DNA from: Agathobacter sp.
GTDB lineage: Bacteria > Bacillota > Clostridia > Lachnospirales > Lachnospiraceae
Length of the DNA: 64,000 nt
Reading direction: 5' to 3'
Assembly: GCA_017409825.1 (NCBI GenBank)
Contig: JAFQRZ010000005.1
Span: forward strand, 32,502 to 96,501
This document shows positions 1-64,000 of the stretch, one piece after another. The notes beneath the pieces were generated by a model. The model did not search any database. It had not been told where the DNA came from and was given only the letters and a program-made list of their open reading frames with translations. A program made the translations under genes and the position numbers. Position 1 is the stretch's first letter. Every line of letters starts with the position of its first letter.

Positions 1-1
1 A

Positions 2-52
2 TTACCGGCGAAAGAATGGGAGTTAGAAGAAGTATTAATAGATAATAATTAA
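2..52 (+). CDS. C-terminal end of a truncated CDS
   Basis: The window opens inside a probable reading frame that ends with TAA at 50-52. The visible tail reads LPAKEWELEEVLIDNN, acidic and compatible with a soluble protein terminus. The other two frames close at 45 and 24 with less protein-like sequence. Only 16 residues are visible, so no function can be given. Confidence 0.35.
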   Translation, partial: LPAKEWELEEVLIDNN

Positions 53-66
53 TGTAGTTTAAGATG

Positions 67-95
67 TTGATAATCGAACAAATGTTTGCTATAAT
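67..95 (+). promoter_or_regulatory. Promoter of type I toxin cassette 1
   Basis: TTGATA at 67-72 and TATAAT at 90-95 are separated by 17 bp. The predicted start near 102 places the GGCTACC arm of the flanking inverted repeat (103) at the extreme 5' end of the toxin mRNA, as in fold-back toxin messages. Confidence 0.7.
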
Positions 96-216
96 ATAAT
101 TAGGCTACCATAACGGTAGGCGGTTAGTCCTTTAACAGAGGACTGTGACCTCTGATCACATAGATAAAATTCAATTGCGAATGCAGTTGGAAATCTTTAC
201 AACGGAGGAAATGCTT

Positions 217-315
217 ATGCTCACCATCGAAGGCTTGATTGCTGTTATCAGCTTATGTATAACATGTTTCAGTCTTGGCTATTCGCTTGGTTATAATAGC
301 AAGACACAAAAATAA
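217..315 (+). CDS. Small hydrophobic peptide, putative type I toxin (cassette 1)
   Basis: A 32-residue peptide, MLTIEGLIAVISLCITCF followed by a short polar tail ending in SKTQK. It is one membrane helix with a basic end, the usual form of type I toxins such as the Hol_Tox/TxpA/Fst groups that act by inserting into the membrane. Two in-frame ATGs exist (211 and 217). The second is chosen because GGAGG at 204-208 lies 8 bp before it but only 2 bp before the first. Cassette 2 has the same double-ATG layout. The gene has its own promoter, a convergent antisense promoter, a shared hairpin terminator and flanking inverted repeats. Assignment rests on architecture; the sequence itself is too short for firm family placement. 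Confidence 0.6.
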   Translation: MLTIEGLIAVISLCITCFSLGYSLGYNSKTQK

Positions 316-391
316 CCGCCAAGTGCCAGCTTAGCGGTTATTAGTAATAATACCTATAAACTGGACTAACCGTCTATCGGTAGCCCTTTTC
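303..391 (-). ncRNA. Putative antisense RNA antitoxin of cassette 1
   Basis: On the minus strand TTGACA (422-427) and TACTAT (399-404) are 17 bp apart, giving a start near 391. The transcript would begin GAAAAGGGCTACC, cover the 3' part of the toxin mRNA and end at the hairpin 311-342, which on this strand is followed by TTTTTG. The length is about 90 nt. It would be fully complementary to the toxin mRNA 3' region, and its 5' repeat arm would be the same sequence as the toxin 5' arm. No expression evidence is available. Confidence 0.6.
311..342. terminator. Hairpin terminator shared by toxin 1 and its antisense RNA
   Basis: AATAACCGC (311-319) pairs perfectly with GCGGTTATT (334-342) around a 14-base loop. 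The minus-strand side has the better T-run (TTTTTG). The plus side continues TAGTAATAATA, so toxin transcripts may read through to the downstream repeat arm. Confidence 0.65.
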
Positions 392-398
392 TATATAT

Positions 399-427
399 AT
401 AGTATCATTATATATACAATCTGTCAA
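399..427 (-). promoter_or_regulatory. Antisense RNA promoter, cassette 1
   Basis: Reading on the minus strand: TTGACA (427-422), 17 bp, TACTAT (404-399). It is stronger by consensus in the -35 box than the toxin promoter, as expected for an antitoxin RNA that must be in excess. Confidence 0.65.
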
Positions 428-527
428 ACGGAAAAGAGGGGTGAAAGGGAACTCTATTACAAGATATACAATTTATATGACTATGCGTTATAATGATAAA
501 AAGGAAAAATTTCGCGAGGTATAAGGT

Positions 528-1187
528 ATGAACTATATAAAAATCGAAGGCATCGAGGATGCTTACCCAGAAAGAATTGAGGGAACCAGTGAATGGTATT
601 GCTGCAAGATTGCAGCGAACTGTTTTTGTGATTTGTACGAAGCAGAGGAAATCGTAAAGAATGGGCATGTGTACGAAGGAATGAACTGTGTACTCATTCA
701 TTATCCGGACGGACAGGTGTATTACCCATTTATGACAAAAGAAAATGTGTATGTGGAAGCACCAGCATTTTGTGATGGTGTACTGTATTTTATCGTGGCA
801 GATTTTGCTGAAAAAACGATACAAATTGTAGCATTCAATACAGAAGATTTCGAGCAAAAGACAGTCTTTGAGCTTCCGTTAGATGAGGTTCCAAGTTGCT
901 ATAATCTTAGGATTGGTGTTGTGCCAGCTATGTTACTTTGTGAAAGTGAAAATAATGTGATAGAGGTTCTATGGCCAGAGAAAAGGACCTTTAAACTAAA
1001 TAATCATGAGGTAATAAATTTCCGCGATGGGGATAAGGTGTACTTCAGCGAGTGGTTTGAGGATGAGGAGCCGGATTACAATTATCATGAACAGGTGGTT
1101 GTTCGTGATTGGGAAACAGGCGAGGAAATCGAACGCTTTGATGGACGGATGCATCGAATGCCAAATGGTGATATTTGGAGAATGTAA
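528..1187 (+). CDS. Hypothetical protein, 219 aa
   Basis: I do not recognise this family. The protein is soluble and rich in aromatic and acidic residues, starting MNYIKIEGIEDAYPERIEG, with no signal peptide or membrane helix. Several W/F/Y-rich strands (GTSEWYCCKIA, KVYFSEWFEDEE, RDWETGEEIERF) suggest an all-beta fold such as a partial propeller, which is inference only. The start is supported by GCGAGGT at 514-520, 8 bp upstream, and by TATAAT at 489-494. The next gene begins 25 bp downstream, so the two may be cotranscribed. It lies between the two toxin cassettes. Confidence 0.8.
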   Translation: MNYIKIEGIEDAYPERIEGTSEWYCCKIAANCFCDLYEAEEIVKNGHVYEGMNCVLIHYPDGQVYYPFMTKENVYVEAPAFCDGVLYFIVADFAEKTIQIVAFNTEDFEQKTVFELPLDEVPSCYNLRIGVVPAMLLCESENNVIEVLWPEKRTFKLNNHEVINFRDGDKVYFSEWFEDEEPDYNYHEQVVVRDWETGEEIERFDGRMHRMPNGDIWRM

Positions 1188-1212
1188 ATTAGGATGAACT
1201 ATAGGAACGATT

Positions 1213-1818
1213 ATGACAGAAAAAGAAAAAATGGAAGCCAAAATGTGGTATGATGCCAACTATGATAAAGAATTGTTGGAAATTCGCTTGAAAGCAGAAG
1301 ACCTGTGTTTTGAATTAAACAATACTCGCCCAAGCGAAGCAGAAAAACGCACAGAAATCTTAAAAGAATTATTACCACAGATGGAGGAAAACTGCGTTGT
1401 GCTGTCTCCAGTATATGCAGACTATGGCGTTTATACCAAGATAGGGCACGATACCTTTATCAATCATAATGCGTATTTGATGGATGGGGGTGGCATCACC
1501 ATAGGAAGTCATTGCTTTATTGGACCAAATTGTGGAATGTATACGGCGATACATGCAACAGTAGCAGAGGAACGCAATCAAGGTTTAGAAAAAGCATTGC
1601 CAATCGTGATAGGAGATAATTGCTGGCTCGGTGGTGATGTAACCATTTTACCAGGTGTCACCATTGGAAATAACACAATTATTGGGGCAGGAAGTGTAGT
1701 GACTAAGGATATACCAGATCATGTGGTTGCAGTAGGGAATCCTTGTCGTGTGTTACGCGAGATTACGGAAGTGGATAGGATTTTCATGGATAAAGGGAAT
1801 ATACAAAATAATTTTTAA
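1213..1818 (+). CDS. maa: Sugar O-acetyltransferase (maltose acetyltransferase family)
   Basis: A cytoplasmic left-handed beta-helix acetyltransferase that transfers acetyl from acetyl-CoA to a sugar hydroxyl. The N-terminal Mac domain is visible (MEAKMWYDANYDKELLEIR, residues about 7-55). It is followed by hexapeptide repeats (ITIGSHCFIGPNCGMYT, VIGDNCWLGGDVTILPGV, IGNNTIIGAGSVVTKDIP). The catalytic His is expected in the YTAIHA segment, and the C-terminal coil VAVGNPCRVLREI is typical. The 201-aa length fits the family (about 185-205). The exact sugar is unknown, so the symbol denotes family rather than proven substrate. It follows the 219-aa hypothetical gene by 25 bp. Confidence 0.9.
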   Translation: MTEKEKMEAKMWYDANYDKELLEIRLKAEDLCFELNNTRPSEAEKRTEILKELLPQMEENCVVLSPVYADYGVYTKIGHDTFINHNAYLMDGGGITIGSHCFIGPNCGMYTAIHATVAEERNQGLEKALPIVIGDNCWLGGDVTILPGVTIGNNTIIGAGSVVTKDIPDHVVAVGNPCRVLREITEVDRIFMDKGNIQNNF

Positions 1819-1854
1819 GTTGTAATAAGAATGTTTTGTGCTATAATATAATTT

Positions 1855-1943
1855 AGAAAAGGCAATCGCCACAGAGTGGTTGACCAAGAAGATAAAGGAC
1901 AAAACCTTCCCTATCTCGTCAAAGTACAGGGAAGGTTTTTGTT
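1855..1943 (+). ncRNA. Putative antisense RNA antitoxin of cassette 2
   Basis: A promoter with TTGTAA (1820-1825) and TATAAT (1842-1847, with extended -10 TGC) leads into GAAAAGGCAATCG. Transcription would end at the strong terminator AAAACCTTCCCT (1901-1912) / AGGGAAGGTTTT (1928-1939), followed by a T-rich tract. The roughly 88-nt RNA is convergent with the toxin gene at 1947-2033 and complementary to the toxin mRNA 3' end. The start context AGAAAAGG matches that of the cassette 1 antisense RNA. Confidence 0.6.
1901..1943. terminator. Bidirectional terminator of cassette 2
   Basis: A 12-bp perfect stem (1901-1912 with 1928-1939) and a 15-base loop. The plus side is followed by TTTTTGTTATGTT. 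The minus side has only TTTTGTCC, so toxin transcription may continue to the repeat arm, as in cassette 1. Confidence 0.75.
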
Positions 1944-1946
1944 ATG

Positions 1947-2033
1947 TTAGTGACAAATCAAATAAATGAATGTCAGCAAAGCCAAGAGAAACATGCCAAA
2001 AGACATTAAATCTTTGAAGCCAAATTTCTTCAT
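1947..2033 (-). CDS. Putative holin-like type I toxin (cassette 2)
   Basis: A 28-residue peptide, MKKFGFKDLMSFGMFLLALL then TFIYLICH. The FGMFLLALLTFI core closely resembles the Firmicutes putative holin-like toxin family (Hol_Tox), small membrane peptides of type I toxin-antitoxin loci. An in-frame ATG also lies at 2039. The start at 2033 is preferred because the SD GGAGGT (2046-2041) is 7 bases upstream of it. A minus-strand promoter (TTGCAC 2127-2122, N17, TTTAAC 2104-2099) would start the mRNA just before the repeat arm. The convergent antisense RNA (1855-1943) supports a type I system. Confidence 0.75.
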   Translation of the reverse strand: MKKFGFKDLMSFGMFLLALLTFIYLICH

Positions 2034-2098
2034 GAGCATCACCTCCATTCTATGTAGAATGAAGGTCAACCATCCTGTAACACGATTGCCAGGACTTT

Positions 2099-2127
2099 GT
2101 TAAATCATGCGTATAGTTATGGTGCAA
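2099..2127 (-). promoter_or_regulatory. Promoter of toxin cassette 2
   Basis: On the minus strand TTGCAC (2127-2122) and TTTAAC (2104-2099) are 17 bp apart. The -10 is weak by consensus, and the predicted start near 2092 fits the 5' repeat arm beginning at 2090. The rest of 2128-2254 shows no gene. Confidence 0.45.
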
Positions 2128-2254
2128 TGTTTTAAAAAAGTGCCAAAAAGTTTGTGCGTTTTGTGAAAATTCTATCCATCAATTTCGTGCAACATAGCTG
2201 ATTGATTAACGAAATTATTTTGCAGAAGGATGGAAAGAAAAATAGGAGAAAAAT

Positions 2255-2692
2255 ATGATAACGAATATTCGAAAAATGACAAGAGACGATAAAGACACAG
2301 TCATAAGTATGATGCGTGTGTTTTACGCATCTCCAGCGGTTCTTAGCAATGGCTCGGAGGAAATTTTTGAGGCAGATGTAGAGAATTGTGTAAATGATAG
2401 TCCTTATTTGGAAGGTTTTATATTTGAAGAGAATGACGTGATTTTAGGTTATGGAATGATAGCCAAAAGCTTTTCTACAGAGTTCGGAAAGCCTTGCATT
2501 TGGGTGGAAGATTTGTATATGAAACCAGAGTATCGAGGCACAGGTATCGGTAGTAAGTTTTTCGACTACTTAGAGCAGAACTATACGGACTGCATTTTCC
2601 GTTTAGAAGTGGAAGAGGAAAATGAAAGAGCGATTCATGTGTATGAGAAAAACGGGTTTGCAGTGTTACCATACATGGAGATGAAAAAGTAA
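2255..2692 (+). CDS. GNAT family N-acetyltransferase
   Basis: A cytoplasmic GCN5-related acetyltransferase of 145 aa, the usual single-domain length. The acetyl-CoA pyrophosphate loop is seen as YRGTGIGSKFF near residues 92-102, after the beta-4 strand IWVEDLYMKPEYRG. The C-terminal motif ERAIHVYEKNGF is the usual beta-5/alpha-4 signature. The substrate cannot be predicted. The SD TAGGAGAAAAAT immediately precedes ATG 2255. It stands alone after the toxin cassette and may be cotranscribed with the MazG-like gene 35 bp downstream. Confidence 0.88.
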   Translation: MITNIRKMTRDDKDTVISMMRVFYASPAVLSNGSEEIFEADVENCVNDSPYLEGFIFEENDVILGYGMIAKSFSTEFGKPCIWVEDLYMKPEYRGTGIGSKFFDYLEQNYTDCIFRLEVEEENERAIHVYEKNGFAVLPYMEMKK

Positions 2693-2727
2693 GTTAGATT
2701 TGATGAAAAAGAAGATGGAGTGAAGTT

Positions 2728-3054
2728 ATGACAATCAACGAATACCAAAAATTAGCAATGACGACCTTAAATCCAGCATTGGACAAAAAGGATGTCCTCA
2801 TCAATGGAGTTATGGGACTTTGTGGGGAATCTGGCGAGGTTATCGATATTGTGAAAAAGCATCTGGCACAGGGGCATGAATTAGACCGCGAGAAAATCAT
2901 CAAAGAATTAGGTGATGTGGCTTGGTATATGGCAGAGATTGCGACGGTACTGGACGTGGAATTGGAAGATGTGCTAGTGCAGAATATCGAGAAGTTGAAG
3001 AAACGATATCCAGAAGGCTTTTCGACGGAGAAGTCGCTAAATCGCGAGGAATAA
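2728..3054 (+). CDS. MazG-like nucleotide pyrophosphohydrolase
   Basis: A small all-alpha NTP pyrophosphatase (108 aa) of the MazG/dUTPase superfamily, which converts a nucleoside triphosphate to the monophosphate plus pyrophosphate in house-cleaning reactions. The metal-binding pattern is visible: LCGESGEVIDIVKKH (ExxE about residues 35-38) and KELGDVAWYMAE (ExxD about residues 62-65). The family has one such domain of about 100 aa, so the length fits. The nucleotide preference is not readable from sequence. The SD GATGGAGTGAAG precedes the ATG. Confidence 0.85.
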   Translation: MTINEYQKLAMTTLNPALDKKDVLINGVMGLCGESGEVIDIVKKHLAQGHELDREKIIKELGDVAWYMAEIATVLDVELEDVLVQNIEKLKKRYPEGFSTEKSLNREE

Positions 3055-3075
3055 TGAAATTCATACAAGAGGGAA

Positions 3076-4440
3076 ATGGAGTTTAGATACAAAATGGATA
3101 AAAAAGAATTTTATAGTCAGTTAAAGAAATTAGCGATACCGATTGCGTTGCAGACATTTATGACGGCGGCGATTAGTGCAGGCGATTCGGCGATGCTCGG
3201 ATTTATCAATCAGGATTCGATTGCAGCAGTTTCCTTGGCGACGAGAATCAGTTTCGTGTTACATTTGTTTACAGGTTCTTTCGCGGGTGGTGCAGGGGTT
3301 ATTTGTGCACAGTACTGGGGCAAAAAAGATGAGAAGACCATGCAGAAAGTGTTTGGTTTGATTGTGCGATATATGGTGGGCGTATCGGGTGTGTTTGCAC
3401 TTGCTTCTTTTTTCTGCCCAGAGATTTTGATGCAAATCTTTACATCGGATGCCCAGATGGTTCAGATTGGGGCGTCCTACCTTAAAATTGCAGCACCATC
3501 CTTTGTGTTTGCTGGATTATCACAGTGTTATCTGGTTTTGATGCAGAGTATGGGGAAAGCGAAAAAGAGTGCTACGATTTCTTCGTCTATCGTTGTATTG
3601 GACTTGATTCTGAATGCGATTTTTATTTTCGGTTTGCTTGGAATGCCAAGAATGGGGGCAGATGGTGCGGCTCTTACGACTGTACTTTCCAAAGGCTTGG
3701 AGCTTATCATTGTGGTAGTGGATTCTTTCCAGAAAGGGAACCTACGACCATCATTTAAGCATATTTTGTCTGTGAATCCAGAGATTGAGAAAGAGTTTTG
3801 GAAATATAGCTTTCATATTTTGTTGGATGGTTTGATTTGGGGTATCGGTATTACAATGTATTCTGTTATTATCGGTCATTTAGGTAGTGATGCGACTGCA
3901 GCAAACTCGGTAGCAAGTATCGTAAAGGATTTGCTGACCTGTCTTTGTCGAGGCATGAGTACTGGTGGAGGCATACTCATTGGAAATGTATTAGGTTCTG
4001 GGGATTTGAAACTGGCTAAGGCTTATGGGGATAAACTGGCTCGTTTGTCGATGGTATGTGGTTTGATTTCTGGCATGTTGGTACTGCTTGTCGCACCACC
4101 AATCTTTGCATTTATGCAGCTTACGGAAACGGCAAGAGGATATCTGAGTAATATGCTCCTCATCTTAGCGGTGTATATGTTTGGAAAATCCGTTTGTGTT
4201 ATCGTTGTTACGGGTATTTTCAATGCAGGAGGCGATACGAAGTTTGATGCCTATAGTGTGGGCGTGACGATGTGGGGAATTATTATTCCACTGGCAGCAT
4301 TGTCGGCCTTTGTGTGGAAGCTTCCGGTGCTGGTGGTGTATTTTATCATCAGTATGGACGAGGTGATTAAGCTGCCTTGGGTATACCATCATTACAAGAA
4401 GTATATTTGGGTGAAAGATATTACGAGGGATGATTTGTAG
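3076..4440 (+). CDS. MATE family efflux transporter
   Basis: A polytopic membrane antiporter of the multidrug and toxic compound extrusion family, expected to export cations or drugs using Na+ or H+. The 454-aa length and about 12 hydrophobic segments fit. N-terminal family features are LAIPIALQTFMTAAISAGDSAMLG and GGAGVICAQYWGKKDEK. The start is uncertain: ATG 3076 is only 2 bp after GAGGG, while ATG 3094 (MDKKEFYSQLKK) lies 12 bp after GGAG and may be the real start. The gene ends exactly where the first chromate-type transporter gene begins (TAG then ATG), indicating one transcript. Confidence 0.9.
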   Translation: MEFRYKMDKKEFYSQLKKLAIPIALQTFMTAAISAGDSAMLGFINQDSIAAVSLATRISFVLHLFTGSFAGGAGVICAQYWGKKDEKTMQKVFGLIVRYMVGVSGVFALASFFCPEILMQIFTSDAQMVQIGASYLKIAAPSFVFAGLSQCYLVLMQSMGKAKKSATISSSIVVLDLILNAIFIFGLLGMPRMGADGAALTTVLSKGLELIIVVVDSFQKGNLRPSFKHILSVNPEIEKEFWKYSFHILLDGLIWGIGITMYSVIIGHLGSDATAANSVASIVKDLLTCLCRGMSTGGGILIGNVLGSGDLKLAKAYGDKLARLSMVCGLISGMLVLLVAPPIFAFMQLTETARGYLSNMLLILAVYMFGKSVCVIVVTGIFNAGGDTKFDAYSVGVTMWGIIIPLAALSAFVWKLPVLVVYFIISMDEVIKLPWVYHHYKKYIWVKDITRDDL

Positions 4441-5010
4441 ATGAACATAGTGATAGAATTGTTTTGGACGTTTATGAAAATCGGGATGTTTACCTTTGGG
4501 GGTGGATATGCCATGATTTCGATTATCGAAAACAATTGTGTAGAGCAGAAAAAATGGATTACACACGATGAAATGATGGATATTACGGTAATTGCAGAGT
4601 CTACACCAGGACCGATTGCGATTAACTGTGCAACTTTCGTGGGCTACAAAATTGCAGGTATGTGGGGAGCGATCGCAGCTACATTTGGTGTAGTCGTACC
4701 TTCGTTTCTGATTATATTTGTAATATCCACATGCCTAGATAACTTTTTGGAGATTCCTGTGATTGCAAATGCGTTTATGGGAATCAAAGTAGGTGTTGGG
4801 ATTCTGATTTTTAATGCAGGCCTTACCATGCTAAAAAAGATGCAGGCGAAAACATTACCACGGACGATTATGATTTGCTCTTTTGCAGGGATGTTTCTGG
4901 TGAATTTGTTTGCGTGGAAGTTTTCTTCCATTAGCATGATGCTGATAGCAGCAGTGGTTAGTTTGATTTGTTTTGTCATCCAAGAGGCAAAGAAGGAGGG
5001 CAAAGCATGA
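4441..5010 (+). CDS. Chromate-type transporter, N-terminal half (CHR family, short form)
   Basis: An integral membrane protein of the CHR (ChrA) family in its 189-aa half-size form. In split systems two such halves work together. Seen here are the N-terminal GMFTFGGGYAMI and the signature ESTPGPIAINCATFVGYK, plus five to six hydrophobic segments. Characterised members export chromate, but the physiological substrate in anaerobes is usually unknown. It directly abuts the MATE gene and overlaps the second half by 4 bp (ATGA). Confidence 0.88.
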   Translation: MNIVIELFWTFMKIGMFTFGGGYAMISIIENNCVEQKKWITHDEMMDITVIAESTPGPIAINCATFVGYKIAGMWGAIAATFGVVVPSFLIIFVISTCLDNFLEIPVIANAFMGIKVGVGILIFNAGLTMLKKMQAKTLPRTIMICSFAGMFLVNLFAWKFSSISMMLIAAVVSLICFVIQEAKKEGKA

Positions 5011-5576
5011 TTTATTTGGAATTGTTATTTGCATTTTTAAAAGTAGGTTTGTTTTCCTTTGGTGGAGCTTATGGTGCGATTCCATTGATTCGTGACGTGG
5101 TGTTGGCGCATGGCTGGATGAGTGAAGCATATCTGACTTATATGATTGCGGTAAGTGAAAGTACACCAGGTCCGATTATGGTAAATATGGCGACTTATGT
5201 AGGAAGTACACAGGCAGGATTTTTTGGGGCTGTTGTTGCGACTGTGGGAGTGGTTTTGCCGTCCTTTTGTGTGATTCTATTGGTAACTGCAATTTTGAAA
5301 AATTTGACGGACAATAAATATTTCAAAGCAGTTTTGCAGGGACTCAAGCCTTGCATTATTGGAATTATTTTAGCGACAGGCTTGCATTTAATCGTTACGA
5401 ATTGTATTACGATGAAAGAAAATATTGGTGTGGATGTAAAAGCAGTTTACATCATGCTGATTTTGCTTGGTGTTATGTTCGGATATCAGAAGATAACGAG
5501 AAAGAAGCTTTCATCAATTATGCTGATTGTGGTTTCTGCGATTGTGGGAATCGGAGTAGGTGCGATTGGAATCTAG
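5007..5576 (+). CDS. Chromate-type transporter, C-terminal half (CHR family, short form)
   Basis: The second half-size CHR protein, also 189 aa. It carries the same two signatures, GLFSFGGAYGAIPLI and ESTPGPIMVNMATYVG, so the pair arose by duplication. The start is placed at ATG 5007, which overlaps the upstream stop and is preceded by AAGGAGGG (4993-5000). A longer frame reaches back to 4968 but has no ribosome binding site. Translational coupling suggests the two halves are made in equal amounts as a heterodimer. Confidence 0.88.
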   Translation: MIYLELLFAFLKVGLFSFGGAYGAIPLIRDVVLAHGWMSEAYLTYMIAVSESTPGPIMVNMATYVGSTQAGFFGAVVATVGVVLPSFCVILLVTAILKNLTDNKYFKAVLQGLKPCIIGIILATGLHLIVTNCITMKENIGVDVKAVYIMLILLGVMFGYQKITRKKLSSIMLIVVSAIVGIGVGAIGI

Positions 5577-5587
5577 GAGGTTCGCAG

Positions 5588-6313
5588 ATGAAAAAGTTTT
5601 ATGAGAAAAGTGAAATATGGTTTGCGGTAGCATGGATTATTGCATATTGTGTGCTGCTATCCTTGGGAGATAATATTTCTGCCAGTCTTGGTATGATTAA
5701 TGTAGTGTCATTTCCGATAGCATTGTTCCTTTCGGTGGTACTATTCCTTTTCTTGAAAAGAAATAATTTGTTGGAACATTATGGCTTGTGTAAATCCAAA
5801 GTGCCAGCATCCAAGATGCTGTTTTACATTCCAGTGCTGGTGATGCTTACGGCAAATCTTATGTTTGGAGTAGGAATTTATGTGTCGCCTTTGGAGGCGA
5901 TTTGTTATGCGTTAACAATGCTTTGCGTGGGATTTCTGGAAGAAGTTATTTTTCGTGGACTATTATTTAATGCCATGCGAAAAGATGGTGTAAAGTCTGC
6001 GATTATCGTATCCAGTTTGACCTTCGGCATAGGGCATATCGTAAATTTGATTAATGGTTCTGGTGTAGAACTTTTGCCGAATTTGTTGCAGGTAGTGTAT
6101 GCGACGGCAGCAGGCTTTATGTTTGTGATGATTTATTATAAGACGGAAAGTCTTTTGGTTTGTATTGGGGCACATGGCGTTTTTAATGCACTTAGTGTCT
6201 TCGTCAATGAGGCAGCGGTAACTGATGTGATGAGAATCCTTTCCTGCGTATTTTTGATTGTGATCTGCGGAGGCTATGGGGCGTATATTGCTGGGATGGT
6301 TAAAGTAGAATGA
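5588..6313 (+). CDS. CPBP family intramembrane metalloprotease
   Basis: A membrane-embedded glutamic/metal protease of the CAAX-processing and bacteriocin-processing (Rce1-like) family, 241 aa with about seven hydrophobic segments. Conserved motifs are EEVIFRGLLF (EExxxR) near residue 120, FGIGHIVNL with the second His, and HGVFNALSVF near the C-terminus. Roles in the family include protein maturation and bacteriocin self-immunity; the substrate here is unknown. The start at ATG 5588 follows CTAGGAGGTTCGC. The frame is open further upstream (5351), but that part overlaps the transporter gene in another frame. It overlaps the next gene by 4 bp. Confidence 0.88.
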   Translation: MKKFYEKSEIWFAVAWIIAYCVLLSLGDNISASLGMINVVSFPIALFLSVVLFLFLKRNNLLEHYGLCKSKVPASKMLFYIPVLVMLTANLMFGVGIYVSPLEAICYALTMLCVGFLEEVIFRGLLFNAMRKDGVKSAIIVSSLTFGIGHIVNLINGSGVELLPNLLQVVYATAAGFMFVMIYYKTESLLVCIGAHGVFNALSVFVNEAAVTDVMRILSCVFLIVICGGYGAYIAGMVKVE

Positions 6314-6981
6314 GAAAAGCGGTTATTTTTGATATGTTTGAAACCTTAATTTCATATCATATCTGCCCAGTGTATTTCGGCACACAGATGGCGGAGGATG
6401 CTGGAATTCCGATAGCAGAGTTTTTAGCCAAATGGCGTGCGACAGATTTTGACAGAAGCACAGGGAAAATTACAGTAGAAGAGGTTTTGGAGCAGATTTT
6501 AAAAGAGTTTGGTTGCTATTCAGAAGAACTTTTGCAGGAGCTTGTAGGAAAAAGATGTGCTACGATTGAAATGTGTTTGGAACATAAGCATTCTGAAATT
6601 GTTCCAATGTTGCAGGCATTAAAGTCACAAGGTGTTTTCATTGGATTGATTAGTAATTGTTATCTGGAGGAAGCGACCAGGATTCGAAAGAGTGAACTGT
6701 TTCCATATTTCGATGCAGTATGTTTCTCAAATGAGCAGGGTATCTGCAAGCCTGAGAAAGAAATCTATCATAGATGCGTAGAGGCACTTTCTGTGCAACC
6801 AGAAGAATGTTTGTATGTTGGCGATGGTGGCAGTTGTGAGCTGGAGACCGCAGAGGAGCTTGGAATGAAAGCGGTACAAGCGACATGGTATTTGAAAGAT
6901 GGAACATCACAGCCAGTGGGAAGAATATCGGAATTTGAAGAAGCAAGAAGGCCGATGGATGTGGTGGAGTTTGTGAAATAG
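6310..6981 (+). CDS. HAD superfamily hydrolase
   Basis: A haloacid dehalogenase-like hydrolase of 223 aa, with phosphatase or dehalogenase chemistry through an aspartyl intermediate. Motif I is FDMFETL (nucleophile Asp8), where the usual second Asp is Phe10, as in dehalogenase-like members. Motif II is the SN of GLISNCYLEE, motif III is KPEKEIY and motif IV is GDGGSCELETA. A cap insert of about 70 aa after motif I places it in subfamily I. Start ATG 6310 overlaps the protease stop, implying cotranscription. Substrate unknown. Confidence 0.85.
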   Translation: MRKAVIFDMFETLISYHICPVYFGTQMAEDAGIPIAEFLAKWRATDFDRSTGKITVEEVLEQILKEFGCYSEELLQELVGKRCATIEMCLEHKHSEIVPMLQALKSQGVFIGLISNCYLEEATRIRKSELFPYFDAVCFSNEQGICKPEKEIYHRCVEALSVQPEECLYVGDGGSCELETAEELGMKAVQATWYLKDGTSQPVGRISEFEEARRPMDVVEFVK

Positions 6982-6995
6982 ATAGGTGAAGAGTT

Positions 6996-7487
6996 ATGGC
7001 AATAGAGGGCATGAAACAGCCAGAGATTTTGTGGATTAGTGATGCTTTGCGATTGCGAAAATTTGATGGAGTCTATGATTTTGCATTTGACTGGTATCAA
7101 GATGAAGAAACCGTATACTTAGTGGATGGCGTAAGAAAAAAGTATAGCCAGGAAACTTTAAAATGTATGTATGAATACTTGGACAAGCAAGGAGAACTGT
7201 AGTTTATTGAGATTTTAGAAAATGATGTATTTAAACCGATTGGCGATGTAACATTTTGGCAGAAAGATATGCCGATTGTAATTGGAGATAAGTCATATCG
7301 TGGAAAAGGCATTGCAAAACAGGTGATTGGTGCGTTGCTAGAACGCGGGAAGACACTGGGATATACAGAGCAGTATGTGAGTGAAATTTATGAATTTAAT
7401 ATTGATTCCCGAAAATGTTTTGAGAGTATGGGATTTGTGGCATATGAGAAGACGGAAAAGGGGAATAAATTCGTAAAAGCGTCTTGA
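6996..7487 (+). pseudogene. GNAT acetyltransferase interrupted by an in-frame amber codon
   Basis: One reading frame runs from ATG 6996 to TGA 7487 with a single TAG at 7200-7202. Before it the frame encodes a GNAT-like N-terminal half (MAIEGMKQPEILWISDALRL up to YLDKQGEL). After it the same frame continues FIEILENDVFKPIGDVTFWQ and includes the acetyl-CoA loop YRGKGIAKQVIGALLERGK and a normal C-terminus. Together they make a normal 163-residue GNAT. The most likely history is a Tyr codon (TAT/TAC) changed to TAG, since a Tyr suits that strand. No ribosome binding site supports a restart at 7269. Sequencing error or amber suppression remain possible. Confidence 0.8.
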
Positions 7488-7512
7488 AAAGATGAAACTC
7501 ATGTGATACTAT
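7484..7512 (+). promoter_or_regulatory. Promoter of the KilA-N gene
   Basis: TTGAAA (7484-7489) and TACTAT (7507-7512) are 17 bp apart, just after the stop of the broken GNAT gene. This indicates that the KilA-N gene is transcribed independently. Confidence 0.6.
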
Positions 7513-7556
7513 AAAATAAGGCCGAACAAATGTTCGAAAATCAAGAAGGTATCACT

Positions 7557-8408
7557 ATGAGTAAGGTTTTAAAAGAAACTATACATGCAAACGGCATTGA
7601 TATTGGGATTTATACAGAGGATTTTGAGAATGAGTATATTTCATTGACAGATATTGCGAAAAAGAGAGAAGGGGAATATCCAGGCTATGTGATTCAAAAT
7701 TGGATGCGTTCAAAAAGTACAGTATCCTTTATAGGTTTATGGGAAGTGTTGCATAATCCGAATTTTAATTGCCTCGAATTCGAGGCAATTAAATCGGAGG
7801 CAGGAGAGAATAGTTTTGTACTTACACCGAAACGCTGGATTGAATCGGTAAATGCAATAGGTATTGTAAGTAAGCAAGGACGATATGCAAATACATATGC
7901 ACATAGAGACATTGCATTTGAGTTTGCATCATGGATTTCTCCTGAATTTAAGTTATATATTATAAAGGATTACCAAAGATTAAAACATGATGAAAACAGT
8001 CGTCTTTCATTAAACTGGAATCTAAACAGGGAAATTTCAAAGTTGAATTATCGTATTCACACAGATGCAATAAAAGATAATTTGATTCCGCCAGAATTAA
8101 CACAGAAACAGATTTCATATACATATGCAAATGAGGCTGATTTATTAAATGTCGTTTTATTTGGCAAAACAGCGAAGCAATGGAGAGATGAGAATATGAA
8201 ATTAGAAGGAAATATTAGAGATTATGCATCTTTACAGCAATTGCTGGTTTTGGCGAATATGGAAAGCTATAATGCAATTTTGATTAAACAAGGTTGTGTT
8301 CAAGAAGAAAGAATGAAATTATTACATGATTTGGCAGTTCAGCAGATGAAGACACTTGGAAGTTTAGATATGAGTAGATTACCGCAAATTGGGGAGACAA
8401 ATGCTTAG
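7557..8408 (+). CDS. KilA-N domain protein
   Basis: A 283-aa protein with an N-terminal KilA-N DNA-binding domain (about residues 1-115) of the kind found in phage antirepressors and in chromosomal genes of gut anaerobes. Recognisable family segments are ISLTDIAKKREGEYPGYVIQ, NWMRSKSTVSFIGLWE, NAIGIVSKQGRYANTYAHRD and IAFEFASWISPEFKLYI. The C-terminal half (LNWNLNREISKLNYRIHTDA onward) is the alpha-helical extension usual in these proteins. ATG 7557 is chosen over 7530 because AGAAGG lies 8 bp upstream. A 30-bp perfect palindrome lies inside the coding sequence at 7764-7793. The role is unknown; phage-derived regulation or defence are possibilities. Confidence 0.85.
   Translation: MSKVLKETIHANGIDIGIYTEDFENEYISLTDIAKKREGEYPGYVIQNWMRSKSTVSFIGLWEVLHNPNFNCLEFEAIKSEAGENSFVLTPKRWIESVNAIGIVSKQGRYANTYAHRDIAFEFASWISPEFKLYIIKDYQRLKHDENSRLSLNWNLNREISKLNYRIHTDAIKDNLIPPELTQKQISYTYANEADLLNVVLFGKTAKQWRDENMKLEGNIRDYASLQQLLVLANMESYNAILIKQGCVQEERMKLLHDLAVQQMKTLGSLDMSRLPQIGETNA
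7764..7793. repeat. 30-bp perfect palindrome inside the KilA-N gene
   Basis: A perfect dyad centred between 7778 and 7779. Each arm runs TTTAATTGCCTCGAA, and the centre is GAATTC. It encodes FNCLEFEAIK, a segment conserved in KilA-N proteins, so part of the symmetry may be forced by the protein. A perfect 15-bp arm is nevertheless long for chance. Confidence 0.9.
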
Positions 8409-8495
8409 AAATCTAAAAGAAAAACTGACAATCTTGATGGGGAGAAAAGGGGCGATTTGTCCACTTTAACAAAATATATAAATTTGGAGAAATAA

Positions 8496-8945
8496 ATGAA
8501 ACGCACCGAAGAAGTAGAATTAACCGTTTTGTGTTTAGTAGAAAAAGACAATAAATTTCTTTTGCAAAATCGCGTGAAAGATGATTGGCGAGGCTTTGCT
8601 ATGCCAGGTGGACATATCGAGCCAGGTGAGTCAATTGTCGATGCAGTTGTGCGTGAGATGAAAGAAGAAACAGGACTCACGATTTTAAATCCGAAATTAT
8701 GTGGAGTAAAGCAATTTCCAATTGAGAATGGTCGCTATATCGTGTTCTTATTTACTGCTAGTGAATTTGAGGGAGAACTCCTTTCTTCTGATGAGGGAGA
8801 GATGTATTGGATAGACAAAAACGAAATTCCTAGTCTGGATGCCGTAGCGGATTTGCAAGAGATGCTAGATGTGATGTTGAATGACAATTTGACAGAATTC
8901 CAATATGTGATTGAGGACGAGGAGTGGAGGGTGATTTTGAAATGA
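8496..8945 (+). CDS. NUDIX hydrolase, 8-oxo-dGTP diphosphatase-like
   Basis: A 149-aa single-domain Nudix enzyme hydrolysing a nucleoside diphosphate linked to another moiety. The Nudix box is complete (GHIEPGESIVDAVVREMKEE, then TGL, matching Gx5Ex7REUxEExGU) near residues 48-70. The N-terminal strand VELTVLCLVEKDNKFLLQNR resembles MutT/YjhB-type enzymes. It overlaps the next Nudix gene by 4 bp, so the two form an operon. Confidence 0.9.
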   Translation: MKRTEEVELTVLCLVEKDNKFLLQNRVKDDWRGFAMPGGHIEPGESIVDAVVREMKEETGLTILNPKLCGVKQFPIENGRYIVFLFTASEFEGELLSSDEGEMYWIDKNEIPSLDAVADLQEMLDVMLNDNLTEFQYVIEDEEWRVILK

Positions 8946-9499
8946 TGAAATTGTATGAACAGATAAAAAACTACATCCCAGCCAACGAGCAGGAACAGAA
9001 CGACAAAGAGCAGATGCTTCAATTTATGCAAGTAAACGATAACTGCTTAACTCGTGAAAATACAGTGGCTCATTTTACAACCTCCATTTGGACGGTAAAC
9101 AAGGAACGCACCAAGACGCTGATGGTATATCACAATATTTACAATTCTTGGTCATGGATTGGTGGACATGCCGATGGCGTAGAAAATTTGGCAGAAGTGG
9201 CACTTAGAGAATTACAGGAAGAAACTGGAGTGAAAAATGCCAGATTAGTAAGTGATGAAATTTTCAGCATCGAGACCCTTACCGTAGATGGGCATATCAA
9301 AAAAGGGAAATATGTACCATGCCATTTGCACTTTAATGTTACCTATTTGGCAGAGGCAGATGAAGAGGAGGTTTTGGTTGTAAAGGAAGATGAAAACCAA
9401 GCAGTAAAGTGGTTTTCATTTGAGGAAGCATTGAAGGCTTCGACGGAACCTTGGATGGTGGAGCATGTGTATAAGAAATTAGTGGAAAAAAGTAGGTAA
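8942..9499 (+). CDS. NUDIX hydrolase
   Basis: A 185-aa Nudix protein with the box GHADGVENLAEVALRELQEE then TG (residues about 79-101). The N-terminal helical region before the domain is longer than in MutT. Tandem ATGs occur at 8942 and 8945. The first gives the usual ATGA overlap with the upstream stop and lies 11 bp after GGAGGG. An upstream ATG at 8924 is less likely because the SD lies inside it. The pair with the preceding Nudix gene suggests a small nucleotide-sanitising operon; substrates unknown. Confidence 0.88.
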   Translation: MMKLYEQIKNYIPANEQEQNDKEQMLQFMQVNDNCLTRENTVAHFTTSIWTVNKERTKTLMVYHNIYNSWSWIGGHADGVENLAEVALRELQEETGVKNARLVSDEIFSIETLTVDGHIKKGKYVPCHLHFNVTYLAEADEEEVLVVKEDENQAVKWFSFEEALKASTEPWMVEHVYKKLVEKSR

Positions 9500-9525
9500 G
9501 ATATCATGAATAAAATAAGCACATT

Positions 9526-9622
9526 TTCGGCTAGAATATATTTGTGTTATAAATTAGCCGAGATGTGCTTGAATTTTGAATGTTCTTCGGCTAAAATATA
9601 AACAGAATAAAAAATAGCCGAA
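9526..9622. repeat. Two tandem 37-bp inverted-repeat units, 60-bp period
   Basis: Unit 1 (9526-9562) and unit 2 (9586-9622) each have TTCGGCTA, exactly 21 bp, then TAGCCGA followed by G or A. The spacers are AT-rich and partly alike (GAATATA / AAATATA at the left). The units begin 60 bp apart and unit 2 ends 13 bp before the start codon of the AAA_14 gene. They could be operators, recombination sites or RNA hairpins. They are not a CRISPR array because there are only two units and no spacers of that kind. Confidence 0.85.
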
Positions 9623-9635
9623 AGAGGTCGTTAAC

Positions 9636-10859
9636 ATGAACTATATAAAAAGAAATTTAGAGAATGTAGTTAGCCAGGTTACAAAAGAATATCCTGTGGT
9701 TTTGGTTACAGGACCAAGGCAGGTGGGGAAGACTACAATGCTTCAAAAGTTGATGGAAGGTACGGATAGGGGATATGTTACGTTAGACGATTTGAATGAA
9801 AGAGCTCTTGCAAAGACAGATCCTGAATTGTTTTTGCAACTTCATAAACCACCGGTATTGATTGATGAGGTGCAGTATGCTCCAGAGCTATTTGCGTATA
9901 TTAAGATGAATGTAGATAAAAATCATGAGCCAGGTGCGTTTTGGTTGACGGGTTCACAAGTGTTCAAGTTGATGCGTGGAGTGCAAGAGTCCTTGGCTGG
10001 TAGAGTGGCGGTACTTTCTCTTACTTCGTTGTCACAGGCCGAAATAGCAGGAGCGGAGATGGAACCATTTGTTATAGAGATGGAAGATTTGCTTTTAAGA
10101 AAAGAAGGAAGAGAAGAAATCGATACAAGAGGTGTTTTTGAACGTATTTATAAGGGTTCCATGCCTGCAATTGTAAGCGGTGCAAACAGTAATAGCCAGA
10201 TTTTTTATAGTAGTTATTTGTCAACTTATATTGAGCGTGATGTGAAAGAATTATCGGATGCGATTGATTCACTTAAGTTTCTTAGATTTATCACAGCGGT
10301 AGCTGCAAGATGTGGTCAAATGGTTAATGTAGCAGAAATAGCGAGAGATGCAGATATCAACCAGACACAGGCGAAGGATTGGTTAGGAATTCTGGAAACT
10401 TTAGGGGTTATTTTTTATCTTCATCCGTATTCGAATAATTTGTTAAAGCGTCTAGTGAAAACTCCAAAGTTATATTTTTATGATACAGGATTGGTGTGTT
10501 ATTTGACCAAATGGAGTAGTGCAGAAACATTGGAAAGTGGTGCTATGAATGGTGCGATATTAGAGAATTATGTGGTTGCAGAAATTAGAAAAACATATTT
10601 AAACTGTGGTAAGGAACCATATATGTATTATTATCGTGATAAGGATGCTAAGGAGATTGATATTGTATTAGAGCATGACGGGGTTTTAAACCCAATTGAG
10701 ATCAAGAAAACATCTAATCCAGGGACAGAGCTAATAAAGGTATTTGGCTTACTAGATAAGGCATCAACACCTCGTTCCAAGGGTGCGGTTGTTTGTATGA
10801 AACCAGGACTTGGAGCGATTGATAGGGAAAATTATATTGTACCGATTTGGATGATATAG
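9636..10859 (+). CDS. ATP-binding protein, AAA_14 + DUF4143
   Basis: A 407-aa P-loop ATPase with Walker A TGPRQVGKTT (residues 25-34), Walker B PVLIDEVQ (about 73-80), sensor segment FWLTGSQVFKLM, and a C-terminal DUF4143 domain. The C-terminus holds a restriction-endonuclease-like segment (EIRKTYLNCGKEPYMYYYRD then KEIDIVL and NPIEIKK), with the D/E...D...ExK arrangement of PD-(D/E)XK nucleases. The family is abundant in gut anaerobes and archaea, usually as isolated genes, with no settled function. SD AGAGG lies 9-13 bp before the ATG. The repeat array just upstream is described separately. Confidence 0.9.
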   Translation: MNYIKRNLENVVSQVTKEYPVVLVTGPRQVGKTTMLQKLMEGTDRGYVTLDDLNERALAKTDPELFLQLHKPPVLIDEVQYAPELFAYIKMNVDKNHEPGAFWLTGSQVFKLMRGVQESLAGRVAVLSLTSLSQAEIAGAEMEPFVIEMEDLLLRKEGREEIDTRGVFERIYKGSMPAIVSGANSNSQIFYSSYLSTYIERDVKELSDAIDSLKFLRFITAVAARCGQMVNVAEIARDADINQTQAKDWLGILETLGVIFYLHPYSNNLLKRLVKTPKLYFYDTGLVCYLTKWSSAETLESGAMNGAILENYVVAEIRKTYLNCGKEPYMYYYRDKDAKEIDIVLEHDGVLNPIEIKKTSNPGTELIKVFGLLDKASTPRSKGAVVCMKPGLGAIDRENYIVPIWMI

Positions 10860-10873
10860 ATAGGAGAAGAGAT

Positions 10874-11428
10874 ATGAAATGGTTTATCGCGTCCGACATT
10901 CATGGGTCGGCATATTATTGTGAGAAATTATTAGAAGCTTACAGAAGAGAACAGGCAGACAAGATGTTATTGCTCGGAGATGTTTTATATCATGGGCCAC
11001 GCAATGATTTACCAGAAGGTTATGCACCAAAGAAAGTCATTGCCATGTTAAATGAATTGGAAAATGAGATTCTTTGTGTGCGTGGCAATTGTGAAGCAGA
11101 AGTGGATCAGATGGTGTTGAATTTCCCAGTGCTCGCAGATTATGCGATTTTGACTGTGGGAAAGAAAATGATTTTTGTGACACATGGCCATGTGTTTAAC
11201 AATAACAATCTGCCACCGATTAAGACTGGTGATATTTTGTTGCATGGTCATACCCATGTGCCTGTTTGCGAAGAGTACGAAACTCATATTTACATGAATC
11301 CAGGTTCTGTTTCCATTCCAAAAGAGAATTCGCCACATAGTTATATGGTATTCGATGGGGAACGTTTTGAGTGGAAGACATTAGAGGGCGATATCTATAA
11401 GGAATATGTTTTAAAAGAGGAAAATTAG
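10874..11428 (+). CDS. yfcE: YfcE family phosphodiesterase
   Basis: A calcineurin-like metallophosphoesterase of 184 aa, matching the YfcE/MJ0936 family (Mn-dependent phosphodiesterase). Metal-ligand motifs in order: SDIHGSAYYCEKLL (DxH at residues 6-8), LLGDVLYHGPRND (GD), VRGNCEAEVD (the GNH block with Cys for His), THGHVFN and LHGHTHVP. Start ATG 10874 follows TAGGAGAAGAG. A frame back to 10847 overlaps the upstream gene and lacks an SD. The next gene starts 1 bp after its stop. Confidence 0.88.
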   Translation: MKWFIASDIHGSAYYCEKLLEAYRREQADKMLLLGDVLYHGPRNDLPEGYAPKKVIAMLNELENEILCVRGNCEAEVDQMVLNFPVLADYAILTVGKKMIFVTHGHVFNNNNLPPIKTGDILLHGHTHVPVCEEYETHIYMNPGSVSIPKENSPHSYMVFDGERFEWKTLEGDIYKEYVLKEEN

Positions 11429-11429
11429 T

Positions 11430-12215
11430 ATGAATAATGTGAACAAAACTCTGTACATTCCTTTATATGGCAAAGCTTATGTGAGCCGTAAGGGAATTAT
11501 TTTAAATGATAAAAAAGCAGAAGAGATTTGGAATGCGGAAGGCTTTGAACTGAAAGGGAAATCCAAGTCCAAATGGTTGGCTTACTATATGGGAATGCGT
11601 TCGGCGGTATTTGATAACTGGCTTGCAGAGCAGATGAAAAAAGACAGCGAAGCAGTTGTCTTACATATTGGCTGCGGGATGGATAGCCGTATCCTTCGTG
11701 TTGGGGCAGATGGACACCAGTGGCATGATATTGATTTTCCAAATGTAATTGAGGAACGTAAAAAATACTATGCGGAAGATGATTCTTATCACATGGTAGA
11801 AGCGGATGTTCGAAAACAAAATTGGTTGTCTGCGATTCCAAAAGCGAAGCACGCTATCGTGGTAATGGAAGGCGTGAGCATGTATTTTGAACCACAGGAA
11901 TTAAAAGTGATATTAGAACAGATCTGTGCTCATTATGAAACAGTAAATCTATTGATGGATTGCTATACTACATTTGCAGCGAAAGCATCCAAATACAAAA
12001 ATCCGATTAATGATGTAGGAGTTACTTTGGTGTATGGATTAGATGAACCAAGAGAAGTGGAAAGCACTAATTTTAAATTCTATAAAGAGCATGAGATGAC
12101 ACCGGACTTTTTGATAAATGAATTAGAGGGAATGGAAAAAGCTATTTTTAAGAAACTGTACAGCGGTGGTATTGCGAAGAAAATGTATCGTATGTATGAA
12201 TATATCCAAGGTTAA
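11430..12215 (+). CDS. Class I SAM methyltransferase, leucine carboxyl methyltransferase family
   Basis: A 261-aa S-adenosylmethionine-dependent O-methyltransferase of the LCM/TcmP/PPM family. The SAM-binding motif I is LHIGCGMDSRILRV (GxGxDxR, about residues 73-86), followed by the acidic WHDIDFPNVIEERKKYY and post-I/II segments (IVVMEGVSMYFEPQELKVIL) diagnostic of the family. Characterised bacterial members methylate carboxylates or polyketide hydroxyls; the substrate here is unknown. The gene lies within a tightly packed run of small enzymes on the same strand, suggesting cotranscription with yfcE. Confidence 0.85.
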   Translation: MNNVNKTLYIPLYGKAYVSRKGIILNDKKAEEIWNAEGFELKGKSKSKWLAYYMGMRSAVFDNWLAEQMKKDSEAVVLHIGCGMDSRILRVGADGHQWHDIDFPNVIEERKKYYAEDDSYHMVEADVRKQNWLSAIPKAKHAIVVMEGVSMYFEPQELKVILEQICAHYETVNLLMDCYTTFAAKASKYKNPINDVGVTLVYGLDEPREVESTNFKFYKEHEMTPDFLINELEGMEKAIFKKLYSGGIAKKMYRMYEYIQG

Positions 12216-12233
12216 ATGATAGGAGGAATCCCT

Positions 12234-12740
12234 ATGCAGACTATACTTATTCTTGATGAGAAAAACTATACAGAAGATATGGCTGTTTTTGAGCGTTTTG
12301 TCGTGCGTGCTTTGATTGAAAAGGACGGATTATATGCGATGCAGCAGGGCAAACACGGGGAATACAAAATTCCTGGTGGTGGCATGGATGAAGGAGAAAC
12401 GATTGTCGAAGCACTCATGCGTGAGGTGCAGGAAGAAACTGGACTTGTAATTATACCAGAGACGATGAAGGAATTAGGCGAGATTATGGAAGTGCGTCGC
12501 GATATCTTCGATGAAAATATCAAGTATATTGCGCATTCTATGCATTTTGCGTGTGAAGTTGAGCCAGAGATGGTGGAAACTGCGTTGACCGAAAGTGAGA
12601 AGGAAAAAGGATTTCAGCTAGCGTGGGCAGATATTGATACGATTATCGAAACAAACGAGCGAGTAATGACAGAAAAGTGGCAATTCCGTGATGTAGAGTT
12701 CTTAAAGTGGTATAAGGATTATCTAAAAAAGGAGAAATAG
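12234..12740 (+). CDS. NUDIX hydrolase
   Basis: A 168-aa Nudix protein, the third in this region. The Nudix box is GGMDEGETIVEALMREVQEE then TGL near residues 48-70. The protein has an N-terminal MQTILILDEKNYTEDM. ATG 12234 follows AGGAGGAATCCCT, a near-ideal SD, so the further upstream ATG 12216 is rejected. It is 2 bp from the VOC gene downstream. Substrate unknown. Confidence 0.88.
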   Translation: MQTILILDEKNYTEDMAVFERFVVRALIEKDGLYAMQQGKHGEYKIPGGGMDEGETIVEALMREVQEETGLVIIPETMKELGEIMEVRRDIFDENIKYIAHSMHFACEVEPEMVETALTESEKEKGFQLAWADIDTIIETNERVMTEKWQFRDVEFLKWYKDYLKKEK

Positions 12741-12742
12741 GT

Positions 12743-13123
12743 ATGTTTTTTAATGTAATACATCATGTAGCAATTATTGTTTCGGACTATGAAAAGTCCA
12801 GAAAATTTTATGTAGAGCAGTTAGAACTTCCAATTATTCGCGAGAATTATCGTGAAGACAGAGACGATTATAAGTTGGATTTGAAAGTCGGTGACATAGA
12901 GTTGGAGATTTTTGGAGTGAAGAATCCACCACAGAGAGTGACAAATCCGGAAGCGTGTGGACTAAGACATCTGGCATTTAAAGTAGATGATATTGAGGAA
13001 GCGGTGAAGTGGTTAAATGAGAAAGGGATTGAAACAGAGCCAATCCGATTTGATAGGTATACACAAAAAAGAATGACATTTTTCCACGATCCAGATGATT
13101 TACCATTAGAATTACATGAATAG
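12743..13123 (+). CDS. VOC family (glyoxalase-like) protein
   Basis: A vicinal-oxygen-chelate metalloprotein of 126 aa built from two beta-alpha-beta3 units: the N-terminal INHHVAIIVSD-type start (VIHHVAIIVSDYEKSRKFYV) and the C-terminal GLRHLAFKVDDIEEAVKWLN and FFHDPDDLPLELHE. The metal ligands would be the N-terminal His, the His of LRHLAF and the terminal Glu. It resembles SMU1112c-type glyoxalase/lactoylglutathione-lyase-like proteins. The reaction is unproven. It stands between a Nudix and a GNAT gene with 2- and 14-bp gaps. Confidence 0.87.
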   Translation: MFFNVIHHVAIIVSDYEKSRKFYVEQLELPIIRENYREDRDDYKLDLKVGDIELEIFGVKNPPQRVTNPEACGLRHLAFKVDDIEEAVKWLNEKGIETEPIRFDRYTQKRMTFFHDPDDLPLELHE

Positions 13124-13137
13124 GAGTGCATGGAAAT

Positions 13138-13608
13138 ATGCAGATTCGAAGAGCGAAAACAATAGATATGGATGGTTTAAATAAATTACTGATGCAGGTG
13201 CTTATGGTGCATCACAACGGCAGACCGGATTTATTTAAACCAAATGCGAAAAAGTATACAGACGAGGAATTGATAGAAATCATAAAGGATGTCATGGCAC
13301 CAATTTTCGTAGCGGTAGATGAAAAAGAGGAAGTGCTAGGGTATGCATTTTGCAAATTTATCCAGCATATCGATAATAATATCCTGACGGATATTAAGAC
13401 GTTATACATAGATGACTTGTGCGTGGATGAGGAAAAACGCGGGATGCATATCGGAAAGCAGTTATATGAATATGTTTTGGACTTTGCCAAAGAAAGCGAC
13501 TGCTACAATGTGACACTAAATGTTTGGTCCTGTAACGAGAATGCCATGAAGTTTTATGAAAAATGTGGACTTGTGCCACAGAAGGTTGGGATGGAAGTCA
13601 TTCTGTAG
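13138..13608 (+). CDS. GNAT family N-acetyltransferase
   Basis: A 156-aa acetyltransferase. The acetyl-CoA-binding loop is DEEKRGMHIGKQLYEYV near residues 99-115, preceded by IKTLYIDDLCV, and the C-terminal segment is NENAMKFYEKCGLVPQ. The N-terminus MQIRRAKTIDMDGLNKLL is typical of RimI-like members. ATG 13138 is preferred: AGGAG lies 11 bp upstream. A GTG at 13126 overlaps that SD. This is the last gene of the accessory run before the tig promoter. Confidence 0.87.
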   Translation: MQIRRAKTIDMDGLNKLLMQVLMVHHNGRPDLFKPNAKKYTDEELIEIIKDVMAPIFVAVDEKEEVLGYAFCKFIQHIDNNILTDIKTLYIDDLCVDEEKRGMHIGKQLYEYVLDFAKESDCYNVTLNVWSCNENAMKFYEKCGLVPQKVGMEVIL

Positions 13609-13671
13609 AGGAATGTCAAGAAAATCAACGATGTTTTAGAAAAAACACTAGTATTTTCGCGAATCCTATGC

Positions 13672-13727
13672 TATAATCTCTAAATGATTGCGATGGTCGA
13701 AGTATGCCTATTTGTAAAAACCATCGT
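13672..13727 (+). promoter_or_regulatory. tig promoter -10 and leader hairpin
   Basis: TATAAT at 13672-13677 has no clear -35 (TAGTAT at the right distance). The untranslated leader holds CGATGGT (13691-13697) and ACCATCG (about 13720-13726), able to form a stem around a 22-base loop, 50 bp before the tig start. Its role is unknown. Confidence 0.45.
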
Positions 13728-13778
13728 TCAAGAAGAAATTACTTGTATTCAGATATATTAAGGAGGAAACAGTTAGTA

Positions 13779-15119
13779 ATGAGTGTACAGGTTGAAAATT
13801 TAGAAAAGAATGTTGTGAAACTTACAATCGAAGTTCCAGCAGAAGAAGTTGAAAAAGCTTTAAATGCAGCTTATTTAAAAGAAAGAAATAAAATCAGTGT
13901 TCCTGGTTTCCGTAAAGGCAAAGTGCCACGTGCAATGATTGAAAAAATGTACGGACCAGAAATCTTCTACGAAGAAGCAGCAAACAATTTAATGCAGAAC
14001 AGCTACGCAGCAGCAGTTGAAGAAAGCGGTGTTGATGTTGTATCTCGTCCAACAGTAGATGTAGTACAGATTGAAAAAGGCAAAGCTTTCATTTACACAG
14101 CAGAAGTTGCTGTTAAGCCAGAAGTAAAACTTGGCAAATACAAAGGTGTATCTGTAACAAAAGCAAACGTTAAGGTTACAGCTGCAGAAGTAAAAGAAGC
14201 ATTAGAAGCTGAAAGAAATAAAAACGCTAGAACAGTATCTGTAACAAGAGCTGCAAAACTTGGCGATACAGTTATGATAGACTACGAAGGTTCTGTAGAT
14301 GGAGTACCATTCGATGGCGGTAAAGCAGAAAACTCTCCACTTGAACTTGGTTCTCATTCCTTCATCGATACATTTGAAGATCAGTTAGTAGGACACAAAG
14401 CTGGCGAAGAAGTAGATGTAAACGTTACATTCCCAGAACAGTATCATGCAGCTGACCTTGCTGGCAAACCAGCACTCTTCAAAGTTAAGATTAACGATGT
14501 AACAACAAAAGAACTTCCAAAATTAGACGATGAATTTGCTTCAGATGTATCTGAATTCGAAACATTAGCTGAATACAAAGAAGATTTAAAGAAACAGCTT
14601 GAAGCGAAAAAAGCAGAAGAAGCAAAACGTGAACAGGAAGACGAAGCTATCGCAGCTATCGTAGAAGCTTCCGAAATGGAAATTCCAGAAGCTATGATTC
14701 AGACACAGTGTGAAGACATGGTAAATGAATTTGCACAGAGAATCGCTCAGAGCGGTCTTACAATGGAACAGTATATGCAGTTCTCAGGACAGACTGTTCA
14801 GGGCTTAATGGATCAGGTTCGTCCAGAAGCTGAAACACGTATCAAAACAAGCCTTGTACTTGAAGCTGTTGTTAAGGCAGAAGGTATCGAAGCTACAGAC
14901 GCTGATGTAGATGCAGAAATCGAAAAGATGGCTGGCATGTACGGTATGGATGTAGAACAGTTAAAGGGCTACATGGGAGAGGCAGAAAAAGCTTCTATGA
15001 AGAACCAGATGGCTATCACAAAAGCTGTTGAATTCATTATGGAAAACGTAAAAGAAAAAGCTGCTAAGAAAGCAAAGAAAGAAGACGCTGAAGCTGAAGA
15101 AGTAGCAACAGAAGAATAG
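13779..15119 (+). CDS. tig: Trigger factor, ribosome-associated chaperone and PPIase
   Basis: Trigger factor binds the ribosome exit tunnel through L23 and folds nascent chains. The ribosome-docking signature GFRKGKVP is at residues 43-50. The FKBP-type prolyl isomerase domain covers about 160-245 (GDTVMIDYEGSVDGVPFDGG, LGSHSFIDTFEDQLVGHKAG). The rest is the helical chaperone domain, ending in a Lys/Ala/Glu-rich tail. At 446 aa it has family length (about 430-450). ATG 13779 follows AAGGAGG; a frame back to 13704 is not supported. Codon use is strongly biased, as expected for a highly expressed gene. clpP, clpX and lon follow, a common Clostridia order. Confidence 0.98.
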   Translation: MSVQVENLEKNVVKLTIEVPAEEVEKALNAAYLKERNKISVPGFRKGKVPRAMIEKMYGPEIFYEEAANNLMQNSYAAAVEESGVDVVSRPTVDVVQIEKGKAFIYTAEVAVKPEVKLGKYKGVSVTKANVKVTAAEVKEALEAERNKNARTVSVTRAAKLGDTVMIDYEGSVDGVPFDGGKAENSPLELGSHSFIDTFEDQLVGHKAGEEVDVNVTFPEQYHAADLAGKPALFKVKINDVTTKELPKLDDEFASDVSEFETLAEYKEDLKKQLEAKKAEEAKREQEDEAIAAIVEASEMEIPEAMIQTQCEDMVNEFAQRIAQSGLTMEQYMQFSGQTVQGLMDQVRPEAETRIKTSLVLEAVVKAEGIEATDADVDAEIEKMAGMYGMDVEQLKGYMGEAEKASMKNQMAITKAVEFIMENVKEKAAKKAKKEDAEAEEVATEE

Positions 15120-15141
15120 GATTTAGTATTGAAATCAAAAG

Positions 15142-15180
15142 AGGGTTGCCGCGTGATGTGGCAGCCCTTTCACAACTTTT
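15142..15180 (+). terminator. Hairpin between tig and clpP
   Basis: AGGGTTGCC (15142-15150) pairs with GGCAGCCCT (15160-15168) with one G-U pair, followed by TTCACAACTTTT. It is probably a partial terminator that lets some transcription pass into clpP, which has no separate promoter that I can see in the 80-bp gap. Confidence 0.6.
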
Positions 15181-15198
15181 ATTAAGGAGGCATTTTAC

Positions 15199-15780
15199 AT
15201 GAGTTTAGTACCTTATGTCGTTGAACAAACCAGTAGAGGAGAAAGAAATTACGATATTTACTCCCGTTTATTAAAAGATAGAATTATCTTCCTTGGAGAA
15301 GAAGTAAATGAGACTACAGCTAGCCTTGTGGTAGCACAGCTTTTGTTCCTTGAATCAGAAGACCCAGGAAAAGATATTCAGTTATACATCAATTCCCCAG
15401 GTGGAATGGTAACTGCAGGTATGGCAATTTACGATACGATGCAGTACATCAAATGTGATGTATCTACTATCTGTATCGGTCTTGCAGCAAGCATGGGTGC
15501 ATTCCTCTTGGCAGGTGGTACAAAAGGAAAGAGATTTGCTCTTCCAAATGCAGAAGTAATGATTCATCAGCCATCTGGCGGTGCAAAGGGTCAGGCAACT
15601 GATATTCAGATTACGGCTGAAAATATTTTAAAGACCAAAAAGAAATTGAATGAAATCTTGGCTGCAAACACAGGAAAAACTTATGAACAGGTTGCAGCGG
15701 ATACAGAAAGAGACTATTACATGAGCGCCGAAGAAGCGTTAGAATATGGCCTTATTGATGGTGTTATCACCAGTCGCTAA
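15199..15780 (+). CDS. clpP: ATP-dependent Clp protease proteolytic subunit
   Basis: ClpP is the tetradecameric serine peptidase that degrades substrates unfolded by ClpX or ClpC. The catalytic triad is visible: Ser98 in [10 protein letters not shown], His123 in EVMIHQPSG and Asp172 in ERDYYMS. The N-terminus [20 protein letters not shown] carries the short propeptide and axial loop. The 193-aa length is standard. It is directly followed by clpX (23-bp gap), so peptidase and unfoldase are coexpressed. Confidence 0.98.
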
Positions 15781-15803
15781 TTTTAGAAACTAGGAGAACC
15801 AAA

Positions 15804-17048
15804 ATGGCAGGAAAGAAAAATGATGTAATTCGCTGTTCGTTCTGTGGCAAGACACAGGAACAGGCAGGTGGAAAATTGATTGTTGGGCCAAATAACAGTG
15901 CCTATATCTGCTATCAGTGCGTGGATGTTTGTGCAGAAATCGTGGATGAAGAAGAATTCGGCGAAGGACGTGGAACTTCCGATGCAAAAGAAGAAATCAA
16001 TCTTTTAAAGCCAGAAGAATTAAAGGCATTTTTGGATGATTATGTAATCGGTCAGGAACAGGCGAAAAAGGTATTGTCGGTGGCTGTTTACAATCACTAT
16101 AAACGTGTGCTTGCAGGTGCAGATTTGGGCGTAGAATTACAGAAGAGCAACGTACTTATGCTGGGACCAACTGGTTCTGGTAAGACACTTTTGGCACAGA
16201 CACTTGCGAGAGTGATTAACGTTCCATTTGCTATCGCTGATGCGACGACCCTTACCGAAGCGGGTTATGTAGGTGAAGACGTAGAAAATATTTTACTGAA
16301 ACTGATTCAGGCTGCGGATTATGATGTGGAGCGTGCGGAACACGGTATTGTTTACATTGACGAAATCGATAAGATTACCAAGAAGTCAGAAAATGTTTCC
16401 ATCACAAGAGACGTATCTGGTGAAGGTGTACAGCAGGCACTTCTGAAAATTTTAGAAGGTACGGTTGCTTCAGTTCCACCACAGGGAGGAAGAAAGCATC
16501 CACAGCAGGAGCTCATTCCGATTGATACTACAAATATTCTTTTCATTTGTGGTGGTGCGTTCGATGGTTTGGAAAAGATTATCGAAAAAAGAATGGATAC
16601 TGCATCGATTGGTTTCAATGCAGAAGTGCATAGCAAACACGATATCAATGTTGGAGAAGCATTCCGACATGCCCTTCCACAGGATTTCGTGAAATTTGGT
16701 TTGATTCCAGAATTTATCGGACGTGTACCTATCACAGTTTCTTTGGACAACTTAGATAGAGATGCGTTGATTCGAATTTTGCAGGAACCAAAGAATTCCT
16801 TGGTGAAGCAGTATACCAAGTTGTTAGAATTAGATGGTGTAAATCTTACATTTGATGAGGAAGCCATCGGTGCGATTGCTGATAAAGCATTAGAGCGCAA
16901 GACAGGAGCAAGAGGTCTTCGTGCGATTATGGAAAATGTAATGTTAGATTTGATGTACAGCATTCCATCGGATGATAGTATTTCAGATTGTACGATTACC
17001 AAAGATATGGTCGAAGACAACTTGAAGGCACTAGAGTTTAAGGGGTGA
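15804..17048 (+). CDS. clpX: ATP-dependent Clp protease ATP-binding subunit ClpX
   Basis: ClpX is a hexameric AAA+ unfoldase that feeds substrates to ClpP. The C4 zinc-binding domain has Cys11, Cys14, Cys36 and Cys39. Walker A is GPTGSGKT (121-128), Walker B is [10 protein letters not shown], and the ClpP-docking IGF loop is present (TASIGFNAE). The C-terminal D2 small domain ends ALEFKG. The 414-aa length is normal. The SD is CTAGGAG; the gene ends just before the lon start, so all three protease genes are probably one transcript. Confidence 0.98.
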
Positions 17049-17053
17049 ATTCA

Positions 17054-19357
17054 ATGACAAGAATACCAGCGATTGCCTTACGAGGCATGACGATTTTACC
17101 TGGTATGATTGCCCATTTTGATATTAGCCGTGACAAATCCATAAAGGCAGTGGAAGCTGCAATGAACGACAATCAGCACATCTTTTTGGTGACTCAGCGT
17201 GATGCAGAGGTAGATAACCCAAAGATGGCTGATTTGTTTGAAGTAGGGATTGTTGCGGAAATCAAACAGGTAATTAAATTACAAAATAATATTGTGCGCG
17301 TGTTGGCAGAAGGTCAGTCACGCGGAAACCTGACTGCTTTTGGCGAATGCGAAGAATATCTTTTGGCAGAAATAGAAGAAATTGAGGATATCGAAGAGAA
17401 TCTTCCTGAGACTGCACTCAGTGCGATGAGTAAGAGCATTCGTGATAACTTTGCCAGATATGCGAAAATGCATGGAAAGATTGCGCCAGATGCAGTAAAG
17501 CATGCACATTCGTTTCAGGATTTGACGAAGCTGATGAATTATGTTTCGAATACACTTCCAGTAGGGTATGCTGATAAGCAGCATATTTTGGAAGCGAATA
17601 GTCTTGGCGAGAGATATGAAGTGCTTTTGGCACTCATGTTTCGTGAGATGGATGTCATGGCAATCCAGAAGGATTTTCAGGATAAAGTAAAACAGCGCGT
17701 GGATAAGAACCAGAAGGATTACATTCTGCGTGAACAGATGAATGTGATTCGCGAGGAGCTCGGTGAGGTAAATACCCAGTCGGATGCAGATGGATATTTG
17801 GAAGCTTTGGAAAAGCTTGAGGCTTCCGAGGAAGTAAAGGAACGCATCAAAAAAGAAATTCTTCGTTTCAAAAATATCCATTCCAATTCTTCAGAAAGCA
17901 ATGTGAGCCGTGGCTATATTGAAACACTTTTGGAGATGCCTTGGGATAAGATGTCGGAAGACAACAATGACTTAGACCATGCACAGGAAGTATTGGACGC
18001 AGACCATTATGGCTTGGAAAAAGTAAAAGAGCGTATGCTGGAGTTTTTGGCGGTGCGTAATCTTACCAGCAAAGGGGAGAGTCCGATTATTTGCTTGGTA
18101 GGGCCTCCAGGAACTGGTAAGACAAGTATTGCTCGTTCTGTGGCAAAAGCGTTGAATAAAGAATATGTACGTATTTGCCTAGGTGGTGTACGTGACGAAG
18201 CAGAAATTCGTGGACATAGACGTACTTACGTAGGTGCAATGCCAGGACGTATCGTAAATGGCTTGCGAAGTGCGGGTGTGAAAAATCCACTCATGCTGTT
18301 GGACGAAATTGATAAGGTAAGCAGTGACTATAAAGGCGATACTTCCGCGGCACTTTTGGAAGTATTGGATTCTGAGCAGAATAGTAAGTTCCGCGACCAC
18401 TACGTAGAAATTCCAGTGGATTTGTCGGAGGTGCTTTTTATTGCGACGGCAAATGAGATGCAGAACATTCCGAAGCCGCTTCTGGATCGTATGGAAATTA
18501 TCGAGGTTTCCAGCTACATGGAAAACGAGAAGTTCCACATTGCGAAGGAACATCTCATTCCAAAACAGTTAGAGAAGAATGGTATCAAACCAGAGCAGCT
18601 TCAGATTAGTGATAAGGCGCTTATCAAGATGATTCGCAGCTACACGAAAGAAGCTGGTGTGCGTGGTTTGGAACGTAAGCTGGGAGAAATCTGTCGTAAG
18701 ACGGCAAGAGAAATCTACCAGAATAAAAAAGAGAAAATCCGTGTGACAGATGCGAACCTGGCGAAATTCTTGGGTAAAGAAAAATACAGTCAGGAAGAAA
18801 AGAACGATACCGATGAAATCGGTGTGGTTCGAGGTCTTGCATGGACGAGTGTAGGTGGAACTACACTAGAAATCGAAGTAAATATTATGCCAGGAAAAGG
18901 GGAAGTGAAGCTCACGGGTAAAATGGGCGATGTGATGAAGGAATCTGCGATGGCAGGTATCAGTTACATCCGTTCGATTAGTCCAGAGTATCACATTGAC
19001 AAAGACTTTTTCGCAGAGCATGATATTCATATCCATATTCCAGAAGGAGCTGTGCCAAAGGATGGTCCTTCTGCTGGAATTACGATGGCGACAGCAGTAT
19101 TATCTGCAGTGATCAAACAGCCAGTACGAGCTGACGTAGCTATGACTGGTGAAATCACCTTAAGAGGCCGTGTGCTTCCTATTGGTGGACTGAAAGAAAA
19201 ACTGCTTGCAGCGAAAAATGCAGGCATGAAAACAGTTTGTGTACCAGCCAAGAATGAAAAGGACTTGCATGAGATTTCGGAAGAAATCAAGAAGGGTCTC
19301 GAGATTGTGCTGGTAGAAAAATTAGACCAGGTGCTGGAAGTAGCACTGGTGAAGTAA
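17054..19357 (+). CDS. lon: ATP-dependent protease La
   Basis: Lon is a soluble homo-oligomeric AAA+ serine protease for misfolded and regulatory proteins. Domains are an N-terminal LonN substrate domain (1-205), a coiled helical linker, AAA+ with Walker A GPPGTGKT and Walker B PLMLLDEIDK, and a C-terminal S16 protease domain with catalytic Ser in PKDGPSAGIT and Lys in GGLKEKLLAAK. At 767 aa it is of typical length. ATG 17054 is preferred over GTG 17045 because AAGGGG precedes it at a proper distance. It overlaps no gene but lies 5 bp past the clpX stop. Confidence 0.97.
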   Translation: MTRIPAIALRGMTILPGMIAHFDISRDKSIKAVEAAMNDNQHIFLVTQRDAEVDNPKMADLFEVGIVAEIKQVIKLQNNIVRVLAEGQSRGNLTAFGECEEYLLAEIEEIEDIEENLPETALSAMSKSIRDNFARYAKMHGKIAPDAVKHAHSFQDLTKLMNYVSNTLPVGYADKQHILEANSLGERYEVLLALMFREMDVMAIQKDFQDKVKQRVDKNQKDYILREQMNVIREELGEVNTQSDADGYLEALEKLEASEEVKERIKKEILRFKNIHSNSSESNVSRGYIETLLEMPWDKMSEDNNDLDHAQEVLDADHYGLEKVKERMLEFLAVRNLTSKGESPIICLVGPPGTGKTSIARSVAKALNKEYVRICLGGVRDEAEIRGHRRTYVGAMPGRIVNGLRSAGVKNPLMLLDEIDKVSSDYKGDTSAALLEVLDSEQNSKFRDHYVEIPVDLSEVLFIATANEMQNIPKPLLDRMEIIEVSSYMENEKFHIAKEHLIPKQLEKNGIKPEQLQISDKALIKMIRSYTKEAGVRGLERKLGEICRKTAREIYQNKKEKIRVTDANLAKFLGKEKYSQEEKNDTDEIGVVRGLAWTSVGGTTLEIEVNIMPGKGEVKLTGKMGDVMKESAMAGISYIRSISPEYHIDKDFFAEHDIHIHIPEGAVPKDGPSAGITMATAVLSAVIKQPVRADVAMTGEITLRGRVLPIGGLKEKLLAAKNAGMKTVCVPAKNEKDLHEISEEIKKGLEIVLVEKLDQVLEVALVK

Positions 19358-19366
19358 AGGTAAATT

Positions 19367-19393
19367 GCCGTCTGTGTTTTATGCACAGGCGGC
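19367..19393 (+). other. Stem-loop between lon and engB
   Basis: GCCGTCTGTG (19367-19376) pairs with CACAGGCGGC (19384-19393) around a 7-base loop. No T-run follows, so it is more likely an mRNA-processing or stability element than a terminator. Confidence 0.5.
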
Positions 19394-19417
19394 ATGATTT
19401 AGAAAAAGGAGTTTAAC

Positions 19418-20233
19418 ATGGTAATTAAGAATGTAAACCTGGAAACTGTATGTGGTATTACAAGTACATTTCCAGATAATCCACATTATGAAGTTGCATT
19501 TGCGGGAAAATCCAACGTTGGAAAGTCTTCGCTTATCAATGCTCTTATGAATCGTAAGGCATTGGCACGTACTTCTTCGCAGCCAGGTAAAACACAGACC
19601 ATTAACTTTTATAATATAAACGATGCCATGTATTTGGTGGATTTGCCAGGGTATGGCTATGCCAATGCCAACGTAGAAATCAAGGCAAAATGGGGCAAGA
19701 TGATTGAGAAATATCTGCATACTTCAACGAAATTGAAGGCAGTATTCCTGCTTATCGACATTCGTCATCAGCCATCTGACAACGATTGCCTGATGTATGA
19801 ATGGATGGTGGAACAGGGCTTTGCTCCAATCATTATCGCGACTAAAATGGACAAGATTAGCCGTGGGGCAGTGCCAAAGCATATAAAGATGATTGCGGAC
19901 ACTTTGAAGGTAGAAGAAGATACCATTATGATTCCATTTTCTGCTGAAACCAAGCAGGGTAGAGAAGAGATTTGGGAGCTGATTGACTCATTGGTGTTGC
20001 CAGAAGAGGATGAATTGCTTGCTGCAGCAGAGTTAGAGACTGCAGGACCAGTTGCAGAGGAAACAGCGGGGGCAAATGGTGTTGCGGACGACGCTCAGGC
20101 AGAACCAGAAAAACAGCGTAAGCCACGTTGGAAAGCGACTGGAAAAGAAACTGCGAAGAAGACCAAGAAATTACAGGAAAAGAAGGCTGCGAAAACAGCT
20201 TCTAAATCTGGAAAGAAAATAAAGAAGAAATAG
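19418..20233 (+). CDS. engB: Ribosome biogenesis GTP-binding protein EngB/YsxC with Lys-rich tail
   Basis: EngB (YihA/YsxC) is an essential GTPase for large ribosomal subunit assembly. G1 is GKSNVGKSS (30-38), G3 is DLPGYG (75-80), G4 is TKMD (142-145), and the switch includes TSSQPGKTQTINFY. Family members are about 195-210 aa. Here the GTPase ends near residue 200 and about 70 residues follow: first Ala/Glu-rich, then strongly basic (KQRKPRWKATGKETAKKTKK and on to KSGKKIKKK). The tail may aid rRNA contact. Position after lon is conserved in Firmicutes. Confidence 0.95.
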   Translation: MVIKNVNLETVCGITSTFPDNPHYEVAFAGKSNVGKSSLINALMNRKALARTSSQPGKTQTINFYNINDAMYLVDLPGYGYANANVEIKAKWGKMIEKYLHTSTKLKAVFLLIDIRHQPSDNDCLMYEWMVEQGFAPIIIATKMDKISRGAVPKHIKMIADTLKVEEDTIMIPFSAETKQGREEIWELIDSLVLPEEDELLAAAELETAGPVAEETAGANGVADDAQAEPEKQRKPRWKATGKETAKKTKKLQEKKAAKTASKSGKKIKKK

Positions 20234-20257
20234 GACGGCGGTCTTGCCGAAAGATAT

Positions 20258-21268
20258 ATGAAGAATAAGTATGTATTTGTACTCGTTATGCTTTTTACGA
20301 TTTTGGTAGTAAGCTTTGGTTTTACCAATATTTATGTAAGTCATAGTCAACCAGAAGCAGACGAGGATTTTGTAGTGGTAACCTCCTTTTATCCAATGTA
20401 CATTGCCTCAATGAATGTCATCGGAGATACAGAAGGCATAACCTTAAAAAACTTAAGTGAACCACAGACGGGATGCCTGCATGATTTTCAACTGACACCT
20501 GCGGATATGAAGCTTCTTTCCACAGCAGATGTGTTTGTCATCAATGGTGGCGGAATCGAATCCTTCATGGAGGATATAGCGAAGCAGTATCCGGAACTAG
20601 TGGTTGTAGAGGCGTGTGAAGGAATCGAATTGTTATGTGAAGAAGATACACATGGGCATGCACATTCTCACAGTGAAGAGGAAGATATCCATGGAGACGA
20701 AGAGCACGACCAAGAGTTTGAGTTGGGACATAGTCATGATGAGGATGCTCACAACCACGACCTCAATGCACACGCATGGATGAGTGTGGAATTGTATCGC
20801 AAGCAGGTGGAGAATATTGCAAACGGACTTGCAAAAGCAGCTCCAAAATCAACTGAAAGTTTTCTTGCAAATGCAGGAATGTACGACAGAAAATTAGAGG
20901 CACTTCAGGTAGAACAGGAGAAACTCTTAACCTTAACACAAGGAGAAGAAGTGATTTTATTCCACTGTGCGTATGACTATGTTGCAGAGGATTTGGGCTT
21001 AGAAACAGCTTTTTGCATGGACTTAGATGAAGAACGTCAAGTCAGTGCAGGCGAGGTGGCAGAAGTCTTAGAAGTCATTCAACATAATGGTGTAAAGTAT
21101 ATTTTTGCGGAAGCTCTTTACGGCACGGATATGTGTGAAATGGTGCAGAAAGAGGTGGATGTGGAAGTAATTTATCTTGACCCACTGAATCGTGGAGAAT
21201 ATGAGGCGGATAGTTATATTGAGGGTATGAGAAAGAACTTGAAGCTGATAGGTGAAGTATTTCAATAA
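20258..21268 (+). CDS. znuA: Metal ABC transporter substrate-binding protein (zinc-type)
   Basis: A cluster A-I (ZnuA-like) extracellular solute-binding protein, 336 aa. A single N-terminal hydrophobic segment (residues 5-27) targets it to the membrane, but no lipobox Cys follows, so it may be an uncleaved anchor or secreted. The central His/Asp/Glu-rich loop (residues about 130-170, HGHAHSHSEEEDIHGDEEHD) and the following DLNAHAWMSV with a metal-ligand His are hallmarks of zinc rather than manganese binders. Other ligands are expected in GCLHDFQLTP and FHCAYDYVAEDLG. The ATPase and permease follow at once. Zinc specificity is inferred. Confidence 0.9.
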   Translation: MKNKYVFVLVMLFTILVVSFGFTNIYVSHSQPEADEDFVVVTSFYPMYIASMNVIGDTEGITLKNLSEPQTGCLHDFQLTPADMKLLSTADVFVINGGGIESFMEDIAKQYPELVVVEACEGIELLCEEDTHGHAHSHSEEEDIHGDEEHDQEFELGHSHDEDAHNHDLNAHAWMSVELYRKQVENIANGLAKAAPKSTESFLANAGMYDRKLEALQVEQEKLLTLTQGEEVILFHCAYDYVAEDLGLETAFCMDLDEERQVSAGEVAEVLEVIQHNGVKYIFAEALYGTDMCEMVQKEVDVEVIYLDPLNRGEYEADSYIEGMRKNLKLIGEVFQ

Positions 21269-21285
21269 AACGAAAGGAGGCACAA

Positions 21286-22128
21286 ATGAAACTGAAAAAA
21301 ATCATTGAAACCTGTGGGTTTCACTGTATCAAAATCAATCATCTCGGTGTTCGTTTCGGTGAGCAGGTTGTTTTAAAAGATGTGAATCTGCATATTCATT
21401 GTGGCTCCTTAAATGCCATTATCGGAAAAAATGGTGCTGGTAAATCCACTTTGGTGCGCGCGATTTTAAAGGATGTGCCAACAGAGGGAACTATCGAGTA
21501 CCGTGACACCAAGAATGGCAAGATGAAAGATTTGAAGATTGGGTATGTGCCACAGTCGATTAATATAGAAAAGAATACACCGCTTAGTGTCTACGATTTG
21601 ATTGCAAGCTATCAGTATCATTATCCGGTGTTTTTACCAAAGAATAAAAAAATCTATGCGGAAATCCAGAAACATTTGGAAATCTTTGAGGCTGCGGATT
21701 TGATTGATAAGCAGGTTTGCAATTTATCAGGCGGACAGTTGCAACGAGTGCTTTTGTCGATGGCAGTTGCGGACAAGCCAAAGCTATTGCTTTTGGACGA
21801 GCCAGTTTCAGGTATCGATAAAAATGGTATGGAGCTTTTTTATAAGACGATTACCTATTTGAAAGAGCATTATGATTTGGCGATTATTTTGATTTCACAT
21901 GATTTGGATTATGTGAAGAAATATGCAGACCATGTGGTACTTTTGGACCAGACAGTGCTGACACAGGGAACGGTAAAAGAAGTGTTCGAAAGTGAAGAAT
22001 TCAGATGTGTATTTGGGAATGCAGATGCTGAAGAAAGTTGGATTCATGGAAGTGCTCAAGACCTTGGTAAAAACTGGGGGATTGATTTCAAAGATAAAAG
22101 GCTAGAAGGAGGAAACGACAATGATTAA
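21286..22128 (+). CDS. znuC: Metal ABC transporter ATP-binding protein
   Basis: A cytoplasmic ATPase of the zinc/manganese uptake system, 280 aa. Walker A is GKNGAGKST (47-55), the signature is NLSGGQLQRVLLS, Walker B is LLLLDEPVSGID and the switch His is in LISHDLDYV. An N-terminal extension of about 15 residues (KIIETCGFHCIKINH) includes two Cys and a His not needed for ATPase function. It overlaps the permease gene by 8 bp, so expression is coupled. Confidence 0.92.
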   Translation: MKLKKIIETCGFHCIKINHLGVRFGEQVVLKDVNLHIHCGSLNAIIGKNGAGKSTLVRAILKDVPTEGTIEYRDTKNGKMKDLKIGYVPQSINIEKNTPLSVYDLIASYQYHYPVFLPKNKKIYAEIQKHLEIFEAADLIDKQVCNLSGGQLQRVLLSMAVADKPKLLLLDEPVSGIDKNGMELFYKTITYLKEHYDLAIILISHDLDYVKKYADHVVLLDQTVLTQGTVKEVFESEEFRCVFGNADAEESWIHGSAQDLGKNWGIDFKDKRLEGGNDND

Positions 22129-22930
22129 TTGGACCTCCTGGTTGGATTATAGTTTCATGCGAAATGCACTTGTGGCGATACTGATTATCACGCCACTGTT
22201 TGCGCTACTTGGAACCATGATAGTAAATAAAAAGATGGCATATTTTAGCGATGCGTTGGGTCATTCCGCATTGACAGGAATTGCAGTCGGTGTAGTCTTT
22301 GGGATGCAGGATACGACGATTTCCATGGTGATTTTCGCGGTGGTGTTCGCACTTCTTTTGAATAAAATAAGCAGTCGAAATACAGCCTCCACAGATACGA
22401 TTATTTCAGTGTTTTCCTCCTGCTCGGTAGCAATCGGTTTGGCGATTTTATCCGCAGGTGGAAATTTCAGTAAGTATTCTGCGATTTTGGTGGGAGATAT
22501 CTTGAGTATTACCACACAGGAAATTGGGTATCTTGTCGGAATATTTGCGTTTACAATTTTGTTTTGGATATTCGGCTTTAATTATTTGAACGCGATTTCC
22601 ATTCATCGAACTGTGGCGAAGAGCAAGCAGATTCCAGTGAAGCTGATGGACAATCTGTTTGCAGTGCTGGTGGCGCTTATCGTCATGCTATCCATTAAGT
22701 GGATTGGCATTTTGATTATCAATGCACTGCTTATTTTGCCAGCGGCTTCTGCGAGAAATATATCCGAGAATATCCGAGAATATCATTTGTTTTCCTTGAT
22801 TTTCTCACTGTTTTCCGGAATTGTAGGTTTGGTGGTATCTTACTATACCAATGTGGCGACTGGGCCTATGATTGTGATTATCGCATCTGTAATATATTTT
22901 GCCACATATTTGTATGGGAGAAGAAAGTAA
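22121..22930 (+). CDS. znuB: Metal ABC transporter permease
   Basis: A membrane permease of the ABC-3 family (ZnuB/MntB), 269 aa with about eight hydrophobic segments. Characteristic stretches are MAYFSDALGHSALTGIAVGV, IGLAILSAGGNFSKYSAIL and WIGILIINALLILPAASARN. It forms the channel with the znuC product and receives metal from the znuA product. The HAD gene begins at the base after its stop, so it belongs to the same operon. Confidence 0.92.
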   Translation: MINWTSWLDYSFMRNALVAILIITPLFALLGTMIVNKKMAYFSDALGHSALTGIAVGVVFGMQDTTISMVIFAVVFALLLNKISSRNTASTDTIISVFSSCSVAIGLAILSAGGNFSKYSAILVGDILSITTQEIGYLVGIFAFTILFWIFGFNYLNAISIHRTVAKSKQIPVKLMDNLFAVLVALIVMLSIKWIGILIINALLILPAASARNISENIREYHLFSLIFSLFSGIVGLVVSYYTNVATGPMIVIIASVIYFATYLYGRRK

Positions 22931-23644
22931 ATGAGTATTAATGTAATTTTATTTGATTTAGACGGAACCTTGTTGCCAATGGATCAGGACACATTTATCA
23001 AGGCATATTTGGGCGGCATGGCGAAGAAACTGGCACCACATGGCTACAATCCAGATGAACTGGTGAAGGCAGTATATGCCGGTATGAAAGCGATGACAAC
23101 CAATGATGGTTCTTGCACGAATGAAGAGGCATTTTGGGCAGCATTTACAGGACTTCTTGGCGAAAAAGTAAGAGAGGATATGCCAATCTTTGATGAATTT
23201 TATCGAAACGAATTTCAGGATGTAAAGAATATCTGTGGCTTTCTTCCAGAAGCAGCACAGACCGTTCGAACATTGAAAGAAAAAGGCTATCGTGTGGCAC
23301 TTGCGACGACTCCAATGTTCCCAAGTATCGCGACAGAAAGTCGTATTCGCTGGGCTGGAATGGAGCCGGAGGATTTTGAAATCTTCACCACTTATGAAAA
23401 TTATCATTTTTGTAAACCAAGTTTAAATTACTACAAAGAAGTAGTGGAAAAGCTTGGTGTAAAGCCAGAAGAATGTCTGATGGTTGGAAACGACGTAGGT
23501 GAGGATATGATTACCGAGGAGCTTGGCATGAAGGTATTCCTTTTGCCAGCGGATTTGATTAACAAGGTTGGCAAAGATATTGCGCAGTATCCACAGGGAG
23601 ATTTGACTGATTTACTGAAGTTTATTGAGGGATTACATGAGTAA
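22931..23644 (+). CDS. HAD family hydrolase
   Basis: A 237-aa haloacid dehalogenase-superfamily phosphatase. Motif I is complete (LFDLDGTLLPMD, Asp9 and Asp11). An alpha-helical cap covers about residues 15-95. Motif II is LATTPMF, the motif III Lys is in FCKPSLNYY and motif IV is GNDVGEDM. It is the fourth gene of the metal-uptake operon with no gap. A link to metal handling is suggested by position only. Confidence 0.87.
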   Translation: MSINVILFDLDGTLLPMDQDTFIKAYLGGMAKKLAPHGYNPDELVKAVYAGMKAMTTNDGSCTNEEAFWAAFTGLLGEKVREDMPIFDEFYRNEFQDVKNICGFLPEAAQTVRTLKEKGYRVALATTPMFPSIATESRIRWAGMEPEDFEIFTTYENYHFCKPSLNYYKEVVEKLGVKPEECLMVGNDVGEDMITEELGMKVFLLPADLINKVGKDIAQYPQGDLTDLLKFIEGLHE

Positions 23645-24563
23645 AAAGAGTACAATAGAAGTAGACATGGACAAAAATATAGGGACATTCCTCGTATTGC
23701 TTTTGATATTGGCAATCGGAGTGGGACTTTGTATTTGGGGAGTGCTGGATATCAACAAAATCAATGATATAAAAGACCATGGTGTAGACACTACTGGTTA
23801 TGTTGTGGATTATGACAGAAGCACAGACGAGGATGATGACGACATCTACTATGCGATTTATGAATACCATGTAGATGGTGTGACATATACCGTGAAAGAC
23901 TCGGATTATTCGTATTCTAAACCAACGCAAGGAACAAAGCATGTGGTCTACTATGATCCAGAAAATCCGCAGGAGGCATTGACGGATTTGGAAGGTGGAT
24001 TGGGTGAGATATTGCTTATCATTGGTTTGATTTTCGGATTGACAGGACTTGCATTTATTATGGCTTGGATGAATGTAAACGAGTCAATTATACGAATTGC
24101 GTTGGGAAGCATGATGGTTTTAATCGGTTTTGCAGTTCCGATTGCGGTTCGTTCCTGGTTTTTGTTTCTCTTCACCGCGATTTTCGGTGTGTTAGGATTG
24201 GTAATTGTGATAAAGGCGATTACCAAGCTAACAGGAAATGAAGGTGGTGTTGTAGACCAGCTATTGGACGATGGTGTGGAGCAGGTCGGCGAAGTGATTC
24301 AAAACATCGCCGAAAAAGTAGAAACGGAAACAGATGAACACGCTGCGCAAATGCTGTACATATCGTCAATTGTAAAAGGAGTTCTAGTGATTGTACCAGG
24401 TGCGATGATTGGTTTGTTTGGACTGTTTATGCTTTTGACGGCGAGTCCGTTTATGGGAATATTTATGATAGGGTTCGGCGGATTTCTCATCGTGTTAGGT
24501 GTGAAAGAGATAAAGCAGGGAATCGAAATAAGGAATGAAGCGAAGAAGATAAATAGGGAGTAG
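23637..24563 (+). CDS. DUF3592-containing membrane protein
   Basis: A 308-aa membrane protein of unknown function. Residues about 14-36 form a first helix (FLVLLLILAIGVGLCIWGVL). An extracytoplasmic beta-rich part with the DUF3592 pattern follows (VVDYDRSTDED, YEYHVDGVTYTV, VYYDPENPQEAL). Four or five further helices come later, separated by an acidic soluble stretch (VDQLLDDGVEQVGEVIQN). ATG 23637 overlaps the preceding stop by 8 bp and is preferred over 23625. A terminator overlaps its stop codon, so it closes the operon begun at znuA. Confidence 0.8.
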   Translation: MSKKSTIEVDMDKNIGTFLVLLLILAIGVGLCIWGVLDINKINDIKDHGVDTTGYVVDYDRSTDEDDDDIYYAIYEYHVDGVTYTVKDSDYSYSKPTQGTKHVVYYDPENPQEALTDLEGGLGEILLIIGLIFGLTGLAFIMAWMNVNESIIRIALGSMMVLIGFAVPIAVRSWFLFLFTAIFGVLGLVIVIKAITKLTGNEGGVVDQLLDDGVEQVGEVIQNIAEKVETETDEHAAQMLYISSIVKGVLVIVPGAMIGLFGLFMLLTASPFMGIFMIGFGGFLIVLGVKEIKQGIEIRNEAKKINRE

Positions 24564-24595
24564 CTATTACAGGTGAGTAGTAGCTACTCCTTTTT
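24557..24595 (+). terminator. Terminator ending the znu/HAD/DUF3592 operon
   Basis: GGAGTAGCTA (24557-24566) pairs perfectly with TAGCTACTCC (24581-24590), followed by TTTTT. The stem includes the stop codon of the preceding gene. Confidence 0.9.
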
Positions 24596-24596
24596 C

Positions 24597-24635
24597 TATA
24601 CTTTTTGAAAATGCCTTTGGATTTCATGGGGTATA
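24597..24635 (+). promoter_or_regulatory. Promoter with shared CTATACTTTTTGAAAATG element (copy 1)
   Basis: CTATACTTTTTGAAAATG starts at 24596 and TATAAT lies at 24630-24635, giving a 21-bp gap from TTGAAA to the -10. The same element with the same 21-bp gap occurs before the genes at 30767 and 33538, linking these three genes. Confidence 0.6.
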
Positions 24636-24662
24636 ATGAAAGAAAAGAAAGGAGGAAAGAGT

Positions 24663-25502
24663 ATGTGTGAAGAAATAAGGATGCGAAACTGGTATTTGGA
24701 ACCAATGCGAATAGAAGGGCACTATTCCTGCAATGGAGTATTAATAAGTTCGAGTGAGAAGGGGCGTGTAAAAGGAGGCGTCGTGGGAGAAATAACACCC
24801 ATAGAGGGAGGGTTTGCTATGTTGTCTCCGAAAAAAAGACAGCGATACATATGCAAAATAGAAGATGTATTGCTGAGTAAGTTGGAGACCACCAAGCAGG
24901 TGTTAGAGATAAAAGATATAGATAGTTCTTCTCTAGAGAATGCTTCAAAATTGGTGGAAGAGAGAATAGAACAAAAGAAAAAGGAAGTACAAACATTTTT
25001 GCAAGATAACGATTTGTATCTGGAGTTTTGTGGCGAGTGGCTGCAATACTGTTTTGTGAAACGAAATGGATTGATATATCATGCAGATACTTCGTCTAGC
25101 ATTACAGATTATAGCGAAGAAGTTATAGCATATATGAATGCAAACTGTTGGCTTCAGTGTGTGGATTTTCAAAATGAGGATGCATGCAGTTATACGATGC
25201 ATTTTGCATATTTTATGGATAGAAAGGGGAAAATGGATAGTCTGCATATTTTGAATATGTGGGAAGGATTACAAAATGTTTATATCAAACAAAGCTGTTC
25301 CGTTGTTTTCACGGTATACGGATTTGAAAAAAATATAGTTTTTCGTCCAGAAGAAGAGGGTGTGAAAAAAGTAGTAGCGGGAAAAGAAAATTACAGAGGC
25401 AGAATAAGTATGTATAAGAGTGCAATAAAGGCACTCGAAGAGGAAGCGGAATATTATTTACGAAAGGAAGAGATGAAGAATGGGAACTTATGTAGTGGGT
25501 GA
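24663..25502 (+). CDS. Hypothetical protein, 279 aa
   Basis: I do not recognise the family. It is a soluble protein, MCEEIRMRNWYLEPMRIEGH at the start, with a charged helical middle (residues about 85-115, KLVEERIEQKKKEVQTFLQD) and a Cys/aromatic-rich C-terminal half (FCGEWLQYCFVKRNGLIYHA, ANCWLQCVDFQNEDACSY). No signal peptide. ATG 24663 follows AAAGGAGGAAAGAGT. It overlaps the phosphatase gene downstream by 23 bp, a strong sign of coupled translation, so it may be a regulator or substrate of that phosphatase. Confidence 0.75.
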   Translation: MCEEIRMRNWYLEPMRIEGHYSCNGVLISSSEKGRVKGGVVGEITPIEGGFAMLSPKKRQRYICKIEDVLLSKLETTKQVLEIKDIDSSSLENASKLVEERIEQKKKEVQTFLQDNDLYLEFCGEWLQYCFVKRNGLIYHADTSSSITDYSEEVIAYMNANCWLQCVDFQNEDACSYTMHFAYFMDRKGKMDSLHILNMWEGLQNVYIKQSCSVVFTVYGFEKNIVFRPEEEGVKKVVAGKENYRGRISMYKSAIKALEEEAEYYLRKEEMKNGNLCSG

Positions 25503-26250
25503 TATCCATGGACATTTTGATGAATTGATGTCTTTAAAAGAGAAAATTGAAAACTTAGACCCAGATGCAGTGTTTATTTTGGTGGGAGATATTTTGGATC
25601 GTGGTCCTAAGTCACTGGAAATGATTCGATGGGCGATGGAACATATTTCGAAGGATGGAAAGTATAGAATGGTTCTTGGCAACCATGAGGATTTGAAGAT
25701 TGAGTGGTGGAAAAAGTATAAGAGAAATCGATGCGAAAATGAGCAGTATGGTTTTCATAAATTTTTAATCAAAGGAGAAGTATCAGAGTCAGAGGTAGAG
25801 GCGATGATAGAATTCTTCGAATCTTTACCAATCGTTATCGAAATGGATGTACAGACAAAAGAAAAAGAGCAGCATTATATCATCGCTCATGCGGGAATGT
25901 GTTCGGATTTTTTGACAGAGGATGGTCATTTCATTTATCAAATGTTGGAACGTGAGTCGTGGTTACGATATGGGGAAGAAGAAACGGGTGTTGAACCTAG
26001 AATGCATATCTTATGGAACCGAAATTTCTGGGGTAATTTGTGGAAGCAAGATACCATATTTGTGCATGGTCATACTCCAACTTGTGTGAATGATTTGACC
26101 ATACGTGGTGCAGTCCCAGGAAGGATTGATTTCAAAAAAAAAGATATTAATGTAGATTGCGGCATACATATATACGACAAATATCGCAATTTGGCAGCGA
26201 TCCGATTAGAGGATTTAGAAGAGATTTATCTTTGGGAGAATGGAGAATAA
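25480..26250 (+). CDS. PPP-family metallophosphoesterase (protein phosphatase-like)
   Basis: A 256-aa phosphatase of the PPP fold, related to bacteriophage lambda phosphatase, PrpA/PrpB and diadenosine tetraphosphatase. All metal motifs are present: GDIHGHFDE (7-15), GDILDRGPKS (36-45), LGNHED (66-71), IIAHAGM and FVHGHTPT. It could dephosphorylate proteins or cleave dinucleotide polyphosphates; the sequence does not decide. It overlaps the unknown upstream gene by 23 bp and is followed after 3 bp by a second metallophosphoesterase, a rare tandem. Confidence 0.88.
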   Translation: MGTYVVGDIHGHFDELMSLKEKIENLDPDAVFILVGDILDRGPKSLEMIRWAMEHISKDGKYRMVLGNHEDLKIEWWKKYKRNRCENEQYGFHKFLIKGEVSESEVEAMIEFFESLPIVIEMDVQTKEKEQHYIIAHAGMCSDFLTEDGHFIYQMLERESWLRYGEEETGVEPRMHILWNRNFWGNLWKQDTIFVHGHTPTCVNDLTIRGAVPGRIDFKKKDINVDCGIHIYDKYRNLAAIRLEDLEEIYLWENGE

Positions 26251-26253
26251 AAT

Positions 26254-27351
26254 ATGAATTATTATATTAGCGACCTGCATTTGGGACATAACAATGTCAT
26301 TCGATTTGACGATCGTCCTTTCAGAGATGTGGAGGAGATGGATGAAACACTTATTGAGAATTGGAATCGCAAAGTAAAAGAGGAAGATCATGTATATATC
26401 ATAGGAGATTTTTGTTACCACAATGAGAAGCTTGAAGAATGGTATCTAGAACAACTAAAGGGCAGAAAACATCTTGTGATTGGCAATCATGATAAGAAAT
26501 TATTGGAAAATGCAAAAGCAATGGCACATTTCGAGTCGGTGGACAAGATGATGCATGTTTCGGATGGTGGTAAGGAGATTTGCCTTTGTCATTTTCCGAT
26601 TACTGAGTGGGATGGATTTTATAAAGGCAGTTGGCATATTTATGGGCACATTCATTGGAAAAAGAATGAAGCATTTGTTCATTTAAAATCGTATGATAAG
26701 GCATTAAATGCTTCGGCGTGTATCAATCAGTATGCTCCTTGCACAATAGATGAACTGATAGAGAATAATCAGATATTTAAAAAATCGTATGCTGTGAGCT
26801 GTATGCCGACATATTTGCCAACGGAAGATATTTGGGCAGTAAATACAGCACATGGAGTAGAGTGCGGAAGTATAAATTATGTTCTTAGTGAGTTTGGAGA
26901 AACGGGGCTGGTGTATCACTTTAATGATTGTTATCATCCAGAACCACAGAACCCAGGCCATGTACATGGTTTTGATGCAGTACTTGTAGCATTGGTGGAA
27001 GATTATAAAAATTTTTCTATCGAACATTTTCAGGCGGAGTATAGTGCACAGGAACTAGAAATGATACGAAAGGTACAGGAACGTTTACGGAGGATGGGGA
27101 AAAGTAGGAGAGTTTGTTTCCAGGAGTTTCATCGTGTTATGCAGAAATTAATCATAGAAAAGTTTCCTAGTGCAGAGTTTCGGATTGTAAAAGGTGGAGA
27201 TTTTATTCAGGATGGAATAATGGAAGTTTGTCAAGGTGAAAAGAAAATTAGATATAAGCCGGCTGAATTATATCAGAAAGGCTATGAGAGTAATGATTTT
27301 GAGGGTGTGATAAGTGAGTTTTTGGAGTTGTGCTCTCGAGAATTTGAGTAG
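26254..27351 (+). CDS. Metallophosphoesterase fused to an unknown C-terminal domain
   Basis: The first about 165 residues are a calcineurin-like phosphoesterase: YISDLHLGHNNVIRFDDRPF, IIGDFCYH, VIGNHDKK, LCHFPITEWDG and YGHIHWKK. Such domains usually occur as separate 160-180-aa proteins. About 195 further residues form a domain I do not recognise, with an N-terminal Cys-containing part (AVSCMPTYLPTEDIWAVN, VECGSINYVLSEFGE) and a helical, basic end (MIRKVQERLRRMGKSRRVCF). The SD is GGAGAATAAAAT. Located 3 bp after the PPP phosphatase, it probably acts in the same pathway. Confidence 0.82.
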   Translation: MNYYISDLHLGHNNVIRFDDRPFRDVEEMDETLIENWNRKVKEEDHVYIIGDFCYHNEKLEEWYLEQLKGRKHLVIGNHDKKLLENAKAMAHFESVDKMMHVSDGGKEICLCHFPITEWDGFYKGSWHIYGHIHWKKNEAFVHLKSYDKALNASACINQYAPCTIDELIENNQIFKKSYAVSCMPTYLPTEDIWAVNTAHGVECGSINYVLSEFGETGLVYHFNDCYHPEPQNPGHVHGFDAVLVALVEDYKNFSIEHFQAEYSAQELEMIRKVQERLRRMGKSRRVCFQEFHRVMQKLIIEKFPSAEFRIVKGGDFIQDGIMEVCQGEKKIRYKPAELYQKGYESNDFEGVISEFLELCSREFE

Positions 27352-27369
27352 ATTTGTAAGGAGTAATCA

Positions 27370-27651
27370 ATGAAAAAAGAGAGATATTCAGCAAAACAAT
27401 TATGTGCAATGTATCGGAATAAATATATTGCAGTAAATCATATATCGAAGAATAAGGATAACCTTATAATTGGTGCAGAAATAGTAAAGGTGTATGATAC
27501 TTTGGATGATTGCAAACAGAATATTGCAGAAATTAAGTTCTTGAAAGCAATACATAAAGACGATTATGATATTATTTATGGTGACTATCGAGATTATGTA
27601 ACGAAAAGAACGAGTGTGGATTTAGATGCGTTTGTTCCGTTGGTTTATTGA
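27370..27651 (+). CDS. Hypothetical protein, 93 aa
   Basis: A small soluble protein starting MKKERYSAKQLCAMYRNKYI, rich in Lys, Asp and Tyr, without membrane segments. I do not recognise it. It has an SD (AAGGAG) and follows the phosphoesterase gene by 18 bp, so it is likely the last gene of that operon. The 111 bp after it hold the next promoter. Confidence 0.65.
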   Translation: MKKERYSAKQLCAMYRNKYIAVNHISKNKDNLIIGAEIVKVYDTLDDCKQNIAEIKFLKAIHKDDYDIIYGDYRDYVTKRTSVDLDAFVPLVY

Positions 27652-27704
27652 TTTATGTGTAGGTGATAGGATTGATGTGGATTGGCCTTTGCATACTTTT
27701 TGAT

Positions 27705-27733
27705 TTGAAAAAGTTTTATTTTTGTGTTATAAG
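27705..27733 (+). promoter_or_regulatory. Promoter of the 195-aa hypothetical gene
   Basis: TTGAAA (27705-27710), 17 bp, TATAAG (27728-27733). It is preceded by CATACTTTTTGA, a partial match to the element before 24663, 30767 and 33538. Confidence 0.6.
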
Positions 27734-27762
27734 TAGGATACATCATTAAGGAGGTATTTAAT

Positions 27763-28350
27763 ATGAATTATGTAAAACAGTTTTATAATTTAATGACAAG
27801 AGAAGATTTCAAATGTGCAGGTATTACAGAAAGAATCACTATGGTAAAAAGAGAAATATATGAACCAAACTTCTATAAGGGCACGAGTGATGGATGGGAT
27901 CATACTTGGAACCATACGAAAAAATTAGTAGAAGAATTGGTGCAATGTGAAGTTCGGACATCAAGAGTGTTGCATACATATACATTGAGTTCTAAGTCAA
28001 AATGGTCTACGGTTCACTATGCAAATATTGGAGAAGTAGAGCATAATTCAGAATTCATAAAATTATTAAATGTAATACTTCCTTTGTGGGGAGAAAAGAT
28101 ATCTATGGAAGCAGCATATCTATCACATGAGGTAAAGGAGGGGACGCCTATAGAAGAATCGATTATACGTTTTGGACATGTAAAAACGGAATATGCAAGT
28201 CAGCTGGGAGAATCAGAAAATAAATCTACTCTTTTTATTCAAATCAATAGTTATGATCAAGTATATAATGGAAAAGATAGCTATGCACCAAGTGATTATT
28301 CAGGGGAGAATAAGACGGTAACTGAAGTGCTTGAGATTATTGCATACTAA
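27763..28350 (+). CDS. Hypothetical protein, 195 aa
   Basis: I do not recognise this protein. It begins MNYVKQFYNLMTREDFKCAG and contains His/Trp-rich GTSDGWDHTWNHTKKLVEEL near residues 47-66 and an acidic C-terminal half. No signal peptide or membrane helix. AAGGAGG precedes ATG 27763. It has its own promoter and is followed by an independent promoter, so it appears monocistronic within the island. Confidence 0.7.
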   Translation: MNYVKQFYNLMTREDFKCAGITERITMVKREIYEPNFYKGTSDGWDHTWNHTKKLVEELVQCEVRTSRVLHTYTLSSKSKWSTVHYANIGEVEHNSEFIKLLNVILPLWGEKISMEAAYLSHEVKEGTPIEESIIRFGHVKTEYASQLGESENKSTLFIQINSYDQVYNGKDSYAPSDYSGENKTVTEVLEIIAY

Positions 28351-28357
28351 CTTTTGG

Positions 28358-28389
28358 GACTCTGTGTGATATAATGATTGCACGGAGTC
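28358..28389 (+). promoter_or_regulatory. Promoter -10 within an inverted repeat upstream of the 762-aa gene
   Basis: GACTCTGTG (28358-28366) and CACGGAGTC (28381-28389) form a 9-bp dyad with one G-T position. TATAAT (28370-28375) lies between the arms. Here the ribosome binding site (GGGAGG near 28405) is outside the dyad, so this looks like an operator rather than a translation block. Confidence 0.5.
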
Positions 28390-28417
28390 TATTTATTATG
28401 GTCAGGGAGGAAACATA

Positions 28418-30706
28418 ATGGCAAAGGAAGAAGTAAAGATTGGGCAGTTACCGAGAGATTTAAATGCCATTCGCGATACCATGAGAGATATTTGCCTGAG
28501 AGGATATCGGGAACGAAAATATTTTGAGCGAATTGGTATAGGCTTAAGTAATTATGATAATCAAAGAAATCAAATAGAATATTTGTTAAATGAAACAGAG
28601 GCATTAAATGAGCTGAGGTTTATAAATCAACCAATGGAATGGCAAGATAATCCATTAGCACAGCTGTTTTGTCAAACGATTCCAAATGTACAAGATTTTT
28701 TCTATTCCTATGCACTTTTGAATTATCTAAGCTGTATAGAGGATGATAAGGCGACGATAGGATATATTAAGGATAAACTCGATGAGGAGTGTCAACAAGA
28801 AAAAGAGTTTGAATGCCAGCAGATTAAAAGAAAATTAGAGAATTTGGAAAAACAGCTTCAAATAACTGGAAATGGAAGAGGCGATAGTAAAAGCTGGACA
28901 TTGAATCCGCCTATATGGGAATTGGATGATGAGAATAGATTTTCTTATAATGAGCTGATAAAATTGTATGATTATGTTTGTTTTTTGGCTGGAACAATGC
29001 CTTTTGAACTGCCGTTTTATCTCTTGAAAAAGAATATCGAATTATGGATGGAAAGAGAATATAAAGCAGAATTTGAGAAACATGAAAAAGAGATGTTTTT
29101 GTTCCAACATAGAAACCAAACTAATGTGTTGGATAGTGAAATAATATATGCCCTTCTGATGTGGAAAAAGAAATCTCAGAAGGATGTAATGATTTTTTAT
29201 AATACGAATTCATATGAATATGGAGAACTTTTGCACGAGGGAAGGCAAATAAAAATAGAGCAAAAGGGAAAAAGGGGGGAAAAGACAGGATACCGACCAT
29301 TACTTTTGAATTTAGAAAAATTGGAATATGATTGTCACACGGGTATCCTAAAAGCATTAAACAAAATAGGTGAAATGGATGAATTCGATGTATTATTGCC
29401 AAGAAATATTATGCTATACACATCCAGTGAGAAGAAGGTAGATAAAAACCAAATTTTATTGAATTGGAAAAAGGAGGAGCCTTCTGAATTGAAGATGGCT
29501 TTTCATACGTTGAATAATGTGTATTTTGAACGACTTATCAAGTTGACATTTAACTATATGAAGGATACGTGGACGAAAGAAGAATTGATTAACAATCTCT
29601 TTAAAGGAGATGAATATTGGTATACAGAAATTTTCGATAGAGTGATTCGATGTAAAGCAGAGTGTGAAAAAAAACCACGGAAAACAAAAGACTTGCAAAA
29701 AGAAGAAAAAGCAAAAAGAGAAAAAAAAGTAAGTGTAGCTCTTTTTGAAGAAAATGGGGATAAGTATTCATGGAAAATTAAACCGGATTATAAATTATTT
29801 TATACACCAAGACTCGCATTAGAAGCATTAAAGAGCATTCCAGAAATTCATCAGTTTACCTCTCTTTTTTTAGAAGATGATATTGTGGAGAAAATAAAGA
29901 AATGTACAGAGGGATTTGAATCGACCTGGAATATCAACGATATTGTATTGGTAAATTCCAAAGAGGGGAATTTGTCCCGAGAAGAAAAAAATGTATTTGT
30001 GAAAACTTTAATAAAAAAATTTAGAGCGAAACAATTTATTTTCGATAAACAAAGCAAAAAGTATTATCCACTTCGTTTACAATATTCGATTTATAAAGAT
30101 GAATTTCGTGTATTGGCAAGAAAAGTTGGGTCGGATGAATTAAAAATGCTTTCGCAAGAAAACCTTGATATCAGCCGAGCAGCACTTGAAAATACGAACT
30201 TGGTAAAATCAAGTAGGACATATAAAAATGAGTTGGATAAATATATGCGGAAAATGCATTTTAAATTGAAAATGTGCTTAAAAGTGGAAGGTGTGCTTGA
30301 TGTAAATTGGAAATGTTTGTATGATGCAATGGAGAAACTTGAAAAGAGTTTAGAAGAGATAGAGGAAACTGAAGATAATAGAGAGCAAATTTCCAAATTA
30401 AAGGAAGCGCTAAAGAAGAAGGAAGAGATAAAATCAATCGAAATGAAGTATAAGAAAGAGACACTTACAGAAGATATGCCGTTTGATGTTGCAGAATTGG
30501 ACAATATTCTTTCGGATGGCTGGATGAATCTCTTAGCTGCCTATAAACATGAGACACACTACACATTCGCAAAACCAGGTGAAAAGTCAGGTGAATTTGA
30601 TGTAACACTTTGGTATTGGTATGAAGATGAAAATGAAATCATAGAAGAATTTAAAAGTTTTAATTCCGCTTTTAAGATGGTAGACCTCGAAACGAATATT
30701 CTATAG
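28418..30706 (+). CDS. Large hypothetical protein, 762 aa, with WYL-like segment
   Basis: A soluble, highly charged protein with no recognised overall family. The N-terminal 150 residues are helical and end in a predicted coiled coil (EECQQEKEFECQQIKRKLEN). Residues about 420-450 are very basic (KKPRKTKDLQKEEKAKREKK). Around residues 540-590, KKYYPLRLQYSIYKDEFRVL followed by SQENLDIS resembles the beta-rich WYL ligand-binding domain of defence-associated regulators; this is weak inference. Another coiled coil lies near residues 625-690, and the C-terminus is acidic. The SD is GGGAGG. The following gene's promoter begins 4 bp after the stop. Confidence 0.75.
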   Translation: MAKEEVKIGQLPRDLNAIRDTMRDICLRGYRERKYFERIGIGLSNYDNQRNQIEYLLNETEALNELRFINQPMEWQDNPLAQLFCQTIPNVQDFFYSYALLNYLSCIEDDKATIGYIKDKLDEECQQEKEFECQQIKRKLENLEKQLQITGNGRGDSKSWTLNPPIWELDDENRFSYNELIKLYDYVCFLAGTMPFELPFYLLKKNIELWMEREYKAEFEKHEKEMFLFQHRNQTNVLDSEIIYALLMWKKKSQKDVMIFYNTNSYEYGELLHEGRQIKIEQKGKRGEKTGYRPLLLNLEKLEYDCHTGILKALNKIGEMDEFDVLLPRNIMLYTSSEKKVDKNQILLNWKKEEPSELKMAFHTLNNVYFERLIKLTFNYMKDTWTKEELINNLFKGDEYWYTEIFDRVIRCKAECEKKPRKTKDLQKEEKAKREKKVSVALFEENGDKYSWKIKPDYKLFYTPRLALEALKSIPEIHQFTSLFLEDDIVEKIKKCTEGFESTWNINDIVLVNSKEGNLSREEKNVFVKTLIKKFRAKQFIFDKQSKKYYPLRLQYSIYKDEFRVLARKVGSDELKMLSQENLDISRAALENTNLVKSSRTYKNELDKYMRKMHFKLKMCLKVEGVLDVNWKCLYDAMEKLEKSLEEIEETEDNREQISKLKEALKKKEEIKSIEMKYKKETLTEDMPFDVAELDNILSDGWMNLLAAYKHETHYTFAKPGEKSGEFDVTLWYWYEDENEIIEEFKSFNSAFKMVDLETNIL

Positions 30707-30709
30707 TTT

Positions 30710-30761
30710 TTGAAAATGGCATAACCTCCTTTGTGATAGACTAATATCACAAAGGAGGTTA
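30710..30761 (+). promoter_or_regulatory. Promoter in a 17-bp inverted repeat that holds the ribosome binding site
   Basis: TAACCTCCTTTGTGATA (30722-30738) pairs perfectly with TATCACAAAGGAGGTTA (30745-30761); the loop is 6 bases. The SD AGGAGG is in the right arm. TTGAAA at 30710-30715 belongs to CTATAGTTTTTGAAAATG, and TAGACT (30737-30742) is a -10 candidate 21 bp away. Read-through mRNA would hide the SD in the stem; mRNA started at this promoter would lack the left arm. Confidence 0.7.
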
Positions 30762-30766
30762 ATTTT

Positions 30767-31732
30767 ATGGAACAAAAAGAAGAACGTTTAGGTGCATTCG
30801 TGCTACGCCGAGGAAGAGAATTATTTGGAGATGTCTTTATCGCTGAAAGTAGCGAACATGAGATGCCGAAGTTTGTAGTTCGAGAGATTCTAGGCAAGCA
30901 TGAGAAAACAAGTGTCGTGGAAATGCAAATCATGCAGTATGCAGATGGGACAGAGGTCTTTGTAAGTGAGGGTGGAGGCTTTTTGCGAAAGGAAGTCTTG
31001 CAAGAATTACAGAAGAAAGGAAAGTGCAAAATCGGTATTCGGAACAATCGAGTTGGGATTCGCGAGAAATATGTGACTCCGGTAGGGGAATGGTTGCGAG
31101 TGAATTATTTTTCTACCGAAGAGAAAACGTGTGTGGAATGTTTTTTGACAGAGTTGAGTGAACTTCGCAAATCGACGCGAGAAGATGTTTGCTATCCAGA
31201 GGTAAAGCAGAAGGACCTTTGTGCAATCGTTTGGAAGATTGTGAATGATACGTTTAATAGTGATATGTTAGAGGTATTAAAGACAGAGTATTTTCCAAGT
31301 TTTGATACAAAAGAAAAAATTAATTACGCATTATTTACTATTTGGATACGGGATGATTTTTTTGTACAGGTAAGAATTTTCCCAGATTATCAGGAATTTG
31401 TATGTCAAAGACCAGGAAGATTTTGGAGAAAATATGATCGTAGTAAGTTGTCTGTAGAAATGTGGAAAAGCTATGATTCCAAGATGAGGGAGTACGAAAA
31501 AGAATTAGGCAATGGATTAAGTAAGATTGACGAAAGAAGTGTTTTAATGCGAGGTGGAGATATGGAATTTCCATATATTCAAATTGGAGAAGTACGGACT
31601 TCAAACCCGAAGGCAGTGGAGTATTTATGCAAATTTATGTATCAAAAAGCGGACTCACAGTCGTTGTGGCGTGAACTTAGGAAAGATACCAATTATGTAG
31701 AACAGAGAGAACGATATCTGCACTTTTACTAA
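30767..31732 (+). CDS. Unknown-family protein, 321 aa (paralog A)
   Basis: Not a family I recognise, but clearly homologous along its length to the 337-aa protein at 33538. Shared segments include GIRNNR, VGEW-RV-YFST, VW-VND-FN, TEY-P-FD and the strongest block I-RDDFFVQVRIFPDYQEFVCQ then RPGRFWR (residues about 197-225), followed by QIGEVRTS near the C-terminus. No membrane segment or signal peptide. The many conserved Asp, Arg, Trp and Cys residues in one block suggest an active or binding site. The SD lies in a hairpin described separately. Confidence 0.75.
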   Translation: MEQKEERLGAFVLRRGRELFGDVFIAESSEHEMPKFVVREILGKHEKTSVVEMQIMQYADGTEVFVSEGGGFLRKEVLQELQKKGKCKIGIRNNRVGIREKYVTPVGEWLRVNYFSTEEKTCVECFLTELSELRKSTREDVCYPEVKQKDLCAIVWKIVNDTFNSDMLEVLKTEYFPSFDTKEKINYALFTIWIRDDFFVQVRIFPDYQEFVCQRPGRFWRKYDRSKLSVEMWKSYDSKMREYEKELGNGLSKIDERSVLMRGGDMEFPYIQIGEVRTSNPKAVEYLCKFMYQKADSQSLWRELRKDTNYVEQRERYLHFY

Positions 31733-31742
31733 AAACAAAAAT

Positions 31743-31758
31743 AAGCCCCAATGGGCCT
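31743..31758. terminator. Bidirectional terminator between convergent genes
   Basis: AAGCCC (31743-31748) and GGGCCT (31753-31758) form a short stem with a 4-base loop. The plus side is followed by ATTCTTTTTC and the minus side by ATTTTTGTTTT. It serves paralog A and the minus-strand RHH gene, whose stop lies in it. Confidence 0.7.
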
Positions 31759-31927
31759 ATTCTTTTTCATCTGCGTCACGCTCTTTCAAACTTTCCAAGC
31801 CAAGTCGAATCAGTTCGACTGTAGCAGCGGAGCGGCTGTTATATCGGTTTTCAAAACGATAGTCATCTATCTGGCGTAGCAAATCGTCGTCTACGGTAAT
31901 ACAGTATCTTGGATTTTGTGTTGGCAT
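31757..31927 (-). CDS. Small ribbon-helix-helix (CopG/Arc-type) protein, 56 aa
   Basis: A minus-strand gene of 56 codons starting MPTQNPRYCITVDDDLLRQI. The pattern is a short beta strand (RYCITVDDD), helix A (LLRQIDDYRFENRY), the turn NSRSAA and helix B (TVELIRLGLESLKER), as in dimeric ribbon-helix-helix repressors. GAGGTGAAAAATT supplies the SD and a TTTACA-N17-TATAAT promoter precedes it. It faces away from another RHH-like gene at 32075, so the two probably regulate the shared control region, for example as antitoxin or autoregulator. Confidence 0.8.
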   Translation of the reverse strand: MPTQNPRYCITVDDDLLRQIDDYRFENRYNSRSAATVELIRLGLESLKERDADEKE

Positions 31928-31948
31928 AATTTTTCACCTCGTTTTTCT

Positions 31949-31977
31949 ATTATATCGTAGAAACGTGGGTCTGTAAA
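31949..31977 (-). promoter_or_regulatory. Promoter of the minus-strand RHH gene
   Basis: On the minus strand TTTACA (31977-31972), 17 bp, TATAAT (31954-31949). It is only 20 bp from the divergent promoter at 31998, so a protein bound between them could control both. Confidence 0.7.
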
Positions 31978-31997
31978 TATCAAGAAATGGAAAAATA

Positions 31998-32054
31998 TTG
32001 ACAGAGAGTAGGTTGCGGATTATAATTTTAGCAAAGGTTCATCAGTGATGAACC
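31998..32054 (+). promoter_or_regulatory. Promoter and leader hairpin of the plus-strand RHH operon
   Basis: TTGACA (31998-32003), 17 bp, TATAAT (32021-32026), a consensus promoter. The leader holds GGTTCATC (32036-32043) / GATGAACC (32047-32054), a perfect 8-bp dyad with a 3-base loop, close to the expected transcription start, and a likely operator. Confidence 0.75.
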
Positions 32055-32074
32055 GAGAGGAGAGGATACATACG

Positions 32075-32224
32075 ATGAATGAAATTAAGGTGTCATTATC
32101 ACCAGAATTGGAAGCAGAGATTGACCGATTGGAAGCAGAATATCTTGGTGAGATTTCTAGGGAGGAAATTTGCAAAATGCTACTTCAAATGGGATTAGAA
32201 AAGGCACGAGAAAATGGTATGTAA
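32075..32224 (+). CDS. Small ribbon-helix-helix-like protein, 49 aa
   Basis: A 49-aa protein: beta strand (MNEIKVSLSP), helix (ELEAEIDRLEAEY), turn (LGEISRE) and helix (EICKMLLQMGLEKARENG). This fits a ribbon-helix-helix DNA-binding protein, and it resembles in layout the divergent gene at 31757-31927 without close identity. AGAGGAGAGG supplies the SD. The Cys-rich membrane protein gene starts 26 bp later, so it heads a four-gene operon. Confidence 0.75.
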   Translation: MNEIKVSLSPELEAEIDRLEAEYLGEISREEICKMLLQMGLEKARENGM

Positions 32225-32250
32225 AAAGAAAAAGAAGGGAGAACAAAGAG

Positions 32251-32541
32251 ATGGCACAGTGTCCATTATATGAATGGTGGCCGGCGGATGGAGGTTATCC
32301 TGCAGAGCATCATTGTCATCATGAAAGAAAGGCGATGTTTGACCAGAATAAGTTGAATTATTATTGCTTTAATAATTGTACGGAATGTTGGAGATATCAG
32401 CAAAAATATGGTCGAAGAGACCCAAGTACGATTCCACCAACGCGAATGATTTATCGAGAAAAAAAGGGCGGAGGCCTGGGTACACTCTTTATTATTGGTT
32501 TTATAGTATGGGCTGTTATTAAATATTTAGGAATTTTATAG
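32251..32541 (+). CDS. Cys-rich small protein with C-terminal membrane anchor, 96 aa
   Basis: The N-terminal part (residues 1-70) is rich in Cys, His and Trp (MAQCPLYEWWPADGGYPAEH, CHHERK, YYCFNNCTECWRYQQKYGRR), suggesting metal binding or disulfides. The last 22 residues after a Gly-rich turn (GGGLGTLFIIGFIVWAVIKY, then LGIL) form one membrane helix. No signal peptide, so the Cys-rich part probably faces the cytoplasm as a tail-anchored protein. ATG 32251 is preceded by AAGGGAG; the longer frame from 32170 overlaps the RHH gene. The gene at 33209 has the same design. Confidence 0.72.
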   Translation: MAQCPLYEWWPADGGYPAEHHCHHERKAMFDQNKLNYYCFNNCTECWRYQQKYGRRDPSTIPPTRMIYREKKGGGLGTLFIIGFIVWAVIKYLGIL

Positions 32542-32551
32542 GAGAGAAAAG

Positions 32552-33196
32552 ATGGGATTTTGGGATATTGAAAAATTGGAACGTATTGAAAAAAAGCTGT
32601 TTGATTTATTTCCACCTCGTGATACACAGAATATACATATACTTCAAGAAGGGGAACAACCACAAGCTAGAATTCTACCAGCGGAGTATGTGCTTAAAGA
32701 AGAAGCATATGCAGGTGAGTTGAAAGAATATGCTTTTGATGGAGAACTTTTAAATGCTATATGGAACATAATGAAAGATATGAGTTACGGGAATCCAGAT
32801 CTGCAGACATATTTGATAAACGAATGTGATAAATATTTAATTCAGAATGGATTATATAGTGACGGTGGGACAAATGAATGGCTAAAAAGATTGAATAAAT
32901 ATACTAAGAATTGGAGTCCGGAGGCTCAGCTAATTAGGTTTCACAGAATAGCAGATATAGCAGATATAGAATGCATAAAATCTACGATAGAAAGATTGAA
33001 TGTACATGAATCAGATGTAGCTTTTATTTTAATGCTACACATGCAGTGGGCTTGTCCAACTTGGCCAGCAGATTGCTTTATGGGCGGTTCAAAATCAGGG
33101 TGGAGAGAACTATCTGGCCGAACGCTTTATGCTTGGTGGGAACGTAATGGAGAAAGAATGTTAGATAGTAATGTATCGGATATAAAAATGTTTTAG
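32552..33196 (+). CDS. Hypothetical protein, 214 aa
   Basis: An unrecognised soluble protein. The N-terminus is amphipathic (MGFWDIEKLERIEKKLFDLF), the middle is helical, and the C-terminus has a Trp/Cys/Gly-rich patch (LHMQWACPTWPADCFMGGSK, GWRELSGRTLYAWWERNG). It is translated from GGAGAGAAAAG, 10 bp after the Cys-rich membrane protein and 12 bp before a second one, so the three products may form one membrane-associated complex. Confidence 0.7.
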   Translation: MGFWDIEKLERIEKKLFDLFPPRDTQNIHILQEGEQPQARILPAEYVLKEEAYAGELKEYAFDGELLNAIWNIMKDMSYGNPDLQTYLINECDKYLIQNGLYSDGGTNEWLKRLNKYTKNWSPEAQLIRFHRIADIADIECIKSTIERLNVHESDVAFILMLHMQWACPTWPADCFMGGSKSGWRELSGRTLYAWWERNGERMLDSNVSDIKMF

Positions 33197-33208
33197 GAGG
33201 AAAAAGAT

Positions 33209-33457
33209 ATGTTAGGTAGACCATGTCCATTTAGAAATGAATGTAGAAAATATAAGACAGAAACAAGTCTGAACAAACAGATGTATTGTGAAAGTACAAA
33301 TAATGGATGGGAGAGATGCGCACAATATCCCGGAAATGCCAATAAACCAGAAATTCAACAAGAATACAAAAATGTACAAGAAGGTCAAGGATGGGGCGGA
33401 CTTTTAATATTAGGTCTTATCATTTTCGGTGCACTGAAATTGTTTGGAGTTATATAA
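33209..33457 (+). CDS. Cys-rich small protein with C-terminal membrane anchor, 82 aa
   Basis: This has the same plan as the 96-aa protein at 32251: an N-terminal Cys-containing part (MLGRPCPFRNECRKYKTETS, YCESTNNGWERCAQYPGN) and a Gly-led C-terminal helix (GWGGLLILGLIIFGALKLFG). The helices align well (GGLG-LFIIGFIVWAVIKYLG against GWGG-LLILGLIIFGALKLFG), indicating duplication. The SD is TTAGGAGG. It ends the RHH-led operon. Confidence 0.7.
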   Translation: MLGRPCPFRNECRKYKTETSLNKQMYCESTNNGWERCAQYPGNANKPEIQQEYKNVQEGQGWGGLLILGLIIFGALKLFGVI

Positions 33458-33475
33458 GAGAAGTTTCTATACTTT

Positions 33476-33532
33476 TTGAAAATGGGATGACTTCCTTGTT
33501 GGTATAATCGTTATATCAACAAAGGAGGTCAT
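33476..33532 (+). promoter_or_regulatory. Promoter in an inverted repeat that holds the ribosome binding site (paralog B)
   Basis: The left arm 33487-33506 (ATGACTTCCTTGTTGG...) pairs with the right arm 33512-33532 (...CAACAAAGGAGGTCAT), allowing one bulge and two G-U pairs. TATAAT (33503-33508) is at the loop side with an extended TGG. The SD AAAGGAGG is in the right arm. TTGAAA (33476-33481) in CTATACTTTTTGAAAATG is 21 bp before the -10, as for 24663 and 30767. Confidence 0.7.
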
Positions 33533-33537
33533 TTTTT

Positions 33538-34551
33538 ATGCTTATTTTACCAGAAGGAATTAGAGAGTATGTGGTGAGAAGATGTAAGGAACTGTTTGGA
33601 GATGAGGTTGTGATTGAGGAAAGGGAGTTATCTCCAGATGAAGATGGTTTCATAAGAGGAAGATTTCTTGCCAGGTATCCAGTGTTTTACAAGCTAAGAA
33701 TCAAGGTTCTTAAGGAAAAAGATTTGGAGGAGTTAGAAACCGTAATTCATTTGATGCAGGGCAACGATTGCAGAGGCATCATGATATGTAATGGTGGCGG
33801 TTATCTACATGATGCTACCATTCAGAAACTGCAGGAGAATGGAAATTGTAGAATGGGAATTCGCAACAATCGTTTAGGTCAGGATGCACACTTTGAAAGC
33901 AAGGTAGGCGAATGGAATCGTGTGCATTATTTTAGTACAACAGATAAAGAATGTGCTGAAATTTTCTTGCAGGATTTATATGAATGCAAGATGTCCTATC
34001 AGGCAGGCTATCCTTGCGAAGATAGGGAACCACTGGATTTTATGGCAAAGGTTTGGCTGACGGTGAATGATGTATTTAATAAGACGTATGCAAAAACACT
34101 TGTTACTGAGTATTATCCTGCGTTTGATTCTAAAAATCCAATCTATTATGATTTGTTTCGAATCTGGCTACGTGATGATTTTTTTGTAGAGGTCAGACGT
34201 TATCCAGACCGACAGGAGTTTGTATGTGAACGTCCTGGCCGTTACTGGCGTTGTGGTGACAGAAAACAAATGATGGGAAATGCACAAGCAAGTTATGATG
34301 ATTATATGGAGAAGTTAGAAGACGAGTTTGCAGAGAGAATGTATCATATTGACCGTAATAGTATTTTTATTATGGGTGATGATGAGGAATATCCAACTTA
34401 TCAGATTGGAGAGTTTCGTACATCAGATATTGCTGCGGTAAAAGCATTCTGTAAGGGGTTAATGGTAAATAAACTAAATAATTTTATGAATGACTTTGTA
34501 ACGTCAAAGCCACCTATTTCACAGAATGAGCTGCATAATTATTTTTATTAA
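33538..34551 (+). CDS. Unknown-family protein, 337 aa (paralog B)
   Basis: A homolog of the 321-aa protein at 30767. It shares the core IWLRDDFFVEVRRYPDRQEF then VCERPGRYWR, plus MGIRNNRLG, VGEWNRVHYFST, VWLTVNDVFN, TEYYPAFDSK and QIGEFRTS. The N-terminal 75 residues differ, and the C-terminus adds a polar tail. Soluble, no signal. The two paralogs flank the RHH/Cys-rich operon and have the same unusual promoter-hairpin, so they were probably duplicated together with their control regions. Confidence 0.75.
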   Translation: MLILPEGIREYVVRRCKELFGDEVVIEERELSPDEDGFIRGRFLARYPVFYKLRIKVLKEKDLEELETVIHLMQGNDCRGIMICNGGGYLHDATIQKLQENGNCRMGIRNNRLGQDAHFESKVGEWNRVHYFSTTDKECAEIFLQDLYECKMSYQAGYPCEDREPLDFMAKVWLTVNDVFNKTYAKTLVTEYYPAFDSKNPIYYDLFRIWLRDDFFVEVRRYPDRQEFVCERPGRYWRCGDRKQMMGNAQASYDDYMEKLEDEFAERMYHIDRNSIFIMGDDEEYPTYQIGEFRTSDIAAVKAFCKGLMVNKLNNFMNDFVTSKPPISQNELHNYFY

Positions 34552-34557
34552 CGATAA

Positions 34558-34585
34558 TTGAAATAAATTTATTTTGTGCTATAAT
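34558..34585 (+). promoter_or_regulatory. Promoter of the hypCDE operon
   Basis: TTGAAA (34558-34563), 16 bp, TATAAT (34580-34585, preceded by TGC). It is the only promoter seen before hypC, which starts 47 bp later. Confidence 0.65.
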
Positions 34586-34631
34586 GCCATAGGAAGTAAC
34601 TAGGCTTACAATTAGAAACGAGGTACATAGT

Positions 34632-34841
34632 ATGTGTGTAGCTTTACCAGGTAAAGTAATAGAGATAAAAGACCGCGATGCGGTAGTAGATTTCAATGGA
34701 AATCAGGTGACTACAAGAGCAGGGCTTGTAGATGTGAAGGTAGGAGACTACGTGCTTGTGCATGCTGGCTGTGTGATTCAGAAAGTATCGCAGCAGGACA
34801 TGGAAGATTTAGAAAATCTGAATGAAATGATGAAAGCATAG
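34632..34841 (+). CDS. hypC: Hydrogenase maturation chaperone HypC
   Basis: HypC/HupF is the small chaperone that carries the Fe(CN)2CO unit with HypD and hands it to the [NiFe]-hydrogenase large subunit. The essential N-terminal MCVALPGKV with Cys2 is present, followed by an OB-fold beta barrel (VVDFNGNQVTTRAGLVDVKV, GDYVLVHAGCVIQ). The 69-aa length is typical. It heads hypC-hypD-hypE. Confidence 0.95.
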   Translation: MCVALPGKVIEIKDRDAVVDFNGNQVTTRAGLVDVKVGDYVLVHAGCVIQKVSQQDMEDLENLNEMMKA

Positions 34842-34855
34842 GAGGCGGTTCATAC

Positions 34856-35956
34856 ATGAGTTATGTAGAAAATGTAGCCGAATATAACAAGATGTCTCTT
34901 GCCGAAATGCGTGACTTTCTAGCCAATTACGATGGTCCAGAAATCCATATCATGGAAGTGTGTGGTAGTCATACCGCTGCGATTTCCAAGAATGGAATTC
35001 GGGGGATGCTCTCGGAGAAAATCCATTTGATTTCGGGACCGGGCTGTCCGGTATGTGTGACACCAACAGCGTATGTGGATCGACTGATTGAACTTGCGAT
35101 GACACCAAATACCTGCGTGGTAACATTTGGAGATATGCTTCGTGTACCAGGCAGCAAATATAGTTTGAGTGAAGTGCAGGGCATGGGTGGACGTGCAATT
35201 ATGGTGTATTCACCAATGGATATTTTTGCACTGGCGGAGAAGGAACCAGAAACGACATTTGTCTTTGCGGCTCTTGGATTTGAGACGACGACACCAGTGT
35301 ATGCACTTTTGTTAGAAGAGGTCATCGAGCGAAACATAGAAAATGTGAAGCTTTTGACAGCACTCAAAACGATGCCGGGAGTAATCGAATATTTATGTGA
35401 AAATGGTGCATCAATTGAAGGATATTTGGCACCAGGACATGTAGCAGCGGTGACAGGCAGTGACCTTTTTAAACCATTGGCAGAAAAATATCAGATTCCA
35501 TTCGCAGTATCTGGATTTGAAGGCGAAGAGATTTTGGAAGCATTATGTGGAATCGTAAAGGCATATCAGAAAGGGCTGTGTGAAGGTACGCAGACAAGTT
35601 TTGCACAGGTCATGAATTTCTATCCAGCAGTCGTTTCTGCAGAAGGAAATTTGCGTGCACAGGAGCTTGTTACGAAGTATTTCCAAGCAACTGACGCGGC
35701 TTGGCGTGGCATGGGAATTGTTCCAGGGACAGGCATGGAGCTTCGCCCAGAATATGAAAAATACGATGCAGGAAGCAAGGCATTGGTAGAGGATAATAAG
35801 CGAAACAAAGCCTGCTGTTGTGATCAGATTTTGATGGGTAAAATGCAACCACAGCAGTGTCCACTTTTTGGAAAAGTATGTAAGCCATTGACACCACAGG
35901 GAGCTTGCATGGTTTCGGAAGAAGGTAGCTGCCATTCGGCATTTGCATCCTTCTAA
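34856..35956 (+). CDS. hypD: Hydrogenase maturation protein HypD
   Basis: HypD is the iron-sulfur scaffold on which the Fe(CN)2CO cofactor is assembled. Family motifs include EVCGSHTAAISKNGIRGML, SGPGCPVCVTP, FGDMLRVPGS, APGHVAAVTG and the C-terminal [4Fe-4S]-binding Cys set (CCCDQILMGKMQPQQCPLFG, CKPLTPQGACMVS). At 366 aa it has family length. It is 14 bp after hypC; hypE follows. Confidence 0.96.
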   Translation: MSYVENVAEYNKMSLAEMRDFLANYDGPEIHIMEVCGSHTAAISKNGIRGMLSEKIHLISGPGCPVCVTPTAYVDRLIELAMTPNTCVVTFGDMLRVPGSKYSLSEVQGMGGRAIMVYSPMDIFALAEKEPETTFVFAALGFETTTPVYALLLEEVIERNIENVKLLTALKTMPGVIEYLCENGASIEGYLAPGHVAAVTGSDLFKPLAEKYQIPFAVSGFEGEEILEALCGIVKAYQKGLCEGTQTSFAQVMNFYPAVVSAEGNLRAQELVTKYFQATDAAWRGMGIVPGTGMELRPEYEKYDAGSKALVEDNKRNKACCCDQILMGKMQPQQCPLFGKVCKPLTPQGACMVSEEGSCHSAFASF

Positions 35957-36004
35957 AAATGTAACGGGTAAGGTTTTCAAATAACTCAAAAAGGAGTGAC
36001 GAAA

Positions 36005-36997
36005 ATGGAAGAAAGAATTAGTATGGTACATGGTAGTGGTGGAGCAGCCACAAGCGAGCTTATCGGTTCAATTTTTGCAAAGGAATTTGCCAGCACCACC
36101 TTAGATAAAATGGAAGATAGTGCAGTTGTTGAAGGCGCAGGCAAAATCGCCATGACCACAGATAGCTTCGTAGTTACACCAGTGAGCTATCCAGGTGGAG
36201 ATATTGGGCGTCTTTGCATTTGTGGTACAGTAAACGATTTGCTTATGCGTGGAGCAAAGCCAAAGTATATTACCTGTGGTTTCATCTTGCAGGAAGGCTT
36301 GGAGGTTTCTAAGCTTCAGGAAGTCGTACATTCGATGGCAGAATGTGCACGTGAAGCAGGGGTGGAAATCGTAGCAGGCGATACCAAAGTAGTAAACGGA
36401 AATGGTGAACTCTATATTAACACAGCAGGTGTTGGTTTCGTGCCAGAGGATAGAGAGGTATCTGCAGAACGAGTTTGCGTAGGGGATGCGGTAATCGTAT
36501 CGGGTAATCTCGGTGACCATCATGCAGCCATTCTTGGCACACGTATGGGAATTGTAAATGAAATCGAAAGTGACAATGCACCGCTGGGCGAAATTGTAGA
36601 AAGCTTGTTTGCGGCAAATATTGACGTACATACTATGCGTGATATTACTCGTGGCGGTCTGGCAACGGTATTAAAAGAACTTGCAAAGACATCTAACACC
36701 ACAATTGAATTAGAAGAAGAAAAACTTCCTGTAACTCCACAGGTAAAAGATTTTTGCGGACTTTTAGGTCTTGACCCTCTTTATATGGGAAATGAAGGAA
36801 AACTGGTTGCATTGGTGCCAGTGGAAGAGGCGGAAGCAGCAGTTGCGGCTATTCGTGGCGCGAAGTATGGACAGGACGCTTGTATTGTTGGTTTCGTAAA
36901 TGACAAAGCTCCAGGAAAGTTACATCTTAGAACCAGAATCGGAGGTCTTCGTAACCTTGAAATTTTACAGGGTGAAGGATTACCTCGCATTTGTTAA
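36005..36997 (+). CDS. hypE: Hydrogenase maturation protein HypE (carbamoyl dehydratase)
   Basis: HypE converts the thiocarbamate made with HypF on its C-terminal Cys into thiocyanate, the cyanide donor for the [NiFe] centre. It is a PurM/ThiL-like ATPase: MVHGSGGAATSELIGSIF at the start, DSFVVTPVSYPGGDIGRLCI, DTKVVNGNGE, and the required terminal PRIC at the extreme end. ATG 36005 follows AAAAGGAGTGACGAAA; GTG 35996 would overlap the SD. hypA, hypB, hypF and hydrogenase structural genes are not in the window. Confidence 0.96.
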   Translation: MEERISMVHGSGGAATSELIGSIFAKEFASTTLDKMEDSAVVEGAGKIAMTTDSFVVTPVSYPGGDIGRLCICGTVNDLLMRGAKPKYITCGFILQEGLEVSKLQEVVHSMAECAREAGVEIVAGDTKVVNGNGELYINTAGVGFVPEDREVSAERVCVGDAVIVSGNLGDHHAAILGTRMGIVNEIESDNAPLGEIVESLFAANIDVHTMRDITRGGLATVLKELAKTSNTTIELEEEKLPVTPQVKDFCGLLGLDPLYMGNEGKLVALVPVEEAEAAVAAIRGAKYGQDACIVGFVNDKAPGKLHLRTRIGGLRNLEILQGEGLPRIC

Positions 36998-37021
36998 TCA
37001 CAAAAGAAAGAAGGTTTCGCT

Positions 37022-37768
37022 ATGCTTCATATTGCAGTTTGTGATGATGAGACGATATGGTTAGAAGAGACAGTAAATTTATTAAAAAAATATTTGGATG
37101 TACATTCTGATATATCGGTGAAAATACATACTTTTTCATCAGGCTTGGAATTATTAGAGTACACAGAAAGAAATCATGGATTTGACTTATATATTTTGGA
37201 TATTGTAATGCCAGGGATGAATGGTATTGAAACGGGCGTTGCATTGCGAAAGCAGCAAGAAAAAGGCATGCTTGTTTATCTTACTACGTCAAAAGAATTT
37301 GCATTGGATTCGTTTGAAACGAATCCCTATTACTATCTGGTAAAGCCAGTAAAGGAAGAACAATTTTTTTCCGTTTTTGAGAAAGCATTTCGAATATTAA
37401 ACGACAGGCAGGGAAAGGCAATTTCACTTAAAACAAAAGATGGAGTAAAGAGAATTTTGTTCGATGATATTGTTTATGTTGAATTGGTAAATCGAAGTGC
37501 ATGTTATTATCTGAAAGATGGACAGAGTGTAAAAGGCAATCAGCAAAGAATCTCTTTTGCAGAAATGATGTTGCCTCTTTTGCAGGACAGGAGGTTTTGT
37601 CGCTGTGGAGCAAGTTTTGTAGTAAATTTGTATCATGTAAAAGGAATCAATAAAGACGAAGTTCATTTTATGAATGGGAAGAAATTGTTTGATTTACCGA
37701 AAATGGCATGTGCAACAGTTCTTACACAATGGTTGGATTATTGGGTAGAAGGAGAGGTACGGCTATGA
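37022..37768 (+). CDS. LytTR-family response regulator
   Basis: A 248-aa two-component regulator. The receiver domain (1-120) has the acidic pair Asp8-Asp9, phospho-acceptor Asp60 in YILDIVMPGMNG, Thr in YLTTSKEF and Lys in YYYLVKPVKEEQF. The C-terminal LytTR DNA-binding domain (about 140-245) includes GVKRILFDDIVYVELVNRSA and RFCRCGASFVVNLYHVKGIN. This is the AgrA/VirR/ComE class that binds 9-bp direct repeats about 12 bp apart. It overlaps the kinase gene by 4 bp. A likely target is the surface protein gene at 39197. Confidence 0.94.
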   Translation: MLHIAVCDDETIWLEETVNLLKKYLDVHSDISVKIHTFSSGLELLEYTERNHGFDLYILDIVMPGMNGIETGVALRKQQEKGMLVYLTTSKEFALDSFETNPYYYLVKPVKEEQFFSVFEKAFRILNDRQGKAISLKTKDGVKRILFDDIVYVELVNRSACYYLKDGQSVKGNQQRISFAEMMLPLLQDRRFCRCGASFVVNLYHVKGINKDEVHFMNGKKLFDLPKMACATVLTQWLDYWVEGEVRL

Positions 37769-39051
37769 GCGAAATATTAAGAGTATCTTCGGCAGCATAT
37801 TCACTTGTACATATTCTGCTTATATTTATGTTTTTTTATAAGCCAAGATATACCGTTAAGAAGATTATCATGGTTACGGTAGGTACGATGGGACCATTAC
37901 TGCTTGTGAATCTTTTGATGTTGATGTTTATGGAACAAGCTGCATATGGAAAAATTATGTTATTCACGATGGTTGTTCCTAGTTTTTGGTTTTTCTTTCT
38001 TCTGGCAAAACATAGAGATTTTCGTTTTGTATTTACCTTTTGTCTAGCAGATACGGTTTCAGCAGAGATTATTATTTTGTCATTGATTTTTAATGAGTAT
38101 TTTACACCGAATACGAATATTGTGATGTTTGCGATTCGTATATTAGGCTTTCCAATTATAGAATACATCATTGTAAAGAAAGTGCGTAAGTTGTATTTTG
38201 AAATTCAAGACAGTGTCAAAAAGGGCTGGGGAATATTTTCTCTGGTAAGTATTATTTTTTATAGTATGGTTTTGATTATGGTTGCATGGCCAACCATGAT
38301 TACCGAACGTCCAGAGGATATGATTGTTATGTTGATGATTATGGTACTTATGCCAGTGATGTATATCAATATTTTTCAGATTCTCTTTCATCAGAATCAA
38401 CTTCATAATATACAAAGAGAGCAGGAATTGTGGCAGATACAGTCAAGTCACATGCAAAACCAGATTCATCAAATGACGGAAACGGAAGAACGCATTCGTT
38501 TGGAACGCCACAATCTCAGACACCGTCTGCAGACAATTGATGCTATGCTGCAAAAGAATGAGGTGGAACAGGCTTGCGAATATATTCGTTCGGTGCAGGG
38601 CAATTTGGAAACACCAGACGGCGAACGTTATTGTCAAAATGCAATTCTGGATGCCGTATTCAGCTCTTACATAAAACGTGCGAGAAACAAAGAAATCCAA
38701 GTAGAAACTTCGTTATACATTTCGGAAGAGATTCCAGTAGATGCAGAAGCACTTTCTGTGGTAATTGCAAATGCATTGGAAAATGCAATACATGCGAGTG
38801 AAAGATTACCACAAGAGAAACGTATGATAAATTGTCGTTGTATTGCACAACCGCAATTTATGCTTCAAATCAGCAACAATTTTGATGGGAATATTAAATT
38901 GGATGAAAATGGAAGACCGCTGGCAACAGAGGACGGACATGGAATTGGAACTCGCTCGATATTAGCTTTTTGCGAAAAGAACCATGCGGTTGTCGATTAC
39001 AAAATAACAGAAAATGTATTTGCACTTCGAATTGTAGTGCAAAATTTATAG
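37765..39051 (+). CDS. GHKL-domain sensor histidine kinase (AgrC-like)
   Basis: A 428-aa membrane kinase: about six N-terminal hydrophobic segments (residues 1-200), a coiled dimerisation helix (QREQELWQIQSSHMQNQIHQ), the phospho-acceptor region RLERHNLRHRLQTID, and a GHKL ATPase domain with N box VVIANALENAIHAS and G box GHGIGTRSIL. This is the architecture of peptide-sensing AgrC/ComD kinases, but no peptide precursor gene was seen nearby. Start ATG 37765 overlaps the regulator stop; the SD is AGGAGAGG. A terminator follows the gene. Confidence 0.92.
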   Translation: MSEILRVSSAAYSLVHILLIFMFFYKPRYTVKKIIMVTVGTMGPLLLVNLLMLMFMEQAAYGKIMLFTMVVPSFWFFFLLAKHRDFRFVFTFCLADTVSAEIIILSLIFNEYFTPNTNIVMFAIRILGFPIIEYIIVKKVRKLYFEIQDSVKKGWGIFSLVSIIFYSMVLIMVAWPTMITERPEDMIVMLMIMVLMPVMYINIFQILFHQNQLHNIQREQELWQIQSSHMQNQIHQMTETEERIRLERHNLRHRLQTIDAMLQKNEVEQACEYIRSVQGNLETPDGERYCQNAILDAVFSSYIKRARNKEIQVETSLYISEEIPVDAEALSVVIANALENAIHASERLPQEKRMINCRCIAQPQFMLQISNNFDGNIKLDENGRPLATEDGHGIGTRSILAFCEKNHAVVDYKITENVFALRIVVQNL

Positions 39052-39059
39052 AAAATTAT

Positions 39060-39103
39060 GAGCCCCTAAACGCGTTTTTTATGGTAGAGGGGCTCTTAAT
39101 TTT
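39060..39103 (+). terminator. Terminator after the sensor kinase gene
   Basis: GAGCCCCT (39060-39067) pairs with AGGGGCTC (39088-39095) around a 20-base loop, followed by TTAATTTT. It separates the two-component operon from the surface protein gene. Confidence 0.75.
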
Positions 39104-39162
39104 GTGAAAATATCCGCTAATTTTGTGAAATTGTATAGGAAATAGGTTGTATAAATTATGAT
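39097..39162 (+). promoter_or_regulatory. Two 13-bp direct repeats, 21-bp period, and promoter: candidate LytTR site
   Basis: TAATTTTGTGAAA occurs at 39097-39109 and again at 39118-39130, exactly 21 bp (two helical turns) apart on the same strand. LytTR regulators bind two direct repeats with this spacing. Downstream, TATGAT (39157-39162) is a -10 with no good -35 at 17 bp (TATAGG), as expected for an activator-dependent promoter. The surface protein start is at 39197. Confidence 0.6.
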
Positions 39163-39196
39163 ATAGGTACAAGTTGCATTATTGGAGGGATTTGTT

Positions 39197-42100
39197 ATGA
39201 GTAAAACCAAGATATTAAGAGCGATGTTGTATATGCTGATGCCGTTGGCATTTGTCATATATTGTTTTAAGCGTTTAGAGAAGCATGTGAAATGGTTTCG
39301 ACCAGCAATTGCATATATGGTTATTTTTACGGTATTGTTTACGTCAATACCGATAGATGCGTTTGGGATAGCAGTTGAGGCATCTAATGTAAATGGTGTA
39401 ATTGAAGAAAGTACAGAGTGGGATAATAATACTGCTATTAAGAATATTGTGATTTCTGGTGGTAGTGAGCAGGCTCCAATTGTAATTACCATTACAGGAA
39501 CGATATATTCGGATGATACTATATTGATAGCAGAAAATAGTTATGTAAAATTTGTAGGGGCATCCGATACTGCAATGATGATAAGAGATGAGAATCAAGA
39601 TGCACTTGTAAAAGTAGCTGCTAGCTCTACACTTGTTGTAGAAAATCTCATCATGGATGGTGGCGCTGTTTGGACCGGAAGTTTTAGCGAGGTATTAGAG
39701 CGTGGAACTACAAATAGTGGGAAAGAAGTATCTGATTCTTTGATTGATGCTGGTGGACAACGCTCTCAAGGCGGAACTGTGGTTTTAGGAAATGGGGCAA
39801 TTCTGCAGAATAATGATTGCGAATATTCTGGTGCAGGTGGAGCAGTTACAATTGGGGAAGATGGTAGCCTTACAATAAATGGTGCACTCATTAGAAACAA
39901 TCAAAATAATAGTGGTAATGCGGGTGCTGTTAAAATGTATGCAGGTAGTGTACTCACCTTCAATAGTGGTGAGATATATGGAAATGAAGCATCTAGACAT
40001 GGTGGAGCAATTCAAATTTTTGGTGGAGACAGTTCAGATTACGCACATGTTACCTTTCATATGACAGGCGGAGTCATTCGAAACAATTTGGCTGGTGGTG
40101 TAGGTGGTGCAATTGCAATCTCGGATTATTCTGATTTTCATATGACAGGCGGCTCTATTATCAATAATAAGACAACAGATAGCAGTAAACGAGGCGGTGG
40201 GATTGGTTTTGCAGATTCCAATACTTCAATGTCTATTTCTGGCAACATAACCATTCTTGGTAACACCGCAGGAAACAAAGCAAACAATTTATATATTGGA
40301 ACAAATTCGAATAATAAACTTACCGTAGGCGATATTGCAGAAACTGCTACAATTGGAGTGTATATTGCGAGTGCAACTGCAAACAAAGTATTCTCAAATG
40401 GTGGTGCGGATGATGTAAATATGTTCTCGTGTGATAACGATGGGTATGGGGTAGACGTATCCGGAGATAATTTGAAAATTGTTGCAGGAGAAGACCATGC
40501 GAATCACCCTGTTTGTGGAATCTGCCATACGAGTGTAGGGGACCATACAGGTTCTTGTGAGAATGTGTTATGGGAAGCATGGGATGGCACGGGCGAGCTG
40601 GAGGCTGGAAAGAATTATTATTTGAGTAAGGATATTACATTTGATAACGATTATACGATTTCGTCGGATATAAACCTTTGTCTAAATGGGTATACATTGG
40701 ATTTTGGCAGCGGACATTTAATAATGAGTGATGCTGCAGTTAATTTGTGTGATTGTACAGGGAACGGAAAAATCAAAGGAACAGTAGGGGCCGTAATTGT
40801 TGTACAGGAAGATGCTATACTGAATATGTATGGCGGCACGATAAGCGGAAATGAATCTGCAATCAATAATTCAGGTGGTAAGGTTGTAGTTGCGGGTGGA
40901 AAAATTATCGGTAGCGTATATGGTATTTATAATGGAAGTAATGACGGTACAATCGTGGTCAATGGCGGAGTGATTAGTGGAAACACGTATGGAATTCTAA
41001 ACTATGCCATATTCAGCCTTAGCGGTGCACCTAAGATAACGGGAAATTTAGCGGATATATGTTCTAGTGAAAATATTGGTATTAGCGGTGCACTTACCTA
41101 TACAGTACCGATTAATGTGAAAAAGGCGAGTAGTGGTATTTTTACATCTGGCTGGGCAACAAACATGTCAAATGCCACGATTTCGGACTATTTTACTTTA
41201 TCAGATTCGGGTTATATGATAGTTAGGGATGAAGCTTCGGGTGAATTGAAGAAAGTGAAAAAATATACCCTTTCTTTTGATGCAAATGGTGGTACGGGCA
41301 CCAAGGATGTGGTATCTGTAGTAGATGGAGAAATATATGCACTGCCTGAAAATCCATTTACCGCACCAAGTGCTTACAGGTTCAAGGGCTGGGCAACCTC
41401 GGCAAGCGGCTCAGTTATTACAACAGAGACATTTACAATATCATCAAATAATACACTATATGCAATCTGGGAAAAAATTCCTGCCGAGGAGCCAGTTGTT
41501 CAAACCAGTGATGATTTGAATTTGACTTACGGTAAGATTTCTTCTGACAGTAAGGTCGGGGTATCTGCGACAACTTCAAATGGTTATGAAATTACCTATC
41601 AGTGGTATAGCAATACAGAGGATAGTAATACAAATGGAACACTTATTGCAGATGCGGTACAGACGCAGTATGTGATTTTAGAAGGAAGTGAAGTAGGAAC
41701 CTACTATTACTATTGTGTTGTTACAGCAACACGTACAGATAATGGAGAGACAGCAGTTGTAACAAGTCTGCCGATTCAGGTTATAGTAAGTGAAAATAGT
41801 TTTGAAGATTCGGAAATTATAATAGAAGATTACGAAGGAACCTACGATGGACAACAGCATAGCATTACAGTAAATATACCAGTAGATGCAACGATTGGTT
41901 ATCGACTTAGCGAGAATGAATCTTATAGCGACAGCAAGCCAAGTTTCACAGATGCAGGTAGATATACGATATATTACAAGATTTCCAAAGTGGGATACAA
42001 CGACTATACTGGTTCTGTAACGCTTACCATTTTACCAAAGAAACCGACTGCTCCAAGTCTTCAGGCGGTAGATGAAACAATAGAAGGAAAAGCAGACGGT

Positions 42101-42958
42101 AAGATAACAGGACTTACCGTAGAGATGGAATACAGTACTTCAGAAAGTGGTCCATATACGAAAGTAACGGATGTTGCTATGAGTTTTGCACCTGGTACTT
42201 ACTATGTGAGATACGCAGAGAAGACCAACTATTTGGCATCGGATGCGGTAGTTGTAACGATTGTGGCAGGTAAGAAACCAGAATCTCAAAATCCAGGGGA
42301 TTATGCAGATACTACTCCGGATACCAATGTAGGTGGAGCACAAATGGACAATACAATGGAAGAGCTTAAGGGAAATATTCCATTCACAGAAGAGGAATTA
42401 GATGCTGTTTCGAAAGGCTCAGATGTAGAAATCTGGTTGGAGGTAACGGAGATTTCGGCGACAGTTCCGAATGAGCACAAAACGATGGTGGAAGAAAAAT
42501 TAGGTGATAATAAGCTTGGAATGTACCTAGATGTCAGTCTGTTCAAACAAGTGGGTGAGGCAGATGCACAGAAGGTTACGACACTCAATGGAGAAATCAC
42601 AGTATCCTTTATGGTGCCAGAAGAACTGCGTAACAAAGATACAAGTGTAACACGTACTTATAAAGTAATTCGTGTGCATGATGGTGTGGCAGAAGAAATT
42701 GATATTGTATATGATGCCGAGAAAAAAACTATAACATTCAAGACGGACCGTTTTTCAACGTATGCATTAACCTATTTGGATGAGGTGGAGAATGTTCCAG
42801 AAACACCAACGCCAGAGGTACCACCAATACCAGAAGTTTCTACACCGCCAAATACAGGAGAACACAATGATTTCTTGCTTTGGATTGCGTTGCTCTTTAT
42901 TGGTGGAGGTTTTGTTCTAAAAGGAATAAAAATTAAAAAAGTGCATGAAAATGGATAA
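39197..42958 (+). CDS. Cell-wall-anchored beta-helix surface protein, 1253 aa
   Basis: A large secreted protein. It has an unusual N-terminus with two hydrophobic segments (MLYMLMPLAFVIYCF and IAYMVIFTVLFTSIPIDAFG) before mature sequence near residue 60. Residues about 70-680 carry repeated beta-helix rungs (GGAVTIGEDGSLTINGALIR, MTGGVIRNNLAGGVGGAIAI, GGGIGFADSNTSMSISGN). An InlB/Listeria-Bacteroides repeat follows (LSFDANGGTGTKDV, FKGWATSASGS, LYAIWEK), then Ig-like/MBG-like modules and a C-terminal domain (YKVIRVHDGVAEEIDIVYDA, FSTYALTY) that is also in the protein at 60949. It ends with a Pro/Glu linker, a PPNTGE sorting motif, a hydrophobic helix and KIKKVHENG. Probable adhesin; ATG 39197 follows GGAGGGA. 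Confidence 0.88.
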   Translation: MSKTKILRAMLYMLMPLAFVIYCFKRLEKHVKWFRPAIAYMVIFTVLFTSIPIDAFGIAVEASNVNGVIEESTEWDNNTAIKNIVISGGSEQAPIVITITGTIYSDDTILIAENSYVKFVGASDTAMMIRDENQDALVKVAASSTLVVENLIMDGGAVWTGSFSEVLERGTTNSGKEVSDSLIDAGGQRSQGGTVVLGNGAILQNNDCEYSGAGGAVTIGEDGSLTINGALIRNNQNNSGNAGAVKMYAGSVLTFNSGEIYGNEASRHGGAIQIFGGDSSDYAHVTFHMTGGVIRNNLAGGVGGAIAISDYSDFHMTGGSIINNKTTDSSKRGGGIGFADSNTSMSISGNITILGNTAGNKANNLYIGTNSNNKLTVGDIAETATIGVYIASATANKVFSNGGADDVNMFSCDNDGYGVDVSGDNLKIVAGEDHANHPVCGICHTSVGDHTGSCENVLWEAWDGTGELEAGKNYYLSKDITFDNDYTISSDINLCLNGYTLDFGSGHLIMSDAAVNLCDCTGNGKIKGTVGAVIVVQEDAILNMYGGTISGNESAINNSGGKVVVAGGKIIGSVYGIYNGSNDGTIVVNGGVISGNTYGILNYAIFSLSGAPKITGNLADICSSENIGISGALTYTVPINVKKASSGIFTSGWATNMSNATISDYFTLSDSGYMIVRDEASGELKKVKKYTLSFDANGGTGTKDVVSVVDGEIYALPENPFTAPSAYRFKGWATSASGSVITTETFTISSNNTLYAIWEKIPAEEPVVQTSDDLNLTYGKISSDSKVGVSATTSNGYEITYQWYSNTEDSNTNGTLIADAVQTQYVILEGSEVGTYYYYCVVTATRTDNGETAVVTSLPIQVIVSENSFEDSEIIIEDYEGTYDGQQHSITVNIPVDATIGYRLSENESYSDSKPSFTDAGRYTIYYKISKVGYNDYTGSVTLTILPKKPTAPSLQAVDETIEGKADGKITGLTVEMEYSTSESGPYTKVTDVAMSFAPGTYYVRYAEKTNYLASDAVVVTIVAGKKPESQNPGDYADTTPDTNVGGAQMDNTMEELKGNIPFTEEELDAVSKGSDVEIWLEVTEISATVPNEHKTMVEEKLGDNKLGMYLDVSLFKQVGEADAQKVTTLNGEITVSFMVPEELRNKDTSVTRTYKVIRVHDGVAEEIDIVYDAEKKTITFKTDRFSTYALTYLDEVENVPETPTPEVPPIPEVSTPPNTGEHNDFLLWIALLFIGGGFVLKGIKIKKVHENG

Positions 42959-42995
42959 AAAATGGATGAATGGATAATTATTGGATGATAAATGG

Positions 42996-43039
42996 TTGAC
43001 ATACATGCCTCCTTTTCTTATAATATAGGAAAAGGAGGC
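42996..43039 (+). promoter_or_regulatory. Promoter in an inverted repeat that holds the ribosome binding site (XRE-Uma2)
   Basis: TTGACA (42996-43001), 17 bp, TATAAT (43019-43024). GCCTCCTTTTC (43007-43017) lies between -35 and -10 and is the exact complement of GAAAAGGAGGC (43029-43039), which holds the SD. The -10 is in the loop. mRNA reading in from the surface protein gene would hide the SD; mRNA from this promoter would not. Confidence 0.75.
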
Positions 43040-43046
43040 GATTTTT

Positions 43047-43856
43047 ATGACCGTCAAAGAAATGAACGATAGAAGAAAAGAATTAGGATATTCTTATGAA
43101 AGGGTAGCAGAATTGTCAGGGGTTCCAGTAGGTACAGTACAGAAAGTACTGGGGGGAATTACGAAGGCACCACGCTATGAGACCTTGAAAGCGTTGGAAA
43201 AGGCATTACGTCCAGTAGAAGATGACTGGTTTTTTTATGATTGGGAAAAGGATGTTTCCGTAAGAGAAAACTTGACCTATGCTGGGAGAAAACAGGGGAT
43301 GTACACCATAGAGGATTATTATGCAATATCCGAGGATGAAAGGGTAGAATTGATTGATGGTGTAATCTATGATATGAGTTCGCCTACTTCGATTCATCAA
43401 GCCATAGCAGGAAAAATTTATAACAAGTTAGAAAATTATGTCACAGGTAAAAAAGGACCGTGTATCCCGATTATTTCACCTATTGATGTACAATTAGACT
43501 GTGATGACAAGACAATTTTGCAGCCAGATGTTATCGTGGTGTGTAACAGAGAGAAGTTCAAAAAAGGTATCGTATATGGTGCACCAGACTTTGTGGTAGA
43601 GGTGCTGTCTCCATCTACACGAAAAAAGGATAAACGCTTGAAATTAAAGAAGTATATGGATGCATGTGTGCGTGAATATTGGATTGTAGATCCAAATAAG
43701 AAAAATATTGTGGTTTATGCAGATGATGGCGATGATGATTATGATATTTTTGTATACACCTTTGATAATGAAGTTCCTGTTCGTATTTTCAATGAAGAGT
43801 GCAAAATTGACTTCAAAGAAATCTATGATGATATTGCATTTTTGTACGAAAAATAA
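43047..43856 (+). CDS. XRE-type HTH fused to Uma2-family nuclease domain
   Basis: A 269-aa two-domain protein. The N-terminal helix-turn-helix (residues 1-60: NDRRKELGYSYERVAELSGV, PVGTVQKVLGG) is of the Cro/CI type. The C-terminal part (about 85-265) is the Uma2/DUF820 fold of the PD-(D/E)XK superfamily: YELIDGVIYDM-like ELIDGVIYDMSSP, ILQPDVIVVCNREKF, APDFVVEVLSPSTRKKDKRL and YWIVDPNKKNIVVY. Catalytic residues are expected at the D of QPDV and the E-x-L of VVEVLSPSTRKKD. Cellular role unsettled; Uma2 genes are often mobile. It has its own promoter-hairpin. Confidence 0.88.
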   Translation: MTVKEMNDRRKELGYSYERVAELSGVPVGTVQKVLGGITKAPRYETLKALEKALRPVEDDWFFYDWEKDVSVRENLTYAGRKQGMYTIEDYYAISEDERVELIDGVIYDMSSPTSIHQAIAGKIYNKLENYVTGKKGPCIPIISPIDVQLDCDDKTILQPDVIVVCNREKFKKGIVYGAPDFVVEVLSPSTRKKDKRLKLKKYMDACVREYWIVDPNKKNIVVYADDGDDDYDIFVYTFDNEVPVRIFNEECKIDFKEIYDDIAFLYEK

Positions 43857-43861
43857 ACCCA

Positions 43862-43909
43862 GATTGTGCACAATCATACTTTGACTTATAGGGCATATTG
43901 TTGTAAAAT
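43862..43909 (+). promoter_or_regulatory. Promoter and 14-bp palindrome before the flavoprotein gene
   Basis: GATTGTGCACAATC (43862-43875) is a perfect palindrome ending 5 bp before TTGACT (43881-43886). The -10 TAAAAT (43904-43909) follows after 17 bp. The palindrome could be an operator for the gltA-like gene and possibly the pyr genes behind it. Confidence 0.6.
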
Positions 43910-43989
43910 TATAGATGTGTAATTTTGCAATAATATGCTTTTTATTTGCAAAGAAAACGTATAACAAGTTCATTAAGGGGGGACTTTTT

Positions 43990-45225
43990 ATGGCATATCA
44001 TGTAATGGACGAAGCGAATCGTTGTTTGAATTGTAAGAAACCAATGTGTATGGAAGGCTGTCCAATCCACACACCAATTCCGAAGGTTATTTCGCTTCTT
44101 AAAGAAGGTAAAATTGATGACGCAGGTTGGATGCTTTTTGAAAATAATCCATTGACTACGGTTTGTAGTATTGTTTGTAATCATGAGAATCAGTGTGAGG
44201 GTCACTGTATCCTTGGAAAAAAAGGCAGTCCAGTACATTTTTCTGCGATTGAAAATTATATTTCTAGCACCTATAGCTCTAAGATGACCAAGGGGCCTGC
44301 TGAGTCCAATGGTATGAAGGTGGCTATCGTAGGTTCTGGTCCTGCAGGTCTTACTATCGCTGTTTTACTTGCGAGAAAAGGCTATCAGGTTACGATTTTT
44401 GAGGGTAAGGATAAAATTGGTGGTATCCTTCGTTATGGTATTCCAGAGTTCCGTCTGCCAAAGAGCATTATCGATGATTTTGAATATAGACACCTCGTAT
44501 TAAAGGACATCAAGATTCGTCCAAATACCAGTATTGGTGCAGCGATTACGGTAGAGGACTTGTTCCGTGATGGTTACAAATCGGTATTCGTAGGTACTGG
44601 TGTATGGCGTCCAAATACACTTAAGATTAAAGGGGAAACCTTAGGACATGTTCACTATGGTATCAACTATCTGTATAGTCCAGCCAGCTTCCATTTAGGA
44701 AATCATGTAATCGTTATCGGTGCAGGTAATGCGGCAATGGATGTTTGTCGTACCGCACTTCGTAATGGCGTACGTAAGGTAGAATGCTTCTCTGTAACAG
44801 ATGGTGTAGCGGCTAGCAAGCACGAATTTGAATATGCAGAATTAGAAGGTGTAGAATTCCACTACTGCAAGATGCCTGTAGAAATTACAGAAGAGGGAGT
44901 TATCTTTGCGGATACAGAAATGTTAGAAGATGGTGGATTTAAGAAAATCGATGGAACTGAGAAGCTTTATCCAGCGGATAATGTTATGGTTTCTATCAGC
45001 CAGGGGCCAGCGAATAAGTTGATGAATACGACAGAAGGTTTGAAAGCAAACGAGCGTGGCTTGATTGCAACAGACGAAACCGGTCATACCTCACTTCCAG
45101 GCGTATTTGCCAGTGGTGACGTAGTAAAAGGTGCCCGTACCGTAGTAGAAGCCGTGAAGTATTCTAAGATTGTTGCGGAAGCGATGGATGAATATATGCA
45201 GAGCTTGCCAAAAGATGAGGCATAA
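43990..45225 (+). CDS. NAD(P)-dependent oxidoreductase, glutamate synthase small-subunit family
   Basis: A 411-aa flavoprotein like GltD/NfnL/PreT, transferring electrons from NAD(P)H through FAD and Fe-S. The N-terminal Cys clusters are CLNCKKPMCMEGCPIHTPIP and CSIVCNHENQCEGHC (two [4Fe-4S] sites). The FAD dinucleotide fold is VAIVGSGPAGLTIAVLLARK, the second GxGxxA fold is VIVIGAGNAAMDVCRTAL, and the C-terminal FAD motif is GVFASGDVVKGARTVVEAV. At 411 aa it is shorter than GltD (about 470), missing part of the second Rossmann region. ATG 43990 is chosen for AAGGGGGG before it. It may work with the pyrK/pyrD genes downstream. Confidence 0.88.
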   Translation: MAYHVMDEANRCLNCKKPMCMEGCPIHTPIPKVISLLKEGKIDDAGWMLFENNPLTTVCSIVCNHENQCEGHCILGKKGSPVHFSAIENYISSTYSSKMTKGPAESNGMKVAIVGSGPAGLTIAVLLARKGYQVTIFEGKDKIGGILRYGIPEFRLPKSIIDDFEYRHLVLKDIKIRPNTSIGAAITVEDLFRDGYKSVFVGTGVWRPNTLKIKGETLGHVHYGINYLYSPASFHLGNHVIVIGAGNAAMDVCRTALRNGVRKVECFSVTDGVAASKHEFEYAELEGVEFHYCKMPVEITEEGVIFADTEMLEDGGFKKIDGTEKLYPADNVMVSISQGPANKLMNTTEGLKANERGLIATDETGHTSLPGVFASGDVVKGARTVVEAVKYSKIVAEAMDEYMQSLPKDEA

Positions 45226-45263
45226 GAAGAGTAAGAAATTTATCTGAAAGGATAAAATGATAT

Positions 45264-46541
45264 ATGAAAATATTAATTAAGAATGGTCGCATTTTAAATC
45301 CAGCAACGAATATGGATGAAGTAGCAGACCTTATGGTGGAAGATAACAAGGTTGTTGCGATAGCAAAAGAAATCACAGAAGCAGCGGACAAGGTAATGGA
45401 TGCAGCAGGTAAATTCGTAATGCCAGGTTTTATCGATTTGCACGTGCATTTCCGTGATCCTGGGCTTACCCACAAGGAAGATATCTTAACAGGTATGGCA
45501 GCAGCAGCACATGGTGGCTATACATCCGTATTTGCCATGCCAAATACCAAGCCAGTTGCAGATAGTGCAGAAGTGATTACTTATGTGCATGACAAAGCAA
45601 AAGAAGGAAATTGTATCAATGTATATCAAGTAGGTGCGATTACCGTGGGACAGGCAGGTACAGAACTCTCTGATATCAGAGGTATGGTAGAAGCTGGCTG
45701 CCCAGCGCTTAGTGAAGATGGAAAATCTGTTATGAACGCAAATCTTTATCGTGATGCGATGAAAATTGCAGCAGAGCTTGATATTCCTATTTTGGCACAT
45801 TGTGAAGACATCACGATGGTAAATGGTGGCTGTGTAAATGCAGATGCGAAGACGAAAGAAATGGGACTTCCAGGCATTACCAATTCGGTAGAAGATGTTA
45901 TTGTAGCGCGTGATATCTTAATCGCGAAGGAAACAGGTGCAAGACTACACCTTTGCCACTGCTCAACAGCAGATTCTGTAAAGATGGTAAAGGCTGCAAA
46001 AGAAGAAGGCTTACCAGTATCCGCAGAAGTATGTCCACATCACTTTGTTTTGACATCGGACGATATCACAGATGCAGCGAATACGGATTACAAGATGAAT
46101 CCACCGCTTCGTACCTGTGCAGACGTGGATGCGCTTAAAAAGGGCTTGAAGGAAGGCATTATGGAAGTGATTTCTACCGACCATGCACCTCATACTGCAG
46201 AAGAGAAGAATACCATTATGCAGAAGGCTCCATTCGGTATTGTAGGTTTGGAAACTGCAGCCTGCTTAACATACAGCGAATTGGTGCTTGGTGATATTTT
46301 TACACCAATGCAGATGGCAGCAGCGATGAGCTATCATCCTGCAAAGGTTATGAAGATGGACAAGGGGGATATTCAGCCTGGCAAGGTGGCAGATATCGTT
46401 ATCTTCGATCCAAACGTAACCTATAAAATTGACAAGAATACATTCGCTTCTAAGGGACAGAACACTCCATTCCATGGATATGAAGTAACTGGAAAAGTCG
46501 TTTGTACCATTTGCAACGGAAACGTTGTATATGAAGCTTAG
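45264..46541 (+). CDS. pyrC: Dihydroorotase
   Basis: Dihydroorotase makes dihydroorotate from carbamoyl aspartate, the third step of UMP synthesis. The binuclear zinc site is visible: DLHVHFRDPG (HxH, about residues 59-61), His in AHCEDI, His in LHLCHCS and the Asp in STDHAPHT. The 425-aa length with the type I amidohydrolase layout (start MKILIKNGRILNPATN, end ICNGNVVYEA) fits the Firmicutes PyrC. It heads pyrC-pyrF-pyrK-pyrD. Confidence 0.97.
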   Translation: MKILIKNGRILNPATNMDEVADLMVEDNKVVAIAKEITEAADKVMDAAGKFVMPGFIDLHVHFRDPGLTHKEDILTGMAAAAHGGYTSVFAMPNTKPVADSAEVITYVHDKAKEGNCINVYQVGAITVGQAGTELSDIRGMVEAGCPALSEDGKSVMNANLYRDAMKIAAELDIPILAHCEDITMVNGGCVNADAKTKEMGLPGITNSVEDVIVARDILIAKETGARLHLCHCSTADSVKMVKAAKEEGLPVSAEVCPHHFVLTSDDITDAANTDYKMNPPLRTCADVDALKKGLKEGIMEVISTDHAPHTAEEKNTIMQKAPFGIVGLETAACLTYSELVLGDIFTPMQMAAAMSYHPAKVMKMDKGDIQPGKVADIVIFDPNVTYKIDKNTFASKGQNTPFHGYEVTGKVVCTICNGNVVYEA

Positions 46542-46603
46542 AGAAAATATGAGTAGGCAGATGCCAGACTCAAATTCAATATATATCAGAAAGGGAATCA
46601 ATT

Positions 46604-47536
46604 ATGATTAACAAACTTGTAAGTAAAATTCAGAAAACAAATGCTCCTATCGTAGTAGGTCTTGACCCAATGCTCAATTACATTCCAAAGCATATTCAGG
46701 ACAAGGCTTTCGCAGAATTTGGTGAGACACCAGCCGGTGCAGCAGAAGCAATCTGGCAGTACAACAAAGCAATCGTAGATGCAACCTATGATTTAATTCC
46801 AGCAGTAAAACCACAGATTGCGATGTACGAACAGTTCGGCGTAGAAGGTGTAAAAGCATTCCAGAAAACAGTTGATTACTGTCATGAAAAAGATTTAGTA
46901 GTTATCAGCGACGTAAAACGTGGCGATATCGGTTCTACTTCAGCCGCTTATGCAGTAGGACATCTTGGCAAAGTTCAGATTGGAAGCAAATCATACTCTG
47001 CATTTGATGGAGATTTTGCTACAGTTAACCCATACCTCGGAACAGACGGAATCAAACCTTTCGTAGACGTATGTAAGGAAGAAAAGAAGGGTATCTTTAT
47101 CCTTGTTAAGACATCTAACCCATCTTCTGGTGAATTCCAGGATAGAATCATTGATGGTCGTCCATTGTATGAATGGGTTGGTGAAAAGGTTGCAGAATGG
47201 GGTGCAGACTGCATGGGTGATTCTTACAGCTATGTAGGTGCCGTAGTAGGTGCTACTTATCCAGAAATGGGTAAAGTCCTTCGTGATATTATGCCAAAGA
47301 GCTACATCCTTGTACCAGGTTATGGTGCACAGGGCGGACAGGGCAAAGACCTCGTTCACTTCTTCAACAAAGATGGTCTCGGTGCTATCGTAAACTCATC
47401 TCGTGGTATTATCGCTGCTTACAAGCAGGATAAATACAAAGAAATGGGTATCACAGAAGAAAACTTCGCGGATGCATCTCGTCAGGCGGTTATCGATATG
47501 GTTGACGATATCGCAGGTGCGCTTGGTACGAAGTAG
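46604..47536 (+). CDS. pyrF: Orotidine 5'-phosphate decarboxylase, type 2
   Basis: OMP decarboxylase forms UMP, the last step of the pathway. At 310 aa it is the longer type 2 form rather than the about 235-aa type 1. Diagnostic residues are VGLDPMLNYIPKHI near the start, the catalytic SDVKRGDIGSTSAAYAVG (Lys-Asp array) near residue 105, and PGYGAQGGQGKDL with the phosphate loop. It follows pyrC by 62 bp. Confidence 0.97.
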   Translation: MINKLVSKIQKTNAPIVVGLDPMLNYIPKHIQDKAFAEFGETPAGAAEAIWQYNKAIVDATYDLIPAVKPQIAMYEQFGVEGVKAFQKTVDYCHEKDLVVISDVKRGDIGSTSAAYAVGHLGKVQIGSKSYSAFDGDFATVNPYLGTDGIKPFVDVCKEEKKGIFILVKTSNPSSGEFQDRIIDGRPLYEWVGEKVAEWGADCMGDSYSYVGAVVGATYPEMGKVLRDIMPKSYILVPGYGAQGGQGKDLVHFFNKDGLGAIVNSSRGIIAAYKQDKYKEMGITEENFADASRQAVIDMVDDIAGALGTK

Positions 47537-47555
47537 AATATTTTGAAAAACTAGC

Positions 47556-47581
47556 AGCTGGCGTGAAAATTCACGTCAGCT
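47556..47581 (+). other. Stem-loop between pyrF and pyrK
   Basis: AGCTGGCGTGAA (47556-47567) pairs with TTCACGTCAGCT (47570-47581), with one G-U pair and nearly no loop. A short mixed run (TGCTTTGC) follows instead of Ts, so an mRNA stability or processing element is more likely than a terminator. Confidence 0.5.
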
Positions 47582-47604
47582 TGCTTTGCAAGGAGACATA
47601 AATT

Positions 47605-48378
47605 ATGGCAACAAAATTTGAAGAAATGGCAGTTGTGGTTTCGCAGAAGGAAATCGCGACAGACATTTATGACTTAACAATTCAGACAAAAGAAATCGCT
47701 GCAGCAGCAAAAGCTGGTCAGTTCATTTCTCTTTACTGTAATGATGGAACCAAATTACTTCCTCGTCCAATTTCCCTTTGCGGAATCGATCGAGAAGCAG
47801 GCACACTTCGTCTCGTATATCGTGTGACTGGGGAAAATACTGGTACAGAGCAGTTCTCCAAACTGGTTGCTGGCGATGAAATTCGTGTACTTGGACCTTT
47901 GGGAAATGGTTTTGAACTTGGCGACAAGAAAGCCTTCTTAATCGGTGGTGGTATTGGTATTCCTCCAATGCTCCAGCTCGCAAAAGAATTAAACTGTGAA
48001 AAGACAGCTGTACTTGGTTATCGCAACGAATTATTCTTATTAGAAGATTTCGAAGCAGTTTGTGATACTATCATCGCGACAGAAGATGGAAGTGCTGGTA
48101 CAAAGGGGAACGTTATCGATGCGATTAAGGCAAATGGTGCAGAGGCAGATGTTATCTATGCCTGTGGCCCAACACCTATGCTTCGCGCATTGAAAGCTTA
48201 TGCAGAAGAAAACGATATGGAATGCTACATTTCTATGGAAGAGCGTATGGCGTGCGGTATCGGTGCATGTCTTGCATGTGTATGTAAAACAAAAGAAAAA
48301 GACCATCATACAAACGTAAATAACAAACGTATCTGTAAAGAAGGTCCAGTATTTAACGCAAAGGAGGTAGAATTGTAA
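47605..48378 (+). CDS. pyrK: Dihydroorotate dehydrogenase electron transfer subunit
   Basis: PyrK is the FAD and [2Fe-2S] subunit that passes electrons from PyrD to NAD+. The FAD-binding segment is RPISLCGIDREAGTLRLVYR, the NAD site is FLIGGGIGIPPMLQLAKEL and VIYACGPTPMLRALKAY, and the C-terminal iron-sulfur Cys cluster is MACGIGACLACVCKTK plus a later Cys. The 257-aa length is normal. Its stop overlaps the pyrD start by 1 bp. Confidence 0.96.
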   Translation: MATKFEEMAVVVSQKEIATDIYDLTIQTKEIAAAAKAGQFISLYCNDGTKLLPRPISLCGIDREAGTLRLVYRVTGENTGTEQFSKLVAGDEIRVLGPLGNGFELGDKKAFLIGGGIGIPPMLQLAKELNCEKTAVLGYRNELFLLEDFEAVCDTIIATEDGSAGTKGNVIDAIKANGAEADVIYACGPTPMLRALKAYAEENDMECYISMEERMACGIGACLACVCKTKEKDHHTNVNNKRICKEGPVFNAKEVEL

Positions 48379-49295
48379 TGAGTGATATTAGTACAAAAGT
48401 CAACCTTTGTGGTGTGGAATTAAAAAATCCTGTGATGGTAGCATCTGGAACTTTTGGTTCTGGAGAAGAATATAGTGAATTTGTTGATTTAAACAGACTT
48501 GGTGCAGTTGTGACTAAAGGTGTAGCAAACATTCCTTGGCCAGGAAATCCAACACCTCGTGTTGCGGAAGTATATGGTGGTATGTTAAATGCAGTAGGTC
48601 TTCAGAATCCTGGGATTGACGTATTCTGTAATAGAGATATCCCATTCTTAAAAAACTACGATACCAAAATTATTGTAAACGTATGTGGAAAATCTACCAA
48701 GGATTATCTTGAAGTAGTAGAACGTCTTGCAGATGAGCCAATCGATATGATGGAAATCAATATCTCTTGTCCAAACGTAAAAGAAGGTGGGATTGCGTTC
48801 GGGCAGGATCCTAAATTGGTAGAGCAGATTACCAGCGATATCAAGAAAATTGCAAAACAGCCAGTTATCATGAAGCTTTCTCCAAATGTAACAGACATTA
48901 CAGAGATGGCTCGTGCAGCAGAAGCTGGTGGTGCAGATTGTCTTTCTCTTATCAATACTTTAACTGGTATGAAGATTGATATCGACCGTAGAACCTTCGT
49001 GCTTGCAAACAAGACTGGCGGTATGTCTGGTCCAGCGATTCATCCAATCGCAGTTCGTATGGTTTACCAGACAGCTCAGGCGGTTAAATTACCACTCATT
49101 GGTATGGGTGGAATCGCAACAGCAGAGGATGCGATTGAAATGATTCTTGCTGGTGCAACAGCGGTATCTGTTGGTACTGCAAATTTTGTGGATCCATGTA
49201 CGACCATCAAAGTCGTAGAAGGCATCGAAGCTTACATGAGAAAATATGGTGTAAAAGATATCAATGAATTAGTGGGTGCGGTTCACGAAAGATAA
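48378..49295 (+). CDS. pyrD: Dihydroorotate dehydrogenase B (NAD+), catalytic subunit
   Basis: Class 1B dihydroorotate dehydrogenase, an FMN TIM-barrel that makes orotate and works with PyrK as a heterotetramer. Family motifs are KNPVMVASGTFGSGEEY, VTKGVANIPWPGNPTPRVAE, MEINISCPNVKEGG, VIMKLSPNVTDI, and the FMN phosphate loop IGMGGIATAEDAIEMILAGA. 305 aa is normal. The SD AAGGAGG lies within the end of pyrK. Confidence 0.97.
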   Translation: MSDISTKVNLCGVELKNPVMVASGTFGSGEEYSEFVDLNRLGAVVTKGVANIPWPGNPTPRVAEVYGGMLNAVGLQNPGIDVFCNRDIPFLKNYDTKIIVNVCGKSTKDYLEVVERLADEPIDMMEINISCPNVKEGGIAFGQDPKLVEQITSDIKKIAKQPVIMKLSPNVTDITEMARAAEAGGADCLSLINTLTGMKIDIDRRTFVLANKTGGMSGPAIHPIAVRMVYQTAQAVKLPLIGMGGIATAEDAIEMILAGATAVSVGTANFVDPCTTIKVVEGIEAYMRKYGVKDINELVGAVHER

Positions 49296-49298
49296 AAT

Positions 49299-49502
49299 TT
49301 GGAATACGTTAGAAAAGGAATTGAAAATATCATCGGTAAGGATTTGCCAGATGATACAGTAGAGAAAATTATCGATGGTGTAAAAGCAAAGATTAATCTT
49401 GATAAAGCAGTAGATGCAATTGACAAAATCGATGATATGCTTGATAAAGTAGACATGGATAAGGTTGGCGATGTTGCAGATGTTTTGAAGAAATTCTTCT
49501 AA
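49299..49502 (+). CDS. Possible small acidic protein after pyrD (TTG start)
   Basis: A 67-codon frame begins 4 bp after pyrD with TTG: EYVRKGIENIIGKDLPDDTV, then a strongly amphipathic Asp/Lys-rich helix region (KIDDMLDKVDMDKVGDVADV) ending LKKFF. No clear SD precedes the TTG, but the amino-acid composition is protein-like and the operon position is tight. It could be a real small protein or a relic. Confidence 0.4.
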   Translation: MEYVRKGIENIIGKDLPDDTVEKIIDGVKAKINLDKAVDAIDKIDDMLDKVDMDKVGDVADVLKKFF

Positions 49503-49528
49503 ACTTCGAAAATATACGAAATTCTCTA

Positions 49529-49614
49529 TTGACAAAAGTTGCCAATTGGGAATAAACTTAGGCTATGTAAATAGTTCGGGCTGTGGTACACGAGGTGTAC
49601 TACGGCCCTTTTTT
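49529..49614 (+). ncRNA. Short promoter-terminator unit: leader attenuator or small RNA
   Basis: TTGACA (49529-49534) and a -10 candidate TAAACT (49553-49558, 18 bp) lead into a stem GGGCTGTGGTACAC (49578-49591) / GTGTACTACGGCCC (49595-49608, few mismatches), followed by TTTTTT. The transcript would be only about 50 nt. It may end pyr read-through and also attenuate the ABC operon that starts 70 bp later. The rest of the 49503-49684 gap shows nothing else. Confidence 0.45.
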
Positions 49615-49684
49615 CGCGAATGAGGAAATCGAAGATTTCCGAGTCTGCTTATTCCAAGATATATAGTATTAAGGAGGGATAGTT

Positions 49685-50752
49685 ATGATAGAATTAAAGA
49701 ATGTTTCCAAGGAGTTCGTCTCTCCGAAGAAATATCCAGGATTTAAAGGTGCCATTAAGGGCCTGTTTTCCAATGAAAAGGTGAGAAAAGTAGCTGTAGA
49801 TGATATTTCCTTTACGATTGGAAAAGGAGAAATCGTAGGCTATATTGGCAGCAATGGTGCAGGTAAATCCACGACGATTAAAATGATGACAGGTATTTTA
49901 AATCCTACGACAGGCACCTGTCTGGTAGATGGCATTGACCCAAGTAAGAATCGTAAGGAAAATGCCCAGAATATCGGTGTTGTATTTGGTCAGAGAACCC
50001 AGCTTTGGTGGGATTTGCCACTGAGCGAATCATTTACGATTTTGAAAGAAATCTATGATGTGAGTGACGAAGCTTACGAGGAACAGATGGCATTTCTAAA
50101 TCGAGTGCTTGAGTTAGATGAGTTTTTTGACAGACCGGTGCGTACCCTTTCTTTGGGGCAGCGTATGCGTGCGGATTTAGGAGCAGCATTGTTACATAAT
50201 CCTAAGGTGCTGTATTTGGATGAGCCTACCATTGGTTTGGATCTTGTAGTAAAGGACAATATTCGTAAAGCGATTAAGGAAATCAATGAGAAGTATCAGA
50301 CGACAGTTATTTTGACGACGCACGATATCGGTGATATTGAAGAGCTTTGTAGTCGTATCATCATCATTGATGAAGGAAAGAAGATTTACGATGGCACACT
50401 GGAAAATCTAAAGGATACCTACGGAACGAGACGTAAGGTAACGATGGAAGTGCGAAAGCCAGAATTACTTAGAGAATTGCAATTATTCCAGAAAATAAGC
50501 GAAATGAACGATGTTCAGATTGCAAAAAATGATTACGATTCAGTGTTAGATGTAGAGAGTAAAACCTATACGGTTTCCTTTGATAAGCACAAAATGCAGG
50601 TACCACAGATTCTTTCTGCGGTTATGGAATTGACTGAGGTTACAGATATCAAGCTTCAGGAAACTGAGCTGGCGGAAATTGTAAAGGAAATTTATAATCA
50701 TGGTTCGGCAGAGAAAGACAGTGAGACAATGACAGAAAATGGAGGAAATTAG
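49685..50752 (+). CDS. ABC-2 type exporter ATP-binding protein
   Basis: A 355-aa ATPase of an ABC-2 type exporter. Walker A is GSNGAGKST (55-63), the Q-loop region is VFGQRTQLWWDLPL, the signature is TLSLGQRMRADLGAALL (LSLGQ in place of LSGGQ), Walker B is VLYLDEPTIGLD and the switch His is LTTHDIGDI. About 110 C-terminal residues extend beyond the ATPase. It matches the uncharacterised group found with two half-size permeases, as here, and exports an unknown substrate. Confidence 0.92.
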   Translation: MIELKNVSKEFVSPKKYPGFKGAIKGLFSNEKVRKVAVDDISFTIGKGEIVGYIGSNGAGKSTTIKMMTGILNPTTGTCLVDGIDPSKNRKENAQNIGVVFGQRTQLWWDLPLSESFTILKEIYDVSDEAYEEQMAFLNRVLELDEFFDRPVRTLSLGQRMRADLGAALLHNPKVLYLDEPTIGLDLVVKDNIRKAIKEINEKYQTTVILTTHDIGDIEELCSRIIIIDEGKKIYDGTLENLKDTYGTRRKVTMEVRKPELLRELQLFQKISEMNDVQIAKNDYDSVLDVESKTYTVSFDKHKMQVPQILSAVMELTEVTDIKLQETELAEIVKEIYNHGSAEKDSETMTENGGN

Positions 50753-50753
50753 T

Positions 50754-51572
50754 ATGAAAAAAATACTTCGTACCTATCTTCCTTTTGTGGCGAATGAGGT
50801 AAAGACGCAGCTCGCATATCGTGGTGCATTTTACCTGTGGGCATTTATCAGTTTATTTAGCTCCTTTATTAGTTATTTTTTGTGGATGGCGATTTATGGA
50901 AGTAGCGAAAGTGGTGTTATCGGGAACCTGACGCAGAATGAAATGGTGGTGTACATTTTCATGGTATATATTACATCATCCTTGGTATCTATTTCCGTTT
51001 CGACCTGGGTTGGATATGACGTAGTCGAAGGACGAGTTGCCATGAATCTGATTAAGCCGATTGACTATCGTGCGAGTTTAATCGCACAGGCATTGGGAGA
51101 TATGTTATATCACTTGGTGGTACCAAGTGTCTTTATCTGGATTGGAATCGAAATTTACAAGGTATTTGTCTTAGGAATGCCGGTAATTTCGCTACCAACC
51201 TTGATTTTGTATATATGCAGTGTACTGATGAGCTTTCTATTATATGTATTATTTGACTTTTGCTTTGGGATGCTGGCATTCTTTACGACCTATATCTTTG
51301 GGTTAAGAATGGCGAAGTCCGCACTGCTTAGTTTTTTGACAGGACAGTTAATTCCGATTAGCTTATTCCCAGAGGTGGCACAGAGAATCTTTGACTGTCT
51401 GCCATTTTCGTCCATGATTTACACACCAGTTATGATTTATCTTGGAAAATATACGGGGGCAGAACTGGCTTGGGCAATGGGACGACAGTTTGTTTGGGTG
51501 CTGCTCTTGTACTGGGGCGGCAGTCTGATTTGGAAACAGGTAACGAAACGATTGGTTGTTTTAGGCGGCTAG
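50754..51572 (+). CDS. ABC-2 family transporter permease
   Basis: A 272-aa membrane protein with six predicted helices, starting MKKILRTYLPFVANEVKTQL. The pattern is like DUF990/ABC2_membrane_6 permeases (RGAFYLWAFISLFSSFISYF, YDVVEGRVAMNLIKPIDYRA). ATG 50754 follows ATGGAGGAAATTAGT and begins 1 bp after the ATPase stop. It probably forms a heterodimeric channel with the next gene product. Confidence 0.88.
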   Translation: MKKILRTYLPFVANEVKTQLAYRGAFYLWAFISLFSSFISYFLWMAIYGSSESGVIGNLTQNEMVVYIFMVYITSSLVSISVSTWVGYDVVEGRVAMNLIKPIDYRASLIAQALGDMLYHLVVPSVFIWIGIEIYKVFVLGMPVISLPTLILYICSVLMSFLLYVLFDFCFGMLAFFTTYIFGLRMAKSALLSFLTGQLIPISLFPEVAQRIFDCLPFSSMIYTPVMIYLGKYTGAELAWAMGRQFVWVLLLYWGGSLIWKQVTKRLVVLGG

Positions 51573-51585
51573 AAAGGAGGAAATC

Positions 51586-52386
51586 ATGGTACATAATTTG
51601 AAACGATATTGGAGACTGTATAAAGTTCTTATCAAACAGTTCTTGAAGGTTGTGATGCAGTCAAAAGTGGATTTCCTCATGGGACTTTTGGGATTCTTTC
51701 TGACACAGGCGACAGGAATTATTTTCCTGTATTTGATTTTCCAGCAGATTCCGACCTTACAGGGGTGGACCTTAGATCAGTTGATATTTATTTATGGGTT
51801 TGCACAGATTCCAAGAGGAATCGACCATCTTTTGACCGACAATATCTGGCTGGTGGCGTGGAGAATGGTAGTAAACGGTCAGTTTGACCGCTATATGCTT
51901 CGTCCGATGAATGTCTTCTTCCAGGTTATCGCAGAAAAATTGCAGCCGGATGCCTTGGGGGAGATTTTGATTGGTAGTATCCTGGTTATCATATCTGTAC
52001 AAAAAGGTGTAGCTGCGATTACACCGGTAAGTGTATTGCTGTTTGTGGTATCTATGCTGGCGGGAGCTTTGATTTATACTTCGATAAAGCTGTTTTTTGC
52101 ATCTTTTGCGTTATGGATAAAACAGAGTGGACCACTCTTGCAGGTGGCATACGAAATGGCAGAATTTGCAAAATATCCAACCGAAATATATCACAAGGGC
52201 ATCCAGTTCATTATCACATGGGTGATTCCATTTGCCTTTGTGGCATACTTACCAGCCAGTTTCTTCCTTGGAAAAACAGGGGCAGGTGTTATTGGCATTG
52301 AATGTGTGATTGCACTGGTATTCTGGTGTGTGGCGTATGGGGTATTTAATTATGGCTTGAAATTTTACGAAAGTGCAGGAAATTAG
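51586..52386 (+). CDS. ABC-2 family transporter permease
   Basis: A 266-aa membrane protein with six helices and the same family pattern as its neighbour (KSVDFLMGLLGFF-like SKVDFLMGLLGFFLTQATG, VNGQFDRYMLRPMNVFFQVI). The SD AAAGGAGG precedes ATG 51586. The MFS gene begins 5 bp after its stop, so the four transport genes form one operon. Confidence 0.88.
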   Translation: MVHNLKRYWRLYKVLIKQFLKVVMQSKVDFLMGLLGFFLTQATGIIFLYLIFQQIPTLQGWTLDQLIFIYGFAQIPRGIDHLLTDNIWLVAWRMVVNGQFDRYMLRPMNVFFQVIAEKLQPDALGEILIGSILVIISVQKGVAAITPVSVLLFVVSMLAGALIYTSIKLFFASFALWIKQSGPLLQVAYEMAEFAKYPTEIYHKGIQFIITWVIPFAFVAYLPASFFLGKTGAGVIGIECVIALVFWCVAYGVFNYGLKFYESAGN

Positions 52387-52391
52387 AGAAA

Positions 52392-53555
52392 ATGACACAT
52401 TTACTTATCATAATTATATATTTAGCCTTTATCAGCCTCGGGCTTCCAGATGCGGTGTTTGGTGGTTCATGGCCTACGATGTATCAGGAATTTGGAGTGC
52501 CAGTTTCATTTGCAGGAATCGTGACAACGATTATCTCGCTGGGAACGATTGTTTCTAGTTTGCAGAGTGATAGATTGACGTATAAACTGGGAACGGGAAA
52601 GGTGACAGCCATTAGTGTTGCTATGACAGCGGTGGCCTTGTTTGGATTTTCTTTATCCGATTCTTTTGTGGAGTTATGCTTGTGGGCAATTCCGTATGGA
52701 CTTGGTGCAGGCGGCGTGGATGCTTCTTTAAATAATTATGTAGCTCTGCATTATAGCAGTCGTATTATGAGCTGGTTGCATTGTATGTGGGGCTTAGGTG
52801 CGATGACGGGGCCTTATGTACTAGGCTTTGTATTAACTGGCGGTGGTGTGTGGAATACTGGATATAAAGTGATTGCTGTTTTACAGGTGGTACTTACCGG
52901 GATTCTTATTGCCAGCCTGCCACTTTGGCGAAATCGTGAAACCGTGGTAAATGAAGCCGGCGAAGAGGTGACAGCAAAAGCACTTAGTATGAAAGAGATT
53001 CTTTCTATAAAAGGTGCGAAGGATATTATGCTAGCCTTTTTTTGCTACTGTGCGTTAGAGCAGACCGCTGGCCTATGGGCGAGCAGTTATATGGTATTGC
53101 ACAAAGGCGTACCGGAAGCAACTGCGGCGAGCTATGCCAGTATGTTTTATATCGGAATTACAGTAGGCCGTTTCTTTAGCGGGTTTATTACTGCGAAATT
53201 GAATGATAAACAGATGATTCGCCTCGGAATGGGGATTCTTACAGTGGGAGTGGGTGTGCTGTTTTTGCCTTTATCGGAATATATTGCTTTAGCAGCATTT
53301 ATATTAATTGGTGTCGGTTGTGCACCGATTTATCCTTGCATCATTCATTCGACGCCAGATATCTTCGGAGCAGATAAATCACAAGCGATTGTAGGAGTGC
53401 AGATGGCGAGTGCGTATATGGGCTCACTCCTTATGCCGCCGCTGTTTGGAATTCTGGCGAACCATATTTCAGTGGCGCTTCTGCCACTATATTTGCTGGT
53501 AATTCTGGTAGTGATGATGGTGATGTATCAGCGACTTATACGGCTTTCCGTGTAG
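52392..53555 (+). CDS. Major facilitator superfamily transporter
   Basis: A 387-aa carrier with about 12 membrane segments. It begins MTHLLIIIIYLAFISLGLPD with the family segment GLPDAVFGGSWPTMYQEF; GALGAMTGP-like LHCMWGLGAMTGPYVLGF and the loop-8/9 repeat SGFITAKLNDKQMI are seen. It resembles FucP/YbjJ-type sugar or drug carriers. Substrate unknown. It follows the ABC genes closely and precedes a 185-bp control region. Confidence 0.88.
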   Translation: MTHLLIIIIYLAFISLGLPDAVFGGSWPTMYQEFGVPVSFAGIVTTIISLGTIVSSLQSDRLTYKLGTGKVTAISVAMTAVALFGFSLSDSFVELCLWAIPYGLGAGGVDASLNNYVALHYSSRIMSWLHCMWGLGAMTGPYVLGFVLTGGGVWNTGYKVIAVLQVVLTGILIASLPLWRNRETVVNEAGEEVTAKALSMKEILSIKGAKDIMLAFFCYCALEQTAGLWASSYMVLHKGVPEATAASYASMFYIGITVGRFFSGFITAKLNDKQMIRLGMGILTVGVGVLFLPLSEYIALAAFILIGVGCAPIYPCIIHSTPDIFGADKSQAIVGVQMASAYMGSLLMPPLFGILANHISVALLPLYLLVILVVMMVMYQRLIRLSV

Positions 53556-53614
53556 AAAAATAGCGATTTTTGTCGATTGTATTTCGAAAGAAACATCGAA
53601 ATGTATTCCAATAT

Positions 53615-53643
53615 TTGACAAATGCAAATTCCTTTGCTATAAT
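53615..53643 (+). promoter_or_regulatory. Promoter of the cell-wall hydrolase gene
   Basis: TTGACA (53615-53620), 17 bp, TATAAT (53638-53643) preceded by TTGC: a near-consensus promoter about 100 bp before the start codon. Confidence 0.85.
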
Positions 53644-53680
53644 GCCAACGATGTAACAAATTTGTAATAATTGAAATAAA

Positions 53681-53726
53681 TAGTTCAAAATTAATTAGAA
53701 AGTTGTAATACTTTCTAAAAGAACTA
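53681..53726 (+). other. Two-tier leader hairpin before the hydrolase gene
   Basis: The inner stem TTAGAAAGT (53695-53703) / ACTTTCTAA (53710-53718) is perfect with a 6-base loop. An outer stem TAGTTC (53681-53686) / GAACTA (53721-53726) closes it. The SD GGAGG starts 6 bp after the structure, so folding may stabilise the mRNA or modulate translation. Confidence 0.55.
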
Positions 53727-53740
53727 TGTATGGAGGAAGT

Positions 53741-54898
53741 ATGAAATCGAATTTCAAGTTGAAATTATTGTGCAGTACTTTAGCATTATCTTTATTGGTT
53801 ACAGCATGTGGAAGCGCAAATGGCGAAGGTACAGAAGTGGACACTATGGTAGAAGATACACAGGATGTTAGTGTTCAGGAAGATAATAAAGACGTTGTGA
53901 CAATCCCTTCGGAAGAACCAGAAGTGGAACTCACAGACGAAGAAAAAGAGTGGCAGAATTACCTCATGGCAGACGTAGAACTTAGATTACGTGTTCGTGT
54001 GGAACCTAATACTGAGGCAGACGTAGTCGGAGTGTTAGAAAAAGGCGATCGTGCTACTGTCATTGAAAAAGGCGAAGCTTGGACAAAAATTAGTTCTGGT
54101 GATGTAGAAGGCTATGTTAGCAATGAATTTTGTTTGTATGGCACAGACGCATTAAATCATGCAAAAGAAGTGTGTGATGTAATCGCGACATCTACAAGTG
54201 ATTTATTAAATATTCGTCAGGCAATGAATACAGAAAGCGAAGTTTTGGCGAAGTTTCAAAAGGATACGAACCTTGTAGTAGACAAAACTGCTACTACAGA
54301 AGAAGGCTGGGTTGCGGTTATTTTCAATGGGAAAACAGCTTATGTTAGTGCAGAATATGTAACATTAAAAATGGATATCGGAACCGCTATCACGGTAGAA
54401 GAACTTTATATTCGTGAGAAAGCAGAGGCGCAGGCAGCAGCACAAGCTCAAGCACAGGCGCAGTCAAAGCCACAGGGCTCTGGTTCGACATCGAATGCTG
54501 GTTCTACATCTGGTGGTACAACGATTTATTCACCAGTTATCGCAAATGCATCGGAATACGAAGTGCTTGCAGCTATGGTATGGTGCGAATCAGGAAATCA
54601 GTCGTATGAATGTAATCTTGCTGTAGCATCTGTAATTATGAACCGTGTCAGAAATAGTAAATTTCCAAATACGGTAAAAGAAGTAGTATTCGCCCCAGGA
54701 CAATTTCCACCAGCGACTGGCGGTAGCTTAGAAAAATGTTTGACATACGGGAAAACAACAGAGAATTGCTACAAAGCAGCGCAGGCGGCATTGAACGGAG
54801 AAGACAATACAGATGGTTGTCTCTACTTCAATACCTACAAAGGTGACCGCGAAGGCTTGCGTATTGGTGCAATGGTATTTTGGAAAAGTTGGAAATAA
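53741..54898 (+). CDS. SH3-domain lipoprotein with SleB/CwlJ-type cell wall hydrolase
   Basis: A 385-aa secreted lipoprotein. The signal peptide ends in a lipobox LVTACG (Cys23). An acidic linker and two bacterial SH3 domains follow (about 80-135: LRLRVRVEPNTEADVVGVLE; about 150-215: LLNIRQAMNTESEVLAKFQK), then a Ser/Gly/Gln linker. The C-terminal Hydrolase_2 domain (about 270-385) has VWCESGNQSYECNLAVASVI with the catalytic Glu and GQFPPATGGS. The domain family cleaves peptidoglycan and was first known from spore-cortex enzymes. Gln/Ala-rich helix at 225-240. ATG 53741 follows TGGAGGAAGT. Confidence 0.93.
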   Translation: MKSNFKLKLLCSTLALSLLVTACGSANGEGTEVDTMVEDTQDVSVQEDNKDVVTIPSEEPEVELTDEEKEWQNYLMADVELRLRVRVEPNTEADVVGVLEKGDRATVIEKGEAWTKISSGDVEGYVSNEFCLYGTDALNHAKEVCDVIATSTSDLLNIRQAMNTESEVLAKFQKDTNLVVDKTATTEEGWVAVIFNGKTAYVSAEYVTLKMDIGTAITVEELYIREKAEAQAAAQAQAQAQSKPQGSGSTSNAGSTSGGTTIYSPVIANASEYEVLAAMVWCESGNQSYECNLAVASVIMNRVRNSKFPNTVKEVVFAPGQFPPATGGSLEKCLTYGKTTENCYKAAQAALNGEDNTDGCLYFNTYKGDREGLRIGAMVFWKSWK

Positions 54899-54911
54899 AG
54901 AAAATGCTCAT

Positions 54912-54953
54912 AAGGGCTGTCGCAATGTAAATTTGTCGACGGCCCTTTGTTTA
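54912..54953 (+). terminator. Terminator after the cell-wall hydrolase gene
   Basis: AAGGGCTGTCG (54912-54922) pairs with CGACGGCCCTT (54937-54947), one G-U pair, followed by TGTTTATTTTT. Confidence 0.85.
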
Positions 54954-54991
54954 TTTTTGGTAAAGTATTCTAGAAAAAACATGAGAATCCG

Positions 54992-55020
54992 TTGACGAAA
55001 ACAAAGGGGGAAGATATAAT
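54992..55020 (+). promoter_or_regulatory. Promoter of the MBOAT gene
   Basis: TTGACG (54992-54997), 17 bp, TATAAT (55015-55020). The start codon at 55115 leaves an about 90-base AT-rich leader in which I see no structure. Confidence 0.75.
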
Positions 55021-55114
55021 TATTTTATCCTTAAGAAACAGTGGTGTTCTTTAGGTTTTTTTATGCATTAGGAAAAGTTTTCGTTTATATATAAGGGAAA
55101 AGAAAGTAGGATTT

Positions 55115-56512
55115 ATGGTATTCAGTAGTCTGGAGTTTATAGGTATATTTTTGCCTATCTTTTTTGCGTGTTATTATATTGTGCCGATGCGCATGAAGAA
55201 TGCGATGTTATTCATAGGAAGTTTAGTGTTCTATTTTGTGGGAACGACAGACCATTTGGAACATTATATTCTATTTTTGGTTAGTGTGATTACGGATTTC
55301 TGGCTTGGTATTGCGATGGATAGGCATCCGAAATGGAAGAAGCCACTTTTGATTAGTGGTATTCTGTATCACTTTGGTGTATTGTTTGCATATAAATATA
55401 TGGGCTTTGTGGCAGGTGAAATCAATAGTCTTATACCGGGTATGGATTTAGTGGTAAAATTAGTACTGCCAATCGGTATTTCATTCTATACCTTCCAAGG
55501 GGTATCGTATTTGATTGATGTATATCGAGGTACTGTACCAGTAGAAAAGAGCCTGTTGAACTATGGGGTATACATCACCATGTTCGCACAGTTGATTGCT
55601 GGTCCAATTGTAACATTTGACCATGTTAGAAGAGAACTCCACAAGAGAGAGTTGAAGATAAAGACGATATTAAATGGTGTTGGCATTTTCATTTTTGGTT
55701 TGGGCTTAAAAGTACTTTTGGCAAACCCGCTTGGGAAGTTATGGGGACAGTTAGATGCGATTGGATATGATAGTATTTCTACTATTTTTGCGTGGGTAGG
55801 AATCATCGCATTCTCATTCCAGTTATACTTCGATTTCTTTGGATACTCCTTGATGGCGATTGGTCTCGGTCGCATGATGGGATTTGAATTACCACAGAAC
55901 TTTAATCATCCATATATCAGCCGTTCCATGACAGAATTCTGGAGACGCTGGCACATGACCTTGGGCTCATGGTTTAGAGAGTATGTTTACATCCCGTTGG
56001 GGGGAAACCGTGTTGGAAAAGTGGCACTTGTACGAAATCTGTTTATCGTATGGATGCTGACGGGAATCTGGCATGGCGCAGGATACAATTTTGTATTATG
56101 GGGATTTAGCCTATGGGCGATTCTCATGATAGAAAAATTCTTCCTTTTGAAATATTTGGATAAATGGAAAATATTCAGTCATTTATACATGATTCTGCTG
56201 ATTCCATTGTCATGGGCAATCTTCGCTATCGAAAATATGGAGGATTTAGGGGTTTTCTTTACAAGATTATTCCCATTCTTTGGTCAAGGTCCAGAGTCGT
56301 TGATTGGAATTGATTATTTGGAACCATTACAGATATATTGGCCATTCTTGCTTGCAGGCTTGTTGTTCTCGACTACCTTGCCATACAAGCTGTTAGAACG
56401 CTTTAAGAAAAATAAAGTGGTTGTTGTAGTGGTACTTGCAGCTATTTTAGGTGGCAGTATTTATTGTATGTATATGGGATATGATGATCCATTCCTTTAT
56501 TTTAGATTTTAG
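55115..56512 (+). CDS. MBOAT family O-acyltransferase (AlgI/DltB-like)
   Basis: A polytopic membrane acyltransferase of 465 aa with about 11 hydrophobic segments. The key motifs are SMTEFWRRWHMTLGSWFREY, VYIPLGGNRVGK and the catalytic His in GIWHGAGYNFVLWG. Members move acyl groups across the membrane to O-acetylate exopolysaccharide or wall polymers (AlgI, PatA) or load D-Ala (DltB). The adjoining SGNH protein makes acetylation of an envelope polymer the best inference. The SD before ATG 55115 (AAGTAGG) is weak. Confidence 0.92.
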   Translation: MVFSSLEFIGIFLPIFFACYYIVPMRMKNAMLFIGSLVFYFVGTTDHLEHYILFLVSVITDFWLGIAMDRHPKWKKPLLISGILYHFGVLFAYKYMGFVAGEINSLIPGMDLVVKLVLPIGISFYTFQGVSYLIDVYRGTVPVEKSLLNYGVYITMFAQLIAGPIVTFDHVRRELHKRELKIKTILNGVGIFIFGLGLKVLLANPLGKLWGQLDAIGYDSISTIFAWVGIIAFSFQLYFDFFGYSLMAIGLGRMMGFELPQNFNHPYISRSMTEFWRRWHMTLGSWFREYVYIPLGGNRVGKVALVRNLFIVWMLTGIWHGAGYNFVLWGFSLWAILMIEKFFLLKYLDKWKIFSHLYMILLIPLSWAIFAIENMEDLGVFFTRLFPFFGQGPESLIGIDYLEPLQIYWPFLLAGLLFSTTLPYKLLERFKKNKVVVVVVLAAILGGSIYCMYMGYDDPFLYFRF

Positions 56513-56521
56513 GAGGCAATT

Positions 56522-57367
56522 ATGAAGAAACAGAATACGATTACAATGTGGATATTGATTGGAATCATAGCTTTGATTGTCATATTTATTTTGGCGACAG
56601 GGCGCACATCGCTTGCTCCAAAGCCAACGCCAAATGGTGGTGGTAATACACAGCAGGAAAGCGAAAAGGATGACTATGATGTAAGCGAAGATACAGAAGA
56701 CACCGAAGAAATAGAGTCGACAGAGACTACAGAAAGTGAAGAAGAAAGCAATCAGCCAAGTAAGCCAGCGGGTGTAACAGCATCTATGGATACAGCCTTA
56801 TTTATTGGTGACTCAAGAACTGTTGGAATTCAAACATACACGAAAGAATTGACTGCAACAGCAGATTTCTTTGCAGCCGTAAGTACAACGATAACTGGTG
56901 TTGTAAATTATAATGATAAGATAGATGTAGAAGGCGTTGGTAATGTTACAATTTCCGAATTGTTGAGCCAGAAGAAGTATGATAAGATTTATATCATGCT
57001 TGGTATCAACGAGGCGAGTGATTATCCATCCAATATTGCTAGAAATACGCAGAAATTGCTTGATTTGATTCAGGAAAAACAGCCTGGAAGCGTTATTTTC
57101 ATTGTCGCAAACTTATATGTTAGTGAAACATATCAGAGTAGTCGTCCCGCATTTTCAACTGCAAATATGCAGGCGATTAACAACGCGCAGGCTGCCTTGG
57201 CAAATAATCAGGATATCTTTTATTTGGATCCAAACTTTATGTTTGTAGATGAAAATGGTAACTTATCAATGGATTATTCTGGAGATGGTTGTCACTTACA
57301 AAATAAATCTTGCGATAAATTGGTGGAATGGATTATTTCAGAGACCAAGAGAATTTTGGGATTATAA
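56522..57367 (+). CDS. Membrane-anchored SGNH hydrolase/acetyltransferase
   Basis: A 281-aa protein with one N-terminal helix (residues 8-26, TMWILIGIIALIVIFILATG), an acidic Glu/Thr-rich linker (40-80), and an SGNH catalytic domain (90-281). Block I is FIGDSRTVGIQTY (Ser nucleophile), block III is LGINEASDYPSN and block V is GDGCHLQNKS (Asp-x-x-His). In AlgX/PatB-like pairs this partner receives acetyl from the MBOAT protein. The start is 9 bp after the MBOAT stop with GGAGG, so they are coexpressed. Confidence 0.9.
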   Translation: MKKQNTITMWILIGIIALIVIFILATGRTSLAPKPTPNGGGNTQQESEKDDYDVSEDTEDTEEIESTETTESEEESNQPSKPAGVTASMDTALFIGDSRTVGIQTYTKELTATADFFAAVSTTITGVVNYNDKIDVEGVGNVTISELLSQKKYDKIYIMLGINEASDYPSNIARNTQKLLDLIQEKQPGSVIFIVANLYVSETYQSSRPAFSTANMQAINNAQAALANNQDIFYLDPNFMFVDENGNLSMDYSGDGCHLQNKSCDKLVEWIISETKRILGL

Positions 57368-57381
57368 GAAGGAGATACAAT

Positions 57382-57870
57382 ATGAGAGTTGCTATCGTTA
57401 TGGGTTCTACAAGTGATATTCCTAAGTTAGAACCAGCAGTAGAAATTTTAAAAAATCACGGAGTAAAAGTAGACGTCAGATGCCTTTCTGCACATCGTGC
57501 ACACGCTGGTCTTTCTGCTTTTATTGAAGAAACCAATAACAACGGAACAGAAGTAATCATCGCTGCAGCAGGTATGGCGGCTGCACTTCCAGGTGTAGTA
57601 GCATCACAGACGGTACTTCCAGTTATCGGTGTTCCATTGTCTGGCTCTGTTTTGGACGGACAGGATGCACTTTATTCTATCGTACAGATGCCACCAGGAA
57701 TCCCAGTTGCAACTGTTGCGATTAACGGCGGAAAAAATGCAGCTTGGCTTGCATTGCAGATTATCGGTATCAACCATTCAGAAATCAAAGAGAAGCTCTT
57801 GGCTCAGAGAGTGCAGATGGAAAAGGATGCAATGAAAGCAAACGAAGAAGTTATGGCGAAGTTTGAATAA
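57382..57870 (+). CDS. purE: N5-carboxyaminoimidazole ribonucleotide mutase
   Basis: PurE class I moves the carboxyl group of N5-CAIR to C4 in purine synthesis. It is recognised by VAIVMGSTSDIPKLEPAVEI, SAHRAHAGLSAF, AAAGMAAALPGVVA and GVPLSGSVLDGQDAL. The 162-aa length is exact for class I. ATG 57382 follows AAGGAGATACAAT; the longer frame overlaps the upstream gene. No purK or other pur genes are adjacent. Confidence 0.97.
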   Translation: MRVAIVMGSTSDIPKLEPAVEILKNHGVKVDVRCLSAHRAHAGLSAFIEETNNNGTEVIIAAAGMAAALPGVVASQTVLPVIGVPLSGSVLDGQDALYSIVQMPPGIPVATVAINGGKNAAWLALQIIGINHSEIKEKLLAQRVQMEKDAMKANEEVMAKFE

Positions 57871-57884
57871 GGAAATGAATGAGC

Positions 57885-57918
57885 CCCATGTGCTTGCGAA
57901 TGCAGGTGCATGGGTTTT
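57885..57918 (+). terminator. Weak terminator after purE
   Basis: CCCATG (57885-57890) pairs with CATGGG (57909-57914), partly extended by TGC/GCA pairs, followed by TTTT. The stem is short, so efficiency is doubtful. Confidence 0.45.
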
Positions 57919-58007
57919 ATGTTTTAAAGCATCTTATACAATGGAAGGCAATGCCATATTTCCAAAAATGTTTGATATACCAGTTAGGAATACTTTTGGA
58001 GGGTGTT

Positions 58008-58610
58008 ATGGAAGATGAAAAAAAATTATTACAAGTAGAAGACGAAAAAGAAAATACAAAAGTAGGCGAACCAGCCGATTCTTTTAAAGGGGTACCAATG
58101 CGAGAGTTGATTGCTACACCATTGATTGCTGCAAGTGAAGCACAGCAACAGCTTGCTGCTTCGACCTTGGATTTTTATAATAAAGCTTTTTTTGAAGATG
58201 ATGGGAAAAAACATTATTTAGAATTTGATTTGGGACGTCCAGTTCAGGCACCTGGCGGTATTGGAAAAGAGGAAGTTCACGTAAAAGAACCATTTCTAGG
58301 GTTAGTTCCTGTGCCTGCATTGTTGATTGATGATGTAAACATCAATTTCCAGATGGAGGCTACAGAGACATCGGCTTCAAAGAGTGTAGAAAATGCAGAT
58401 TTGAGTGCATATTCGACTTCAAAATGCTTTGGAGCGAGTGTGAGTATGCAAGGAAGGGTAGTGGCCTCTAGGGAGAATACAAGAAGTACCAATCCGACTG
58501 CAAAATATCAGGTATCTGTATCAGCAAGCCAGCAGCGACAGGAAGAAGGATTATCTAAAGTAATGGATATTATGGCAAGTAGTATAGAATCATCGGGTAA
58601 AAAGGAATAG
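58008..58610 (+). CDS. DUF2589 domain protein
   Basis: A 200-aa cytoplasmic protein of the DUF2589 family. Signature parts are MRELIATPLIAASEAQQQLA, LGLVPVPALLIDDVNINFQM and the Ser/Gln-rich KYQVSVSASQQRQEEGLSKV MDIM end. Such genes usually occur with related copies and have no assigned role. ATG 58008 follows TTGGAGGGTGTT. It is preceded by a 137-bp gap with a weak terminator and has no obvious partner gene here. Confidence 0.82.
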   Translation: MEDEKKLLQVEDEKENTKVGEPADSFKGVPMRELIATPLIAASEAQQQLAASTLDFYNKAFFEDDGKKHYLEFDLGRPVQAPGGIGKEEVHVKEPFLGLVPVPALLIDDVNINFQMEATETSASKSVENADLSAYSTSKCFGASVSMQGRVVASRENTRSTNPTAKYQVSVSASQQRQEEGLSKVMDIMASSIESSGKKE

Positions 58611-58696
58611 GTTAAAATAAAAATTGTGCAATTTTACTACCTTATATGGATAATTAATGGAATCGAAAAAGGCGTCAAAATAAGGGAGGTTAGACA

Positions 58697-58747
58697 ATGG
58701 AAGCATACAAGCAGGAATTTATTGAATTTATGCTTGCTTGTTTTTAA
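58697..58747 (+). pseudogene. pyrE: 5' remnant of pyrE (orotate phosphoribosyltransferase)
   Basis: After a good SD (AAGGGAGG) an ATG opens a frame that reads MEAYKQEFIEFMLACF and stops. From memory of Lachnospiraceae PyrE proteins, which start M-E-x-Y-K-x-E-F-I-E-F-M-x-x-C-G-V-L-x-F-G, the first 15 residues match the PyrE N-terminus and the rest is missing. The break lies right after the MLAC codons. The rest of pyrE should lie beyond the window if an element was inserted. Confidence 0.65.
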
Positions 58748-58967
58748 GACTCCTAAGAGTGCTTAGAAATGCAGTGTTTTCAAGGGTTTGCGGACTTTTG
58801 GTAAAAATGCAAAGCTATCGTATTTTATCGGAAAATGGTGTAGTTTTAGGTAAAAATGGTGTAGTAAATGGTGTAGAAATATTATGCTAATCTAAAAAAA
58901 GGATTAGGATACTATTATAGTAGTGAGCTTAGTAGATTAAAAAAGGTAATTGAAAAATGTAGATATG
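58748..58967. mobile_element. Candidate end of an integrated element next to the pyrE remnant
   Basis: This non-coding stretch follows the broken pyrE. It holds AATGGTGTAG three times (within 58832-58843, 58853-58864 and 58865-58876) and a related pair TTTTGGTAAAAATG / TTTTAGGTAAAAATG (near 58795 and 58845), resembling arm-type sites near attachment ends of tyrosine-recombinase elements. No integrase is in view, so the element would extend to the right past 64,000. Downstream genes differ in character and GC from those upstream. Confidence 0.5.
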
Positions 58968-58997
58968 AATGCCGCAGAGCGATGAGCCTGCGGCATT
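58968..58997. terminator. Hairpin terminator at the 3' side of the minus-strand regulator
   Basis: AATGCCGCAG (58968-58977) pairs perfectly with CTGCGGCATT (58988-58997) around a 10-base loop. The plus side continues CTTTATATAA and the minus side has no T-run. It may close transcription from either direction. Confidence 0.65.
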
Positions 58998-59010
58998 CTT
59001 TATATAAAAA

Positions 59011-60753
59011 TCATAATGTGTCGTCTTTATCGTAGACAGGAATCACCATATTTTCCAACGCATTTCGCAGCTGTGGATTATGAATAACAAAATGTATCGC
59101 TGGTGTTTTGTTTTTAGAAATGACCACCCACTTCCCTTCCAAGATACGAATTTGTATATTTTTAAAGGGATATCTGCTGTTTTGTTTTACAGTATAATTA
59201 CTGTTGTTTTGGCTATAGGTAATTGTTTGTTCCATATGCTCCAAATATTCTGCATATGTGTAAACAATGTCCTTTTCATAGAATATTTCGGATAGTGGTA
59301 ATAGCATAGGCTGTTCTAAAAATTCCGTTTCGCTAATAACAGGTATTTCATCTATTATCTGTCTATTTGATAAAATATTCTCATATAGCTGTCTTTGCTT
59401 TTTTGCAAAATCTAAAATTCGTTTCTTGTCGGCTTCCTCAATATGATTGTGATTTAATATCTGTAAAAGCAACTCCTCCGAAAGTGTGTGTATAGGGAGT
59501 GCAGACAGAATAGATCTTCTGTTGCCGGGAGTTACTATATCTCTTTCTACAAATGAGTAAAATGCATCCTTTGATTCTATACGGTAAATATCCATAAGAG
59601 GAGATGCCTTTGAAAGTATATCAAGTGCCCGTTGTCTGTAATAGGACATCTCAGTTTTATTCTTGGTCAGATACATTTTTCCATTTTGGTGGTAATCCAT
59701 AATACATTCGCCGGATAATGCAGCTGCGCCGCTGGAATAAAGGAAATGACCAAAAAGTTTATTGTGTACATCCTTGAGGTAATATGGCGAAATCTGCCCT
59801 GTCATATACATAGGAATCCAGCCTTCAAGTCCCATCATCATTTCTTCAAAAGGGCGGTTAATATTGTGTATGAAATGAATATGTAACCCTTTTTTGAGGG
59901 TTAGTGCAACAGCAAATATATATTTTTTCATAAAATCAGTACCATTTGCTTTGTCCGCCATTGGTGTATCGTCATTGGCAATAAGGTCTTCTTTTGACTT
60001 AGACAACACAGTAGCCTTGAAAAAGTCCAGGGTTCCTTCGCACATTTCATCAATACCATAATAATTTTTGGATGTTGGTAACTGAAAAGGAACAGATGGT
60101 ACCTTCAATTCATCAAAGTGTATACTGCGGATAAATTCATTGAGATCAAATTCATCCAATTTTGATAAAAAGGGAAGGACTACATCCTTTTTTTCAATTT
60201 GTTCATTTAAAAGCCAATGGATAATCTTGTCCCTACAAAGAGAATCATTGTTGATTTCATCTGTGGTGCAATGTACTAGCTTTGCAATAGTCACCTTGTC
60301 GGACTCAGAACAATGTCCGGCTATATATTTTGAAACATTTTGTGCAAAATCCTGTGGGTTTGATGGTCTTCGTTGCCCGTTTCGTATACGGGAAATATAA
60401 GAACTGTCAAAATTTAAAAAATGAGACAAATCTGCAACATTTATAGAAAGAGATGTCAAAAGTGTATCAAAATTTATTTGAAAAAGCTCATATGGGAAAG
60501 TTGCATCCCTCAAACAATCCTCTAGTGTTTTTTGGATTTTTTCAACCGTAAATTCAGAATATCCTCTTTCATTTGCTATGGTTACAATTCCCTGTACAAG
60601 TTGCATGAATTGTTCGGAATCGGTTGTAGGTACACGGCTTCCGGTGCGATATCTACTGAGAACAGATGCGGACAAGCCAGATACATCTGTTAGTTCTTTT
60701 GCAGTACAGTTTAGTTCGGATATATATGCATTCAGTTGTTCGCTAAAAGTCAT
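59011..60753 (-). CDS. Large regulator with two HTH regions, 580 aa
   Basis: A minus-strand protein with two XRE-like helix-turn-helix segments. One is at the N-terminus (TFSEQLNAYISELNCTAKEL, SGLSASVLSRYRTGSRVP). The second lies near residues 93-135 (LTSLSINVADLSHFLNFDSS, YISRIRNGQRRPSN). The remaining about 430 residues are unrecognised, mostly helical and cytoplasmic. The gene is divergent from the secreted protein gene at 60949, which it may control. Direct repeats AAAATTAGTCT at 60754 and 60774 overlap its own start region. GGAG lies upstream of the start at 60753. Confidence 0.82.
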   Translation of the reverse strand: MTFSEQLNAYISELNCTAKELTDVSGLSASVLSRYRTGSRVPTTDSEQFMQLVQGIVTIANERGYSEFTVEKIQKTLEDCLRDATFPYELFQINFDTLLTSLSINVADLSHFLNFDSSYISRIRNGQRRPSNPQDFAQNVSKYIAGHCSESDKVTIAKLVHCTTDEINNDSLCRDKIIHWLLNEQIEKKDVVLPFLSKLDEFDLNEFIRSIHFDELKVPSVPFQLPTSKNYYGIDEMCEGTLDFFKATVLSKSKEDLIANDDTPMADKANGTDFMKKYIFAVALTLKKGLHIHFIHNINRPFEEMMMGLEGWIPMYMTGQISPYYLKDVHNKLFGHFLYSSGAAALSGECIMDYHQNGKMYLTKNKTEMSYYRQRALDILSKASPLMDIYRIESKDAFYSFVERDIVTPGNRRSILSALPIHTLSEELLLQILNHNHIEEADKKRILDFAKKQRQLYENILSNRQIIDEIPVISETEFLEQPMLLPLSEIFYEKDIVYTYAEYLEHMEQTITYSQNNSNYTVKQNSRYPFKNIQIRILEGKWVVISKNKTPAIHFVIHNPQLRNALENMVIPVYDKDDTL

Positions 60754-60784
60754 AAAATTAGTCTCCTTTTGTAAAAATTAGTCT
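60754..60784. promoter_or_regulatory. Direct repeats in the divergent control region
   Basis: AAAATTAGTCT occurs at 60754-60764 and 60774-60784 (20-bp period), with a weaker ATTAGTG after it. The first copy touches the start codon of the minus-strand regulator, a fitting place for autoregulation. The remaining 60785-60948 is AT-rich; I see no convincing promoter for the plus-strand gene in it. Confidence 0.5.
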
Positions 60785-60948
60785 ATATTAGTGTACCATA
60801 CATTATAGATAAGAAAAGTTGATTTTCCACAATTGTCAATGACATTTATGGAAAGTATATTTCATTATATTGGGTATTTTTTTAAAATCATAAAGGAAGT
60901 GGCATTTTACATAGATAGAAAATACATTTAAGAAAGAAGGAATGCAAG

Positions 60949-63900
60949 ATGAAGGCAAAAAGAAGAATTGCGTGGCTACTTAGTTTTTTAATGGTATTCT
61001 CACTGATAATGGGAACTTCAAAAATGCAGGTATTTGCAGCAGGCGGCGCAGGAGAAACGGCTACCTTTGTGATCAGAGAATCGAACGGTCAAACGGGAAC
61101 CGTGCAGTATAAGCTGAATGGGAGTGGAGATTTCACAACTGCTAATAACACACCGGTTAATCTTGAAGGTGTAACGTCCATCACGATCAAGGTTATCCCT
61201 ACAGGGGAAGCACAAGTGAATCAAAACAACAGCGGGATCACCGGTACGGGACAACCAGCAACCTTTAATTACGATGCACTGATCAGCGAATCCGGATGGA
61301 CATACAATATCCAAGACAATGATGGAAACATCACCTTCACAATAGAATTTGACAACAACGACGGTACCGGCGGAGGATCCAATCCCGGCGGAGGATCCAA
61401 TCCCGGCGAAAATGTAGCTTCCTATTCTGTGGACTTTGGAACAGGTTCTTGGATAGTTGGAGATGTCACTGTAACTGCTGATAAATCTGGCGAACAGACA
61501 TTATTTGAAAGTGATATAATAACCTTAACTGATTTTGATGCAGAAACGATGGAAGTCAGAGTGGTTGCAGAAGACGGTTTCAGTACCACATTAGCGGTTA
61601 ATAACAATCAGACCAGCATTTCTGCAAAAACGAATAATGGAGGTGTTCCTACAAATATTACTTTCTCGGTAGTAGAAAAATCCTCTGAGCCCGGCGGAAA
61701 TTTCGATGGAGTGAAAATCCAAATAAATAACATCAGCACGGGTGCAAATGGTACGGTGATGTACAAATTTAATACAGATGAGGAATTTACATCCGTGACA
61801 AGTACTCAAGCGAATATACCAATGGCAATTCCGGAAGGAGCAACAAGTATTACAATAAAGGCTTCTCCAAATGGAGATTACGCGGTTCGTAGGGGTGGTT
61901 GCCAGTTGTATGTGGATGGTGAAAATGTTATTAATGAGGATAATATCGATGATTATTACGAAGCTCTGATAGGAGAGGGATATGTGTTTTCACTTAATGA
62001 AGGACTTCCTGTATTTGTGGTAGAGTTTGGTGAGCCGGAAATTGATTTGTGGTATGCAATTAGTTGGGGTGGCGGAAATGTCACTGTAGAGAACGGACAA
62101 ATAATGTATCACCGTGTTTATGTCGGAGATGTAATATATACGACGATACCGGGGGAAGTGGATGAATCAAATAAAATTTATGCAATAAATACAATAGAAG
62201 GCGATATGGAATTTTGTCTTCGGACTTATGGAGTGGCGATTGTAGGTGGAACGGATTTGTTCGTCATGCCGGATGTTTCTGATGTATATGTTGACTTTGT
62301 TCTTGTGCCGGATTATGGCTATCAGGTAACAGATATCATTACAAATGAAACAGAAAGTTTGTTGGATGAATTTAATCCAATCGAACAAATCAGTACATAC
62401 AAGTTCAAATACATTACGAATACCAATGTGCATTTTAACGTGATGTTCTTAGAAACAGAGGATATTATTAACGTAGGAAGTGGAAATACGAATATAACGG
62501 GTGGCGCTATCAGCGGAGGTGAAAATATCATTAATAGCGGTAACCTGCAGATGGATGTAGATGAGGTGGATAAAAATACGGTAAGTGATATAATAAAAGA
62601 AGAAGTTGGGGATTTTGATGCGATATTCCTCAATATTGACCTCAATCAGATAGTTAGTAAAGGTGCAGGCAGAGATAACTGGACTACTCCGCTTACGGAA
62701 TTGGAGAACGAAGTTACAATTTCTCTTGACGTTGCAGGATACGACAGTAATAAAAGTTATTATATTGTCCGTGAACATGATGGAAGATGTGATAGATTAG
62801 AAGCAACTTATAATACAACAACAGGAAAACTGGAATTTGCTACCGATAAGTTTTCTACCTATGCAATCATTTGTACAGATGAACAAACTCCCGGTGGTGA
62901 AGGTAATGGTGGCGGTGAAGGCGAAAATGTTTATTATATAGATCTTGGTACCGGCTCCTGGACTGTTGGTGATGTAACCGTTTCTGCGCCTGAAGGTATG
63001 AGCGGTGTGGTATCGATGCTTGATACAGAAACTATTCCTACGGAAATGTTGGAGAACTTTGATCCCGATACGATGGATGCCGTTCTTATCGTGGATGAAA
63101 ACGTTACGCTCCGCTTGAATGTGGATGAAAACGGCAACACCAGACTTGCAGATGTGGACGGCGGCGTTGAAGCATTGCCGCCTTACGGAGCGACTTTGAC
63201 CTTTGCGGTAGTAGAAAAGTCCTCTAATCCCGGCGGTGGAGAGAATCCCGGCGAAAATGTTTATTACATAGATCTTGGTACCGGCTCCTGGACTGTTGGT
63301 GATGTAACCGTTTCTGCGCCTGAAGGTATGAGCGGTGTAGTATCGATGCTTGATACAGAAACTATTCCTACGGAAATGTTGGAGAACTTTGATCCCGAGA
63401 CTATGGATATTACCCTTACAGTAAGTGACGGTTTTGTGATCTATCTGGAAATCGACGAAAACGGCAATACCACATTGGCATCTACCCGTGATGGAGTGAG
63501 CTGCCACCTTACGGAGAGATTTTGACTTTTGCGGTAGTAACAAAACCCGGAAATATGGAAATCGTTGACAAGACAGAAGAAAATGCCTGCGATACCGCAT
63601 TGGAAGAAAAGGCTGACGTACTCCTTGAAAAATTAGGTCTTTCAGCTGCGGAGGTAGCCAGAATCGAAAATGGTGAGAATATCCAGGTGTGGATTGAAGC
63701 AACGGATATTTCTGTAACTGTGAGTCAGACTGATAAAGATTTGATAGATTCCAAGAAGGGAAATACTACGATTGGAATGTACTTTGATATAGATTTGCTT
63801 AAGCAGATTGGCTCAGACAGTCCTGTAAATATTACAGACACGGATGGTGCGGTGACAATTACGCTGAAAGTGCCGAGTTCACTTATCAATTCAAATTCAT

Positions 63901-64000
63901 CCGTAACAAGAACATACCAGATGATTAGAGTACACGATGGAGTAGCCACAGTCATTCCTTGTACTTATAATGCAGCAAATCAAACCATCTCTTGTGAAAC
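60949..64000 (+). pseudogene. Repeat-rich secreted surface protein with a one-base frameshift, runs off the window
   Basis: A signal peptide (MKAKRRIAWLLSFLMVFSLI) and a cleavable AFA-type end begin a long secreted protein. Modules of about 110 residues with GTGSWTVGDVTVSAPEGMSG and AVVEKSSNPGG linkers occur three times (near residues 160, 660 and 770). Between them lies a domain shared with the 39197 protein (YYIVREHDGRCDRLEATYNT, KFSTYAI). In the last module the frame closes at 63525 (DGVSCHLTERF). A one-base shift near 63498 restores ELPPYGEILTFAVV and then an open frame to 64000 with TRTYQMIRVHDGVATV. Loss of one G is the simplest explanation. Assembly error cannot be excluded. GC is higher than in neighbours. 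Confidence 0.78.
62921..63398. repeat. 148-bp near-identical tandem module repeats
   Basis: 62921-63068 and 63251-63398 are alike except for about two substitutions (TATATA/TACATA and GTGTGG/GTGTAG), 330 bp apart. They encode the same module of the surface protein, so they arose by recent duplication. Such repeats favour copy-number change by recombination. Confidence 0.9.

Follow-up and report, generated by a model that had tools for sequence, protein, structure and literature searches.

Within a 64,000-nucleotide stretch of DNA from Agathobacter sp. of the Lachnospiraceae (the window, by which we mean that whole stretch) lies an island of approximately 10 kb that a sequence-only reading had described as holding twelve genes. 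The gene positions of that reading hold, and we counted 13 open reading frames instead of twelve; 11 of these (A to K), besides the small regulator gene Rp, are on the forward strand, and Rm alone is on the reverse strand.

24663-25502, + strand: gene A, 279 aa, no family; its 3' end overlaps the start of B
25480-26250, + strand: gene B, PPP-type metallophosphoesterase, ApaH/PrpE/NinI-like
26254-27351, + strand: gene C, the other metallophosphoesterase (residues 1-180), extended at its C terminus by a rare segment
27370-27651, + strand: gene D, 93 aa, no family
27763-28350, + strand: gene E, 195 aa, no family
28418-30706, + strand: gene F, 762 aa, regulator, apparently a WYL pair in one chain
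30767-31732, + strand: gene G, 321 aa, no family, paralogue of K
31757-31927, - strand: Rm, small RHH-like regulator, assigned by eye
32075-32224, + strand: Rp, small RHH-like regulator, assigned by eye
32251-32541, + strand: gene H, rich in Cys, hydrophobic tail at the C terminus, paralogue of J
32552-33196, + strand: gene I, 214 aa, no family
33209-33457, + strand: gene J, rich in Cys, hydrophobic tail at the C terminus
33538-34551, + strand: gene K, 337 aa, no family, paralogue of G

Genes A, B, C and D form an apparent operon. The duplicated proteins with shared control elements that had been noticed earlier proved to be G and K, which are 40% identical and are both preceded by the promoter element described below, and the two Cys-rich tailed proteins H and J are likewise related to each other (phmmer E 3.9e-5). 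The predicted structure of K is a low-confidence model. The stretch from approximately 23629 to 34553 is unlike that of two related species, in which other genes occupy the same site, and because the differing stretch runs from approximately 23629, the DUF3592 gene is also inside it. Eight island genes of at least 150 aa have a mean GC content of 0.362, lower than the 0.404 (sd 0.024) averaged by 44 other window genes, although a few of the latter are equally GC-poor (0.334, 0.345).

The genes are mostly unrecognised, as had been claimed: the curated Pfam cut-off was passed by one of the 13 island proteins (B, Metallophos). The tandem metallophosphoesterases are real, since B matches PF00149 (1.1e-18), phrog_246 (1.3e-34) and ApaH in the PDB (1.7e-10), and C falls below the Pfam cut-offs yet reaches 6.9e-46 against phrog_547, a family of phage phosphoesterases. 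Neither Rm nor Rp matches a Pfam RHH family at E up to 1, so that the two RHH regulators named earlier stand as RHH-like by eye; beside them we recognised no known toxin. Scans against NCBIfam, PHROGs and PADLOC covered A to I and K, which makes 10 of the 13 proteins. With PADLOC only C matched at all well, to the candidate model PDC-S10 (3e-5) over 64 residues within the generic enzyme domain; the best matches elsewhere were weak (G to PADLOC Specificity_I, 0.0022; I to PDC-S14, 0.011; E to a PHROG, 0.011), and beyond C, G and I PADLOC gave nothing. Neither BREX nor any other complete known defence system was recognised among these 10 proteins, and the defence function suggested earlier is so far unsupported.

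The island genes are hardly found elsewhere in the genomes sampled, the family samples comprising about one species per genus. No relative of K was found in 298 other genomes of the family or 61 other genomes of the genus, nor in phages, plasmids, viral contigs or genome contigs by a pattern scan, in which absence is weak because only relatives with short exact shared peptides are found. A relative of F is present in one of the 61 other genus genomes; the phage search and the pattern scan of viral contigs returned none, and against one viral locus (L126) F gave a weak match (5.5e-4). The extension of C occurs in one of 249 other family genomes and at two genome-contig loci, one of which is apparently the genome match again, with no viral-contig relative in the pattern scan; it is seen in L035 and L043 and, on a different protein, in L042. 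Neither I nor E has a relative in 193 genomes or in phages. Two candidates were rejected. A match to A in one of 249 other family genomes (5.7e-4) lies inside a 611-residue membrane protein that is unrelated by eye, and a match to K in L043 (E 0.004) falls where long genes run in a different frame or on the other strand; by eye, one of these is 5'-nucleotidase-like.

These searches bear on the reading in which the accessory genes are the remnant or cargo of a phage, a satellite or another mobile element. The low GC of the island would fit that origin, as would the frequency of the enzyme domain of C in phages (2127 records) and the presence in viral contigs of a promoter-over-ribosome-binding-site layout similar to that of G and K. 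However, no integrase or phage structural family was matched and strong PHROG matches were confined to B and C (PHROGs, 10 of 13 proteins); moreover, K, F and the extension of C lack a viral-contig relative in the pattern scan, K, F, I and E lack a phage relative and K a plasmid relative. Three viral contigs that have the island promoter pattern carry no relative of the island. We consider a mobile origin of this kind decidedly improbable.

The hint that the island encodes a WYL-like protein was correct and can now be sharpened. In related genomes we examined 26 loci (L032 and L080 to L104, from 25 of 30 other genomes together with G346; G051, G065, G223, G225 and G068 were left out) that encode WYL-type regulators. 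A second related regulator gene is present in all 26 and is adjacent to the first in 25; the first and second partners were separated by their order because a joint profile matched both. The fetched stretches differ in length (20 kb for G346, otherwise about 6.6 to 12.8 kb), which makes the following counts lower bounds. They contain the RNA ligase RtcB at 16 of the 26 loci, DUF2828 at six, Band_7 at six and at least one of these at 20, leaving six with none of the three.

Residues 13-254 of F match the profile of the first partner (60.9 bits) and residues 440-618 that of the second (16.2 bits, with residues 655-753 adding 4.8 bits). The second match is weak, and the order of the two along the chain is the order of the paired genes. 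In 200 shuffles of F the maxima were 5.3 bits for the first partner and 8.4 bits for the second, and among the other 258 calibration proteins they were 3.7 and 5.7 bits. With the composition filter of HMMER off, F was the sole clear match among the 73 window open reading frames (4.2e-19 and 1.8e-5); under the default filters neither partner profile reports F, so that the composition filter must be off. The G346 partner used as a single-sequence query finds F at default settings (1.6e-15). Whether searched whole or as two parts, F has no Pfam WYL or WCX match; such a match is present in two first partners and absent from the one second partner tested. The first WYL domain of F is unmatched, the first-partner alignment stopping at residue 254. 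From these profile matches, F appears to join in one protein two WYL-type regulators that related genomes encode as separate genes. No relative of RtcB, DUF2828 or Band_7 was detected at E up to 0.1 among the 73 window open reading frames.

At the related loci the WYL pairs are accompanied by a rigid promoter arrangement. All 21 of the sites chosen have an upstream element (TCGCAACTTTTTTNAAATGAT) and a TANNNT at the same distance from each other, a choice made after the sequences had been viewed: a looser motif gave 31 matches in the 26 loci, from which 10 were dropped by eye as poor or as lacking a fitting downstream gene, and the reversed control gave 10 matches. The pattern is absent from viral contigs. 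Quite apart from the island, the combination of RtcB-linked WYL pairs and a rigid promoter element suggests an RNA-repair regulon in this family, of which we found no published description in literature that was available mostly without full text.

An element of comparable placement is found in the island. In particular, the sequence CTATA[C/G]TTTTTGAAAATG stands 18 nt ahead of the -10 position at A-B-C-D, G and K, and a variant precedes E; the predicted promoters are as follows.

24596-24613, + strand: private element CTATACTTTTTGAAAATG of A-B-C-D, 18 nt, then -10 TATAAT at 24632-24637
27688-27708, + strand: element variant TTTGCATACTTTTTGATTTGA of E, -10 TATAAG at 27728-27733
30701-30718, + strand: private element of G, -10 TAGACT at 30737-30742, assigned by position only
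33467-33484, + strand: private element of K, -10 TATAAT at 33503-33508
31977-31949, - strand: Rm promoter, near-consensus
31998-32026, + strand: Rp promoter, consensus

Exact copies of the element in the 2.8 Mb assembly number three, those before A, G and K. With up to two mismatches the element occurs four times, the fourth copy (two mismatches) lying outside the island, and its reversed control occurs three times; the element joined to a -10 is found at two sites in the assembly (A and K) as against none for the control. The E promoter has a -35-like TTGAAA (27705-27710), whereas the A, G and K promoters have none. A generic promoter scan of the region returned 33 sites as against a shuffle mean of 41.6, so single consensus matches weigh little, and terminator-like sites numbered 10 as against 3.7 in shuffles.

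The island element partly resembles that of the RtcB loci. Set against the pattern TCGCA...TTTTTT...ATGAT, it lacks the TCGCA half, is alike in the other half and has a near spacing, that of A, G and K being 2 nt off that of the RtcB-locus promoters. When the sites were scored at the fixed position (five offsets, better of two p values, built on 20 of the 21 kept RtcB-locus sites where the fixed-distance count used all 21), p was approximately 0.001 for A, 0.0009 for E, 0.008 for K and 0.02 for G. The RtcB-locus element itself has no match in the window, and a full position-weight scan of the window with the RtcB-locus motif did not pick the island sites, which counts against a direct link between the two.

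That several units share the private element, and that it is intact only there, argues for one system and not for unrelated neighbors. The competing reading is that a variable chromosomal site has collected unrelated orphans that form no system, G/K and H/J having been duplicated along with their leaders. It draws on the other genes found at this site in the two relatives, on the absence of any relative elsewhere that has the genes together, and on the 80% agreement between the 45 nt preceding G and those preceding K; as G and K are paralogues, the leader and element that they share may stem from duplication. Set against this, the element also stands before A (exact) and E (variant), neither of which is a paralogue of G or K (phmmer, E up to 0.01), and it is not intact in the remaining assembly. 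We take the collection of orphans to be rather unlikely, if far from negligible. The candidate system proposed earlier is supported in part. Rp-H-I-J lacks the private element, is served by a consensus promoter of its own and so may be a separate module. This, and the -35-like TTGAAA of E itself, weigh against the proposal developed below.

Inverted repeats overlap the -10 position of F, G and K, as follows.

28357-28390, + strand: 14-bp inverted repeat before F, around TATAAT, -19.3 kcal/mol, z -6.1
30722-30761, + strand: G hairpin, 17-bp perfect, -26.7 kcal/mol, z -8.4
33485-33534, + strand: K hairpin, -26.3 kcal/mol, z -7.1

The G hairpin has a loop that overlaps the -10 and a 3' arm that carries the gene's ribosome-binding site; in the K hairpin the -10 tops the 5' arm and the 3' arm includes the ribosome-binding site of K. 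The ribosome-binding site of F falls outside its repeat. When the G and K leaders are cut at their assumed starts, which are placed downstream of the 5' arm from the predicted -10 alone, they are unstructured. A hairpin scan of the window returned seven rows: 16-17 pairs for G, K and the Uma2 gene, 14 and 12 pairs at one place each elsewhere, and two mirror images. The same scan of the reversed window returned no rows.

Instead of forming RNA hairpins, the G and K repeats may bind protein. In one such reading F would be a BrxR-like repressor that occupies the repeat at each of the three -10 positions (F, G and K), while another activator would use the upstream element. The overlap of the repeats with the -10 speaks for this, as does BrxR, the WYL regulator of an island for phage defence, which is reported to repress and indicated to bind inverted repeats in those portions of PMC9122601 that we could draw on. 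However, the F and G repeats are unlike in sequence, A carries the element with no strong repeat in its upstream region (z -2.4), the G and K repeats include the ribosome-binding site, and the G-U pairs in the K stem suit RNA. We regard repression of this type as quite improbable.

The DNA itself shows the genes, the likeness between F and a WYL pair, the private element, leaders able to form hairpins and a variable site. Taking these together, we tentatively favor a gained, self-regulated stress or defence island in which F senses nucleic acid and activates, and the phosphoesterases and a guarded G/K pair form the output; this may well hold, though it falls somewhat short of probable. F would be the single-chain form of a paired WYL regulator, and its ligand would be a nucleic acid, either damaged RNA or single-stranded DNA. 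Ligand-bound F would then recruit the housekeeping RNA polymerase to promoters in which the private element replaces the -35 box, so that A-B-C-D, G and K, and probably E, would be turned on together. The likely effectors would be the twins G and K, and the substrates of B and C would be nucleotides, phosphoproteins or the ends of RNA. Read-through RNA from F or J would fold and seal the ribosome-binding site of G or K, while RNA from their own promoters, without the 5' arm, would be translatable.

A wider claim, which we regard as unlikely, is that this is a nucleic-acid-damage or anti-phage island of a new kind, combining a single-chain WYL sensor derived from an RtcB locus, sigma adaptation, a private regulon, two phosphoesterases and twin orphan effectors that would stay untranslated until the sensor's own promoter fires. 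If the reading favored above is right, the regulators of an RNA-repair locus would have been joined into one protein, have acquired a promoter element of their own and have been transferred to orphan genes, and RNA-damage sensing would connect to new effectors. F, the element and the guarded leaders offer a direct experimental handle on genes that have no relatives.

Among known systems, F is close to the RtcB-linked WYL pairs of the same family, which have the regulator halves in the same order as F and an upstream element at a fixed distance from the -10, as in the island. Unlike those pairs, F is one chain, its first WYL domain is unrecognisable, the element is only half alike, and there is no RNA-repair gene among the 73 window open reading frames. 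Activators of the PafBC type place one HTH on DNA and the other on domain 4 of sigma, with single-stranded DNA as the ligand. F resembles PafBC in having two WYL-type halves, a likeness drawn by description, the mechanism, ligand and site of F being predicted. In mycobacteria PafBC is a WYL heterodimer that activates its own promoter class by sigma adaptation, sitting between the DNA and sigma domain 4 at the usual -35 contact, according to the accessible part of PMC11804915. Members of the BrxR family are, as F is here, WYL-type regulators within an island (PMC9122601, as excerpted), but BrxR represses whereas F is proposed to activate, and no BREX was recognised in this island. ApaH/PrpE/NinI phosphatases and the phrog_547 phage phosphoesterases have enzyme domains like those of B and C; unlike them, B and C are in tandem in an apparent operon with the orphan A, and the extension of C is rare. 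Finally, the G and K leaders resemble the hairpin leaders of phage T4 (I-TevI and others) in having a stable hairpin with the ribosome-binding site in the 3' arm, although G and K are chromosomal, their promoter type is different and their start sites are predicted; in T4, as set out in the sections of PMC2988022 available to us, read-through RNA hides the ribosome-binding site and the genes' own promoter yields RNA without the 5' arm.

The stretch of about 10 kb between the DUF3592 gene and hypC holds 13 ORFs in the window, designated A–K, Rm and Rp, and only B (25480–26250) passed the Pfam cut-off. F (28418–30706) has no Pfam WYL match, and its first WYL domain was not recognisable. Residues ~1–250 of F match a protein from a single further genome in the genus, G346. 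In that protein Pfam recognises both WYL and WCX domains; its neighbour is a second protein, also with a WCX domain, and a DUF2828/DUF7788 protein comes next. The C-terminal half of F aligned with this second protein at 20% over 207 residues (E of 1e-4 in a single comparison). Relatives were found by N-terminal alignment search in 30 of 249 other genomes of the family; in the 26 loci we examined (25 of those 30 genomes, with the stretches enlarged, plus G346), a second, related gene was present every time, directly adjacent in 25 and separated in L089. Profiles of the first and second partners both aligned along F, in order, at 60.9 bits (residues 13–254) and 16.2 bits (440–618, with a further 4.8 over 655–753), scores that require the composition filter of HMMER to be off. 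By comparison, 200 shuffles of F reached at most 5.3 and 8.4 bits with the first- and second-partner profiles, respectively, and the other 258 proteins of a calibration set of 259 that includes F reached at most 3.7 and 5.7. With the filter off, F was the sole match among 73 window ORFs (4.2e-19 and 1.8e-5); with default filters neither profile reported F. When the G346 protein alone served as query under default settings, F was found at 1.6e-15. On the strength of the ordered profile matches and the G346 match, F therefore looks like a WYL regulator pair in one chain.

The fetched stretches of the 26 loci encode the RNA ligase RtcB in 16 cases, DUF2828 proteins in 6, Band_7 proteins in 6, and any of these in 20 (five example proteins were confirmed by Pfam). 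Common to the WYL-pair loci is the element TCGCAACTTTTTTNAAATGAT. A looser motif gave 31 matches, of which 21 sites, in 21 loci, were kept. Of these, 12 lie upstream of RtcB, 5 of DUF2828, 2 of Band_7 and 1 of some other gene; the last has no called gene after it. TANNNT occurred at offset 39 in all 21 sites; across the rest of the 30–49 range, no offset had it in more than 5. Where a −35 would fall with a 17-nt spacer, the majority of sites carry ATGATT, ATGATA, GTGATA or GTGATT, none of them a −35 box.

L032 and L080–L103: rigid promoter TCGCAACTTTTTTNAAATGAT-N18-TANNNT upstream of RtcB, DUF2828 and Band_7 genes and beside tandem WYL regulators; these loci come from many of the family's genera.
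L104, 2426–8155: WYL pair without RtcB, beside a vWA protein (Pfam) and kinase- and phosphatase-like genes (by eye).

The RtcB-locus promoter is of the kind expected for an activator that replaces the −35 contact, a mode of action described for PafBC, a WYL heterodimer (PMC11804915). The loci with the WYL-pair promoter likely constitute an RNA-repair regulon.

Within the island, CTATA[C/G]TTTTTGAAAATG is found upstream of A, G and K, always 18 nt ahead of the −10 position, and a variant is found upstream of E (27763–28350). When up to two mismatches were allowed, the whole assembly contained one further site, which carries two. A, G and K are without a −35 box at the usual place; TTGAAA stands there in E, which is thus the least certain member of the element-bearing set. 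The right half of the island element resembles the RtcB-locus element, and the E version has the best full-motif score. However, the TCGCA half is absent from the A, G and K elements, the spacing is off by 2 nt, and the island sites were not picked when the full RtcB-locus motif was used for a scan. Taken together, this partial likeness and these differences make F a likely, rather than an established, activator of the element-bearing promoters. Rm (31757–31927, minus strand) and Rp (32075–32224) have consensus or near-consensus promoters without the element. At 31949–32026 the two genes diverge from a pair of near-perfect housekeeping promoters, unlike A, G and K, whose promoters lack a −35.

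G (30767–31732) and K (33538–34551), which are 40% identical, have leader hairpins of −26.7 and −26.3 kcal/mol, reached by none of 200 shuffles. In both, the ribosome-binding site lies within the 3′ arm. The −10 of G overlaps the loop, and that of K sits at the top of the 5′ arm, so that RNA from the gene's own start would be made without this arm; no structure was seen in leaders truncated at the assumed start. T4 I-TevI is among the genes for which this layout has been described (PMC2988022). The arrangement hints, but does not prove, that production of G and K by read-through would do harm. One further window gene, for a putative HTH-Uma2 nuclease, has this layout at 16 or more pairs. The same scan of 507,583 bases of other loci gave four matches of 12 to 14 pairs and no hairpin of at least 16; in viral contigs, a similar arrangement precedes varied genes in 25 stretches.

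43006–43040: hairpin of the HTH-Uma2 gene (43047–43856), −22.6 kcal/mol, directly after TTGACA, with TATAAT and the ribosome-binding site inside.
L117 and L126, viral contigs: a phosphoesterase gene related to C is preceded by a comparable promoter-over-ribosome-binding-site arrangement.

Residues 1–180 of C (26254–27351) match a phage phosphoesterase family. Phages often carry this enzyme domain, with 2127 records, of which none covers 80% of C. The C-terminal extension is rare, with a match in 1 of the 249 other genomes of the family. It looks like a movable domain, since one copy was seen on a protein of another kind:

L042, 783–1856: C-type C-terminal extension fused to a different, Pfam-blank protein.

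H and J are a related pair, Rm and Rp are ribbon-helix-helix-like as judged by eye alone, and Rp-H-I-J may form a module of its own. Searches of samples of between 61 and 298 other genomes gave no match for K, I and E beyond their own genome and one doubtful match for A; the predicted structure of K was too poor in quality for use.

Both flanks are kept in the congeneric species G312 and G311: znuC-like, znuB-like and HAD genes on the left and hypC, hypD and hypE on the right (names by eye). Their genomes are incomplete (71% and 58%), and the stretches compared are continuous. Just ~2 kb separates the flanks there, with different genes (identities by eye): G312 has one for an oxidoreductase-like protein of 466 residues plus a small two-gene unit, and G311 has two others. 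By eye, the two-gene unit is toxin-antitoxin-like.

L023, 4062–6412, and L024, 9406–11408: the same site in the two relatives, with other accessory genes.

Homology with G312 ends at ~23628 and restarts at 34554, three bases past the K stop codon, and mean AT content is higher in the island genes than in the rest of the window. The conserved flanks, the other genes in G312 and G311 and the AT-richness therefore mark the island, from sequence comparison, as a gain, or a swap, at a variable site.

The common element argues that A–D, G and K, and perhaps E, would act together, with F their likely regulator. A sensor family that occurs next to RNA-repair genes, the pair of phosphoesterases and the two guarded proteins would be consistent with a response to infection or damaged nucleic acid. 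A literature search, with subscription papers mostly outside its reach, returned no report of the RtcB-linked WYL pair, its promoter or the fused form. WYL-controlled islands are already known (PMC9122601). In PMC4012209, WYL and CARF domains were proposed early on as ligand-sensing regulators of defence, and the rtc RNA-repair operon was linked to the CARF regulator RtcR; WYL regulators have also been suggested to sense RNA fragments with cyclic ends (PMC9503650).
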